64,000 nt of DNA, taken from positions 2,418,001 through 2,482,000 of the forward strand of contig NEEC01000008.1 in the NCBI GenBank assembly GCA_002189035.1, read 5' to 3'. Made by a program: the position numbers and the translations under genes. Under the pieces are notes generated by a model. The model was not told where the DNA came from and did not search any database. It saw only the letters and a program-made list of their open reading frames with translations. Source of the DNA: Utricularia gibba. Lineage: Eukaryota; Streptophyta; Magnoliopsida; Lamiales; Lentibulariaceae. Below, piece after piece: positions 1 to 64,000 of this stretch. Positions within the stretch are counted from its first letter, which is position 1. Each line of letters starts with the position of its first letter.

Positions 1-1
1 G

Positions 2-1596
2 TATCGTAGTTTTGCTGCACTTGGTGTAGCAGGGATCCAGGGGTTAGCTGTAGCTTCATTTGAGAAAGAAGACGCAGAAAGACTGTTGTTTTTCTACCCA
101 GTGGAAGAGAAGAATGGTGTTCAAAATAATCTGAAATTCACCACGCTTCCTTACTGGTTAAAACCACCTCCCCCCAGTGGAAAGGAGCCCCTGGTTTACC
201 AAGGAACTGGCTCCATTTCTGCAAATGGTATAGTCAAATTGGGAGATGATGAGAAAAGCAACGAAAAGATGGCTTCCCCATCAACAACTGCTCACCAAAA
301 AGTTAGAATAGCTGCTCTAAGACCCATTCCTCATGTGCGTCATTGGAAAATGCTTCCCTTTTCAGCTTCTTCAGAGACAGACATGTACGATGGAAGTCAA
401 GTGAAGGCAGTGCCCATTCTTCCTTCAAAACACGGTAGTGCTCTTGGGGCTTCTGCTGGCCATCGAAGATCTGCACCTAGTTCTTATCAAGCTAAGCAAG
501 GTGTGTCGTTAAATCACCTTCCTCTCAAGAAGCATGCTTGTGGGAGAAGCTCTTTACATGTGTGCTCTGAGGTAATCCTTATTCTTCTTTTCATTTGTAT
601 GGCTCGTGATTAAAGTTTCCACTCATTGCTATTTCTAATACTCAAGAGCTTTTTCCCCTTTGTCATCACACAAGGAGGAGTTTTTAAAGGATGTAATGCA
701 TTTTCTCATCCTTCGGGGACATAACCGGCTTATTCCACAAGGTGGGCGTGCAGAGTTTCCTGATGCTATACTCAATGCAACCAGACTTGATCTCTTTAAC
801 CTGTACCGGGAGGTAGGATGCAATATAACAAGCATGGAATATGACTTGGTCTTTGTTTGTGCCAGTCCAAGTTTAAAGTTGGTTTGATCATGGCCCAGGT
901 TGTGACTAGAGGTGGATTTCGTGTCGGCAATGGCATCAACTGGAAGGGACAGGTTTTCTCAAAGATGCGGAATCATACTGCAACCAACAGAATGACTGTA
1001 TGCCTTCAAATTTGGCTCGCACCTGTTTCTGTTTCATCTCTTCAACATGCATCTGGTTGGCTAAACCGCTTGCTCTTTCTGCTGTCGTCTAGGGTGTGGG
1101 AAACACCCTCAAAAGGCACTACGAAACGTATCTTCTCGAATATGAATTGGCTCACGATGATGTTGAAGGGGAATGCTGTTTGCTGTGCCGCAGGTAGCAA
1201 CTTCTACAGTCTCTCTTCCCCCTCCTCGCAACATTGTGCCTGTGTTTGCCTGTGAGCTGACAGGATGCTTACTCGATTCCCATGTCCTCAACGTGCTTCT
1301 TCTTCTTCTTATTCTTCTTCTTCAGTAGTGCATCCGGTGACTGGGTAAACTGTGGCTTGTGCGGAGAGTGGGCTCATTTCGGGTGCGATCAACGACCCGG
1401 CCTGGGCGCTTTCAAGGTAAGACAAATGGACTTCTATTGTTCCTTTTTTTCGCAGCACGGGATGTATGAATCCTTCCCGTCGATGGCGGTGCAGGACTAC
1501 GCGAAGAAGGATGGATTGGAGTACATATGCCCACAGTGCAGCATCACGACGTACAAGAAGAAGATGCAGAAAACTGGGCGCAACGGATACCCGTGA
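2..1596 (+). CDS. ARID and PHD domain protein (ARID4-like), C-terminal part, cut at left edge
   Basis: This is the C-terminal part of a plant AT-rich-interaction-domain protein, a DNA-binding nuclear protein of the ARID plus PHD class. I read exons at 2-571, 675-812, 899-997, 1093-1193, 1326-1416 and 1495-1596, all with GT-AG borders and consistent phase. The ARID spans the second to fourth exons (EEFLKDVMHFLILRGH, then GGFRVGNGINWKGQVFSKM and TLKRHYETYLLEYE). A PHD-like zinc-binding region follows, with CCLLC, VNCGLCGEWAHFGC and YICPQC. The stop is TGA at 1594-1596. The 5' end lies outside the window, so length and start are unknown. The domain order matches Arabidopsis ARID4 (At3g43240) as I remember it. 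No frame break is seen here. Confidence 0.88.
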
Positions 1597-2754
1597 GCGT
1601 GAATGGAGGAACAGATAGGAGAAAAAAAAGACCCAGAAACTGGGGCGAGGCCCGTCCCCGTTGACAGCGGACAGCGACGGCGCGAGGCTGCCGCCGTCAG
1701 CCATCGGAAGCTCCCCTACTTGCCAAGGTTGTCGGATTCTTGCAGGGTGAGCTCGTTCCCGCCACACGCATGGTTCACGTATTGATTGTACTAGAAGCTT
1801 CCAGACTCATGAGCCCATCAACATGCCAACCCCCAACATAGTTTCATTTTCAATCTAGGGTTTAAATTTCAGAGTTTTGTTTTAAAATTGTATTCACTAC
1901 ATTTTTTTTATTTTTCTCATAGTTTTGTTGAAATTTATTTATTATGTCCATATTTGTTTTTGAATTATTTATTTAAGTATATTTATCAAGAATTAGTGTC
2001 AAATAAAGGAATCATAAATTTCCCCAGAAGAAAATTAAATGAATAAACGCTATTTCAATTGGATGATTTGATCATGTTATTACTGAATTTTAATTGCACA
2101 TAAATGCATGGAAGAATTTTGGTCTTTCTATTAATCTGGGTCCCTTGCTGCCATTTAAAGATGTCGATTTAATTTTTTCAGGAAATTACAAATAAATCTT
2201 ATTTAGAATATTTCTTTTCAAAAGAATAAAAATAAAATAAAGAGGATAATAATGATGCCCCTGGGGGTGCAGAATAAAATACAATAAAAAACAAAAAATA
2301 AGAAATGCTGGGGGCATGCACAGCAGCCAGCACATGTGTACCATCCTCTTGCGGGTATTTGATATGCATCAGGGAAGTGGCCTCCAGCTCATTTAATGCA
2401 CGTGGCGTTTATTGTAAAAATAAATTAAAAATCATAATTAAATCAAAAAAATGAATTTTAGTGGACGAAGGGATAGGTTCGTTCTGATTGGGCGCAACTG
2501 ACGATTATTTTGATATTATCATCTTTGACGCCTGCTTACGTACCGACAAAATATCTGGGGTACCACAAGGGTAGTTTGGTAAACGGGACAGGGGGATGAA
2601 GGGTATGATTGTCAATGAGTAGTGGTAGCCCGCCTACCTGTCAACTCCGGCTCTCCTTGATTCACTGCATCTGGTCGGGCGTATCAGTTTCATTGATCCT
2701 CTCTCCCTTACAAATTGCGGTGGCTCGAGCAAGTTTTCGGAAGAGGAAGAAAAG
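1597..2754. other. Intergenic region between ARID4-like and ERF genes
   Basis: This holds the 3' flank of the ARID gene and the promoter and leader of the ERF gene. It is AT-rich from about 1850 to 2460, with no credible coding potential. No transposon ends were recognised. Confidence 0.6.
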
Positions 2755-4089
2755 ATGTGTGGAGGAGCGATAATATCGGATGTCTTGCCTCCGCTGAGCC
2801 GAACCTCGCGGCGGCTCACGGCGGCGTTGCTCTGGGGTTCGGATTCCGGCGAGCTCGCCGGGAAGGGGAATCGAGGGGTTATCACTCGAAGCCTTTGAGA
2901 TCGCCTCCTCTTGTCAGCTTGGACGATGATTTCGAGGCTGATTTCCAGGATTTTAAAGATCATTCTGACGTTGACGACGAGTTCGACGCCAAAGGCTCGT
3001 TTGAATTTGCTGCTTCTGCGTTTAAAGGTGATTGTCTTGCCAGTAGGTGCTGTATCTGCTTTTTTTTTTTTTTTCTGGAGAGTTGTTTCCAGTAGTTGTT
3101 TTAGAATCTCGTGAAAATGGTAACTGCTGTTCTTCAGTCTTGGCAGTTTATGCTTCGATTTAGAAGTCTATGATTTTTAGTCGATGAGGCTCATGTAAAA
3201 TGTATGATTTTCGATCTTCATCTTTCCATGATTAGGAGGGTTGAGATCTCTCGATTCTTGTGAGTCTGATGAGGAGTGTGAGAAGCCTTCGAAACGGAAG
3301 AGGAAGAATCAGTATCGAGGGATCAGGCAGCGGCCGTGGGGTAAATGGGCAGCTGAGATCCGTGATCCTAAGAAGGGTGTTCGTGTTTGGCTTGGTACTT
3401 TTAATACTGCCGAGGAAGCTGCCAAGGCTTATGATGAAGAGGCTAGAAGAATCAGAGGTAAGAAAGCAAAGGTGAATTTCCCTCAAGATGCCCCTCATAC
3501 TGGTGCGAGACGTGATCTCAAGTCAAATTCACAAAAAGCGATCTCCCAGGAGAACAGGGACTTTGATCACCCCCCTGCAAATGAAATGGAATATATGAAG
3601 ATGCTCAACAATGGCTACTACGACTCTTTGACGTTCTTTGATGAGAAACCAGAAATTAAGCCAAAATGCTTGAATGGCGTTTATGCCCCCACGACGAATG
3701 TGGAGCCAATAGCTCATACGCTATCTGATGATTACTTCAGCCCTGATCAGGGTAGTAATTCATTCTACTGCTCAGACTTGGGGTGGAGTGAAACTGAGAT
3801 CTGTGCCACCGTGCCAGAGATTTCAGCTGTGAACTCTGCCGACATTGAGGTGGGTCAAGCTCAATTTCTAAGCAATGGTAGCCCACAGAATTCATTGCCC
3901 CGCATTGAGAGTTCAGATGCTACAGCGTTTGACTCCCAAATGAAGATGTATCAGGTGTCATACCTTGATAACAACTGGGTCTCTACGATTGATGCTCTCC
4001 TTGATGGGGATGCTACTCAAAATACTGGGCATTCCATGGACCTGTGGTCATTCGATGATGTTCTAGATATTGCTGGTTGTGCCTTCTGA
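2755..4089 (+). CDS. Group VII ERF transcription factor (RAP2.12/RAP2.2-like), apparent one-base frameshift
   Basis: This is an AP2/ERF factor of the hypoxia-sensing group VII. The protein opens with MCGGAIISD, the Cys2 N-degron that plant cysteine oxidases oxidise to couple protein stability to oxygen. Exon 1 is 2755-3027 and exon 2 is 3236-4089. Exon 1 also carries [13 protein letters not shown]. Exon 2 holds the AP2 domain ([36 protein letters not shown]) and the C-terminal activator motif MDLWSFDDV. The N-degron is in one frame, whereas SKPLRS and DDDFEADF are one base out. A missing G in the GGGG runs at 2865-2868 or 2875-2878 would explain this. A 92-base GT-AG intron (2826-2917) would also restore frame but would remove the conserved-looking SKPLRS segment. 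Expected role: activation of fermentation and low-oxygen genes. Confidence 0.88.
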
Positions 4090-5387
4090 AACTGCCTCTT
4101 CCTCTTGACGCCATTTGGAGAATGCATGTAAGTGCTTTTATTTAAAATATGTTTGTGGTATTCAGCTAGAACGTCTTTAATGAATTTTCACGGTTCTTTC
4201 TTCAGGCATGTGTGCTTCTTACGCACAAGCATGCAGAGAAGATGACTGAGCCCGTTGAAGCCATGGACAATCATGTAATAAAATTTCTATGTTGAAGGAT
4301 ATATGCGATGTTTATGGTTACTATTTGCTGTTAGACTTTGGAGTGATGCTTGTCTTTGAACGAATTCGTGTAAGACTTTTCGTGAACAAGCGTGTGTCTA
4401 CCAACAATGCACGGTTCTGCCATCTCATGTTTTGTTACGAACTAGTTTCACCTACTTACCTATCTAGTTCCATGCGTTGATCATTGGAAGAGATGTCCTG
4501 CAGGAGGATGTATATGTCTCTGTGGGTGGTAGTTGAAGCAACAGTGGGGGCCGAGCTTGAACTTTGTTTGGTTGGCATACGGGTTTTGACACATGAACAG
4601 TTAGCAGGTGAAACAGGATCCAGAAGCAGATTTGTAATGCACTGTCGTAACAGCAGCTTGCAACAGGTTCAGGATAAGATTCAGTTCTTTGTATAAACTA
4701 GATGAGGAGCATTGTATTCAAGATCAGTCTACAAATAAAGAGGACATTCTGTTGCTGCTGTTTTGCAGAGAATGTGGAAGGCACGGAGTTTAGTCCTGAT
4801 TGATTCCAAAGAACAAGTATTCATAGTATGCTCCTACACTGCCTTGTTCCATTCACCGAATGTCGTTACTGGTACATGATTCATCTCCAAGGTAATGAAC
4901 TCTCTCGGCATCTGGAGCAAGGACGTTTGTGCCAAACATATTGGACAAAATCATGAAACCCTGTGCAGCTGCGAGCATCAGAGGCTTTATTGCCCACAAC
5001 TGTACGATGCTGCAGCTTACACATGCTGTCCATATGCAATACGATGCAATGGGTGCAGCCCATCACTTGATGTAAACTTCATAACCGTTTCTTGTAATGT
5101 TAATTTATTAAATTGAATACGCCCATGCAGAAGGATTAGGCAATCATTAGAAGAGGAGCAGGAGGAAGAGTTTTGAAATCAAATGATTACCATATGTTGT
5201 CTGTAACCATCTTATGAGTCCACCAAGAAAATGGTGATACAAAACCAATGCCTCGCCTCTCTCTTCTTTCACTTCCCTGCATCGAGGTCTCCCTCAACAA
5301 GTGCGCACACAGACGATATACATACAACACAATACAATAACCTCAACAGAATCCAGGAGGGTGCTTCCCGTTCACAGTCCTCGACCA
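4090..5387. other. Convergent 3' flanks of the ERF and COP1-interacting-like genes, with a likely 3'UTR intron
   Basis: A good donor (GTAAGT at 4128) and a pyrimidine-rich acceptor ending at 4205 lie just after the ERF stop codon, suggesting a 78-base 3'UTR intron. Poly(A)-like AATAAA words occur near 4275 and 4733. No convincing coding region is present up to the stop codon of the opposite-strand gene at 5388. Confidence 0.45.
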
Positions 5388-8300
5388 TCATCGGGGCTTC
5401 CACTCGCTTCCTTTTCCCATGAAGGACGACAGGGAGAAGAATGACCTCGGAGCTGCACAAACAAATAACCAATGAAAATTTTAAACTGCGGAGGTGTTTG
5501 TCCTCTGGTCGGAGAAAAGGTATCCACCAAGCTCTACTGAAAAACACTAGCACTTCCAAATATGTTTGCTAGTGACCAGCAAAACAATAAAGGAAGCAGC
5601 GGCAAAGTCTGCCTACATTGCATTAGTGTGTGTACCTTTCATAGCGCTTCCAGATGCATGATCCTCTTTCAGTTTGAAGAGGGATGGGGATTCTGGGATG
5701 GAAGAGTGTACTGTGGAAGAGAAACAGATCAAAACATCACTAAAAGTTGCCAGGCACACGATAGATAGATGCATTTATGATCTATGGAATACCAGAGTCG
5801 TTGAAAAAGTCACTCTCATTGTAATTGTCTTCAGAAGATGGGTGAGCTTGAGGAAATCCCATTCTCGACTTCCTGCTGAGATCATCTGAAGACCGGTTGG
5901 CTGGATCTCGCCCATCCTCCATATCATCATCACCTTCACTGGTGGTGGCGGATATCCAGTCAACAAAATTCTCCAACCCACGACTCTTCCTTCCGAATTT
6001 CAGTAATCTTTTAAACCCCTTGGTCACATCCTTGCGAGATGAGTTACTTGGGTAATGGGAAGCCAGAACAGGTTTCTGGGCTACTCCCATTTCTTTCTCA
6101 TATGAGAGGCATCAGTGTTCAAAGAATTCGAATTCCAGGAAGCAGGACTTCCAACAGGGGAATCTGCTGAGGCATCAACATCCGACATCTCATGCTGATA
6201 CGGAAAGAGATTTCGGCTTGGAGAGTTCCATGATATAGGGCATTCCCCAGGCCACTCTGGCACAGAATCACTGGCCAAGAACCTCAAAGAGATTTCATTA
6301 GGATACCTTGGATCAATGTGAGAATAGGAGGAAATATCACCATCAACAATTTTGGAGCTGAAACTCTGGTAATCATCTGAAGCAACCATCAGCATCTCCC
6401 CGTCTCCTATAGTATTACTCACCTCAGTTCGGGGGGTCTCAAAATTATGGCCACCAGAAACACTGCTCTTGAGTTCCAAAGTGTCGGGGCATGGTCATCA
6501 TTTTCTTCTACGGGGTTCAAAGGCTCAGTACCTGTAGAGACCTTTGATCTGGTTGCATCTGATTGTGAAACAAACCTTGCACGACTACCCTTTTTGAGGA
6601 AAGGTTTCATCCCCATACTTTTCTGAATTTCTTCATCAAACTTTATAGGCGCCAATAAAGCACCTTCAGAGTCAACAGAAGACTCCGAAAACCCATTCCC
6701 TGATTTCTTTAGTGAATGTAATCTCCGTGGTTTCTCCTCTTTGTCTGTAATTGTTTCTTCACCTGTAACTTTGCTACGAGGCTGGTTCCTTAGCTGTGAA
6801 CGATTTGTTTTGTTGCTTCCAGAAGATGGCTTAGTGCTTTCCTTACGGAGCTCAGAGAAGTTAGGGACAGATAATGCAACCGGATTCTCAACCTGCATCC
6901 TCCGTTTTCCCAAATTGGCAGATGCCTTGGAAGCAGATTTTAGAGCCGCTGCACTGCGAGGAGTAGAAGATGGCAAATTTCTTAGCTTACTACCCTGCAT
7001 TCTACCACTTCCACTGGAAAATAAGACATCATCTTGAGCCCTCTCTTCGTCATCACATTCACTATCTTCAAATTTTAACACCTGCTGTCATGATGTATAT
7101 AAAATTTGTTATTAAATCCACATACATGTAGATAGATACTTGACAGACAATGAAACACACCTGTTCCCTTTTTGTGTGTCCACTGCTATTAAAGGACCGG
7201 ACTCTCTCTGCACGCTGGCGAGTACTGCTCAGGGAATCCTGTCCAGAAGCAGCAGATTGGCCTAGTTTAGCCTTCATTTCTGAACTATTTCTCTCAAAAC
7301 TATCCTGCAGATTCTTCATCCTTGCTTCTTTCTGTGTTTTGTTGGAACTCCACCCTTCTCTCAACTTAGCGTCCCTTTTCTGTACATACTGATCATAAAG
7401 CTTCCCGCGGGAACCCTCAGAGACACTAAGATCGGAGAAATTCTTGTACAGAGAGTCAAAAGAGCTCTGATTGTCACTTTCATCAACGGTGGGCGTAGTG
7501 TTGAACTTGGAGTGTTCCCTTGAACTCCCAGTACGTGCATTTGACTTGGAATAACCAGATATTGAAGGAGTTGTATCCGCTGCTGTTTTTGAGTTGGGTA
7601 AGCAGGTTTCTGGCTCAACAGATAGAGCGTCTAACTTGCATGTATTTTCAACCTTGGATTGATCCCCAGCTACGCGTAACTTATGCTCAGCAAAGAGCTT
7701 TTCAAGTTCATTTGCTTTAATCCTCAATTCATCGTTGACATCATGATTTCTCCTGAACATCCTTGCACTTTCAGGCTGATCTGGACACGGAGAGGAAAAA
7801 TTAATGTAATTAGGCGGATCTGAAGTACTTCTAAGAGAAGGTGGTGCATTATGTCCACTGAAAAAGCCTTTATCTCGCCTGTTATTTGCCTTAATTCCAA
7901 GCATAGCTGATGATTCTTCCTTACGACGTTCCAAATTTTGAGGTCCTGAATCTTCAATTCCCAGCGCAGAAGCATAGGGCAACATCTCGGGGGTATTCAA
8001 CTCTTTCTCAGCCGTGCTCTCAACAGACCTTGCTCCTTGCTGCGCCGGCAAAACACTAGCTTCACTACTAGCTGTATCATAGCGAGCAGCAAAAGGCTCC
8101 TGGATCCTTGAAACAGGAATACTGCCCTCCAATATCCCAGACCCAGCCACCCTTCTCTGAGTGGGTTTCAAATTCACTTGCAACGCAGCAGAATCTCTGG
8201 ATTCAGTGTCTTCTTTCTGAGTTAAGGTATCAATCTTTAGACCACCTTTGCTTCCACTTTTCCTAGTTTGTTCCAGTGAAGAGCTCTGTTGCTTCAATTC

Positions 8301-10313
8301 AACCATCTTTGATTGGGGCTTACCAAGGTCAAAGCCAGTCCCCTTCCCTTGAACACCAACAAAATCATCACTCTCATTTTTACCGTTGAAAGAAGCTTTT
8401 GAATAATCCAAATTTTTTATATTTTCAGTGTTTCCAGCGGGGAAAATTGACTGAGCCTTGCTATAATCCTTTAGCGCATCACCTAACAGGGCCTTCCTAG
8501 GCACTTGATGCTTCAAACCATCGGTTTCAAAAGGAAATAGATGAGAACTAGTCTGGCTAGACTCAAAGGACATTTGAGACGCATTAGAAGAATTGCCCTC
8601 CAATCCGCTATTACTGAGCTTCCCCAAACCAGCCAGATCCTTGACCTCCGATTTGAGTACCGAGGAACTCTCTGATGGTTTGTAATTCTGATGCACGGTC
8701 CTTATCTCCTGAGAGGCAGTCAAAGAGGATGGAGTGCATAATGGACTTTCAGCATCCTTCTTCTCAGCACTCAAATCAATGCTCATATCACTTGCTCCGC
8801 TCCAACGCCTTAGGACTGCTTTATCTGGAGCCACGCCGACAGTTGAAACATCAGAAGACATTCTGCGCAACTCCACAGACTTCGTAGTAACGGGTTTCCC
8901 CCAGAATTCTCCTTCTGTTTACTTTCGAACATATTTATTCTGTCTTGAACACTCAGTCGTCTTGTTGGCTGAGAGCTTTGAATGGACTCGCTCTTATCAG
9001 AAGTTTTACTCTCATCTTTCTTAACATCTGCTTCTTCCTCAGTTTCAGTGGCTTGCTTAACTCCTCCATTTCTTTCATCACTGAAGTCTCTACTGATCGT
9101 ACGATGGAATGCGAGGGTTGTGGGGTTGGATAGCTGGGGCGGTGGAGATGGTGGATCGGAATCTATGGACATATCAGACCCATATGAAGAGCGAACTGCC
9201 CGATCCTCTGAACCACATGTTCGCCAGTTACTGATGAGGTTGGGCCGCTTCTCGCACAAAGACAGAAACTTGCCACAGGCATCGCTGAGTTCATGTAACA
9301 GAATGCATATAAGAGAAATGAGAAACATAAAAATTCAGTCTTTTTTTATAACAGGAGCCAACAGAAAATCTTACTTGAGGCGATGAGCACCAAACTTCTC
9401 AGCGAACATTTGTAGTTCAGAAACATTCTCAACGTTAAAACCTGCAGCAGCAGCACGTGCACAAGATGAAGAAAGATCCTGCTGCACTGCCTCAAGCCTC
9501 ACATCGATTGCTCTGAGCAGCTCCTTCCTGCACATGGATCGCATCTTTAAGAACTGAATAGCCAAAAGAGTACTACAACCGATCGATTATGGCATTGAAA
9601 GGGAAAAAGAATGCAGATTGTCAACAACTGATGCAAGAAGCTGAGTAAATCAAGTGCAAGAAAAACAAGAGCAGATGAATACTTGGTAGCGTCATCTGCA
9701 GCTGTCGACCCAGACAACTGATTTCCTGCTCCCTGAAATAAGTGGAGGCATAGAAGGAGAACACTTCAGCCTTTCACAATTCCACCAACCAAGAATCATG
9801 CAATTAAACTACAAAGTAAATGAACCTGTGCATATATCCTTCTGGCAGCCTCCAGCTGTGACATCTCAGCATCATGAGTATTGACAGCTTCTAGGATTTC
9901 AGGTGTGCTGACAAATCTAACAAACCTGTAGAAGGAATATTCAAATGATTTTAGGTGGATGCATTGATTGAATTGCCCAGATAAGTTGCTAAGGACGAAC
10001 CTCTCAAGCGTTCCCTTGGTGAACCACTCTTCACTGTTTCTACATCGTCCTACTTCAAGCTTAAATGACCGCGCAGCACTGGAAAATTGTTCCTCTACGC
10101 CCTTTAAATGCGCAGCAAAAGGTTTCAGCAATCCAGAAGCTATCTTCTCAGTGTTACCACCGGTAGAGATGAATAAATCACATCTGAAAAAGAAAAAAAA
10201 CCGCAATGAATGCTCAAGTCAAACAATATAAAGCTTAAAAACAAAATAATTCACCTGGAGCGGTTTGGCGAAAGCTGAAACACGGCGTAATCCAGAGGTG
10301 CTCCCGTCTTCAT
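5388..10313 (-). CDS. COP1-interacting protein 7-like protein, nine exons, three apparent one-base frameshifts
   Basis: This is a long, low-complexity plant protein of the CIP7/At1g72410/At3g14172 family. CIP7 itself is a nuclear partner of the light-signalling ligase COP1; the role of this paralogue group is less clear. Exons on the minus strand run approximately 10313-10255, 10183-10001, 9925-9826, 9732-9683, 9527-9375, 9285-7161, 7081-5793, 5710-5636 and 5452-5388. Family blocks are visible: [119 protein letters not shown] and the end [11 protein letters not shown]. The predicted length is about 1366 residues. Frame breaks fall at C/G runs near 8898-8902, 6486-6489 and 6086-6088. Each is repaired by one added G or C, and the protein resumes exactly in family sequence. 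Confidence 0.87.
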
Positions 10314-12540
10314 CTTTCTCCAACCTCCTCAAAAAGTCAAGTGGCTGGATTGCGGTTGCTTACAAAACTTCTCGCATTCCAAATGTGGAAGCTGAACCCA
10401 CACCACATACGAGTTATAAATTCAAACTAAAGTACAGCTCCCATCACGAATATGACAAACTAGTTGCGAGATCCAAATTCAAAATCGCATCTCCGGCAAT
10501 GCAGCTCCACCGAATGCTTTTCTGCAACGCAAATCTACGAATTCCGCACAAGCCGTACTGCCAATAACAAACACGGTAAGAAAAAAGACAGCAAGGAAAT
10601 CAAGTATTGCCTGAGATCTGATTACCCCAAACACCATATCGAATTCAGGTAAGCATTACAAAGCGCTGTATCAGCTAGAACTATCCAGAATAGGACCCAA
10701 ATAACGACAATCCACATGAATCTGGAACAGCATTACCACAATGTGAACCCCAAATCTTGAGTACCACAAACCGATCGTCCGATTCAACTCAAACTACAGA
10801 AGATTTCGGAAAAGCTGCTTCGCGACAACACCCAGACGAAGAGGCCCCCCATTTTCTCTCTAAACTTGCCCCTCGCAAACCCAAAACTGTTACAATTCTT
10901 TGCTCTGCTTCTGGAGACTTAAAAGGACACAGGGAAGAAAGTCATCGTAGGAGGAAATTTGCAATTGCTCGATAGTCGACACTCGACACTTGAATTCCTT
11001 GATTCCTCTTATCAAAAAATAAAAATAAAAATAAAAGAATATTTGATTCCCTTCAATTAATAAAAAAAAGTCAGGTACTAAATGATATGTGGTGTACTGT
11101 ACAATTGGCCCATTAAATAATTACCATTTCATGTTCACGCTCCTACTTGAAATTTCGATCGTATAATGAAATTTTGGTACTCTAAATATGATCTTATGTT
11201 AATTTTCAGTGAAATGATAAAGTGGTCAGGATGATCAAGACATTGCGATTCAAGACTTCCATCTTGACCTAAAGATAATTTCCGATTTAAATAACGTCCA
11301 TTATGATAAAATGACATTAAATTTTGAAATTCGGATACGAGGGACGTCCTTTGTGCAGAACAAATTTTGGTTGGGAGAACATAAGTAATGCAGTGAACCA
11401 AAAAGCTAAAACCAATTATGACAAAGTATATCAAGAATCGAGATAATGAGTTTAAATTATCAAAAAATTAACATATTCGTTAGAAAAAAAATATTTTAAA
11501 AATAATAAATATTTATAAATTTATATTCTTTGCAATAGAGCTAGCATTACTGTACTAGGTTTTGGAAATTATTCCAAATCAAATTAAAAAAAATAATTTT
11601 TAATCAATAGAATTATGTATTCATGTAACACATTTTATTTTTATTTCCATAAAATACTTTTGATTTTATATTGAATGTAAATTAAAAATAAAAATGGATC
11701 ACTCTTTAATTTTAAAATATATTTTCCTTATATAAATTTAATTTCAACAATAATTTTGAAGAACATTCATAATTTTATTTCTATACTTATAAAAATATTA
11801 AAAATAAGTTGATCAATGTTAAAGAATTATATTGTCTAGGAATGACAATAATAAAGTGTTCTTCATTTCATAATATATATTATAATCAAGTTGAATATAT
11901 ACCTTATTTTAAATTCAAATCATTAAGGTAAACATGTATATAATTATTTAACAAGTAATGTCAATAAAAATTTAATAAATGAAATTGAAGAGATAAAAAG
12001 CAAAATATAATATAGAAATAATATATTATTTTATATATTTATTTGACATAAGTGTGAAAAGCATAATTTTGATAAGACAATTTCTCTTTGTTTTTAGGTG
12101 TCATTTATAAAACTTACCATTGTCACATTATCTCACACATACACAATCAAAAAATTTTAATTAAAGATAATTAGTTTTATTTTACATTAAAAATAGATGA
12201 CCAAATTTATAATACATCTCGTTTTAGAGTAAATTTAATTATACTTAAAATGTAAATGCTATTTTTTAAAAATAAAATTTGGCTTGATTGTTGATGTACG
12301 TTACTCTGCGGATGGATTGAATCGGTGGACCACAAGAACGGGAAGTTTTTTTTCCTTTTTTTTTTAATGCAGTTGATTACTACTACACGCCACTCCTGGC
12401 CAGTGAGTGATTATTATGCTTAGGGAGGAGCCAATGGACGACGACCACGTGTCCCAAGGAGGGCCTCCAGTGAGTGTGTCTCATCCCCAACTTGATTTAA
12501 CACGGCCTCCGGTGCTCTACTCCATACACCTGCGAAGAAG
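10314..12540. other. Divergent promoter region between the CIP7-like and subtilase genes, AT-rich core
   Basis: The part from 10314 to 10980 is moderately GC-balanced and probably holds the leader and promoter of the minus-strand gene. From 11000 to 12350 it is very AT-rich and ORF-free. It includes one copy of a dispersed repeat (about 12119-12225, see separate entry). A G-box-like CACGTG lies near 12447, close upstream of the subtilase start. Confidence 0.55.
12119..12225 (+). repeat. Dispersed AT-rich repeat, copy 1
   Basis: This segment shares the exact word GTCACATTATCTCACA, an AT-rich spacer, and then AAAATAGA and related words, with a second copy at about 16314-16418. Both copies are in the same orientation and flank the subtilase gene. 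It is probably a decayed small transposon family. The limits are approximate. Confidence 0.45.
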
Positions 12541-14858
12541 ATGGAGAGGCCTCGTACTACTACCGTCGCCGTCGTCCTTTTATCTCTGCTTTTGGGTCTC
12601 TTCTCCCACGGCGGCTTCGCGGCCGACCGCCGGACTTTCATAGTTCACGTCTCTAAGTCCTCTATGCCCCGCGCCTTCTCATCGCATCGCCACTGGTACT
12701 CTAACATCGTCTCCTCTCTGCCGCATCCGGCGCCGGAGATCCTATACACCTACGACCGCGCCGCCCAAGGGTTCTCGGTCCATCTCTCGCCTTCTCAGGT
12801 GGATGCCCTCCGCCGTGTCCCTGGCGTGGTCTCCTTGGTGCCTGACCAGGTCAACTATCTTCACACCACGCACACGCCCAAGTTCCTTGGACTTGCGGAT
12901 ACCTTCGGGTTGTGGCCTAATTCGGACTATGCCGATGACGTCATCGTCGGAGTGCTTGACACCGGGATCTGGCCGGAGGGACCGAGCTTTTCCGATGAAG
13001 GTCTGCCTCCGGTGCCCGATCGATGGAGGGAGGGTGTGTGGATGCAACAGATTTCCCCGCGACTTTGTGTAACAGGAAGATTATCGGCACAAAAGCTTAT
13101 TATCTAGGGTATGAAGCTGCGAGGGGAAATTCATTGGAGGACGAGAATAAATCCAGATCTCCGAGAGACACGGAAGGCCATGGAACGCATACGGCGTCGA
13201 CGGCGGCGGGATCTAGGGTTGCGAATGCAAGTCTGTTTGGGTATGCGCAGGGAGAAGCTCGTGGTATGGCGGTCAAGGCCAGGATTGCGGCTTACAAGAT
13301 CTGCTGGGCTTTCGGCTGTTACGATTCCGATATCTTGGCGGCATTTGAACAAGCAATTGAAGATGGAGTCGATGTGATCTCGCTTTCTGTCGGTACAAGT
13401 GGTTACGCGCCGGCGTACTACACAGATTCAATCGCGATTGGAGCATACAAGGCCGTGGAACAAGGAATTGTGGTATCTTGTTCCGCTGGAAACTCAGGTC
13501 CCGATCCCTACACCGCGGTAAACATCGCCCCCTGGATCTTGACCGTAGGTGCTTCCACTCTGGATCGCGAATTTCCGGCAGATGTGGTACTCGGTGACGG
13601 AAGAGTATTTGGTGGCGTGTCGCTGTATTCCGGTGAGCCACTTGGAGATAAACTATATCCTCTGGTATACGCAGGAGATGCCGGAAGCAGATATTGCTAT
13701 TCCGGAAGTCTTATCCCATCAAAAGTGGCTGGAAAAATTGTAATCTGTGATCGCGGAGGTAACGCCAGAGTAGAGAAAGGAAATTCTGTTCACGTTGCCG
13801 GCGGCGCTGGCTTGATATTGGCTAACTTAGCAGATTCAGGCGAAGAACTCCTGGCCGACGCACACTTCATCCCGGCCACTATGGTGGGGCAAACTGCTGG
13901 AGATCAAATTCGGAGTTATGCCAAATCAGCTGCAAAACCCACTGCGAGAATAGCGTTTAGAGGAACGGTGATAAGCACATCTCCGCCCGCTCCCCGCGTG
14001 GCCTCCTTCTCCAGCCGTGGCCCCAATTACCGGACGGCGGAGATTCTTAAACCTGACGTGATTGCTCCGGGAGTCAACATTCTCGCCGGTTGGACTGGTT
14101 ACGTTGGCCCAACAGATCTCGATTCAGATACAAGAAGAGTGGATTTCAACATTATCTCCGGCACATCAATGTCGTGCCCTCACGTCAGCGGCTTAGCGGC
14201 TCTACTGAAAAAAGCTCATCCCACTTGGTCGCCTGCGGCGATCAAGTCTTCTCTTGTGACATCTACTCACAATCTCGACGACACCGGCGCAGCGATATCT
14301 GACCTTGCCTCCGGCAAGACGTCCAACCCGTTCGTCCACGGGGCAGGCCATGTGAGTCCGAACCGCGCTCTGGATCCAGGACTCGTATATGATATCGAAA
14401 CCGGCGATTACATCGACTTCTTGTGCAGCATCGGATACGATTCGAGAAAAATTGCAGTTTTCTCCGGTTCGCTTTCCGGCTGCCAAGACTCGGGGATAAA
14501 AACTCCGGGTGATCTGAACTACCCTTCCTTCTCAGTGGTGTTCAACGACGCCGCCGGAGAGGTGAAGTACCAAAGAAAGGTGAAAAACGTGGGATCAGAA
14601 ACCGACGCCGTCTACACGGTGGAGGTGATCCCTCCAGCAGGGGTGGAAGTGAGCATATCGCCAGAGAAACTGACATTCTCCCAGGCTGTGACTGAACTGT
14701 CTTACACAGTAACGTTCAAGAGCAGCGGTGGGTGGTCGGATATTCTCGTCGGGAGTTCGAACTCTGCGTTTGGGTCAATTGTGTGGAGTGACGGCTTACA
14801 CCGCGTGAGGAGCCCCGTGGCGGTCTTGTGGCGCCTTTCTGCGGCGGCGGATATTTGA
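12541..14858 (+). CDS. SBT1.4: Subtilisin-like serine protease, SBT1.4 type, one apparent frameshift
   Basis: This is an intronless secreted subtilase of about 772 residues, acting in the cell wall or apoplast. The order is: signal peptide (hydrophobic stretch from residue 8 to about 28), I9 prodomain (FIVHVSKS...), then the S8 catalytic domain. That domain contains the Asp motif VIVGVLDTGIWPE, the His motif GHGTHTASTAAG, the oxyanion Asn in SAGNSGP and the catalytic Ser in GTSMSCPHVSG. A PA domain is inserted between His and Ser (GKIVICDRGGNARVEKG), and a fibronectin-III-like tail begins with GDLNYPSFSVVF. The text closely resembles Arabidopsis At3g14067. Frame is lost at the GGG run 13028-13030; one extra G joins PDRWRGG to CVDATDFPATLCNRK. 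The catalytic set is complete, so I infer a working protease and a sequence error. Confidence 0.92.
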
Positions 14859-15157
14859 GGGAGACATGGGAATGAGACGGCGAATTGTTACTGGGATGCC
14901 TGGGCCTGTAGTGTCAAATAATCCGGGAGCCGGTGAACAGCTCCAATCGCATGTACAGAATTGGTATGTATTGTAATGTCACCCACAAGTTGCTTGTTAA
15001 GAAATCTGCATCTGCAAACAAGCTTTTAAGTATGCCGCCGAGAGCCATCATCAATCGATCTGGTCAGTCGACGGCGCGGTGGTCGAACCACGAGGTATAC
15101 CGTACAATCTGCTTCCGCCGCCCAACTCCGACCCACTGTCACATGAGGTCATTTTTT

Positions 15158-15814
15158 AAAATACCCACTGTCATACAAGTAATTTATAAAATTATACAAG
15201 GTGTGTATTGTGTACGTTTAGTGTGTGTAACTTTACTAAATTACACTTTATTACTATATATGTAAATATTGTGTTATAAATATTATAATTTATATTTTAT
15301 AATACTAAATAATGATTTTCAGTATAATGTTTTATTGAAAATCATCACTTAAAATCAACTCATTTTTATAATAACCAATAATTTTTAAATAATGTGAACA
15401 TTAATAATATATATTTCATAATCTCAAACTAATTTTTGACTTAAAACCAATTCGTTTTTATAATAAATAATATTTTTTAAATAATTTTAATACTAATAAT
15501 ATACATTTCATAAAATCAAAATAATTTTTAATCTAAAATCAACTTGTTTTTATAATAAACAATATTTTTTAAATAATTTTAATACTAATAATATACATTT
15601 TATAAGATCAAAATAATTTTTGAAAAAATATAAAATATTATTTACTAAAAACATTTTATTGAAAATCATCATCAATTATTATAAAAATACAAGTTATAAT
15701 ATTTACCATATAATATTAACATATATATTTAAAAAAGTACAATTTCATAAATGTACATACACACACTCATACAGTGTGCATTTGTAAACAAGTTTTATGG
15801 CAGTGAGTATTTTT
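15158..15814. mobile_element. MITE-like or foldback element with imperfect terminal inverted repeats
   Basis: The left end AAAATACCCACTGTCATACA (from 15158) is matched, with a few changes, by the reverse complement of the right end (to 15814: AAAATACTCACTGCCATAAA). A second inner pair of inverted words, rich in TGTGTGT, lies at about 15195-15235 and 15745-15780. The interior holds a tandem AT-rich array. There is no coding capacity. No clear target-site duplication was found, so the exact ends are uncertain. It is a non-autonomous DNA transposon by appearance only. Confidence 0.45.
15351..15625. repeat. Three-copy tandem repeat, 92-base period
   Basis: Copies start at 15351, 15443 and 15535, each beginning with AAAATCAACTCG-like words followed by TTTTTATAATAA and later ACTAATAATATACATTT. 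Copies 2 and 3 are the most alike. The array is centred in the MITE-like block. Confidence 0.7.
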
Positions 15815-16313
15815 ATAGTAAACAAGCTTTTCTGTTTTTTTTTTAAAAAAATGTTTTCAAATTATATCATTTCTTTTAAAACTTGATCGAAATTCTGGTT
15901 TTTAATCGAATTCGAATTTTGAATATTGACTATAATATATTGGAAGCGTGAGTATGTAAAAAATAGCAATTATAGCTATATTTTTTTAGCAACTTTATTG
16001 ATATACTTATAAAATAAAATATTTGTGTATTATTTGAATATATATAATAATCAAATTATAAATCAAACACTTTTTTTAAGAAAATGAATAAATGCTATGA
16101 TTTTATATAATATAATTAATATTATCGTATTATAAATATTAATTATATTACTATTATCTTATCACTGATCATAAGAAATTACTATTATCTTATTAATAGT
16201 GTATTATTATTATAATATAAAATTGATAAAACCCTCTAAACCCCTAGATGACACTTTTGGTTTTGATCAAGAGTCAACAAGCTGACTAAATATCTTTTTT
16301 ATTCTGGTGTCAA

Positions 16314-16418
16314 CTGTCACATTATCTCACATACTTAATAAAAAAAATTAATTAATAAAAATCAATTTTATCACATACTAAAAATAGACTGATCAGATTT
16401 GTACTACCTCTTTTTAAA
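16314..16418 (+). repeat. Dispersed AT-rich repeat, copy 2
   Basis: This is a related copy of the segment at 12119-12225, sharing GTCACATTATCTCACA and AAAATAGA in the same order and orientation. It lies downstream of the subtilase gene. Confidence 0.45.
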
Positions 16419-16856
16419 TTTATAAGTAATATTAATATAATAATACATTTTAAGACAAATAGCTTAATTTTTTTATTTGATTTCAAAAAATTATAAATTA
16501 CTGAAAAATAATTTATTCTTTGTATTTTATCTTATCTTTATAATTTTTTCGTTTTTTTATGTTATTAATAATATTTTTTGGATTTAAAATTTAGGGTTTC
16601 AATTTTAAAGGTTACTATTTAGTATTTTCAACTTAGAAATATTATATATCAAGTTTTCGTAATTTATGATTGTATCTTCACCAAACGCATGTTATTGTTG
16701 CACAACTCACAACTCACAACGTGAATATATTAATATTAAGGATAAGGAAAGCAAGGAGAGGCAGCACAGGGCTCTCTGCTTTCAGTAGAAGACGCCAATG
16801 CGGATCCCCCGACGGAGGAACTTTATTGCAATCGGCTCGACGGGGAGAGTTGTTCT

Positions 16857-17175
16857 TCAGGGATCGTGGACTGGTGGCCATGGGAACGGCGTCCCGTAGG
16901 GAGTTGGGTGGATCTCAATCACACGCTTCGATTCTTCCAGCGGCCCCAAAATCTTCCTGTTGCTGTAGGGCGATGATGCCGCCGCAGCCGCACCTTCAAA
17001 AAAGACAACCATCACCAATATCTCAGTGATCTGCAGCCTATTTGCATTGCTCTCCTACCTATTTGGGGTTTGAAAACAGAAAATTTGATCTCAAGAAAAC
17101 TGAGCTCACCTTGGGGATCAGCGCCGCCATGATGAACAGCAAGATTGCAAAAACAACTGCAGCTGTCTTGGCCAT
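16857..17175 (-). CDS. Candidate small secreted peptide gene, two exons, frame uncertain
   Basis: An ATG at 17175 opens a 22-codon first exon that reads as a signal peptide (MAKTAAVVFAILLFIMAAL). It ends at a GTGAGC donor at 17109. A pyrimidine-rich acceptor at about 16994 leads to an exon encoding SSPYSNRKILGPLEESK and a Pro-rich end (HPTPYGTPFPWPPVHDP), with TGA at 16857-16859. The two exons are one base out of phase as written. One more base in the GGGG run at 17113-17116 would join them, the same type of fault seen in neighbouring genes. A TATA box lies about 80 bases upstream. I do not recognise the family. In the alternative phase the second exon gives only a short basic tail. Confidence 0.35.
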
Positions 17176-17253
17176 GGCGATCAACAAATCTGGGCGGCTG
17201 GTGTCTCTCTTTCTCCTGCAAAATATGTATGAAATACACCTCCGGGGTGTGGA

Positions 17254-17262
17254 AATTTATAG
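17254..17262 (-). promoter_or_regulatory. TATA box of the small secreted peptide candidate
   Basis: CTATAAATT is read on the minus strand about 80 bases before the ATG at 17175. Spacing and sequence fit a plant core promoter and are the best support that the small gene is real. Confidence 0.45.
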
Positions 17263-17539
17263 AACAGGAGCTGGGCTTGTGTGGGAGAATCCTTATCAAT
17301 GCTCCTGATTCCTTGCCCTTCTTGTGCGGATTTTACGACCACCCCAATTTGAACATTCAAACCAATGCATTTTTCCTGCGTGAATGTTATGTACGGAGAA
17401 TCTTCTAAATAAGAAAGTTCCAGTCATGCTTTAAAAACTAAATCGTTCCGAGTACTTAGCGGCAACGGTTCACGCACACACAAATATTAAGTATCTAAAC
17501 TGTAATTTTACTATGGTTTTGTATCTTATTATTTAATGA

Positions 17540-19176
17540 TTATGGAGAATGCCTGTAGCTTGTCTCTCCCAGAAAGTCAAGAGTTGGCGCCGTCGCATGC
17601 TGCACATTCAGGAAGAAGAAGAAGATGAGTAACTGGAAGTACTTTCTAGTTTTTATATGTATATCAGATGGGTCGGGGGTACGTACTGGATTCAGATCCA
17701 TTACCAACTGGAAGAACTCGGTATCATAGGAGAAGAGCAGTTCATCGGAAGAAGGCTCGGGATGGGAGGCGCAAGTGGGAGCCGATGCAGGGGCCTCTAC
17801 AGTGCCTTCGAAGGGGTGAGAGCTTCCGGCGCCATCTTGGCCTACCGTGGCGTTGTCGGGATGGCCGGAGGGGTCTGCAGAGGTGCTGGGCTGGGGGACA
17901 TGCATGATTCCGGCATGGACCCGAATCTCCTGGGCTTGGGGTTCTGCTCGGGATTGGTTGCTGCCGGCAGTGTTTGGGTTCCTTGGTCCAGAGATCTCCG
18001 CCTGCTCGATGCTCTCCAAGTTTCGTTGCGACATTTCTAGTGGAGAAGAGAAGAAAAACCAGTTGGGTTGTGAGAATGAATGTTTAACATAACCTTCAAA
18101 GCTCATCAGAAATTCACAAGCTTTTAGGGTTTGCATTTTTTCTGATTTCCAAAACTGAAGCTTTTAGAAGATGGAAGGTGAACCTGTAGATGGCTTGCTA
18201 CTTGCAACCTCGTTAGCCCTTCAACATTCATTAGTTCAAGAATATCCTTGGGGAGGCACCCTGCAAAAAGCAAGAATGATATCCAGGCCAAAGGAGAGTG
18301 AAAGGAGAATGATCTTACTGTCAGGGCCGAGCTGCTTAACAGCAGCCACGAACTTGGCGTGCAGCTCTTCAGTCCACTCGATGCACGCCTTCTTCTTCGC
18401 CTTGTGAGTGGTGCTATGCATCATCTCCATGCCATGAGAGTAAGGGTCGTTGCTGTATAATATATCTCTGGTTCCATAGTCAGATTCAGCCATTCCACAG
18501 CTCCTTTCCCTCAGCTTCTCTCGAAATAAGTGCTGCCATACACATTCCAATACCTCCACGTCCAGGGGCTTCATTAGGCACAAGAATGCTCCGTTTTCAA
18601 TGGCGGTTGCAGCGAAGAGCGAGGTATCCTCATTGCTGATCACTGATTACACAAAAAAACAGGGGCTCGTTAGTTCGAACGTTATGATCGACCCATTACC
18701 TTGAATTCATGTAAATTGAATTTGCTGGAGTTACAGATGAGTGGGAAGCCCATGCAGGACGCCTTGTGAAGGAGGTCGAAAACTAGGAGCCCCATTGAAT
18801 CTATGCTCAATATCATCACGTCGAATCTTCTATCGTCCACGCCCACCACTGCACAGATAAGCATCATCCATCAACGGAAATCAATTTCACGTTAGTACCA
18901 CTCCAATACAAGATACAGAAACGAGCACATGAACCCTAGTTCATATTTCTTTCTGCAACTAGTGGGAATCACTCCCTAATGAAGTGCAAGTACAGAGAGA
19001 GCGAACAGATCCCTCAGTATACCTCTATAATTGCACAGCTCGAGCAGCCTAGTGATGTCTCTCCGGCTTTCCACGTCATTATCGAGTATCAAGACACGAA
19101 TCTCATCCATCACCGCCGTGTACGAGGCGGCGGCCGTGGAGGACGATGCAACAGCACTCTCCCTCCAGGAATTCAT
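17540..19176 (-). CDS. Response-regulator-like GARP transcription factor, degenerate receiver
   Basis: This protein has a receiver-like domain followed by a GARP/Myb DNA-binding domain, the layout of type-B response regulators and their pseudo forms in cytokinin or clock-like signalling. Exons are approximately 19176-19023, 18848-18735, 18642-18319, 18260-18184, 18036-17687 and 17599-17540. The receiver has VLILDNDVESRRDI, the conserved Lys in LMKPLD, and DVMILSIDSMG where the phosphoacceptor Asp should be. The GARP part reads WTEELHAKFVAAVKQLG, then LPKDILELMNVEGLTRLQ and VASHLQ. The C-terminus is acidic (SSDELLFSYDTEFFQLVMDL). Exon 5 begins in phase with HLQK but must change frame by one base to reach the open tail. 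A missing G near 18016-18017 is the simplest repair. A predicted length of about 359 residues is short for type-B regulators. Confidence 0.72.
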
Positions 19177-19220
19177 GGCTCCAACGAACTCTGTAGGAGA
19201 AGAAGAAGAAAACGGAGCTA

Positions 19221-19227
19221 TTTATAA
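19221..19227 (-). promoter_or_regulatory. TATA box of the response-regulator-like gene
   Basis: TTATAAA is read on the minus strand, about 45 bases before the ATG at 19176. This implies a very short 5' leader. Confidence 0.45.
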
Positions 19228-20190
19228 GGATACAGAGGTATGGGTGCGAAATGTCAAAACAGCCCTCGTTACACAAGATTTCACTACCCCACTTTTCAAA
19301 ATCAATTCTTTGGCGTTGGTAATATCCCTAATTATACAAATACAATTCCAATATTCTCAATCGAATATAATTAATTAATTAATTAATCAATTATTCTGGT
19401 CAAGGAGTGTTGACCGATTTGACACACATTCGGAAGTGAAGGCATGAAATTTGCAGTCGTCACCTCCACTCCACTCAGACAAACAAAAGCCAATAGGGTC
19501 TAGAGGTAATATTGTCCTAGTTACACACCTGCAAAAATATAAAAAAAAAAGATAGGCATGAATAATAAATAGTTTGTTTCTATCAATTAGATTATAATAT
19601 TGATAATTATTTTAGGGTTTATTATAATAAAAAAATATTTATAACTAGAATCGACATTTTATTATAATATTGTAATTTTTTTTCGATGTCGGTAAAAGCA
19701 CTAGGGGTGGTGTGAACCACCGCCTTGAAAAACCTTTTTTTAAAAAAAATAAGAAATTTCTGTGTTTTGGAATATTATTATGAAATTTAATAAATTTTAA
19801 ATAAGTGGAAAAAAATTAAAACATTTTTTTGAAAACATAATGAAAAAAACTATAAATTTTTTATAGATCACGTGGCGAACAAGCCACGTGATGAAAGTGA
19901 GGTGCGTGTGTTGGGGCGTACTCGTCTTTTAGCACTTGTGTTGGCTATTCGGGTTTGGGCCCAGGAGGAAGATGGGCGGGTCCATTGAGCCCATCTCAAT
20001 TGGTGGGATTAGGTATCGTGCCGCAGCTTTGTTCCCTCTTCCCGTGTCTCTTTGCCCATCCAATTTGCTGTGGAATTGAAACCGCAGAACGTCGTGGGCA
20101 GCATAAATTTCAATCACGATCACGCCCCGACTCTCAATTTCCCCAAAATTCCCCTAATTTCAATTTCCCCCAATCGCCGGTGAAGGAAGG
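19228..20190. other. Divergent intergenic region with a paired G-box
   Basis: This AT-rich region lies between the response-regulator-like gene (-) and the PRA1.F gene (+). It contains an inverted pair of G-boxes at 19867-19892 (own entry). There is no coding potential. Confidence 0.55.
19867..19892. promoter_or_regulatory. Inverted repeat of two G-boxes
   Basis: ATCACGTGGC (19867-19876) and its exact reverse complement GCCACGTGAT (19883-19892) are separated by six bases. Each arm contains CACGTG, the core site for bZIP and bHLH (PIF-type) factors. It sits about 300 bases upstream of the PRA1.F start. Confidence 0.55.
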
Positions 20191-20688
20191 ATGGCCAACT
20201 ACGGTACCATTCCCGCGGTCAAGCTCCAGTACATTTCTGAGGCCAACGAGCGGCTGAAGGAAGGCCTGGGCACGCTCCGCCCCTGGCCTCAAATGATCGA
20301 GCTCCACGCCTTCGGATTCCCGAGATCGTTCGCCGAGACCACCGCTCGCGTGACCAAGAATCTCGCCTACTTCCGAATGAACTACGCCATGGTGCTGCTC
20401 CTGATCTTGTTCCTTAGCCTCCTCTGGCACCCGATCTCGCTCATCGTCTTCATCGCCATGATGGCTGTCTGGCTCTTCCTGTATTTCCTCCGTGACCAGC
20501 CGCTGATGGTGTTCGGCAGATTGATTACGGATCGAGTGGTGCTGATCGTACTTCTGGTGCTCACGATTGGAGTTCTGCTCCTGACTCGCGCTACTCTCAA
20601 TATCCTGGTCTCCCTGCTCATCGCAGTTTCCGTTGTCCTGATTCACGCCACCGTGAGGAAGACCGACGACGTACCTGTCGAGGTGTAA
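20191..20688 (+). CDS. PRA1 family protein, F clade
   Basis: This is an intact intronless gene of 165 residues, the usual PRA1 length. PRA1 proteins are small prenylated-Rab acceptors in the endomembrane system that help vesicle traffic. The N-terminus MANYGTIPA and the block NLAYFRMNYA are typical of the plant F clade. Two long hydrophobic pairs (about residues 66-98 and 112-152) form the membrane part, split by FLRDQPLMVFGRLITDR. The Met at 20191 is the first in frame and follows a clear leader. No frame problem is seen. Confidence 0.9.
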   Translation: MANYGTIPAVKLQYISEANERLKEGLGTLRPWPQMIELHAFGFPRSFAETTARVTKNLAYFRMNYAMVLLLILFLSLLWHPISLIVFIAMMAVWLFLYFLRDQPLMVFGRLITDRVVLIVLLVLTIGVLLLTRATLNILVSLLIAVSVVLIHATVRKTDDVPVEV

Positions 20689-21596
20689 GGCGGTGCGCTG
20701 CCCGGAGTTTCTTCGATTCTGTTGTGCCGGCAGATCTGATCCTCTCCCTTAATTTTTGTTATTCAAAGGCCCTTGGACTCGATATTAGTACCTGATTAGG
20801 GGAATAACCTGACCTAAACCTCCCTCTAAACCGCCTCCTAATCCCAAACCGGTAACTTAACTACCCAAGGAAATAAACTACTCTGAAAATAAACGTTATT
20901 ATCAGGGGTTTGTTTGATTGAAAAGGAATTTATTGGGGGTTTTTTTTGGTAATACCATTATTTTATGGGCTTAAGCATCACATTAGGGTCGTAAATCTTT
21001 AACTGGTTTTAATGTTCTTTAACTCCGTCTCTGGTTTCCATTTGGAGATTTTCGGGTTTTTATTCAAATTAAATACAAAAAGTATCAAGTGGGGTTGTAA
21101 CAAGATAGTAAATAGGGTTATTTACAAATCTAATCATCCTAATATGATCTCTCAGTATACTAAATTAAAAAATTACAGTGAAGTTGAATAGTATTTTTAC
21201 ACATATATCATTAAGTGATCAAATGTAATTGCAAGGAGTTTGATAACCATATCTCATATTTGTTATCAATGAGAAGGATATATGATTAAATAATAAAGAT
21301 TTTTTTAATCATATATGAGTTTAAGCTTTTTTTTTCGAAAGAAAAAATATATAATTGAAAAAATCAGATGACTAAAACAAACAATAATTAGATGATTGAA
21401 ATCAGCAATATCTTATAAACAGTAATAGAATAAAATTTGGGGTGAAAAATGTAATTTTACGATTTATTGTGGTCTTTTTAAGAAAGTAGAATTATCTCGA
21501 TCCCGTAAAATATTTAATGGATTCTGCTCCTTGGCTGAATGGTCTTAAATTATTTTATTCTTTTTTAATAAACAGACGAGAAGCGAACCGGAACCA
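20689..21596. other. Intergenic region, PRA1.F to ELL-like
   Basis: This holds the 3' flank of PRA1.F and then AT-rich sequence leading to the ELL-like leader. No gene or repeat was recognised. Confidence 0.55.
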
Positions 21597-24500
21597 ATGC
21601 AATTGCAGGGAGGCACGGGAAAGATGGGCCGCGGCGGCGGGAGTGCTGGAAAGAAGACTATTACGACTTCCTCGATCAACCGCCCTGCTTCCGGCGGCCG
21701 TTTATCCGTGGGTGGTGGGGGAGGAGGTGTTCGAGGCCGCGGAGGGGCCTCTTCCGCTGCAATCTCATCTCCGACCACCGGGTCGCTGCAAGTCGAGGAA
21801 AGTTTCAGCCTTGTGAGGGAGAAACCATTGAATTTCGGGATCGCAATAAAGCTAGCGCCTGACCTTGTGGAGGAGATCAAGCGCGTGGAGGCGCAAGGTG
21901 CCACTGCCCGTATAAAGTTCGACGTCAATGCTAACAATCCTAATGGGAATGTGAGTGCCCAACTTTATCTGGGGTTTTTTATTGAATCGTTTGAAACTTT
22001 CTATTTTCTGTTTTTTATATCAAGGTGTAAACCGGGATTTGTGTGTTCTACTGTATGTTATCATTGCTAATTCGAGTGTCTATGCATGTATTAAGCCAGG
22101 ACTTGGGATTCAGTTGAAAACTTGGGTGATCATTTGGGATTGGTGCTTTTTCATTGGATCAAATCCCCATTGCTCGAGTCAATTTCCATTATAGGTGTTA
22201 TGTTATGTTGATATTCTGTTAAAGTTAGGTCCTTTTACCTTTGGCGTTTTCATCACGGAAAACGGTTTTTTAGCTTCAATTAGTGGAGCCACCAGTGTAC
22301 GAAATGTCATGTTAATTTATTGAAAGTACCTTGCGTTGGTAGAGAGCGATCATTTCTGCAGCCCAAAGCGTTTTTTCTCTCGCATTGTGTGCAAGAACTG
22401 GTGAAAACATTTAATATCATTTTTGGGAAAAATCCCTTATTGCTTCACTACAGAGCTTCTCTTTGTTGTCTAGGATATTTCTGTTCGAATTGTACAGTGG
22501 GAATAATGTTGGCTGTCGTGTTATCACTATGACTGTTATTTCTGTGGCCTTTCGACTTGAATGAAAACATCTTCTAATATGTTTCCAGTTGCTTTTTCTT
22601 TATTTATGTAAACTATCCTCATCACAGTTTTTATCGACAGGTTATTCATGCGGGAGATAAAGTCTTTAAATTTACATGGTCAAGAGAACCTGGGGACTTG
22701 TGTGATGTATATGAAGAATTTGGAAGTGGTGATGACGGAAATGGCTTGCTTTTAGAGTCTGGAAGCACTTGGCGTAAGCTGAATGTGGAGCGAGAATTAG
22801 ATGATTCAACTAAAAACCACGTCAAAAGGCTTTCAGAAGAAGCTGAGCGTAAACAAAAATCACGCAAGTATGCTTTCTTTGCATGAATTTTATGAAGTTG
22901 ATAGCAAATATTTGCTCTATCATTTCTGCTGTGATATTTATGTGTAACCTTTTTCTTTGTGGACATTGAGGGATTATCCATGTTTAGTTCACTAAGAGTT
23001 TTTTTTTTTTTTTTTTGTTGCATGAAACAGAGCGATTGTCTTAGACCATCAAAATCCTTCCATGAAGAATCATATCAAAGCAGCTGCTAATGTTGGGTGT
23101 AAGTCCTTTTTAGTTTTCATGTTATATTCTCTCTATGTTTAGACAATGCAATGACAAGAATGTTTCTGATAGTTGTTTTATGCGCTGAGGAACTCGGTAC
23201 TAATTCCTTATTTTTGTGATCTCTGCTGCTATGAGTTGAGTTCTTATGTGATGTTCTGTAGATACTTTTTTCCAGCTTCCCACCCATCCCCTGTTATCTC
23301 AATGTGAACACTTTATTTGATGAAAAGATGGCAGATCATGTAATAAATAGTGTGATTTGTTTTGCACAACAGTATATGCTGTTATCTGATACGTTACATG
23401 TCGTTTCTGTTTCTTAGCTCATCCATGGAGAGGCTTAAAATCTCGGAAGGAACCCCCTTTCAAGAAGATGAAGCCTGAACCTCCTTTAGGTAATATTGTA
23501 ATAGATATATTTTTTTTTCTTATGTGGTATCATATTCTAGGTTTGTGCAAACCCAAGGTTATATACTTTTTTTAAGAAAAAAAAACTAATTAGACAGTCA
23601 GTGGTTTTAGTTTTAGTTTTACTATGTTATGATTATTCATAGCCTTTGCCTGTCTATAAATTACCGCAGGTGGCCCTCCTTTAACTTTCTCTAAAGCTGG
23701 TTCGTCAACAACTCCCATTTCAAAGGTTAATTTGTCCTCTGGGTCCCCTTTGCTTTCTCTACAAGAGCAACATGGGCCCCAAGCATCACCATCTAGCTGT
23801 GCCCATGTGTTGAGAGGCAATGCTGGTGCAGCAGAAGTTTCATCCACTAAAAGTACAAAGAAAATCAGTGGTGACAATGACACACACATCAGGCCTCAAA
23901 GTAGTAATGCTGGCGAACAGGCTAAACAAAATCGTAGCTCAGAGATCAAACCTCCTGATTTACGTGGTTTGATGATATCCTTGCTTCTAGGGAATCAAGA
24001 CAAAGGAATGACCATCCAAGTAAGACACAATATGCAGAAATACTTATATTTGCAATTCCTTAGCCCATTGCTTTCTTCACATTTCCATTGAAAGAGGGGA
24101 CATGAACTAGAAGGTGGTGATGTTATCCACTGAAGTTTTGTATACATTGTGTTAGAGTGCATCAAGACATCTTGTGGGAAGCAGGCTGCGGTGGTGTTGT
24201 AATATTCTTAATCATGTTTCTTTCGCATTTTCTTTTATAGGATTTGGAAAGAGCTCTTGGTGAAGCTGCCCCCAACTCAACCTGGCAAATTGAGCAAACC
24301 TTGAAACAAGTATGTGTCAAAAATTTTTAGTGATAACAAATGGTGCAAACTCTGGGCACTTATCTGAATTGTTGTTGTTCAGATTGCAGTTTATCATGCT
24401 TCTGGGAAATATATTTTGAAACCAGGAGTGGAGATGGAAATTCTGAATAAACAGCCGTATCAAAGTCAAAGGTCTGTGTGCCTTACAGAAGTCATTTTCA

Positions 24501-27224
24501 CGTGTTTATTATATTATTAGGGATGTTTCTGATTTTTCTTTGAATTATAAAAGAGCAGAGCTCTCTTAGGCGTGAGTTTGTGTCACAAAATCATGTTATC
24601 CAGCGCTTCTCCTTCATTCATGCAACAGTTGAAGAATAATGGACGTGCTTAACATTTACATTGTCGAATTCTGATGTCTTGTTTTCTTTCAGTTCTCCAG
24701 AACTTAGTCATCACCAGGCACTGGATTTCCAGAAGATCAACAGTCTTTCTTCTCAAGATCCTACTTCCACCACTGCAGCAGCTACCAAGAATGAACAGAA
24801 AAATGTATTGAGGGCCAGTCCGGTGGTAACTGAAGACATGGAGAAAATTGATATACTAAGTAACTCGCCAGAGCATTCAAATGAAAAAAAGAATTCCAAC
24901 AACAGTGACGGTACAGCAGGCAGCTCCAGTGATAGCAGAAGTGGAAGTGAAAGTGGTGATAGTAGTGAAAGTGAGAGTGATAGTTCAAGTCATAGCAGAA
25001 GTAAAAGTAGAAGCCCGCAGCAGAGTAACAGTGCAAGCAGTTCGGATACCACTGTCAGTAGCAAGCAGGCGTCTGATGAAGATGTAGACATTATGACAAG
25101 TGATGATGATAAGGAATCAATTCACAGATTGAAAGATTCTGGAGTGGCCTCATTCAAATCTCCCATTAATATTGGGGATTACGGAAAGCCTGATGGTATT
25201 TCTGATAATGCTGAAAGACAAGCAGCTAATTATTTGTTTCGTAATGGAGAAGATGAAGAACCCGTAAGAATCTTATCAACTGGTGAATGTAAAAGACAAC
25301 TTGATGATACTATGTATGACGACAAGTCTCATGACAGAAAGAGGTTCAAGAGCAGAAACTCAAGTCATCCAGTTTCTGGGACTCTAAACTTTATTTTTGG
25401 TGAGAGCCCTTCCAACTCTTCTCCTGATTCTCCTGTTGAAAGTCCTGGTAAAGTAGCCACCACTATGACCGATCGCAATGGTACAACTGACCTTACTGTG
25501 CAGTCAGGTTTGAACCAAAGAATGCCAAGCTCATACACCTCCGATACTCAGAAGGGAGTTCATAGATCCTCAGAAGCTTCTGTAGTGACTGAAACCTCAT
25601 CTAGAAAAAGAAAGCCTAACACGAATGACACTTCAGTACCTTCAGTTAAGCATTCTGAAAAGGTCAAATCAGCAGCCCGGTATCAACATGGTGTTGGAGA
25701 CAAGCATTCAACATTGGCTGGGGACGTCAAAGAGACTGTCTCTCATGCTAGCTCTCACGGTAGATCTCCAGTGATGGATGTGCGCCACAATGCACTCCGA
25801 AGAGAGTTTTCAGACCTTGAATTGGGTGAACTACGAGAAACAGTGCATGATGAAACTTCTGTAGGTAAGGCTGAGTTTCAGAGTAAAGTTCTTTCCAAAC
25901 AGTTAGAAACTAGATCAATGGATCCAGGATGTCAGAATTCAGACTTGAACCGGGGGAAACCATATGAGAAAATGACTACTGATGTGGGAGAATTGTCTCC
26001 TCGACAGCCAGAAGCAGATTTTTCTAGCAATGTTGATGTGGCATCAAAGAGGAAGGCAGCTGACAATTCTGCAGATAAAATTAAAGCATCTCAATCTCAG
26101 AACAAGCAGAATCAATTTTCTGGGGATTTTGTAGACTTTGGAACCCAGAATGTCAAAGTTACTGAGATGAAAATTAAAACTAAATACAGTGATGCCCGAA
26201 GTAAGGGTGCAGCGACGAAAACCCCTGCTAATAAGGTGCCTGTGGATTCAGTTGAGCAGTTGCATGACACTGTTGGAGCTACTGGTTCCCATGTCACAAA
26301 AGTCAGCAAAAAGCAGAAGCCTGGTACAGTGGGGCAGTCAAATGGCAAATTGAGAGCCCCTTAATGAAGGGGAATAATAGGGGAGCCCAAGAAAGTAACG
26401 AATCTCCAGATGAAATCGCATCCTTGTTCATCAAGTATGAGAAGGAGGCGCCTGAAATGAAGGGGCCCATAACGGATGTTTCACAGTGAGTATTAACATT
26501 CATTTTTTAACTAACGGTCACTGTGAAAATGTTCTTACAAAATTCATCTGAGATTAGTGTCTTATTTATGCGGGATTTTGCATTTCAGGTATGAAAATTA
26601 TGTCAAAGAGTATCAAGAGAAGTATGAAAGCTATTCCTTCTTGACTAGAACACTTGGGTCATACCGGTAATATACGCTGATCCGGAGGATCATTCCAATG
26701 CCAGTGCTTAAAGTTAGCTGACTTTTTTATTTGCTGCGTGCTCAGGAACGAGTTCAATAAACTTGGGAAGGAGCTTGAGGCTAGCAAGGGCCGGGATGCA
26801 AAGAGATATCACGATAAACTGGAGCAAATGATGTCATCATATCGTGAATGTGGCGAGGTACACCAATCACTCGTTTTTACAGTCTCAATTTCATGTTGCC
26901 AGTGTGTTATTGGTAATTTAGGGCCTGAAGCTCATTCTAGTTTCTATTATCTCCATGGTTGATTCAAGCACTTGGACCACTCTTAAAATGGTCTCTAGTT
27001 TTTGCTTCTGACAAGTTCTTCTTCCACAGAGACATAAACGAATGAAGAAGGTTTTTCTTTTGCTTCATGAAGAATTGAGGGTCTGACCTCTCTCTCTCTT
27101 GATGTTTCTTTAGGGTTATCAAGATTTCATTTCCTCATTGCTTGATCGTTTCCATTCTTGTTGTTATGTGCAGCATTTGAAACAGATGATTAGAGATTTT
27201 GCCGCCTCATACAAGAAAAAATGA
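21597..27224 (+). CDS. ELL/occludin-domain RNA polymerase II elongation factor-like protein, one apparent frameshift
   Basis: This is a twelve-exon gene for a nuclear protein of about 1104 residues. Exons are approximately 21597-21950, 22641-22867, 23031-23098, 23418-23489, 23670-24019, 24241-24309, 24383-24471, 24693-26485, 26589-26666, 26746-26857, 27030-27080 and 27174-27224, all in phase. The N-terminus is Gly-rich. A region resembling the ELL N-terminal domain follows (FSLVREKPLNFGIAIKL, KVFKFTWSREPGDLC), then a winged-helix-like block (PPDLRGLMISLLLGNQDKGM). Next come a long Ser-rich charged stretch and the C-terminal occludin/ELL coiled coil (LFIKYEKEAPEM, YENYVKEYQEKYESY, LEASKGRDAKRYHDKLEQMM, HKRMKKVFLLLHEEL). 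ELL promotes transcript elongation; plant members are less studied. Frame is lost at the CCCC run 26357-26360; one more C restores it. Confidence 0.85.
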
Positions 27225-28169
27225 ATCTTCACTCTTCTCACCCACCTTCCTTGATAACCCTTTACACCATTAGTATCTCTGCGACAGAAGATATTCCATT
27301 TGATTGTCTTCTCCTGCCGAGGACTGTTGAGGTGGCGAGCTTACAGTCAAACCACTGACACCTTCCGAAATTGCCCCACAGAAAGTTGCCTGTAAGCTTC
27401 AGCTTCTTATTCTGATGGAATTGTATTCCATGGTGCTCCTATCAGTTATTGCTAATCTTCTCTTGGGGCAAGTGGAACTCTGGGCGGATGCAGAAGCACT
27501 TGTATATAGTATGTGTAAATTAGCTTTCTTTTTTTCTGGGGTCTCCCTCCTTTTGAGATTGTACATGGCAGCTTCTTCTCTTAGCTTCCTTAACCGCATG
27601 CAACCTCATCCATCAGTTTTGAGATTTATTTCCATTCCTAGTGTGAAATCATTGGAAAAAGAAAAAAACTGGACTTCTCAGGGGGGGAGCAGTTTCAATT
27701 TCACTGTTACTTTTCCAGATTCCTTATTGGGGTAGAAGCTCATCTGTCACTCTTTCTGGCATTTCAATATGATGGGGCTGCTCATCATCAACACCCACTA
27801 AGCAATATATCCACCTCAAATGAAACTCCGGGAAGATTGGACAATATCCCCATGTACGGACGTGTGTGCTGCGTCTGGTTTTTTTCTTTCTGTGAGTGGA
27901 TCCCCTTTGGCATAGCAGATTTTGAAACTGATTTTTATTGTGATTAAAGGGTAGCTTTTGGACAACTCCATCCAATAGAATTAAAATCTCACGAACAGTC
28001 TGTAGAGGAAGAAGCATTGTCATTTGATTATTCTGATGACATCTTTAGAATCAAACCTTCACATCCAATTCGATTGAAATGCCTTTTTTTTCTTCAAAAA
28101 CATGTAAAGATTTATTTTTTTTTGGTGTGATTCTTTACTTTTTTTTCAAAGAAAGGGCGCCGCTGTGAG
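27225..28169. other. 3' flank of the ELL-like gene and promoter of the PPR gene
   Basis: Short open frames here show no family features. T-rich runs occur near 28085-28150. Nothing else is supported. Confidence 0.5.
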
Positions 28170-29986
28170 ATGTACCGAATGCCTGCTCTCCATTTGCATT
28201 TCAACAGGAACGGCGCCTTCACTGCTGGGAGCAGAATCAGGTACTCGTCTACGTGTTCTCGCTTCAAGACAGAGATCCGTCATGCCACCCTTTTAAAAGA
28301 TGGAACCATTGAGATCCCACATTTTTGTAACTACTTACTTACCCTGTATATGGACACTCGGCATTCAGATTCTGTAGGGAAGCTGTTCGACGAAATTACT
28401 CAAAGAGATGTTAGAACTTGGACGATTCTCATATCGGGTTTGTCCAGACGGGGGCATTACTTGATTGCCCTGGACTACTTTCGTCAGATGATGGCGGAAG
28501 GAAGGGTTGTCCCAATGCTTTTACTCTGTCGAGTTTGCTCAACTGTTGCTCTTCTCTAGAAAGGGGGTGGCGATGGGGGAAGGCGGTTCATTGCTGGATT
28601 ATCAGAAATCCAATTGGTGTTGATGTTGCATTAGAAAATGCGCTTCTTGATCTGTATGCTAAATTCAAAGGTTTCCATTATTTGAAACGGTTCTTTGAAC
28701 TAATGGAGGATAGAGATTCAATATCTTGGAATATTGTGATGGCCGCGGAGATAAGCAGAGGTGCAGTGGAAGATGCTCTTCGTTTGTTTTGGAGGTTGCC
28801 ATCCAAAACAGTTTCAAGTTGGAATACTATGATTGATGGGCTTCTGAAACATGGATTTGAGATAAAGGCTTTGGAGCTTCTCCACGACATGGTAAAAGCT
28901 GGAACCGCTTTTGATCATGTCACGTACTCGACGTCGTTGGCTTTAACCGCTTCACTACAGAATCTGCAACTAGGGGCACAGATTCATTGTCGTGTGCTTA
29001 GAAATGGGATTCATGATGATTCATTTGTACATACCGCACTTATTGACATGTACTGCAAATGCAGGGAAATGGGGAAGGGTTCACTGATTTTTCAAGAATC
29101 AAAAGGAGGGTTGGGATCCAGTCATGATTTAATGACAGAAACTATTTCTCGAAGTGCACTTGTTGCAGGATATGTCCAAAATGGTATGGTAAATGATGCC
29201 TTGAAGTGCTTCAACTCCATGATTCATGAACAGCAGGAAATCGAACTCTTTACATTTACTAGCATTCTTGTAGCCTCATCTCATGCTGCTTTATTGGAGC
29301 TTGGTGAGCAGATTCATGCTCATACAATGAAGTCTGGGGACATTCAAGATATCATATTGTCTGCATCCATGATTGACATGTATGCCAAATGTGGAAAACT
29401 GGGCAATGCCTGGTCCTTTTTCAGACAAACTCAATCAAGGAATGTTGTGCTCTGGAGCGTGATGATATCCAGCTATGGAGTGCACGGCCGTGGAGTAGAA
29501 GCAGTTCAGCTGTTTGAGTTAATGAGAAACAAGGGGATTAAGCCAAATGAGGTCAGTTTCCTGGGACTTCTCACAGCTTGTAGCCATGCTGGTTTGGTTA
29601 AAGAGGGCTGCAATTACTTCAAAATGATGATAGATATGTGTGGTATTCACCCAGGCATAGAGCATTTTCTCTGCATGGTAGACCTTTTGGGCCGTGCTGG
29701 TCACTTGAAAGAAACGGAATACTTCGTTTATGCGAATGGGATCCACCATTTAAGACAAGTGTGGAAAGCTTTTTTGTCAAATTGCTGGCTTCATAAGAAT
29801 GTTCAAATGACTAACTGGATCTCAGAGAAAATTCTTGCACTGGAGGGGCGGGTGATCCATCCCAATCCTGATTCCGACTCCCCAAAATATGTTTTGGAGG
29901 AAGCAGCTAAGTTATGTGATCACATGCTGCAAAATGGAGTTGTAAAACACCCGGGCCAATCGTGGATCTATTTAAAGAACACCTGA
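28170..29986 (+). CDS. PLS-class pentatricopeptide repeat protein, one apparent frameshift
   Basis: This is an intronless PPR protein of about 605 residues. Such proteins bind organelle transcripts and act in editing or processing. The N-terminus is basic and Ser/Arg-rich (to about residue 30), suggesting mitochondrial or plastid import. Repeats are clear: LFDEITQRDVRTWTILISGL, ALENALLDLYAKFKG, VSSWNTMIDGLLKHGFEIKA, TALIDMYCKCREMGKG, SASMIDMYAKCGKLGNAWSF and VSFLGLLTACSHAGLVKEG, followed by an E-like C-terminus ending SWIYLKNT. There is no DYW domain. The frame changes at the GGG run 28504-28506; one added G joins MMAEGRG to CPNAFTLSSLL, a typical PPR continuation. Confidence 0.88.
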
Positions 29987-30612
29987 ATTGTTGTAATAAC
30001 ATTTTATGGGAATGAAGAACGCTGGGAGGAGGAAACTCCATGATGAACTTGGCGTCAACAACTGATGGCTTTCTCCGGTTGGAGCGTAGTCTCTACAAAG
30101 CGCCGTCAGAAGGAAGATGGGAGAGTACTAGTGTAAGAAGTGCTGTGATCCTCTCTTCTCCCATGATTCCCCTTTTCCCAGTGTATTGGCTGATGACATT
30201 TTAATTGATGAAACACTGGATTGTCTTCCGTTCATCGTCCAGGAAGTGAAGCTGCAGCGAACCCCGAGAAGGTAGCCTAGCCGCTGGTGATACGTGAACC
30301 CAGAGCAGTTGAAAGAGCATTTGAGGAACGCAGTGCCGTTGAGGAGGATCTGAAGCTCCTCCCCTGGTTCTGTTAGTTGCAGACAACTTCAAGTGATGGG
30401 ATCACGTTGAGAAACAGCCAACATGGAAGCCATTCATCAGCTATCCTAACAACACGATCCATTGACAGACATTTTCATCATTGCAGACGAGAGTTATGTT
30501 CGATGCTACTGTGGGCATTGCATTGCTGCTGCGATACCATCGGTATGTTCCAGTACAGTACCATGATCAGATGTTGGGACTCAACTACAACATGAGGAGA
30601 AGGATGGTGAAC
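29987..30612. other. Convergent 3' flanks of the PPR and seipin genes
   Basis: No coding region, repeat or RNA gene was recognised in this mixed-composition stretch. Confidence 0.5.
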
Positions 30613-31584
30613 CTAAGGGAATGTAACAACAGTAACAGTGCTGCAACCTGAGGTTGTAGCAGCACTTTTTACTTCAAGTCCCTTTCTTCGGCTCGGAGAT
30701 GCTGTGCTGCTTGCTGCTGATTCGTAGCGCCGTAAGGAGATCACAGGGGAAATGAGAGGTTTGAAGAAAAGCAACGCCATGATGAGGAAAACATAGAAGG
30801 TTGTCCAGACGTACAGCGTCCATTTCCACATGTAAATCAGGTTCTTTGTCCAGGGGAGCCTCGACTCCACGACGAGATGCGCCTTGTACAGCTCCGGGAG
30901 GAACGAAGTACCGGAGCGCGGCAGTAGAGTAACCTGAATGAAGTCCGTCCGTGGATGGTTTACTTCTCTGTGCTTTAAGATGGAGACACTCATCATCTGC
31001 GTCTCGCTGGTCAACCCCAGGAACAAAGGTACGCCCATGAAAAATGTTCGCAGGACTCGAATGGGCCAGCTTGTGAACTTCAAGATGCAGGGCTGGCTTG
31101 ATTTCGCCACCCTTTCGCCGCTTCCTGAAATTATTTCACCGGTCACCTGCAACAGAGAGGTTACCTATTTGTTCGAGCTTCAGTTCAATGGAGGGTTGTT
31201 CATTCATTGACTCACCTGAAACATGCCCAGGTCAGTATTGTAGTCTGATTCGGGCAAGAGAAGAACTAATGAGGCATGGATGGTTTGCCCGACGGGAACT
31301 CCTCCGATGACAGGAGCGACGGCGGAAGGACGGGGTTCCGAGTAGTCAAACTGCAGAGGCTGCCTGAATTGAACGGGTTCTTCCACCAAGTACCTCAACA
31401 GCAACACGGCCAAAACGGCAGCCGTAACCAACGCCATGATAAGCACCATCAAGACATACGCCGCCGCGAGTACACCGACGGCGATCCTCCCGATGAGATC
31501 AAACGGCTGTGATTTCCGGCGGGAGAGGATTGAAGATAAGAATGATAATTTCAGGGGGGAGAGCGACGAGGATCCCTGATCCAT
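30613..31584 (-). CDS. Seipin (lipid droplet assembly protein)
   Basis: This is a two-exon gene (31584-31216 and 31146-30613) for a 300-residue ER membrane protein that organises lipid-droplet formation at ER contact sites. The first membrane segment lies in IAVGVLAAAYVLMVLIMALV. The conserved lumenal core begins near VPVGQTIHASLVLLLPESDY and continues through KFTSWPIRVLRTFFMGVPL, with SETQMMSVSILKH and TDFIQVTLLPRSG. The second membrane segment is WTTFYVFLIMALLFFKPL. Length is nearer to Arabidopsis SEIPIN1 than to the longer SEIPIN2/3. The splice join MFQ-VTGEI matches the phase and is flanked by good GT-AG sites. The gene is intact. Confidence 0.9.
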
Positions 31585-32572
31585 TCCGTGAAACCAATCA
31601 AGTTCCAGTCCCCTGTGTTTGAAATCAAAGGAAACAGATGGATGTGGCGCCGGCCGGCCGGACGCATGCAGACGTGCCCACCCGGACACGAACGGGACAC
31701 GTGGTGCACGAACTCCTTCGCACCAAGACACGTACGTGCAGTGTACAAACAAAAAAAGAAGAAAAACCCTTATTGGGCTACATGTTCTCAAATGCAGAGG
31801 CCTGAGGTCCAAGGTATGTCTTTTATAAGTGGGCCACATTCTTATTGGGCTGAGTTAGCCTTCAGCCCGTTACTAACAACCCCCACCCCTTGGGAAGTGG
31901 GAAGCGAGAACCGATCGGATGCGGGGGCGGGCATGGACCGCACCGGGACTGGGAGCTTCTTCTGCAGTCACCACGATAAAAATATCTGTTCAAAGCGGTA
32001 TGAACGCATGCCCATTTCTCAGCCAAACAAATCTGCATTCGTTCGAGGTAGGCTGATACGGTCTTTTTTCGACCACTGGTTTTTTCGCGGGGAGGATTTA
32101 TATTATTTTACTCTAGTCTTGCATCTCGGCAAAATCTTGAGGATTATTGCGTCACTGATTACGTTGGATGATCTTCTTGATATCTTTTTCGGGGTCGCAG
32201 AAATTTTTCCAGAATGGGTTTGAGTTGGAGATTTTCCAGGAATTGCTGTGTAAATGAAAGCAGCTCAGGTGGCAGAGAATTTTTCCGTGAACAAATATTG
32301 TTGTTACTTCGATTTAGTTTCCTGTCTTCGATATGTGTAGGCTGTGGTTTCTGATTCTGTCGATAAAATTAAGTTTTTGAGGTTTCACTGAGCAGTCAAG
32401 TTCTCACAATCATGATCATGTGTCTTGCAGGAATAACTTATGGGAGTTGTAGTGGAGAAGACTTCTATCTTCTTTGGCAAAGTAATTAGGGATTGAAAAG
32501 TTCTTTCCGCTAAGAAGCATTCAGTTGTCCCCTTTGACGTATAATTGGGTTTTTTCTCTACAAATACCGAGG
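31585..32572. other. Divergent promoter region, seipin and LEC14B, with a likely 5'UTR intron
   Basis: The region contains an ACACGTGG G-box-like site near 31697. A GTAGGC donor near 32047 and a TCTTGCAG acceptor near 32430 suggest a leader intron for the LEC14B gene. The long open frame across 31588-32223 has no family features. Confidence 0.45.
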
Positions 32573-34983
32573 ATGAGTTGGACCAGAAGATTTTTTAAGG
32601 TTTCTGATTGTGAAAATGAGCCCGGAAGTTCATATGAAAATGTGCCTCCTGGGTGTCCCGATGGTGATTTTTCACACTGTACAAAGATTAAATCAACTCC
32701 TCAGGAGCGCCTGACCCATGTACTTCCTGGAAAGGCAACATCATTACCCGTATCCCCAGTGAAAATGCTGCTAGCTAGAGAGTGCAACTACAGTGGACGA
32801 GGAAGGTTCTCGAATTCAGATTCCTGTCATGTCTTGAGCCGTTATTTGCCTACTGGTGGTCCTTTCAAGATTGACACGCTGTCTAGTTGTGCATACGTGT
32901 CTCAGTTTTCAGCTGATGGTTCTCTTTTTGTTGCTGGGTTTCAGGTATGTGCTTCTAGTTTTGATGAAGCATTTTAGCTTCTGCGTATAGTTTCGAAGTA
33001 ATTAGCATCTCCATTTTTAAACAGGAGAGTCATATTAGAGTTTACAATGTGGATATGGATTGGAAAGTTAAGAAGGATATTCTAGCCAAGAACTTGAGAT
33101 GGACTATTACTGATACTTGTCTTTCTCCAGATCGCCGTTTTCTTGTAAGAATGTCTTACTTGTTTGCAATCCTTTTATCATGGTTTATTTCTTTGTATTG
33201 CTTCATTTTTAATGTAGGTACTCTGATCTGTTTTTTTTTTTTCATGTACTATATTCAGGTATATTCCAGCATTACACCCGTTGTTTATATTGTTGATGTT
33301 GGATCTGGAACCGAGATTCTCAGGCAAATGTCACGGTCTGTATTTCAATTCTCATCAAGATTTGCATTAGAGAAAATTATGAAAAATGTGCTGAGAAAAA
33401 CTCATAGGTAGATATGCATTGGCTATTTGTATCGCATATTTCATCTGGGAATATTGTCTTGATTTTACTTAAACCAAATTCTCAGGATCAAACTTAACAT
33501 GTCCTGCCTCATATCTACTTCAGGAAATTCATGAAGGTTTAGAATTTTTGTCCGATGGTGATGATTATGGTGATAATTCGTTTGGAATATTTTCTGTCAA
33601 GTTCTCAACTGATGGGCGGGAAATTGTGGCTGCCAGTAGTGATGCATCTATTTATGTCTATGACCTTGAATCTAGAAGGCAAAGTCTCAGAATCCCCGCT
33701 CACAGTGTAAGGTCAATATACGTATTTTCTCCTTGAGCTATTGCTTATGCTGAATAGCTATATTGGATCTGTACATTAAAATGCAGTCAGATGTGAATGC
33801 TGTTTGCTTCGCGGATGAAACTGGAAACGTCATCTACTCAGGCAGTGATGATCACCTATGCAAGGTACCTTTTGTGTGTTTCACCTTTTTTCCTCTCTAA
33901 AATAGTAATTCATATCAACAAGCCGATATCCAGTATTATATGCTCCTCGTACAATTTAGATACAGGGTATTATGTGTAGCTCATAAACTTCATTTCTTAG
34001 GTTTGGGATAGACGCTGCTTTGTCTCAAGAGGCCAAGCTGCTGGAGTTCTTATGGGACATTTAGAAGGCATTACCTTCATTGACAGTCGTGGAGATGGCC
34101 GATACTTCATCTCAAATGGGAAAGACCAAGCCATCAAACTTTGGGATGTAAGGAAAATGTCGTCAAATGTCAATTAGTACGTCAAACTTACTCTTTCTAT
34201 TGATGTATCTTTGCTATCTAGACAAAGTATAAATAGCCAATGTATAAATTTTACAGTTTCCAACTTGTAACACCTATTAGTTTGTTTGTCTTACAATTTC
34301 TATGTTTTCCTTGTGGGTAGCGTATTTAAACGTCAACCTTTGGAATGGGATTACCGGTGGATGGACTTTCCGGAACATGCAAAGAAAATCTGTCATCCTG
34401 ATGACATCTCCATAGGTACCTATAGAGGGCACAAGGTGTTGCGGACTCTCATACGCTGCTATTTCTCCCCGGAATACAGGTAGTGCTTACCCTCAATGAG
34501 AAGCTCGTGGCTTATCTTTCTGACGTTTAGTGTAACTTTTGTGTATTTGGCTGATGAATATTGCAGTACTGGACGAAGGTATATATACACAGGATCAACT
34601 GATGGGTCGGTTTTCATTTATGATGTGGTACGCATATAACCTCATCCATGTTCTTCCTCAACGTCATCGCATTAGCTTTTTTTCCCCACTGAGTGCATCC
34701 ATGTCGAACCCGCATATGGTGTGCTGATGATGGATAAACCTGCATCCTTGGTTTCCTTCCATGACTACTACTCACCTCCTTATATCATGCGCAGTTGACT
34801 GGTCAGCAAGTGGCGAAACTCGACTACCATGAGGATCCAGTAAGGGATTGCAACTGGCACCCATACTGTCCGATGCTGGTGAGCTCATCTTGGGATGGAA
34901 TACTTGCGGCATGGCAGCCTGGACAAAGGGATAACCCAGTGCCGGTGAAACGCACCAGAAGAAGGCGCAGGTTTTTTTACTAA
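32573..34983 (+). CDS. LEC14B: LEC14B-type WD40 repeat protein
   Basis: This is a nine-exon gene with exons at about 32573-32944, 33025-33144, 33259-33339, 33524-33706, 33787-33864, 34001-34176, 34321-34479, 34567-34627 and 34795-34983, giving about 472 residues in one consistent phase. Family landmarks are ECNYSGRGRFSNSDSCHVLS, YVSQFSADGSLFVAGFQ, GIFSVKFSTDGREIVAAS, VIYSGSDDHLCKVWDRR, YFISNGKDQAIKLWD, YIYTGSTDGSVFIYD and LVSSSWDGILAAWQPG. WD40 propellers of this plant group are thought to serve as substrate adaptors for CUL4-DDB1 ubiquitin ligases; that role is inferred. Exon 3 ends at a weaker GTATTT donor. No frame break. Confidence 0.9.
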
Positions 34984-35298
34984 GAGGTAAGTCCTCTTCC
35001 ATGAGACGCTGCTGCTACTTGCTACAGAGCTGTTCTTCAGGTGTCAAGCAATAGCTCCAGTTAGCAACCGTATAGGATGCAACAGCCCTCTTCTCCAAAC
35101 AAGGAAATGCCTGCTGCCCATCTATCTATCAGTGTGTGTAGTATATCATAAATAAAATGCTGGTGACAAAATATTGTACAAAACATGACAGAGGAATCTG
35201 GATCTTTGTCTGTGTTTCATATCAGTGAAGGCCTTCTGTGGTAGCCCTCCTGTTTTGATGAGTCTCAAACCCAGAACTGTCAAATCATCTTCATGTCT

Positions 35299-35330
35299 TT
35301 GGACATGACAAAGCATCTTGTCATGTCCAA
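35299..35330. other. Perfect 13-base inverted repeat (hairpin)
   Basis: TTGGACATGACAA (35299-35311) and TTGTCATGTCCAA (35318-35330) are exact reverse complements around a six-base loop. They sit about 320 bases after the LEC14B stop codon. It may be a 3'-end RNA hairpin or the relic of an inverted duplication; no function is known to me. Confidence 0.6.
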
Positions 35331-35506
35331 TCCATGCTTTCTTGTCTAATCCATGGTTCCTCGTGTAATTCTCCTTTGTCGCCTTGCAGCATACTCACAA
35401 CCCTCACAAGCAACATCAACACCCTCAACAAGCAGAAGAACTGCCCTTGTTGTAAAAAATGGACATTGAAGAATTAAATACAAACTCGTAACATATAAAA
35501 TATATG

Positions 35507-35507
<1 letters not shown>

Positions 35508-35541
<34 letters not shown>
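35508..35541. repeat. ATT trinucleotide microsatellite
   Basis: About eleven uninterrupted ATT units lie in intergenic DNA. It would be a suitable polymorphic marker locus in this species. Confidence 0.9.
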
Positions 35542-36320
35542 TGAACAATTATTACCAGGTTCAAGGAGTATATTGGAAGACATGGGGGCCGCCATAGGGG
35601 ATTTTTCTGCCTGAAAAGGCAAGGCCCGGAATGCTCTTAAAAGGACACTACTTGTACATCCACATCCAATGAATGCGGCGGTGCCGGAAAAGGAAGGCGG
35701 GGACGGAGAAAGGAGGAGTGGGAGTCAAGAAACGTGGGGAGGATAAATAAAATACACCAATAAAATCCCTCTCACGCCCCGCCAGGCGCCACCACAGACA
35801 CGTGATCCACATGGTGGATGATACTCCCCACATGAATGAATAAATAAATAAAAGAATTGGAATAAATTACGTAATTAACATAAATATCCCCGGTCCCCAC
35901 AAGAGACAGAGATTATTAAAATATTACATAGTGGACGGCCAGGGGTTGACCGTGACTTTGACATGTTCGATTGAAATCACACGCCAGCGAAGGAGGGAGG
36001 CTTCTTTCATTTAAACCACGTTTCTAGATAACCCTAATTCCCCATGTGTGATTTATTACCCGAGGAGTTGCATAAACCCTAATTTATTACCGGATGGGGG
36101 GCATAAGCAAACCATGAAATGAAAAGGGGATTTGGGGTTGATTGATTTGACGGAAAATGGGTGTTAAGACAATTCCTCGTCATTTGTGCAGTGTTTAACG
36201 TGGATGCCTATCCAGATTCACAGTTGAAGAGTAAGCTGGAATTTTCTCTTGGTTGCCATTCCATCAAGCAACTTCCTTCTCGCCTTCCATTTCCTTTCGC
36301 TTCTCCTGCTCTGTGTGTGT

Positions 36321-36330
36321 GTATATATAG
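36321..36330 (+). promoter_or_regulatory. TATA box of the DMP gene
   Basis: GTATATATAG follows a short GT run and lies 65 bases before the ATG at 36395. This fits a plant core promoter with a leader of about 35 bases. Confidence 0.5.
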
Positions 36331-36394
36331 CCAAGAGCTGGGGGTGGCTCCAAACAGTTTTGCAAGATAGGGCCAATCGATCAACGGAAATTCG

Positions 36395-37623
36395 ATGGTG
36401 GCCGGGAGCCAGGCGGCCTTCAAGGGCCTGAGCAGTCTCTTCACACATCTTCCCACCGGAACGGTCTTCCTGTTCCAGTTCCTCAGCCCGATATTGACCA
36501 ACAACGGCCAGTGTAGACCGGTGAACAAGATCTTGTCCAGCTCCTTCATCTTCCTCTGCAGCTTATCATGTTTGCTCTTCGCCGTCTCCGATAGCTTCAC
36601 CGACTCCGACGGGAATAAGGTCTTCGGCATCGCCACCAGGACGGGGATGTGGCTCGGGTCCCGGGCGGTGGCTCGAGACGACTTGTATGAATATAGACTT
36701 CGGGCGGGGGATTTGGTGCACGCCTCCTTCTCTTTGATTGTTTTTGGTGCCGTCGCGCTTCTTGACTCCAACATGGTGAACTGCTTCTACCCGGAGTTCC
36801 AGTCCACGCAGGGCATGCTCGTCATCGTCATCCCCACCCTCATCGGAGCCATATCCGGCATTGTGTTCGTCATGTTCCCGAACAAGCGCCACCGACTACG
36901 GTATGCTTTGTACTATTGGTACCTCTATTCATTCTATAACACACACAAAACTAGAGTTCCCCGTCATGAAACCCTCTTTTACGTAAACCCGTACGGCATA
37001 TCGGAATGTGAACTTTAGGCACCGCATTGTATTTATCGTATCGTCCTCCTGCATGAACAATTGTCGTTCCGACGGGCATTCTAATGAACTCTTTGAATTG
37101 TCGTTTCAGATTGAAGCAAAAGGCAGGTGGTGCCTGGACGGTGGAGAGCGAAGAGACGCAGGCACCAGAGATGAAAAAGGAGGAACACGCACCAGCGCAG
37201 GGCGTAGCATTTCATGAACCAGAGGAGCAAACTCCAAGCATCTCCTACTTCGTCACCAACTTCCCCGAACACATGACAGCAAAGGATCTCTGGATCATCT
37301 TCACCAGATGCATCGGTCCCGTCGTGGACGTCACCATCCCCGGCGCCCGGACAAAAAGAGGGGCCCGCTTCGCCTACATCCGCTTCCCCGTACGGTCTCT
37401 AGACGAAGAGCTGGAATGCGCCCGCCGGATTTCCTGCGCCTGGTGGGGCGGCTACAAGTTTGTGGTCTGCCCAGCCCACTCGCAGAGGTACACCGATCAC
37501 TATCATCCGATGCTCATTTCTTGTCCCCCCGAGCCGCCGCCACCGGTGAACCACGCGGCCAGCAGTAATTCTAGGTTGCAGCCCCCGGCGCACCAGCTCA
37601 ACGAGGTTCGTGTTGAAAGATGA
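36395..37623 (+). CDS. DMP (DUF679) membrane protein, possibly spliced to an RRM-like exon
   Basis: The first part (36395 onwards) is a DMP protein, a plant four-helix membrane family linked to senescence, ER remodelling and, for some members, gamete fusion. Blocks are LPTGTVFLFQFLSPILTNNG, LSCLLFAVSDSFTDSDGNKV, GDLVHASFSLIVFGAVALLD, VNCFYP and VIPTLIGAISGIVFVMFPNK. Read straight through, it stops at 37018 with an unusual tail after RHRLRY. A canonical donor (ACG-GTATGC, 36901) and acceptor (TCGTTTCAG, ending 37109) would instead join it in frame to an exon ending at 37623. That exon encodes an RRM-like domain (ISYFVTNFPEHMTAKDLW, RGARFAYIRFP), as in LINE-type RRM proteins. The second frame could alternatively be separate, but only 65 bases divide it from the DMP stop. 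Confidence 0.7.
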
Positions 37624-39892
37624 ACCTCTTCTTCTTCTTCTTTTTTTTTTTTTTAATAATTTTTTGAGAGAAGGTTTGAAATCAAACCAATTCTCTAACG
37701 ACATCCACAATTCATTCATTTTTTTTTAATTTGACATATTTTTTTCTTGTTGCAATGTACATGTTTTATCAACTATTACATTTTTTTTATATTATTACAT
37801 ATTAATCAGTGTCTTACGGTTCAAATCATATTATCGATTGGGTCCATATCGCATCGATTCGACTTTGAAATCCGATTTTGAAAACACATATGCACAATTA
37901 TCTTATCAAATAATACTTCAAAGGCGGCGACAATTACATAAAATGAGACGTGGAAGACTCCCTTATCTAAAAAATTGACCTCCTGGATCAAATAATGTGT
38001 CACTATCCATAATCTTATAATTTTACATTCTTTTTTTAAAAATACTTCGTACAAGACTAGAAGTATTCATCTACCATTTGTCACCAATATATTATATTGT
38101 TACTAGCCTCCTAAGCTCACATAATGGTTATGTCCAAATTCTAGGATTAGGGTTTGGGTTAAAACTAAAATGCTTTCGGTCGATCCGTACATTTCTAACC
38201 GGGAAAAAATATTATTTATTACATAATTTATCTTGTCTGGTGTATAATTTGTTATTTAGAGAATATTATTGAATGGAGATTTAAATTACTTAATGATGAT
38301 ACTCGATGATCCAATGCCTCATTAAAATATTATAAGAAAATTTACACGTATTAATTAATAAAATTACCAATTGAATTTGCAGGTGTGAACTTGGGATTTT
38401 CGTGAATTTCCACGTGTTTCAAAGATAACCCCCGTGTCCGTGTCTAAATCCGTGTCATAGCTTCCGGATCGGGGAATGTATGGCCTGCTGCTTGTTTCAG
38501 GTTCCTTCAACTTCTTTTTTCCTTTTTTAGACGAAAAGTTTGAAGGGGACAACGCACCCACACCCCAAACCTAGAAGCAAGAACCCAAACCATCACGTCT
38601 CGACATGCAAAATAATTATTAATTAATTGATTAAACTTTAGAATATGCTCTGCTTATTCCTCCCTCAAGCATTAAATTCCGAGAAAATCTTACAAAATCG
38701 ATCTATGAAAAAAAAGTAAAGTTAATATTAATTAATTAATTTTTTTCTGCCAATAATTTAAAATTTAATATTAAACTTTGAGTACTTAAATATTTTTTTC
38801 GCATATACGTCTAATTTGATGTTTTTTTAAATGAATGTATAGAACTAAATGATTAAGGGTAGTATAGTAAATAAACACATTAAAACATGTTAAATTGAGA
38901 ATTTTCTGATTATTGATGGTTCTTCTTTTATTTTTCTTTTCTTTTTTTGTGTTAATTTATAGTAAAATGGTCAAGCTGGGTACGGGTCGGATTCAGCGGG
39001 TTATGAGTTGAACCCACCGGGTTGGAAATTGATTTCATGATTCAGTGGGTACGGGTCAACAGGTCATAAAGGACGACCAGTCTCAGGTCATGGGTTGACT
39101 TGGGACAGAGTAAATTGAAGTTATTTAATGTTTAAACATTACAATTGTATGTTTATAATGTCTAAGAGAGTCATTGAAGTATTTTATATTTAGTCACTAT
39201 AATTGTATATTTGTAATGTATGAAAGATTTATTGAAACACTTCGATATCTAGACACTACAATTGTACATTTGTGATGTTTAGAAGAGAGCACCAATTCAA
39301 ACTCATTGACCAGTCGAGTCAATCCATGCACCTCTTACTTGTTACGATCCATTTTGGATGATTACAAATAACGTATCAAATCCATCACAAGTTCTTTAAT
39401 AGGTGTATCCCATTTCTAGTAAAATGGTCATGTGTATCCCTTTTTTTAAATTAATTTTTTTTTCAATTTCAAGTTCTTTAATAGGTGTATTTGATTGAAT
39501 TCAATAATTACGAGTGGTAAAATATGTTATGATATTAATGTTCCTACTATTTGAATAAAAAAAATAAAAAAATTAAATATTATTCATCATAATAATTATT
39601 TGATGATTTCAATTAGTAGGAGTATATATATTTTTATGTAATATTTTATATAATTATATAGATTAAATGTCATTTAAAAAAGAAAAAAACATATTTGAAT
39701 GATTTTGTTTGAATGAAGAACATGAACCTCGTATCACTTTATTTATCCCATCTTCTTACAAATCTTTGTTCGAGAACTTTGTTACAAACAAAGACAGTTT
39801 TCGACGCCCTGATGCGCAGCACAGGGCAGAGGAACAAGAAAGATACATGGTTTCATTCAGTTATTCATCAGAAGAGATCTCTCTGCTTCTCC
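37624..39892. other. AT-rich intergenic region, DMP-RRM to PPDK
   Basis: This is mostly AT-rich and ORF-poor. It contains a degenerate tandem repeat at 39127-39290. A small GC-balanced island lies at 38364-38580 with a 65-codon minus-strand frame of unknown meaning. Confidence 0.55.
39127..39290. repeat. Degenerate tandem repeat, about 60-base period
   Basis: Three related units each contain CACTA-CAATTGTA, then TTTGTAATGT and AAG, and then ATATTTAG or ATATCTAG. Divergence between copies is high, so the array is old. Confidence 0.5.
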
Positions 39893-42800
39893 TCAAGCTG
39901 CAGCTTGGGCTGCAGCTAGCCTTGCAATCGGCACCCTAACAGTTTAAAGGCGACATCTTTACAACGATGGCAGAAAAACAAACACACAGTTCAGTCTCAT
40001 GTCGTTCCGGTACCTGAAGGGAGAGCAGGATACGTAGTCGAGTCCAGCTTCAGCGAAGAAAGCAACCGATGATGGCTCCCCGCCGTGCTCCCCGCAAATG
40101 CCGATCTGCGGTTTCGCTGTGTTAGTTGTTGGGTTGCTGTCAGAGGAAGTTATAAGCAGAAGGATGACAAACCTTGAGGTCTGGTCTGGCGGCACGTCCG
40201 CGCTCTGTGGCCATCTTGACGAGCTGCCCAACTCCTTTCTGATCCAGTACCTGATGCAGTTCCATTTCACACAATCAGCACTGTTGAAGGGGGTGGGGTG
40301 ACTTGAATAGTGAGTGTTCTGGAGTGGACGAACCTCGAAGGGATCGTGTTGGAGGATCCCTTTTGCAAGGTATATGGGGAGGAACTTTCCGACATCATCT
40401 CTGCTGTATCCGAATGTCATCTGTGTTAGGTCATTCGTCCCGAAGGAGAAAAACTCGGCTTCCTCCGCGATCTGCGAAGATTAGTTGTGTCTGAATGCAA
40501 GTTTTATGAATTGAATCAGCTGAAATCATGAGGGTGTATGCTTCTGTTTACCTCATCTGCAACTAAGGCAGCTCTGGGAATCTCAATCATGGTTCCCACC
40601 TTGTAGTTGATGGTAACCCCTGTTTCAGAGAACACTTTTTTGGCAACCTCGCGAATCAAACTCACCTGATGGCCAAGTTCCTGGAAAGAGCATAAGACGA
40701 ATCTCCGATTATGATGTGAATTAGAAGCGAAAAAAGGCAGTTACGAGCAGACATGCCTGAGGAGTTCCGATGAGGGGAACCATGATCTCCGGGAGTACGG
40801 TGATCCCCTGGTGAGTTAAAGAAATGGCTGCCTGGAATATTGCTAGGACCTGCATTTGTGTGAGCTCCGGGTACGATATTCCGAGGCGGCAGCCGCGGAA
40901 GCCGAGCATCGGGTTCACTTCGGAAAGTTTCTCAACTCTCATGTACACATCATCCTCGCTCATCCCTGTATCCTCTGTCACTTGTTTCACGATCTGATCG
41001 ACGTCCCCCTCTGGAAGAAATTCGTGAAGAGGCGGGTCTAGGAGACGAATTGTTACTGGAAGGCCATCCATGGCCCGGAAAATGCCCTCGAAGTCAGCTC
41101 GCTGGTAAGGTAGGAGTAAATCCAGGGCCTTTTTCCGCTGCTCTGTGGTGACCGCCATGATCATCTTCCGCACGGCCTTGATCCTCTCATCCGAGGCAAA
41201 GAACTGAAACTCAAAGATGCATACATGATATCGTAGATTCAGTCACTGGTTTGAATGATGATGTTAAGGAAGGAGACTTGCCATGTGCTCTGTTCTGCAT
41301 AATCCGATCCCCTGAGCGCCGTTGTTCCGAGCAACCAGGGCATCTTCAGGAGTGTCGGCGTTGGCCATAACTTTGATCCGTCGTATCTCGTCAGCGTATG
41401 ACATGAAGACCTCAAGGTCTCCGCTGAGATGCGGCGGCGAGAGAGCCTGTTGTCCGAGGATAACTTCTCCTGTGGAGCCGTTGAGAGAAATCCAGTCTCC
41501 TTCAGCAACCTTCGTGTGAGCGACACTCGCCACTTTTTCATCCTCGTTGACACGGAGATCCGAGCAACCGGAAACGCAGCACTTTCCCCATCCCCGAGCT
41601 ACCACCGCTGCGTGGGAGGTCATTCCACCTCTCGCGGTTAGAATTCCGGCGGCTGCGTGCATCCCTCCGACATCCTCTGGACTCGTCTCCGTCCTCACCA
41701 AGATGACACTCTTTCCTTGTGCGTGCCACGCCTCAGCATCTTCAGCACTGAAAACAACTTGGCCAACAGCTGCTCCGGGCGACGCCGGGAGGCCCTTGGC
41801 TATCACGGAATCTTTGTAAGCTGATGGATCATCGAACTGCACCATCAAGTAAATCTCAGAACTTGACAAGTTATGAGAAGATGCTTTTTCCCATCACTGC
41901 ACCTGAGGATGAAGAAGCTGGTCCAGATGCTGAGGCTCAACCATCTTCACCGCGGAGCGCCGGTCGACCAGCCCTTCGTTAACCATGTCGACGGCGATCT
42001 TCACCGCCCCTTTTCCCGTTCGCTTTCCGGTTCTGCATTGCAGCATATATAGCCTGTTGTCTTGAACTGTGAACTCAATATCCTGGCATGGGGAAATCCA
42101 GAGCAATTGAGTAACGTTTCTCCTTTTTTATGCACTGAACTTGCACCTTTAGGCCTTACCATCATGTCTTTGTAGTGCTTCTCTAAAATCAAGCAATTCT
42201 CCACCAGCTCATAGTACGCGTCCGGCATAGCGTTCTTCATCGCCTCGAGGTCCAGCGGCGTCCTGATTCCGGCAACGACATCTTCTCCCTGGAATCACAG
42301 ACTCCACCATCAGCCCTTCTCACAGTTGAGCTCAAATACACAAATGAAAGGAAAATGAAGCAACCTGAGCATTTATAAGAAACTCCCCATATAGCTTGTT
42401 TTCACCAGTGCTGGGATTTCTAGTGAACAGAACCCCTGTTCCTGAAGTATTCCCCATGTTCCCAAACACCATCGTCTGAATGTTGACAGCAGTTCCCTTT
42501 AGACCAGTGATTTGGTTTATGCTTCTGTACTTTATCGCCCTGGGGCTGTCCATGAATCAAACACTGCCTTCACTGCCAGTTCCAGCTGCTTTTTCGGATC
42601 TTCAAAAACCATCGAGGTATGAGATTTCAGGAAGAATTGGTATAACAGAAGGGATCAGGAATGGGACATTGAATCGTTTTACCAGTTGGGAACTTTTCAC
42701 CCGTTGCCTGTAGGTAAACTCCCTTGTACTCTTCCACGAGGTGTTTCAGATCAGAGGCTGTGAGTTCAGTATCCTGCTTTAGTCCCAGAGTGATCTTCCT

Positions 42801-43611
42801 CTTCTCCAGCTTCTCCTCGAACAGAGAATGCGAAATCCCCATCACCTTCAACCAGAATCCGTTTCTCAACCACCATAAGCCCCAACTACATTTTCAGAGC
42901 TCTTAGTTGCATCGATCATCTTACCACATTTCCAAACATGTCCAAGAATCGTCTGTATGAATCGTAGGCGAACCGGTCTCCGCTCTTTTTTGCCAATCCC
43001 TCGACAACTTCGTCGTTGAGGCCGAGATTCAGGACAGTGTCCATCATACCAGGCATAGAGATCTGCATTTCGCCACACGTTAAGCACCATGCTAAACTTA
43101 GCATAGCAGAAAGGGGTTGCAGTAGATGAAAACTCACAGCTGCACCAGAACGAACGGAGAGAAGCAGAGGATTGCTGGAGTCACCCAGCGAAGAACCCAT
43201 CTCTTCCTCAACCAGCTTCAGAGCATCCATTATCTCCTCCCACAGTCCATCAGGCAGCTGTTTTCCGGCATGCTGATAGTCCTGGCAAGCCTCCGTTGAG
43301 ATCGTCAGCCCCGGCGGCACTGATAACCAATGCTCGACATCTCCGCCAGGTTCGCTCCCTTCCCTCCCAACTAAAACAAAAAACAATTCAATCCAATAAA
43401 TACAATACAAGAGACATGAAAAACCCATCACTAATCACTCGCTCACCAGGGCCTTCATGCCCTTGTTCCCATCACTTCTTCCCTTGACGAAAGTGAACAC
43501 CCTCTGCAAAGAAAAATGCACGAAGTCAGGGCAATGCAGGCTGGCACTCATCCCTTAAAAACCCATCAAACGGCCAACCTTGATTGGCATTTCGTGCTTC
43601 GCAACACCCAT
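39893..43611 (-). CDS. PPDK: Pyruvate, phosphate dikinase, cytosolic-type, two apparent frameshifts
   Basis: PPDK interconverts pyruvate, ATP and phosphate with phosphoenolpyruvate, AMP and pyrophosphate. I read fifteen exons from 43611 to 39893 (first: 43611-43579, 43503-43447, 43370-43138; last: 40105-40014, 39935-39893) giving about 883 residues. The protein starts [16 protein letters not shown] with no plastid transit peptide. Landmarks are [47 protein letters not shown], the phosphohistidine site [17 protein letters not shown] with the regulatory Thr before Ser-His, the C-terminal core [37 protein letters not shown] and [13 protein letters not shown], and the end [10 protein letters not shown]. 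Frame slips occur at 43327-43328 and 42550-42551; one added G repairs each. Two introns use GC donors (at 41281 and 40756). Confidence 0.93.
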
Positions 43612-43660
43612 TCTGAGATACCACCACCTTGGTCTTCAGAGTGAGAAAGGCGAAGATATT

Positions 43661-43670
43661 TATTTATAGA
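43661..43670 (-). promoter_or_regulatory. TATA box of PPDK
   Basis: TCTATAAATA is read on the minus strand 50-60 bases before the PPDK ATG at 43611. It supports transcription of the short cytosolic form starting here. Confidence 0.55.
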
Positions 43671-45590
43671 TGGGAGCGGAGAAAATATCAGGATCAAGCA
43701 CAAGTAGGCTGAGGAGGACCAGCCATGCCAAAGATGATGATGGCTGCTGATGATGGCGCAATTGTTTATCACAGTAGAGAAACGGAATTTTTCGTTGTTT
43801 TGTCTCAACTCAACACAGGGACTGTGGGCGGAGGGTACGCACATTGGAAACAGAGAAACAGCCTCGGAGTTCTCTGAAAACCTCCCACCATGCACATTAA
43901 TGGGAAAAGATGTTAAGCCTATCTCTCTTCTTCTCCAGATTCAGCAAAACCTTAGCGGATGACGAGGCGCGCGGTCTTTGCTCTCATCTTCTTCTCTGAC
44001 CTTCCCCTCTCTCTTTTTTCAGATTGCGAGGAACCCACACCACGTCACCCGTATTATCCAATCGTATTTATTAACTCCTTTATCTACTAAATTCTAAAAA
44101 CGAACCTCATGGATCCCTAATTCGATCTTGAATCCGATTTAATTTAAGTTTTATCCATCAATGTATTCATTTTTTATTAATTTCTGTATTACAATTAAAA
44201 TAAAAATAAAAACTTACTCATTCCTCCTTGCTCAGAAACAAAAAAAAAAAAAAAATCCCCAAAAAAGACAAATTCAAGGTCAAGTCATTTTCTTGTCAGC
44301 TGATAGGAATCTCTCTATATCATGCCTACCTATTTATTTCATTATTTTCCTATTTGATAAAACAATTTTAATAATTGTATCTTAGAACCTGTTAAAATAA
44401 ATATTTGTCTATGGTTGATTTAGCTTTATATGATATTAAAAATGAAAAATTCTAGTTATTGAATTCAAAATTAAATTTCTTTGTAAATGACAAGAAATAT
44501 GAGTATTTTCTTAATAAAGCAATTATTTATACATTATTTTTTTTTGTAATGTCTATCTTGCACAATTAGGTTCTATTTAAATTTATGATTAAATCAAATA
44601 ATGATTTTAATCAGAAGTGGATTCCCGTACGGAATCAGGCACATGTGGTTGTCTGACCTTCTTGGTGATTGGTGTGGCTCGAGCCAAAGAGGGCTCACGG
44701 TTCGATGGCTTGGGGACCCGGGCAGACCAGCGGCTCACCCCCTGGTGCACCAGGGGGGAGCCGGAGATGATCGGTTCTGGCCACCAGAGACGTCGGCATC
44801 CTCCTGATCGCGAAAGCAGAACACACAGACGGCTCTTTCTTTGTAACTGTGGTGATCAGATCAAATGTTGACCTGCTCATTCAACTGTAAAAGCGAGGGG
44901 TGAAGAAGCTAGTAGCCATCCCAGGAGCTGGGAATGGCAAGAAAATTCAAACCCTTTTTCTTCCTTACAGTCATAGTTAGCTAGCTACATGATTGACAAC
45001 AAAGAAGAGGCATCCTGGTCCTCTTTTTTCTGCATCTCATGAACATGAATTCTTAAAATTTAACATGTGTTGTGAGATGACTTTTGATCTCAATGTGTTA
45101 TTTTGGCTTTAAAATACAGAAAAATGGGGAGATATGTTCTTTGTTTGGTTTGGCTAAGCAGGTTTGAATTGGATTTGTCTATTGGTGATGACAATTGGGA
45201 GGGCCTCAGCCACACAAAGGAGCATTGTCTTATCTCACCAGCTTCTGTTTGATAATTAGTTATCAACATTTTTATTATTGAATTTTATTAAAAAAAATTA
45301 CAAAGATATCCATATTATAAAATTATATTTTTTAATAAAAATAATGACATGGAGTAAATCTTTTTTAAAATGTGGATTTGTGTTTTATTATAAATTATAT
45401 ATTAAATAGTAAAAAATATGAAAATATCTATTAATTAGTATAATATATTCTTGCATATTCTGAGTGGGGAGGGTAGGATTCGGATCCTCACCGGGTCAGG
45501 TTTAATCGGGTAAACGAGTTTGTTTATTTATTTATTGTGAGATACAAATTGGCCTTGGCTCCGATTCGTGTGAGTGCGGTGCGTCGCACC
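43671..45590. other. Divergent intergenic region between PPDK and the CX9C gene, with a GC-rich hairpin island
   Basis: This is AT-rich except for about 44615-44880. I found no convincing plastid-transit exon for PPDK here. The GC island with inverted repeats has its own entry. Confidence 0.5.
44619..44764. other. GC-rich island with three inverted repeats
   Basis: Three self-complementary stretches lie within 150 bases: GATTCC/GGAATC at 44619-44635, GGCTCGAGCC at 44677-44686, and a perfect 20-base palindrome at 44738-44757 (CCCCCTGGTG and its complement). The last is extended by CGGCTC and GAGCCG on either side (44731-44763). GGTTCGA, the core of a Pol III B box, occurs at about 44699. No protein family is encoded. 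A structured RNA or an old SINE or foldback element are possible readings. Confidence 0.4.
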
Positions 45591-46002
45591 ATGAACGAAC
45601 TCTCAAGCCCCGACCCTAATTCCGACGCCACTCCCATCCCTAATCCCGGTCAAGAAGCGGCGATTCTTCATCGGGATGATGCCGATGAGGAAGATGAGAG
45701 CGTTAAGCAGCTTCGAGAATGTTCTTCCGTTTACTTATCGTTGCAGGTACACTACAAATTTTATGCTTTTTGTGAGCTTCTGCAGATTTTTAATTCCGAC
45801 TCTATGCCGCAGAACTGCCTGGTTGATAGTAATAGAAACTGGAAGCAATGCCAGAGAGGTATCACTAAATTTGTTGTTCGATCATGCTTTCAAGGGGGTG
45901 ATATTTCTTAGTTCTCATCATATCGTGTGCCGGTTCTTGTAAGCAGAAGTTCAAGCTCTGAAGGCGTGCAATGATAGGAGGAAGAAGGGGCCTGGCGTTT
46001 AG
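45591..46002 (+). CDS. Twin CX9C mitochondrial protein, COA4-like
   Basis: This is a three-exon gene (45591-45746, 45813-45858, 45947-46002) encoding 85 residues. The core has two CX9C motifs: CSSVYLSLQNC and CQREVQALKAC. They form the disulphide-linked helical hairpin of proteins imported by MIA40 into the intermembrane space. Spacing and size fit COA4/CMC3, an assembly factor for cytochrome c oxidase. The acidic N-terminus (DDADEEDES) has no presequence, as expected for this import route. I start at the ATG at 45591; an upstream in-frame extension exists but looks like leader. Phase is consistent across both introns. Confidence 0.8.
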
Positions 46003-46274
46003 GAAACTGAGTGAGGATGGATAACTGGAATTGCTTGCTGCTGATGGTATTTCAAATGGTAGAGGTTAAAGTTTCTACCTTTTTTCTGTTGTTGATTGAT
46101 TACAGTCCTTAAGCAATGGTGGGAAATGATGCACCGTTGTCTATACATCATGCTCAGTAATTTGTTGAAGAATAATAATGTTGAGATTGAAGCACATTGA
46201 GAAAGCATGACGCGTTCTCAGAATGAAGTCACAGGGCAATGCCCTCACAGGTAGTAAACTTAAAGGACTCAAGC
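46003..46274. other. Short convergent 3' region
   Basis: This is the 3' flanks of the CX9C gene and MsrB. No other feature is seen. Confidence 0.5.
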
Positions 46275-46837
46275 CTATTGAGGAGGACTTGGGGCCGGGA
46301 CAAAGCTGATCGATACGCTATTGACACAATGCCTCTCATCCGTGGGTACGGGATGCCCCTCTCCTTTGAATACATGCCCTAGGTGCCCCCACAAGCTGTG
46401 CAGGTGATCTCTGTTCTCCTTCCATCAGGATCCGGCTGAAAACACAGCATAAATGCAATCAGGTTAGTCTCTTACATTAGGAAGCCATCCCCAACTATTA
46501 TGAATCACAATATACAGAGCGAGTGATGGCTCCAGGGAGGCCCTCATAGAAGGCTGGCCATCCGCAGCCGGAGTCGAATTTAGTGTTGGATTTGTAAAGA
46601 GGGGTGGCGCAGCCGATGCAGTTATAGATCCCTTCTTCATAGAACTTGTCATAGTGTCCAGTGCCCCGCGGCCTGCACACACGAATACCTCCACATCAGA
46701 GATGAGAAAGTGTAGCAAGGGGACTGATGGCAGGTGACTGACTCAGTGCCCTTCTCCCGGAGGATGCGGAACTGCTCCGGCGAGAGAACCGCACGCCACT
46801 CCTCCTCCGATTTCTCAACAGAGAGAGGCGCCGCCAT
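46275..46837 (-). CDS. Peptide methionine-R-sulfoxide reductase (MsrB), cytosolic, one apparent frameshift
   Basis: MsrB reduces methionine-R-sulfoxide in proteins, repairing oxidative damage. Exons 46837-46743, 46672-46516 and 46435-46275 give about 137 residues. Zinc-binding CxxC pairs are CIGC and CTAC. Family motifs are [41 protein letters not shown] and the catalytic Cys in ERHCVNS. No transit peptide precedes [14 protein letters not shown], so a cytosolic MSRB5-like form is likely. In the last exon the codons for CGGHLGH need six G; the run at 46386-46390 has five, so a stop appears at once. One more G restores the rest of the domain exactly. Confidence 0.88.
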
Positions 46838-47502
46838 CGTGAACAATGCGTAGGGTGGTGTGGTTGGCAGTGGCATTTTATGCTTGGCTCCCACCATTTG
46901 AATTGGAGCAAAGCATCAATCAGCATTACCATCGGACATGAATGTGGACGGGATCTCGGGTCAGGATGGATATTTCGAATAATAAATGGGAAAATCAGAA
47001 ATAAGGCAAGCCTCTTTTCCTTTCCTTTTATTTTATATTAAACATTTATTGAGATGAATGTTTCAGAACCGTTATACCTCCTCCCATTCATATTTTTTTT
47101 GAGTTCAATTTAATGATTTTTATTAAAAAATAATTTATTATAAAAATTCAATATAAAATTATGAATAAATATTTGAATAGATTGAACCCGGTTTAGTATA
47201 TGATTGGCATGAACATTTGTTTAGGGGTACGGTACCGGTTCTTGGAAAGAACCGTATGTTTGGTTATGGCAAACGGTCCGGTTTGAAAAAACTTGAAACG
47301 ATTTTGTCCGGTTTGCACCCCAAACGACGATTTCATGGAGCGTGGGAAGGCGACTCTTCTCAGGTATCCGAAAGCTTTCGTTTTTAGTTTGATCAAGAAG
47401 AATCCGCAATCGGACAGTGACCAAGACTTTTTCTTCCGCAGGAGGCTGGAGTAATTCGGTCGATTCCCAGATTAGTTTCGTGTTTGTCTCACTAAGGTGA
47501 AA
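46838..47502. other. Divergent promoter region, MsrB and MO25-like
   Basis: The central part is AT-rich and the leader of the MO25-like gene begins near 47400. No specific elements can be defended. Confidence 0.5.
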
Positions 47503-50100
47503 ATGTCTTTCTCGTTTTTCAAGCAATCAAGGAGTAAAACCCCTCAGGAATTAGCCAAGCTGCTGAAGGACAGTCTCTCGGCGCTCGACTCCAAGACGGT
47601 AGCCGAAGTGAAATGTCTTGAAAAGGTTGTCACTTTTTTTCGTGGTGTTTGATTCATGATGTGTTTTTTTTTTTTTTTGTTTTTGGAGGGAAGCTATCGT
47701 TGTGATCTATCTGGTCTATCAAGAGTTGTTTTTTTTGTCCTAATCTTCTTCTGAAGTTTGGGTCTTTTGAGGTATGGGACTTAGTTTTGGATCACAGATG
47801 AATGGCATTCCTCGTAATGTAGGTTATGGGATTTGAGTTTACTGATACACAGGATTTTTGAGTTTTTCATTTTTGTTGTAATTAGGTGTAAAATGATCTT
47901 TATAAAGCAAGCCATAGGAAATTCTGCACCGTGACCATATTGACCGGGAGGGCTTTTTAGCATATAAGCCATTCTTTTGAATGTAGAGTAGTTGGACTTC
48001 TTCTGTTTCTCGTTTTCTGTTATGGTATTGGTTGCTTGTCATACATGCTAATATGTTAAGGTCTAGGATACAGGCGTTAGAGGATGTAGAGAGGAATGTC
48101 GCGACAATGAGAAGTATGCTGTCTGGAGATGGTGAAGTTGAACCCAATGCTGAGATGATTTCCCAGTTAACACTTGAATTATGCAGTGAAGATCTTATCT
48201 CTCTTCTAATTCACAAGTTACCCATTCTTGGATGGGAAGTAAGTTGTTGAAATCTATTTTAAGTAGCTTGTTGGTTGCTTGGTGCCTTTGTAATTAGTGT
48301 TGCTAAAATTTGCTGCATCCTTCTGCAGGCTAGGAAAAATGTTGGCTACTGTTGGTCAATTTTGCTAAAGCAAAAGGTTGATTCAGTATTCTGTTGTGCA
48401 AAATACTTAGAGCACCACTTAGAGTTGCTTGACTTCCTTGTTGTTTGGTAAGAGCGATACCTTATGAAACATGAGTACAACATTATGGCTTCTATGCTGC
48501 AACAATAATAATAAGAATCTGCCATTCCCTGTGGGCAGCTATGATAATAAAGACATTGCTTTGACTTGTGGGCATATGCTGAGGGAGTGTATCAAAGTAC
48601 CGACTCTTGCAAGGTAAGGCCGGCATTCACATCCCTGCAGAAACACACTTTTTGAACTCGGATTTTCCAAATCATGTTTAGCAAAGAGGCATTGGTGCCA
48701 GTTTGCATATGTTTCTGTTGTAAACTGCATTTTTTGTATCAGATATATTCTGGAGTCTCCCAGCTTTGAAATCTTCTTCAAGTTTGTTCAGTTGCCTAAT
48801 TTTGATGTTGCATCTGATGCATTCTCCACATTCAAGGTCGGATTTCTTCGTTGTAGCTAATACAATCGATTGATTTGCTTTATTTCTTAGAAAATAAAAA
48901 AAGATTATGTTTTTCATTTAGCGCCTCCCCATAAAATCTTCAGGATCTACTCACTAAGCACCCGACTGAAGTTTCTGACTTTCTGAACAGGCACTACGAT
49001 GAGGTAAATCACTATCTCCATTTTTTTTATAGTTGAGGCGATGGTGAAGAAGAATTTGATAGCTAACTCATTTGAGTGCAGATTCACATCTAGATTCGAG
49101 CTAAACTCATTTGCGTATGCTAATGATAGATTTTCTACTTTATCCTGCGCTCCCAGTTTTTTCAGCAGTACGAAAAACTTTTGACCTCAATCAATTATGT
49201 CACAAGGCGACAATCATTGAAGGTTATTGTTCTATTTGACAGTCCCAATCCTCTAAATATTATCTTTACTGAATTAAGCCTCATTCGAATTTCAGCTTTT
49301 GTCCGAATTTCTTCTGGAATCCTCCAATACCAACATAATGAAACGCTATATTGCAGATATTCACAACTTGAAAGTCATGATGACGTTGCTGAAGGTAATA
49401 CTCTCTGTCTTCTTCCATTATTTTTGATTCATGTGTATTCGTGAAGGCTGATGAGATCCTTTCTTTGGTTGCAGGATTCTAGCAAAAACATCCAAATATC
49501 AGCATTCCATATTTTTAAAGTAAAAATTTGCTGGGTTTTCCTCTTCTTGCATTTTGGTTAATCGTTTATACTGATACATTACCTTGCTGAAGGTCACGAG
49601 CATTCTGAATTCAGCATCATTTTCGTTTGTTTCCATCACCATGTAATGTCATCTGCAGGTTTTTGTGGCGAATCCTAATAAACCTCATGATATAAAAGCT
49701 ATCCTAGCAAAAAATCGTGATAGGCTGTTGGACTTGCTGAGCAATCTATCTCCTGGAAAAGGTTCGTTCTTTCCATTGAAAATTGTGTTAAAACTAATAC
49801 TCAGTTCACATACCACAAGAGCGACTCAAATGAACTCATGGTTTTTCGATTTGAATCTGCGTTTTACTTGGTTCGTTCTGGATGAGTAGTCTTTTTTTCA
49901 ACTCTATCCCATTATGCTTTACGGCAAAACTGGAGCGTTAAAGAACAAGCGATAAACTTTCATCATCATCCAGCAAGCTTTGGTATTATGTTTTCTGATG
50001 TGTGGATGCAGGGGCGGAAGATGACCAATTTGAAGAAGAAAAGGAGCTACTAATAAAGGAAATAGAACACGTTTCTCGGTTGACCAACATCAAGTCCTAG
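47503..50100 (+). CDS. MO25/CAB39-like scaffold protein
   Basis: This is an eleven-exon gene with exons at about 47503-47625, 48074-48238, 48329-48447, 48539-48613, 48743-48836, 48944-49003, 49157-49222, 49296-49394, 49475-49519, 49659-49761 and 50012-50100. Together they encode 345 residues in one phase. MO25 is an armadillo-like helical scaffold that activates STE20/GCK-type kinases (LKB1-STRAD in animals, cell-polarity modules in yeast and plants). Landmarks are KTPQELAKLLKDSLSALD, LGWEARKNVGYCWSILLK, EIFFKFVQLPNFDVASDAFS, LNRHYDEFFQQYEKLL, NYVTRRQSLKLLSEFLLE and NIQISAFHIFKVFVANPNKP. Length equals the family norm. No frame break. Confidence 0.92.
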
Positions 50101-51273
50101 GTACCATTCCAGATCATGCTTGGTGATGTGTCACATTATCCATTAATCCTCTCCACGCCATTTCAATCCTAATGCCCTTTTTTTTTATTTAACTATAGAG
50201 TTTGCTCCTGTTACACAATCTTTGTGTCAGGATTTCCTTAGACTGTGAAGACACCTTGTAAACACAGTAACTTCTTCGATTCTTAGGGTTATTCTGAACA
50301 TGCTTGCCATTTATTTTTTCATAAGCATGCATTTTTATATGTACTCTAGTTGTGTAAAAGTAATGAGGACTAGAAGCAGAAGCCAAAAGCAGGTACGTTT
50401 CCCTCTCCCTTCTCAAGGCTGCAGGGATATATTTCCTTGATTCTGAATGAAAGAGCTCTGTGCTCAAACTCTTTCCACTCTTGCTTATCTGAGAATGGAT
50501 CTCAGTAGTAAATGACTGTGGACGAGCCTTTACTCATGCATTATTATGGTCCATGAACCTTAGGATTTCCGACCACCTAAGTGTAGGGTGCAGACCTGCT
50601 TAAGGGCCGTAGCTCCCCAGTTCCATCACTTCACCTGCATGCACCCTTAAATACACCTCGCACGTGCGCAGCTCTCAGGATGCTTGTAGTAGCAACCCGC
50701 TGACTCTCCCAGTTGAGATCATCACTTCTTCTCCAGGTCACTTGCAGCTGTCATAAAACATGGATCTTGTTAGAAACAAGGGAGGATGTAAGATGTTAGA
50801 ACCAAGGGTGAATTAAATATATAAATTATTCACTTAAATAAAAAAATAGCATATGTAATGCATTTTTAATTTATATATGTGAGAAAAAATTAATAGAAAA
50901 TCTTACTGATATTTTTTAGATTTAAATGGGAATAGGAGTTTTAAAATATATTTTAAAAGTTGGGGAGAGTGATAGACTATTTAAAATAAACAAATAAATA
51001 AATACACTGGGGCGGTAACGGCTAGCTATGTGATGGATGCTCCGCTCTACTGTCTGCTTGAGCTGAGCTATGGTAATGGATGGTAATAGTCAACACAGAG
51101 AAGAAGGAGGGTGGACGTGGCTCTTCTCTTCCCGTCCGTGGGTGGCGTATCTGTTATGGCCAGGCATGGGTCTCCTCCTCTTGCCGTTGGATCCTGCTGA
51201 GACCACCCCCTCATGATATTCCTTCCTCGATTTGTGCACTTGCCGGTAGGGGAATCTGGGACATTGAAGCCCC
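50101..51273. other. Intergenic region, MO25-like to BSD gene
   Basis: A GC-balanced patch at 50550-50770 includes the palindrome CGCACGTGCG but no ORF of note. The rest is AT-rich up to the BSD leader. Confidence 0.5.
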
Positions 51274-52403
51274 ATGGATTTCTTGAAAACAGTTTTATCG
51301 GGGACCTCGCCCCTTCGTCTCCCAGTTCTTCACCTCCAGATTCCGATCCCGAAGATTCCGCATCCTCGTGGACGTTTGGGTCCAGTCTCATGCAATCTAT
51401 AGCTTCAAAGTCGGAATCTTTGCTTGGAAACTACTACAGAGATATCCAAGAATTCACCTCCGGTTTGAAGGATGAGAGTTTGGTTATTCGTGAAGCCGCA
51501 AGCCGAGCGTTGAGGTACTTCCCTGCCCGGCTGGATTCCGGGGCCGCCATCGCACAGGAATCGCTGGAAGCGGTGGGTCAGTCTATTGATATCGTTGCGG
51601 AATTGATTGGTAAGGAGATGAATCTTGCGAGAGGGAACGGGTATTCGAGAAGCGGCGGTGATGCTAAGTTGAACGTGATTGGTAGGCCGTATAGTAGGTT
51701 GGAGGCGGTGATTAGCGGGTTGCAGGGGGACGCTTCTACGTACTGTGATGAAATTGACGACAGTAGTAGTTTCAGTGACTGGAAATTGGAGTTCAGGATC
51801 GAGGGGAAAAGCGAAGAGATAGATAGGCTATTGAAGGAAAATGGGGTGATCAGAGAGATTCATGATGAAATTGTTCCCCAGAGAGTCGATGATCAGACAT
51901 TCTGGTGTCGGTACTTCTATCGGGTAGAAATGGCTGTTAAAGCTGAAGAAACCAGGGCATCCATAGTAAAGCGTGCTATTTCAGGAGATGCAGATGAGGA
52001 TTTCAGCTGGGATTTTGATGATGATACTGAACCTGCCGATGGTGGTAATGTTGATAGTCCCACTGAGGCGGCGGAGGAAGAAAAAGAAGCATTGAAATCT
52101 CAGATGAAGGCCGATCCTCAGGCTGATGAAGTGAACCCAGGGGGCAGATCATCATGTAGCGAGAAAGAAGGATCGGATGGAAAGCTTGGAAGCGATATTT
52201 CCATTATTTGGAGCCAAAAAACTCCTCATGCTGAGGATGACATGGGGTGGGATGAGATTGAGCATATCCCTAGCGGTGAACAGAACAAACCAGAGAGCCA
52301 CCGGAAATCTGCACAGGAAGATGAAGGCCTGACCCACTGGGGAGGAGAGGATGAGGATGAGGATGAGGATGAGGATGAGGATGAGAATGATCCCGCCAAG
52401 TAG
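51274..52403 (+). CDS. BSD-domain protein, one apparent frameshift near the start
   Basis: This is an intronless gene of about 376 residues with a BSD domain (FSDWKLEFRIEGKSEEIDRL through DDQTFWCRYFYRVEMAVKAE), where the FW pair is diagnostic. Plant members are soluble proteins of unclear function; BSD domains occur in TFIIH p62 and synapse-associated proteins. I choose ATG 51274 (MDFLKTVLSG) because it is the family-like N-terminus. The frame then slips at the CCCC run 51310-51313, and one more C leads into SSPSSSPPDSDPEDSASSW. Without that, the only in-frame start is an unconvincing upstream Met. The tail is very acidic and ends in a Glu-Asp run. Confidence 0.82.
52347..52385 (+). repeat. 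In-frame GAGGAT microsatellite coding for Glu-Asp
   Basis: This is a hexanucleotide repeat inside the BSD gene that encodes alternating Glu and Asp just before the stop codon. Length variation here would change only the acidic tail. Confidence 0.8.
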
Positions 52404-53348
52404 CGATACTGATACAAAGAATCACATTGTTGGTTTCCTCTTTGTACACATGCAAAATCATTGTTCCTTTGGAATCACATATGAAATAATAACCTTTCAC
52501 TGTATCCTGCCTGTGCGTGCCCTCTTGCTTCCTGTGTGAAAAGAGCATTTATTTATCCATCGTCAAACACATGGTCGGCGCTTCATCGGAGACGGTGCCC
52601 TTTTACTTCCTGCCCTGGAGCCAACGGAAAGTCATTCCCAGTTTCTTCTTCTTTGGATCAACCATCCACATCTCCAGTTAGTTTGTGTGGTGCTGCACTG
52701 TACGGATCCCTCACCTTCATGTCCTTAATGCAATATAACCTTTTTTTAAAATAGAATTAAATCCATTTATAATTCTTTTTCTTTCGAATTTTAATTTATA
52801 TAAAATGAGAAATCTCGTGTGAAAAAAATGCGAGAATTCTAAGTAACTAAAGAGCATACATAGTGATTTAAAGAGGCGCTTTAATTTTTGAAAGAGAAGG
52901 TGATGTTGCAGCATGAAAAGGATAGTCGGTGTTTAGTGTTTCCAGAAAGAAAGAAAAGGATGTAGACTGTAGAGTCGGTGCGAAACTAACTCCACACTTA
53001 ACCATGGTTAGACCATTCACCAGGGTTCATGCATATAAGTCCCGGGACTCAGCTAAAGCAAGGGACGTTATCTAACTTTGTTTTCTCGTGGAGAAGAGGA
53101 AGTAGAAGAGGAGGCCTTGGTTGAGTTTACAGCAGTGCGAGCTCCCCATTCCTTGTTTGTGGAGTGTGTTTCGTCTGAGGTAACTTTAATTCCTTGTCTG
53201 GCTTCTGTTTCTTTAGAAGGGAGGGACTAGGAAAGCGTTTTTGTAGATTGTTGTTTTTGAGCCTGTATCTGGGTGGCTGAGTTCTTGTCTTTTTTCAGAT
53301 CTATCCCTTCATCCTCGTCTCTGGCTTGATTCTTCGCCTGCTTCCGCA
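52404..53348. other. Intergenic region with likely 5'UTR intron of the HIPP gene
   Basis: A donor near 53179 (GAG-GTAACT) and an acceptor near 53299 (TTTTTTCAG) fall just before the HIPP ATG, suggesting a leader intron. No other feature is seen. Confidence 0.45.
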
Positions 53349-54681
53349 ATGAGTAGAGACGACTGCTCGAAGATCCAGGTGCCCCACCGACGTTCTCTCT
53401 TTTCTTTTCTTTTCTTTCACTGTCTCTCCTTGCAGGCGTAGCGTTTAAAAATTTTGTATTTTGATTTCGATTCTGATTCCCTCGGTGTGGGAAAATGGTA
53501 GCTTTAGCTTACCCTGTCTAAGTAAAATTCTTGTCCGCAACTGCAGACGTGTGTCCTCAAAGTCAATATTCACTGCGAAGGCTGTCGTAAAAAAGTGAAG
53601 AAGATATTGCACAAGATTGATGGTATGCTTCCTCTTTGGCAACCCTGTGCTTTTGGAGCTGTGGATTTTGTTTAATTCTTCTTTGAATCGCTTTGTTTCG
53701 TGTTCGCAGGTGTTTGCAACACTGTCATAGACACCGAGTCGGGGAAGGTGACAGTTTCGGGCGCGGTTGATCCGGCGACGCTTATTCAGAAGCTTAACAA
53801 GAAGGGTAAATATGCGCAGCTCTGGGGAGGAACGAAGCTTCTGGGAAGCAACAATCTGATGAATAATCAGATGAAGAATGGGAATTTAAACAAGGGGGAT
53901 GCAAAGATTGAGGCTTTGAAGGGACAGGGTAATACGCAGCCTAAGATTGTGGTTCCTAAGTCTTTGAACCCACAAATTCAGCAGCTGAAGGGGTTCCAGA
54001 ATCTCATAAATCAAAAAAATGTGAACGCGAAGGGTCAGAAATCGCCCGTGTTGCAAGAGGAAAGATTGAGTGAAGATGATTCTGAATCGGATGATTATGA
54101 GGACGATGACGATGGCGAGGAATATGATGAGGATGACGAGGAGGAGGAGGAAGAGGATCCTCCGTTGAATAAAACGAGGCCCATGCTTGGAAATCCTCAG
54201 CAGATGGCAATGATGATGAGCAAAATGTTGAATGCGCAGAAGGGGGAGAAGGGCGCCGACACCGGTACCGGAAATAAAGGAGGCGCCGGTCTCGGGGTGG
54301 TGGTATGGGGAATAAAAATGGTGGTAACGGCAATGGAATCCGGGAAGATAACGGCGGCGCTGGTGGTGGGCCTTTCAACATGAACAATTTCATTAGTAAC
54401 AGGTTGAAGAAAGATGGGCCGAACGTGAGTGCTGGCATGCCCCACCCGCTGGCCAGGCCACCCGGCGCCCCGGGAATCCGTACCATCAGCCGCCCCAGCT
54501 GCAGCAACAACAATACGCGGCGATGATGATGAACCAGCCAAGGGCGTATGGCAACGAGGGATTTCAGCCGACGGTATACGGCCGGCCTCCACCTGGCGTT
54601 AGCTACATGCCACCCATGACCGCCGATTATCACTACGACATGTTCAGCGACGAAAACACTCAGAGCTGCACCGTGATGTGA
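53349..54681 (+). CDS. Heavy-metal-associated isoprenylated plant protein (HIPP), two apparent frameshifts
   Basis: HIPPs are plant metallochaperone-like proteins with an HMA domain and a prenylation site. Exons 53349-53378, 53547-53622 and 53710-54681 give about 359 residues. The HMA core is [20 protein letters not shown], with the metal-binding Cys pair in HCEGC. A Lys/Asn-rich linker and a very acidic run ([20 protein letters not shown]) follow, then a Gly/Asn-rich and Pro-rich tail ([20 protein letters not shown]). The protein ends CTVM, a CaaX box for farnesylation and membrane attachment. Frame is lost twice, at GGGG 54294-54297 and at the CCCC-GGG stretch 54468-54474. One base added at each gives a single open frame down to the CaaX box, strong evidence that both are sequence faults. 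Confidence 0.88.
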
Positions 54682-55636
54682 TACCAGACCCGCCAGTCGG
54701 AGATTTTTCTTGTTTAAAAAATACCAAAACAGTGGCTTTCACTTTTACTCGCGCTCCGTAGTTCTGGAAAAGAGATACCTCCTCCATACACTCATGAGGT
54801 TTATACAGAAACCCGTATAGTTACAGAAAAGAAAGAAACTTATCAGACCATTTTTCTTACAACTGAAGTGCAAGGTTGGGGCAGCCACCAGGACGATGAA
54901 GCCACAGAGGCTCTGTGGCAGCTCCCCACGCCCTTGATTCAGCGCAAAGCAATTAGTTACTCGTTACATCTTCTGCCTGTGTCGTCTCTCTTGACTCATA
55001 ATCTGCCTCTGGAAGGAAGGCGATGGGGACATTGTCGCCGGCGGGGTCAACTGCACAACGCGGTTTCGGTGGCCGCATCGGAAAAATGAATGCAACGTGG
55101 GATTTAATCCTTCCCGGTCCCAAGCTCCAGAGGAGCACCCCCCACAGCCACACCCCTCATAATCATCCATCATCTGCCCTGTCTTCAATTATTCATACAG
55201 CTGCATTTTTTTTTCTTTAAACAACGTGCCGACAACACAAAATAAAAATAAAAATAAAAATAAAAATTAGAATAACAAGCAGAGGAGGAACCATCTTTTC
55301 TTTTTTAAATAATAATAATAATCACATATGTATTTTTAATATAACTCTTAATTATTCACATCGTGCTTTGTTTTATTTATATTCAATGTATAATATAAAT
55401 TATATGTATAAAAATTATTTTCGGGTGAACCCAAATTATTGATGATATATCGTGATTGAATCGTTTTTAATCGCAAATCATTCATGTAAACTATTCATGG
55501 TTTTTTTGGTCATTCAAAACACAAATGAAAACTAGATTTCACATGTACATGCGTTATGTGCAAGAGAACAAGGTCTTTTGTTCATGTTTCTGTCTCAGCT
55601 CATAAGCAAGCAATGGAAGGAACAGCATTAGGTGTT
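54682..55636. other. Convergent 3' region of HIPP and AGPase genes
   Basis: This includes a possible small Cys-rich gene on the minus strand (54953-55188, own entry) and AT-rich DNA at 55200-55600 with AAAAT repeats near 55235. Confidence 0.5.
54953..55188 (-). CDS. Possible small Cys-rich protein, very uncertain
   Basis: Two overlapping minus-strand frames lie in a GC-richer patch. The first begins MKTGQMMDDYEGCGCGGCSS. The second ends DNVPIAFLPEADYESRE and then TTQAEDVTSN with TAA. One added G in the GGG run near 55110 would join them as MMDDYEGCGCGGCSSGAWDR followed by the second tail, the same direction of shift seen in the confirmed cases. I do not recognise a family, there is no clear TATA box, and 3'UTR sequence is an alternative explanation. 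Confidence 0.22.
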
Positions 55637-58413
55637 TTAGATCACAGATCCATCTTTTATGGTAGAGTTTTTCAGTACTACTGTAACTCCTGATCTGATG
55701 TAGAATCCCTCTGAAGATCTATCAGCCTCTTGTACTCCCTGAAACAGAAGAAACTTTAATGCTCTGTGGAATGTCAACCTCTCCTTTTTGTGTCACTAAT
55801 GGTAGGTACCTCTGCGTTCTGGATGACAACGTTTCTACCAATTCTTGCATTCTTGTCAATAATGCAGCCCCTGCACACACAAGTTCAGAGAAAGTGATGA
55901 TTCTTCTATGGAAAAACCATCCTAGAAGAAGCTGTATTTGTGGTGGTATCTACTTGATTCTCGAGTTCTCTCCGATCCCGAGAGGGACCTTTCCCTTGGC
56001 CAGGTTGAAGGCAATTTCGGAATCAGTTTCATAAAAGTCAGCTCCCAGCATTACTGTGTCCTGCAAGTATTACCAAACAATTTTTAACATGAGTGTCTTT
56101 GGATGTGAGGATGGTTCCATGGTTGGAGATGCTTGGATACAGAAATGGGACCTGCAAATGCACGTTAGAGTTGATCCTTGATCGGATGCCAACCACGCTG
56201 TGCTCGATGAAGCAGTTTGTAAGAAAACTTCCATGAGATATGATGGAATCAACTATCTACAACATGTGATTGTAAACAAGATAAAAAGGGGATCTATCTC
56301 CACATACAATGGATGGATTCTTTAGTATGTACCTTGCTGCTATCAATATTGGAGGGTGGCAAATTTCTCCTTGAAGTGTAAATGGGCTTTGTTGCATCGT
56401 AGAAACTGAATCTTGGTGGCTGAAAATAAACCCTCTAGGCTCAGATGTTGATAAAGAATGAAGAAACTAGTTGGGCAGGAGAGAGCATCTTACATGCTCA
56501 GTAAGGGCTAGATTTGCTTCAAAAAATGATCGAATGGTTCCGATATCTTCCCAGTAATCATTGAACAAATAAGCCTACAGAAGAACTCATATTAACAGCA
56601 TCAGAAACACCTTTGAGAAGTACTCTCATGCGGGTACCTTGATGAAGAACTCTTTAGCAGATGCAGGGATGATTTCTGATCCAAAATCATTGGCCGTTGG
56701 AAAACGCCATCTAGATAGCCAGAAATGGCGATACTTACATTCAATGTGAACTTTGTTGGAGGTTGCAACAGATGTTACCTTAGAAGGTTTAGAAGTATGT
56801 CCTTCTTGAAAACATAAACTCCCATTGAAGCAATGTAGGGCTTCTTCTTTGCTTCCTCCTTGGAAAGTCCCAAAACAGTTGTATCAACGGCCTGAAGTAA
56901 GATAAAGAAACATTCACTGTGAGATATCATATGACAAGTTTGAGGAAATTGTGTTAGGCGCTAAATGTACCATTGCTTTCAAATCATTCCCCTTTGGCTT
57001 TTCACTGAAGGAGAGGACTCTTCCGATGTCATTAATCTTCATTAGACCAAAATCCGAGGCTCGACTATCATCAAAAAGGGATTATTCAACGTGAAACCAA
57101 CCTCACTGTCATACACTGAGCTGATAGCCTTTTACTGGGATGAAAATGTAGAAACAAGTATATTTTACCTTTCATCTATTGGTAAACTTGAAATAGTAAT
57201 ATCCGCTCCACTTTGTCTGTGATCCTAAAGAACAAGTTGCCATTAAATACCAAATTAATAGTGATCTTATCTGATATCAGATTTGACATAGAACAAGCCA
57301 GTAAATGCTCAATTACCTGAACAAAGTCCATGTAGTCCATTCTATATAAGTGATCACCAGAGAGAATCAAAATATCTTCAATATATTTACTTCTTGGATC
57401 CTATATGTCATGAAACTGGAATCAAATCTCACCAAGATTAGCATATTAATTATTTCATTTTCATCCTTACCTCAAAAAGCCAGTGAAACTGCCTTACCGC
57501 ATCCGCAGTACCCTGAAACCAGTTTTTACCTTCTTCTCCTGGAGTCTGAGTGGCTGCTAACACCTATGATACAAAAGGAAGTTGAGTTTTAGCCATGCAC
57601 TCCAATAAAATGGTGCATCATGGTCTTTTCTAAAACCAATATGAAATGCTCCTTGTAGCTTTACTACTAACCTCAACGAACCCATCTCCAAAAGTAACCC
57701 CACCTCCAAAATTGTAAGCTCTTGCAAGATGCCTATTCAGGGATGCAGAGTTGAACTGAGTGAGAATGTATACTTTGTTGATTCCACTATTTATGCAGTT
57801 GCTCATTGGCACATCTATCAGCCTGTATGCTCCTCCTATTGGGACCTGAAACAAATTGTGTTCAGATTGTGCATAAACCACAAACCTATAACTCTTCCAG
57901 CGTTCTATATTACAAAAATGTGAACTCACAGCGGGCTTTGCACGACGTTTTGTTAGAGGGAATAGGCGGGTTCCAGCCCCTCCTCCAAGTATAATTGCCG
58001 CTACTGTTCTTGAATCATTTTTTTCCAACTCCAAATCACTCACCTGCATATAGCAAGAAGCATGAAAACTTTATTAGGCACTAAAGATAACGTAAACCGA
58101 AGACTTAAAAAAAACATCGATCAATTCATCGACGAAATAGAGACTCAAATCGGGTACAATAGAAGCTCACCTCGGTCTCACCTGCGAAATCAGTGGTAAG
58201 GATCATCCGGCATACGAGGCTCTTTCTGTCCCCAACAATCCCGCAACCGTGGCCACCATGCTGCTTAATCTTAACCGTAAGCTTCTTCCCCATGAATTCG
58301 CCATTGCAGAAGTTGACACAAGTGGCGTGTCCTCTCTGGTGCCATGATCTGGAAGTGACGGTTAACTGGCACCCGCTGGAGAAGAAAACTCCGGCTTCGG
58401 CAAAGGACGCCAT
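55637..58413 (-). CDS. APL1: Glucose-1-phosphate adenylyltransferase (ADP-glucose pyrophosphorylase) large subunit, APL1-like
   Basis: This plastid enzyme makes ADP-glucose, the committed step of starch synthesis; the large subunit mainly tunes allosteric control. Fifteen exons from 58413 to 55637 keep perfect phase and give 528 residues. An N-terminal stretch of about 80 residues ([15 protein letters not shown]...) acts as plastid transit peptide. Catalytic landmarks are [83 protein letters not shown] and [21 protein letters not shown] beta-helix C-terminus ends [20 protein letters not shown]. The sequence is closer to APL1 than to APL2-4 or the small subunit. The gene is intact. Confidence 0.94.
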
Positions 58414-58804
58414 AGATGGAAGTTGAAGGCTGTGGCGAAGATTGCGATTTAGCTGCTGCTGCTGCTGCTGCTGCTGACGAGCGAAGAAGCCATGGGACGC
58501 ATGCGATTGGTCACTTAATTCCCATTATCCAAATCTATTCACGTCCACCGATTATTTATATTTTCATTTCCATTTTTTCAATTATAATTAATCATATATT
58601 TAAATTATAGTCAAAAAATTAAATTCATCCGATTTCCATTTTTAAACTTTTTTGACGGGCATCAAGTTCAGAATCATCTAATTTTGGAAACATTGCAAAA
58701 TGGTGCATGGATTTTTCAGAGACGGCGGCGATGGGCGGATGCTGCTCGGAGGCTTGGGACATTAGATGCTTCTTCTGAGAGGTTCGCCGTACGGGTCCAC
58801 TGCA
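58414..58804. other. Short intergenic region, AGPase leader and WNK 3' flank
   Basis: This contains the trinucleotide run 58452-58476 in the presumed AGPase leader and otherwise AT-rich DNA. Confidence 0.55.
58452..58476. repeat. GCT trinucleotide microsatellite in the AGPase 5' leader
   Basis: Eight GCT units (AGC on the transcribed strand) lie about 40-60 bases upstream of the AGPase ATG. Confidence 0.85.
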
Positions 58805-60942
58805 TCAGCCGGAAGAGAAGTGGCCCGGCGACGAGAGCGGGGAGGGAAGCACAGCCATGGGAACGGGGTTGCATGAGCTATACGCCGGCGGATATCCAAA
58901 CGCCTTCCTAGAACGGTCTCTGTATTCGTCTCGCCGCGCTGAGGAATCCGTACTTTGGGTTGATCCAGGGTGCTTGTCTTGTTCACCGGCCTCTGAAACG
59001 GAACACTCGCTGCTGAGTAGCTTCGGATCCTCCGCTGCTTCATTCCCATTCCCGGGAACGCGCTGATGATCCTCATCGAACTTGAAGGTGAACTCTTCAA
59101 ATCGGCCGTGTACAGTTCCGCATCCGTGTGCACAGCCAACAGCTGAGGAGTAGCCGGAGATTGAGTCATCCAGATGGCAGCTCTTGCAGTGACCAGTGCT
59201 AGAACTACCCCTTTTCCATTCCGGTACCAAGGAAGCGATTTCCTCATCCATCAAGTGTGCAATTCTGGTGACATCTTGATCGGTGATATCCAACTCTGCT
59301 ACCATTTCGGCTGCAACACTAAGAGGGGTATCGCTCTGGACATCAAAATTGAAGTATATGTTCCGAATGCAGCCTGATAATCGGGTTTCCACACCAGTTC
59401 TTTAGTTAGAATAGCCATAAGCAACCATGCTATTGACAAGCATTTACCTTCTTTATCAGCAATCCTGAGTCCTAAAAAAACATTGCCATCTTCTTTACTC
59501 TCTCCCTTGATACTGATCTCTACATTTTCCGGTAGATCAGCTTTAGCGGTGTTGTAGTTTGAATTCGGATCTGATCCAGTGCAAGTCAGTAGAGGCTGCC
59601 TGACGAGACTTCTTGTTTCATCGTAGCTGCCAGGCCAGAGATCACACCCATGATCATCTATTTGAAGAAAAGGATCATTTAGCAGCTCCCAAGCAGAGAG
59701 CCTGTGGGACACCTTGGCCAAACATTTTTCAATAAACATACGAATCACAGGTTCCTTAACCTTAGAAAGAGCATCTGGTTTCCTTCCCTGAGATATTAAA
59801 AGAAGAATAGCATCACTTTTAGTGATAGAAGACAAGGTTTGAAACAGAGAAAAATGTATTCAGAGCAAGTTCCTACAGAGATCACTTTCTTGTAAATTTG
59901 TGCAGGATGGCTGCATTCGCTGTAGGGATACTCCAAGGTGAGCATTTCCAAGAAGCACATCCCAAATGAATAAATATCCACTAATTCATTATACTTCTCT
60001 TCATAAACTTCTGGAGCCATGAATTCCGGTGTCCCTGGTCAAGGTTGCAGCATCATTGTGATTAAGTCACACAACACTTTTCGAAAGGCTCTAAGTCCAC
60101 TAAATCCAAGCTGAATGACTAGAAGTAAAGAATTACCAACACAGCGAGCAATGTCGGATTTCTTGAGAATTGCAGCCAGACCAAGATCACCAATCTTTAC
60201 TTGCCCCTGATTTCCATTGATGAAAATGTTATCACACTTGAGATCTCTATGAATAATTGGTGGATCGTGGCCATGAAGATAAACAAGTCCCTGCAAAATC
60301 TGTCTGCACCAATTTTTGATTGCTCTGATATTCATCCGTCGATGTTTCAGCCGATACCTTATCAGTTAAACCACTCTAGCATTAACAAACACGAATCTAG
60401 AAGCCTCAAAAAAAAAAAAAAAAGTCAACCGCATACTGTCTGAGAGTGCCGGAAGTGAACATTTCCGTGACAAAATTGATTCTTCTGTTTTGTGCATCCA
60501 CCCAAGACGTGTAGAACTTCATAATATTATTATGTTTCAATGTCTTGAGGAGATGAATTTCGTGATAGAGACGCTCGAGATCTTCTGGGCCTTGCAGAAA
60601 ATCACCAAGCTTGACCTGGTTCCACGCTACTTCAATTCCCTCATACTCATCAAAGGCTCTGAAACTGAAGGAAAGTAAAAAAAACGATCAAGAACCTCCT
60701 CACCCAGATAACAGACAGATATGATTCTACTCTAAGTCAAGAATCATACACTGTTTTGGAAGACCCTTTTCCGAGAATCTCCTTGTACTGTAAAAGGGCG
60801 TAAAATGAGCGTAAAAATTCCTCAGAGGAAGCAGGGGATGCAAGAAAACAAGATCTAAGCTAGGACTCCATACCCTCCTATATCTTCCAGTGGGATCAGC
60901 TTCAACGAAGTTAGAATCTTCGGAATCAGTAACACCATTCAT
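58805..60942 (-). CDS. WNK (with-no-lysine) protein kinase
   Basis: This is a seven-exon gene (about 60942-60874, 60787-60750, 60664-60437, 60357-60137, 60034-59877, 59787-59448 and 59373-58805) for a 540-residue Ser/Thr kinase. WNKs act in ion and osmotic signalling and in plant flowering time. The usual beta-3 lysine is absent ([11 protein letters not shown]) and the catalytic Lys sits in the glycine loop ([12 protein letters not shown]), the WNK hallmark. Other motifs are [44 protein letters not shown] and [15 protein letters not shown]. After the kinase comes an OSR1-like PF2 region ([29 protein letters not shown]) and a Ser-rich tail. It resembles plant WNK4/5. No frame break. Confidence 0.93.
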
Positions 60943-61680
60943 ATCTACCCAGAAGCCTAAAACATGGTCTCCTCAGGGATCTTGAGCGCGCAAAACGAAC
61001 TCCCAAGACTGATTAGAGGCCCTCTCAAGCAGAAACACAAGGCGCGCTTTGTTGATGCAGGCTTGTGGAACTTCACCAATGGAAACCATGAAAGTTCGAG
61101 ACTTGATTTGTCTTCCTAACAGTTCATTGACAACTGTAGCCCCCCAGCGGTAGGGGAGGACCCTATTCCTGCCAAAGCCGACCGTCACTTTCAAGCAGCG
61201 ACCGGTGGAACATGGGAGTGAGTTGTAACTGGTGGAAGACAGAAAATGGTGTTTCAAAATAATAATTGTTTTTTTAGATTCAATTAAATAATCTTTTTTA
61301 AAAAAATTAAATTTTAAAAATATTTATTTTACACAACCTTTTCACAACATATTGAATTCTTGAATTTAAAATTACATATAATTCAGAAATAAGTTGAATG
61401 TTATTTTAATAATTTAATTTTGAATTATAATAACTATATTATATATATAATATATAATAATTTTGTGGAAAAAATACCTAAAGAAGATGAAGAGGAGAAA
61501 ACTCATGTAATCCCAAAGTGGAAGTCTTGATGGTGTTCCTTGATTTTCTCCATGAATCTTGAAAGTAAAACCATCCATTTTTGGAATCGTCTTCTCCGAG
61601 GATCCTTCACCATTCTGGTTTCTGTTAAAAGCCTTGAAACCAACTAGAACAAACTTCTCTGGCATTGATCGCTTGACAGG
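60943..61680. other. Divergent promoter region, WNK and GATL
   Basis: This 738-base region is shared by two divergent genes. AT-rich palindromic TATATA runs lie at about 61428-61461. A 94-codon open frame on the minus strand (60973-61257) ends just before the WNK start and could be an upstream ORF or chance. Confidence 0.5.
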
Positions 61681-62730
61681 ATGGCCTGCCGGAGCTTCTC
61701 CCTCTCCTCCTTCATCCGCCAGCTCGGCCTCCTGTCTCTCATTCTCCTCCACTCGTCCACCGCAACCTCCGCCGTACGCCTTCACCCGGGCGGCGGGACT
61801 GTGCTTCCTTCCTTTCGTGAAGCCCCCGCCTTTCGCAACGGCCGGACATGCAAATCCTCCAACGGTCAGACCATCCGCATTGTGATGCCCTTGGACGTGA
61901 ACTATATTAGGGGAACGATGGCTGCCGTCTTGTCCATCTTGCAGCACTCCACATGCCCTGAGAATGTCTCCTTCCATTTTCTCACCATTCACATGGAGCC
62001 CGAGTTCCTGTCCCTCATCAAATCTACATTCCCTTACCTGAGCTTCTCCATGCATAGATTTGATGCCAGTCGTGTCCAGGGTAAGATATCGAAATCCATT
62101 CGTCAAGCCCTGGACCAGCCTCTAAACTACGCAAGAATATACATGGCAGACATCCTTCCGCCGGAGGTGAAGAGGGTCATCTATTTGGATTCAGATATCG
62201 TGGTGGTGGATGACATCGCCCGCCTCTGGAGCGTCGATTTGTCGAACAAGGTGTTGGCTGCACCAGAGTACTGTCATGCAAATTTCACCAACTATTTCAC
62301 AGAGGCTTTCTGGTTGGACTCCACCTTGTCCTCAACCTTCAAGGGGCGCAAGCCGTGCTACTTCAACACCGGCGTAATGGTGGTTGATGTTGAGAAATGG
62401 AGGGCGGGACGATATACTGAGAAAGTGGAGGTGTGGATGATGATTCAGAAGCAGAAGAGGATTTACAACTTGGGGTCATTGCCTCCGGTTCTGCTCGTCT
62501 CCGCCGGGAACATCAAACCGGTTCACCATCGATGGAACCAACACGGGCTTGGAGGTGACAACACGGAAGGCCGATGCAGGAGGCTCCACCCCGGGCCTAT
62601 CAGCCTTCTCCATTGGAGCGGCAAGGGGAAGCCATGGCTGAGGCTCGACGCAAGAAGGCCCTGCACTGTTGACTACTTGTGGGCACCCTATGATCTCTAC
62701 CGTTCTTCCCGTGTCGCGCTAGAAGGGTAG
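61681..62730 (+). CDS. Galacturonosyltransferase-like (GATL) family glycosyltransferase, GT8
   Basis: This is an intact intronless gene of 349 residues, the usual GATL size. GATLs are Golgi or secretory GT8 enzymes linked to pectin and xylan synthesis. The N-terminus has a signal-like hydrophobic stretch (about residues 12-30, [18 protein letters not shown]). GT8 motifs follow: [40 protein letters not shown], the metal-binding DSD in [28 protein letters not shown] and the C-terminal HWSGKGKPW. The ATG at 61681 is the first in frame after a leader. No frame problem. Confidence 0.93.
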
Positions 62731-63511
62731 CTAGCAAAGGGTAGAACCACGAGAAAGAAGACCACTCCTCCTCCCATGTGAATGAATTCAAACATCTTTC
62801 ATCAAAGTTCAAAGTACACAGTCTGCGGAGGCGAGTTGTTGTAGACGATCCACCCCACGAGCAGAAGAGCGGAGAGCGCCATCGGCGACCGTCTCGGACG
62901 GCAGAAGCACTCGCCGAAAGCAAATGGGTAGCATCAGAAAGGATCGATGTCCCCATTCGTGATCTCTTCTGACATCACAAGCTCTCCAAACAGAAACCTC
63001 CAATCTTCAACGCATAGTTTCGTTTTCACGAAGCTCAGACCTTTTTCCTGGTTTTCAGTGCACAAAATGCCCAAAGATCCTTCACAAATCTTGGGGGTTT
63101 GTCAAAAGTCGAAAAGGCAACCGAATTGATTCCGGAGGAAATAAGTTCAGTATTAAATGAATTAACTCTATTTAAATAATACTTTACATATATATATATA
63201 TGTATCTATAAAAATATTAAATCAAATTCAACGTCAATCCAAATATAAACAAATTAGGTTTTCGTGAATTTGGGTATCTTCATGTTCTTCTTGATGGTGT
63301 CTCTCTCTCCCTGAACAAGATAAATGGCTTCTTCCAAAAGCAGTAGTTACTGAACTCAGGACACGGAAAACCTGTTTAGAGGATTAAAAGGCTTTTACAT
63401 GAGACAGAAAAGAAGATGCAGCCAACCGAAATCGTTTATTTTGTAGCTGCTGTACAAATTTTTCTCCTGTTGTGACAATGTTACAGACACGGGTGTTGAT
63501 CTACGCATGAA
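62731..63511. other. Convergent 3' region, GATL and right-edge gene
   Basis: This is AT-rich with a short TA dinucleotide palindrome near 63187-63203. No gene is supported. Confidence 0.5.
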
Positions 63512-64000
63512 TCACATCAAGCTTGACCTCTTTTTCTTGTTCCCTCTCCAAGTCAAGCTGTTCAGGTGAGTTTTCCATGCCTGTAGACTACCTGTTTGTG
63601 AACTTCCAGCTTCACATTTGGGAGGGGCGTGGTGGAACTTGAGGCTGGTGCTCCCTGCTTCTTGCTCTCGTTCTTCATGGTCGTCATCACTGTCATCTTC
63701 TTCATCTTCTTGATTCTCTGCCTCGATCTCCATTTCATTCTTTAGACTGGGGATTTTGTTCACTGAAAAATGATTGCTTGCATGGGGCAATTCATTGCTG
63801 CTGAAGATGGTGTTGGTTGGAGGATTCTCTTTGGTCCTTTTTGCTGGATTCCTCGGGGTATCATCCTTGCTCACCGTTTTTGTCCACTGAGAATGAGCGA
63901 CTGAATCATCACGAATAAGCTCCTTTCGACGTCTCTTACCAGTAAGGAGAACATCAGCGTTGAATCCTGAACTCTTATCTGGCTTGAGTTCAGGTACATC
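63512..64000 (-). CDS. C-terminal part of a charged nuclear-looking protein, cut at right edge
   Basis: An open frame runs in from the right edge on the minus strand to a stop at 63512-63514. It reads about 162 residues: basic TGKRRRKELIRDDSVAHSQW, then KRTKENPPTN, an acidic run (EDEEDDSDDDHEEREQE) and a basic end (TWRGNKKKRSSLM). The KRRRKE plus QW pattern recalls the C-terminal parts of SWI/SNF-type ATPases such as SYD or MINUSCULE, but this is a weak resemblance. The start and the defining domain lie outside the window. Confidence 0.55.
   Translation of the reverse strand, partial: DVPELKPDKSSGFNADVLLTGKRRRKELIRDDSVAHSQWTKTVSKDDTPRNPAKRTKENPPTNTIFSSNELPHASNHFSVNKIPSLKNEMEIEAENQEDEEDDSDDDHEEREQEAGSTSLKFHHAPPKCEAGSSQTGSLQAWKTHLNSLTWRGNKKKRSSLM

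What the first reader, a model, noticed from the sequence alone, without database searches (positions are those of the whole stretch)
36395..37623. Possible fusion of a DMP membrane protein with an RRM-like RNA-binding domain
A canonical donor at 36901 and acceptor ending at 37109 join the DMP frame to the RRM frame with no phase error. Read-through instead gives an odd aromatic tail unlike other DMP C-termini. The RRM frame starts only 65 bases after the DMP stop, leaving little room for a separate promoter. The RRM (YFVTNFPE, GARFAYIRF) resembles the type found in plant LINE-derived proteins, suggesting exon capture. A membrane-anchored RRM of this design is not known to me. The donor overlaps the conserved RHGIGY-like end of DMPs, so alternative splicing could yield both forms.
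Basis: partly seen in the sequence, partly recalled or inferred. Interest (0 to 1): 0.6.

Follow-up and report, generated by a model that had tools for sequence, protein, structure and literature searches.

The report
Membrane protein fused to RNA-binding domain
In this plant a four-pass DMP membrane protein is joined, through one short intron, to an RNA-binding (RRM) domain of the kind found in LINE retrotransposons, and a second, anciently duplicated copy kept both halves under selection, so this is probably a real gene for an RNA-binding protein anchored in a membrane.

Summary
The window's genome carries an old syntenic duplicate (C3:~399,035-400,156) with the same two parts in the same order: DMP 77-80% and RRM 76-78% identical, same phase-2 donor (G|GTATG) and acceptor (TTTCAG|ATTGAAG), same stop context. 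The 209-nt and 99-nt introns between them are unalignable. dN/dS is 0.18 (DMP) and 0.19 (RRM), with near-equal dS (0.64 and 0.68). In the duplicate the RRM frame has no Met before or within the RRM, so a separate AUG-started gene is excluded there. The read-through tails share nothing. This is therefore one spliced gene; an alternative unspliced isoform gets no support. The RRM has the canonical fold and aromatic RNA-contact residues, and groups with LINE ORF1 RRMs of the same genome, not with 40 sampled host RRMs. The donor lies in the codons of the conserved GIGY motif, which both copies lost (now RLRL). In Arabidopsis DMP1, mutating GIGY, or tagging the C-terminus, causes ER retention. My reading: an ER-retained (inferred), four-pass DMP that holds a LINE-type RRM in the cytosol. 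No RNA data were available, RNA binding is untested, and no other plant genome could be searched.

The parts
36218..36300 (+). conserved non-coding stretch just upstream of the promoter, shared with the duplicate
   Evidence: DNA alignment of the two copies
36322..36329 (+). TATA-like box (TATATATA) about 70 nt before the start codon
   Evidence: sequence; a TATATATA-type box lies at the same place in the duplicate
36395..36900 (+). exon 1: DMP (DUF679) four-pass membrane domain, ends in phase 2
   Evidence: PF05078 182 bits; four long helices in the AF2 model; dN/dS 0.18 against the duplicate
36886..36905 (+). codons of the DMP C-terminal RH-GIGY motif, here RHRLR, holding the donor G|GTATGC
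   Evidence: all but one of the genome's other full-length DMPs end R[HRY]GIG
36901..37109 (+). intron, 209 nt (99 nt in the duplicate)
   Evidence: ends conserved, core unalignable between copies
37081..37085 (+). branch-point-like CTAAT, 25 nt before the acceptor
37110..37623 (+). exon 2: linker, RRM, Pro-rich tail ending NEVRVER
   Evidence: open in both copies, same stop context, indels only whole codons
37237..37491 (+). RRM domain of LINE ORF1 type
   Evidence: PF00076 25.9 bits; beta-alpha-beta-beta-alpha-beta model; PDB fold matches are RRMs; tree; dN/dS 0.19
37246..37263 (+). RNP2 motif YFVTNF
   Evidence: identical in both copies
37363..37386 (+). RNP1 motif ARFAYIRF
   Evidence: identical in both copies except the first residue

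Best explanation
One two-exon gene encodes a 339-aa protein: a four-pass DMP membrane domain, then a ~45-aa linker, an RRM and a Pro-rich tail in the cytosol. Shown by comparison of the two copies: one spliced coding unit, and both domains selected. Inferred: (1) The RRM came from a LINE ORF1-type sequence downstream of an intronless DMP gene. The codons for GIGY (GGN-ATH-GGG-TAT) already contain GGTAT, so a few changes made a 5' splice site there. (2) Loss of GIGY and a bulky C-terminal extension hold the protein in the ER. (3) The exposed RRM binds RNA, so the protein tethers or sorts RNAs at the ER or another endomembrane surface.
For: Duplicate with both parts, same splice sites, phase and stop. 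Equal dS and low dN/dS for both exons; Fisher p 3e-13 for the DMP and 2e-7 for the RRM. Introns unrelated, score no better than shuffles. No Met before or within the duplicate's RRM. Synteny with the PEP-utilising gene and one more gene. RRM fold and RNP motifs. LINE affinity: fusion RRMs score 33.6/28.7 bits with a LINE profile and 15.6/19.5 with a host RRM profile; tree split 99/88; two of those LINE RRMs lie upstream of a reverse transcriptase on the same strand. DMP N- and C-termini are cytosolic, and GIGY mutation or C-terminal GFP causes ER retention (PMC5383025).
Against: No transcript reads. RRM score is modest and the AF2 model of exon 2 is confident only in the RRM. Fusion and LINE RRMs are only about 38% identical, and the host RRM sample was drawn from the best Pfam scores, so an odd host RRM could be closer. 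The ER-retention data are for Arabidopsis DMP1, not this protein. RNA binding is untested.
Confidence: 0.62

Rival explanations
1. Two separate neighbouring genes: a DMP ending at 37018 and an RRM gene starting at 37084.
For: The window's frame has an ATG at 37084.
Against: In the duplicate the RRM frame has no Met before or within the RRM. The ATG at 37084 lies in sequence that is not conserved, whereas the splice ends are. The read-through DMP tails are unrelated in the two copies.
Confidence: 0.04
2. One spliced gene, but the RRM is used for protein contacts (for example dimerisation) rather than RNA, as in OSCA channels.
For: In OSCA1.2 an RRM fold in a plant membrane protein serves dimerisation and its RNA surface is covered (PMC6265326).
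Against: RNP1 and RNP2 aromatic residues are kept in both copies, and the relatives are LINE ORF1 RRMs, a class thought to bind nucleic acid.
Confidence: 0.2
3. The captured RRM acts against LINEs: it binds LINE RNA or ORF1 protein at the membrane and keeps it from retrotransposing.
For: The RRM is LINE-like; the LINE RRM copies recovered are mostly broken by stops.
Against: Only 38% identity to present LINEs; decayed LINE copies are usual; no expression data.
Confidence: 0.07
4. The RRM derives from a host RNA-binding gene, not from a LINE; the likeness to LINE RRMs is distant or convergent.
For: Modest identity; no CCHC knuckle in exon 2; one LINE-group row (L012) is of unknown context.
Against: All matches outside the pair and L012 in the genome-wide protein search are LINE-like frames; tree support 99/88.
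Confidence: 0.2

Closest known systems
DMP / DUF679 membrane proteins (PF05078)
   Same: Full DMP domain, four helices, about 50% identity to the nearest intronless DMPs of the same genome.
   Different: An intron at the GIGY codons; GIGY replaced by RLRL; about 170 aa extra with an RRM. Surveyed DMPs mostly lack introns, and a 24-species survey describes a single DMP domain (PMC11477165).
RRM of plant LINE (L1-type) ORF1 proteins
   Same: RRM sequence groups with the LINE ORF1 RRMs of this genome.
   Different: No CCHC zinc knuckle, no endonuclease or reverse transcriptase seen attached; one copy per duplicate, under purifying selection.
OSCA/TMEM63 channels with an RRM fold in the cytosolic domain
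   Same: Plant membrane protein with a cytosolic RRM fold.
   Different: Unrelated membrane domain; that RRM serves dimerisation and is unlikely to bind RNA (PMC6265326).
EKA effectors derived from a LINE ORF1 (powdery mildew)
   Same: Another case of LINE ORF1 coding sequence turned into a gene (PMC4641428, title and abstract only).
   Different: Fungal, not fused to a membrane protein.

Membership tests
DMP (DUF679) family | PF05078 domain over the cut-off | tested here: met
   182.4 bits against 25
DMP (DUF679) family | four transmembrane helices, cytosolic termini | tested here: met
   helices near 21-34, 42-64, 104-123 and 139-160 in the model; orientation taken from DMP1 (PMC5383025), not tested here
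DMP (DUF679) family | conserved C-terminal GIGY motif (conserved, not strictly defining) | tested here: not met
   RHRLR-LK in both copies against RHGIGF/Y in relatives
RRM (PF00076) | Pfam match over the cut-off and beta-alpha-beta-beta-alpha-beta fold | tested here: met
   25.9 bits against 20.7; model and PDB matches
RRM (PF00076) | RNP1/RNP2 aromatic residues | tested here: met
   YFVTNF and (A/T)RFAYIRF in both copies
RRM (PF00076) | RNA binding | not testable with these tools
   needs CLIP or gel shift
Plant LINE ORF1 (type I) | RRM related to LINE ORF1 RRMs | tested here: met
   profile scores and tree
Plant LINE ORF1 (type I) | CCHC zinc knuckle after the RRM | tested here: not met
   no other Pfam match over its cut-off in exon 2 and no C-x2-C-x4-H-x4-C in its sequence
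Plant LINE ORF1 (type I) | ORF2 with reverse transcriptase downstream | tested here: inconclusive
   not scanned with an RT model; no open frame over 83 aa on the + strand from 37,624 to 39,700, and the next conserved gene in both copies is a PEP-utilising enzyme on the other strand

The most novel reading that the evidence does not exclude
A LINE ORF1 RRM was domesticated by splicing into a DMP gene at a splice donor made from the codons of the DMP ER-export motif. One event thus both removed the export signal and added an RNA-binding domain, making an ER-resident RNA tether that has been kept in two copies since an old duplication.
Probability: 0.4. Interest if true: 0.78.

Novelty: new variant of a known kind. 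Interest (0 to 1): 0.6.

Why it matters
Integral membrane proteins with an RNA-binding-type RRM are rare (my own knowledge), and DMPs are of practical interest (haploid induction, gamete fusion, senescence). A selected, duplicated DMP-RRM would show a transposon RNA-binding domain turned into a membrane-fixed one, with a concrete path: a coding motif doubling as a splice donor. It makes testable predictions on ER residence and RNA cargo.

Tried and rejected
Two genes instead of one: rejected (no Met in the duplicate's RRM frame before or within the RRM; conserved splice ends). Alternative unspliced isoform: not supported (the read-through tails after the motif are unrelated). Chance open frame: in-frame GT/AG pairs are common (70), so I did not use frame agreement as evidence. 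Haplotype copy or assembly duplicate: rejected by dS about 0.65 and unrelated introns. My first attempt at the duplicate's splice position was misplaced by one base and corrected. Papers with DUF679 and 'RNA recognition motif' together: none held.

Full report
Check of the observation. The DMP frame starts at 36395 and, unspliced, stops at 37018. The GT at 36901 and the AG ending at 37109 are present, and joining them gives an open 339-aa frame. Pfam gives DUF679 182 bits and RRM_1 25.9 bits, both over their cut-offs. Frame agreement alone means little, since 70 GT/AG pairs in the stretch keep the frame open.

The decisive evidence is a second copy. Searching the genome with the RRM and with the DMP returned one other place for both: C3:399,044-400,021, with the DMP 77% and the RRM 78% identical. 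In that copy (L028:3536-4657) exon 1 ends CCTAAG|GTATGT and exon 2 starts TTTCAG|ATTGAAG, in the same phase, with the same final GTTGAAAGATGA. The intron is 99 nt there and 209 nt here. Their cores align no better than shuffled sequence (911 of 1000 shuffles score as high), while the last 80 nt of exon 1 are identical at 70 positions. Between the copies dN/dS is 0.18 for the DMP and 0.19 for the RRM, with dS 0.64 and 0.68. The excess of silent changes is significant in each (Fisher p 3e-13 and 2e-7). Exon 2 indels are whole codons. The copies are syntenic: the DMP-RRM gene is followed by a PEP-utilising gene on the other strand and by a further gene at 51.4 kb, collinear in C3. So the pair was duplicated as one unit long ago.

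Separate genes are excluded for practical purposes. In the duplicate the RRM frame, from its last stop through the RRM, has no Met at all; the first is in the tail at L028:4565. The ATG at 37084 in the window sits within a CTAAT branch-point-like site in non-conserved intron sequence. The read-through tails (YALYYWYLYSFYNTHK... and YVSYFAVGFPLYLC...) are unrelated, so an unspliced isoform has no comparative support, though it cannot be excluded as a by-product.

The RRM. An AF2 model from the two copies gives beta-alpha-beta-beta-alpha-beta at pLDDT about 66-86, and the best PDB fold matches are RRMs. RNP2 (YFVTNF) and RNP1 (ARFAYIRF) keep their aromatic positions in both copies. For its origin I collected LINE-like frames and 40 host RRMs of the same genome. 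A profile of the two fusion RRMs scores LINE-like frames first, and a LINE profile gives them 33.6 and 28.7 bits against 15.6 and 19.5 from a host profile. A tree separates 9 LINE-like rows plus the fusion from the 40 host rows with support 99/88. It rests on 86 columns with some long branches, and L012 has no proven LINE context. Two of these LINE frames have a reverse transcriptase about 2 kb downstream on the same strand. Type I ORF1s, which include those of plant L1, carry RRM plus CCHC (PMC4120745); no CCHC is seen here. So this looks like a captured domain, not a LINE.

The DMP side. All but one of the genome's other full-length DMPs end in R[HRY]GIG plus a short tail and a stop, without an intron; the exception has a frameshift at the motif. 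GIGY is encoded as, for example, GGAATAGGGTATCCC, which already holds GGTAT; the fusion genes read CGACTACGGTATGC and CGCCTAAGGTATGT. The donor therefore probably arose within this motif, which became RHRLR-LK. In Arabidopsis DMP1 both termini are cytosolic, GIGY to AAAA impairs ER export, and a C-terminal GFP causes ER retention (PMC5383025). The model of this DMP has four long helices, the last ending at residue 160, eight residues before the splice. The inference is a protein that stays in the ER with its RRM in the cytosol.

Verdict. Gene structure: about 0.95. LINE-type origin: about 0.75-0.8. RNA tethering at the ER: plausible, untested. No held paper joins DUF679 and the RNA recognition motif, but most subscription papers and all plant protein databases were out of reach, so I cannot say that this architecture is unrecorded.

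Noticed in passing
36218-36300 and L028 about 3370-3440: A stretch of roughly 65-80 nt upstream of the TATA-like box looks more alike between the two copies than the neutral expectation at this dS; a possible conserved regulatory element.
   Followed up: partly
L019 (C413:4615596-4616066): A DMP gene whose C-terminal GIGY codons are hit by a frameshift (FPKQGMG then stop), perhaps a decaying copy.
   Followed up: no
L018, L023 and L026 (C4:3298429-3300728): Tandem pair of DMP genes; the second is split over two frames, suggesting a frameshift or sequencing error.
   Followed up: no
C81:33662-35128 and C451:6701490-6702956: Same RRM exons with equal scores on two contigs, perhaps a haplotype duplicate left in the assembly.
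   Followed up: no
L012 (C2:1997032-1997250): Single-copy RRM-like frame, 33% identical to the fusion RRM, with no evident LINE context; it could be another captured domain.
   Followed up: partly
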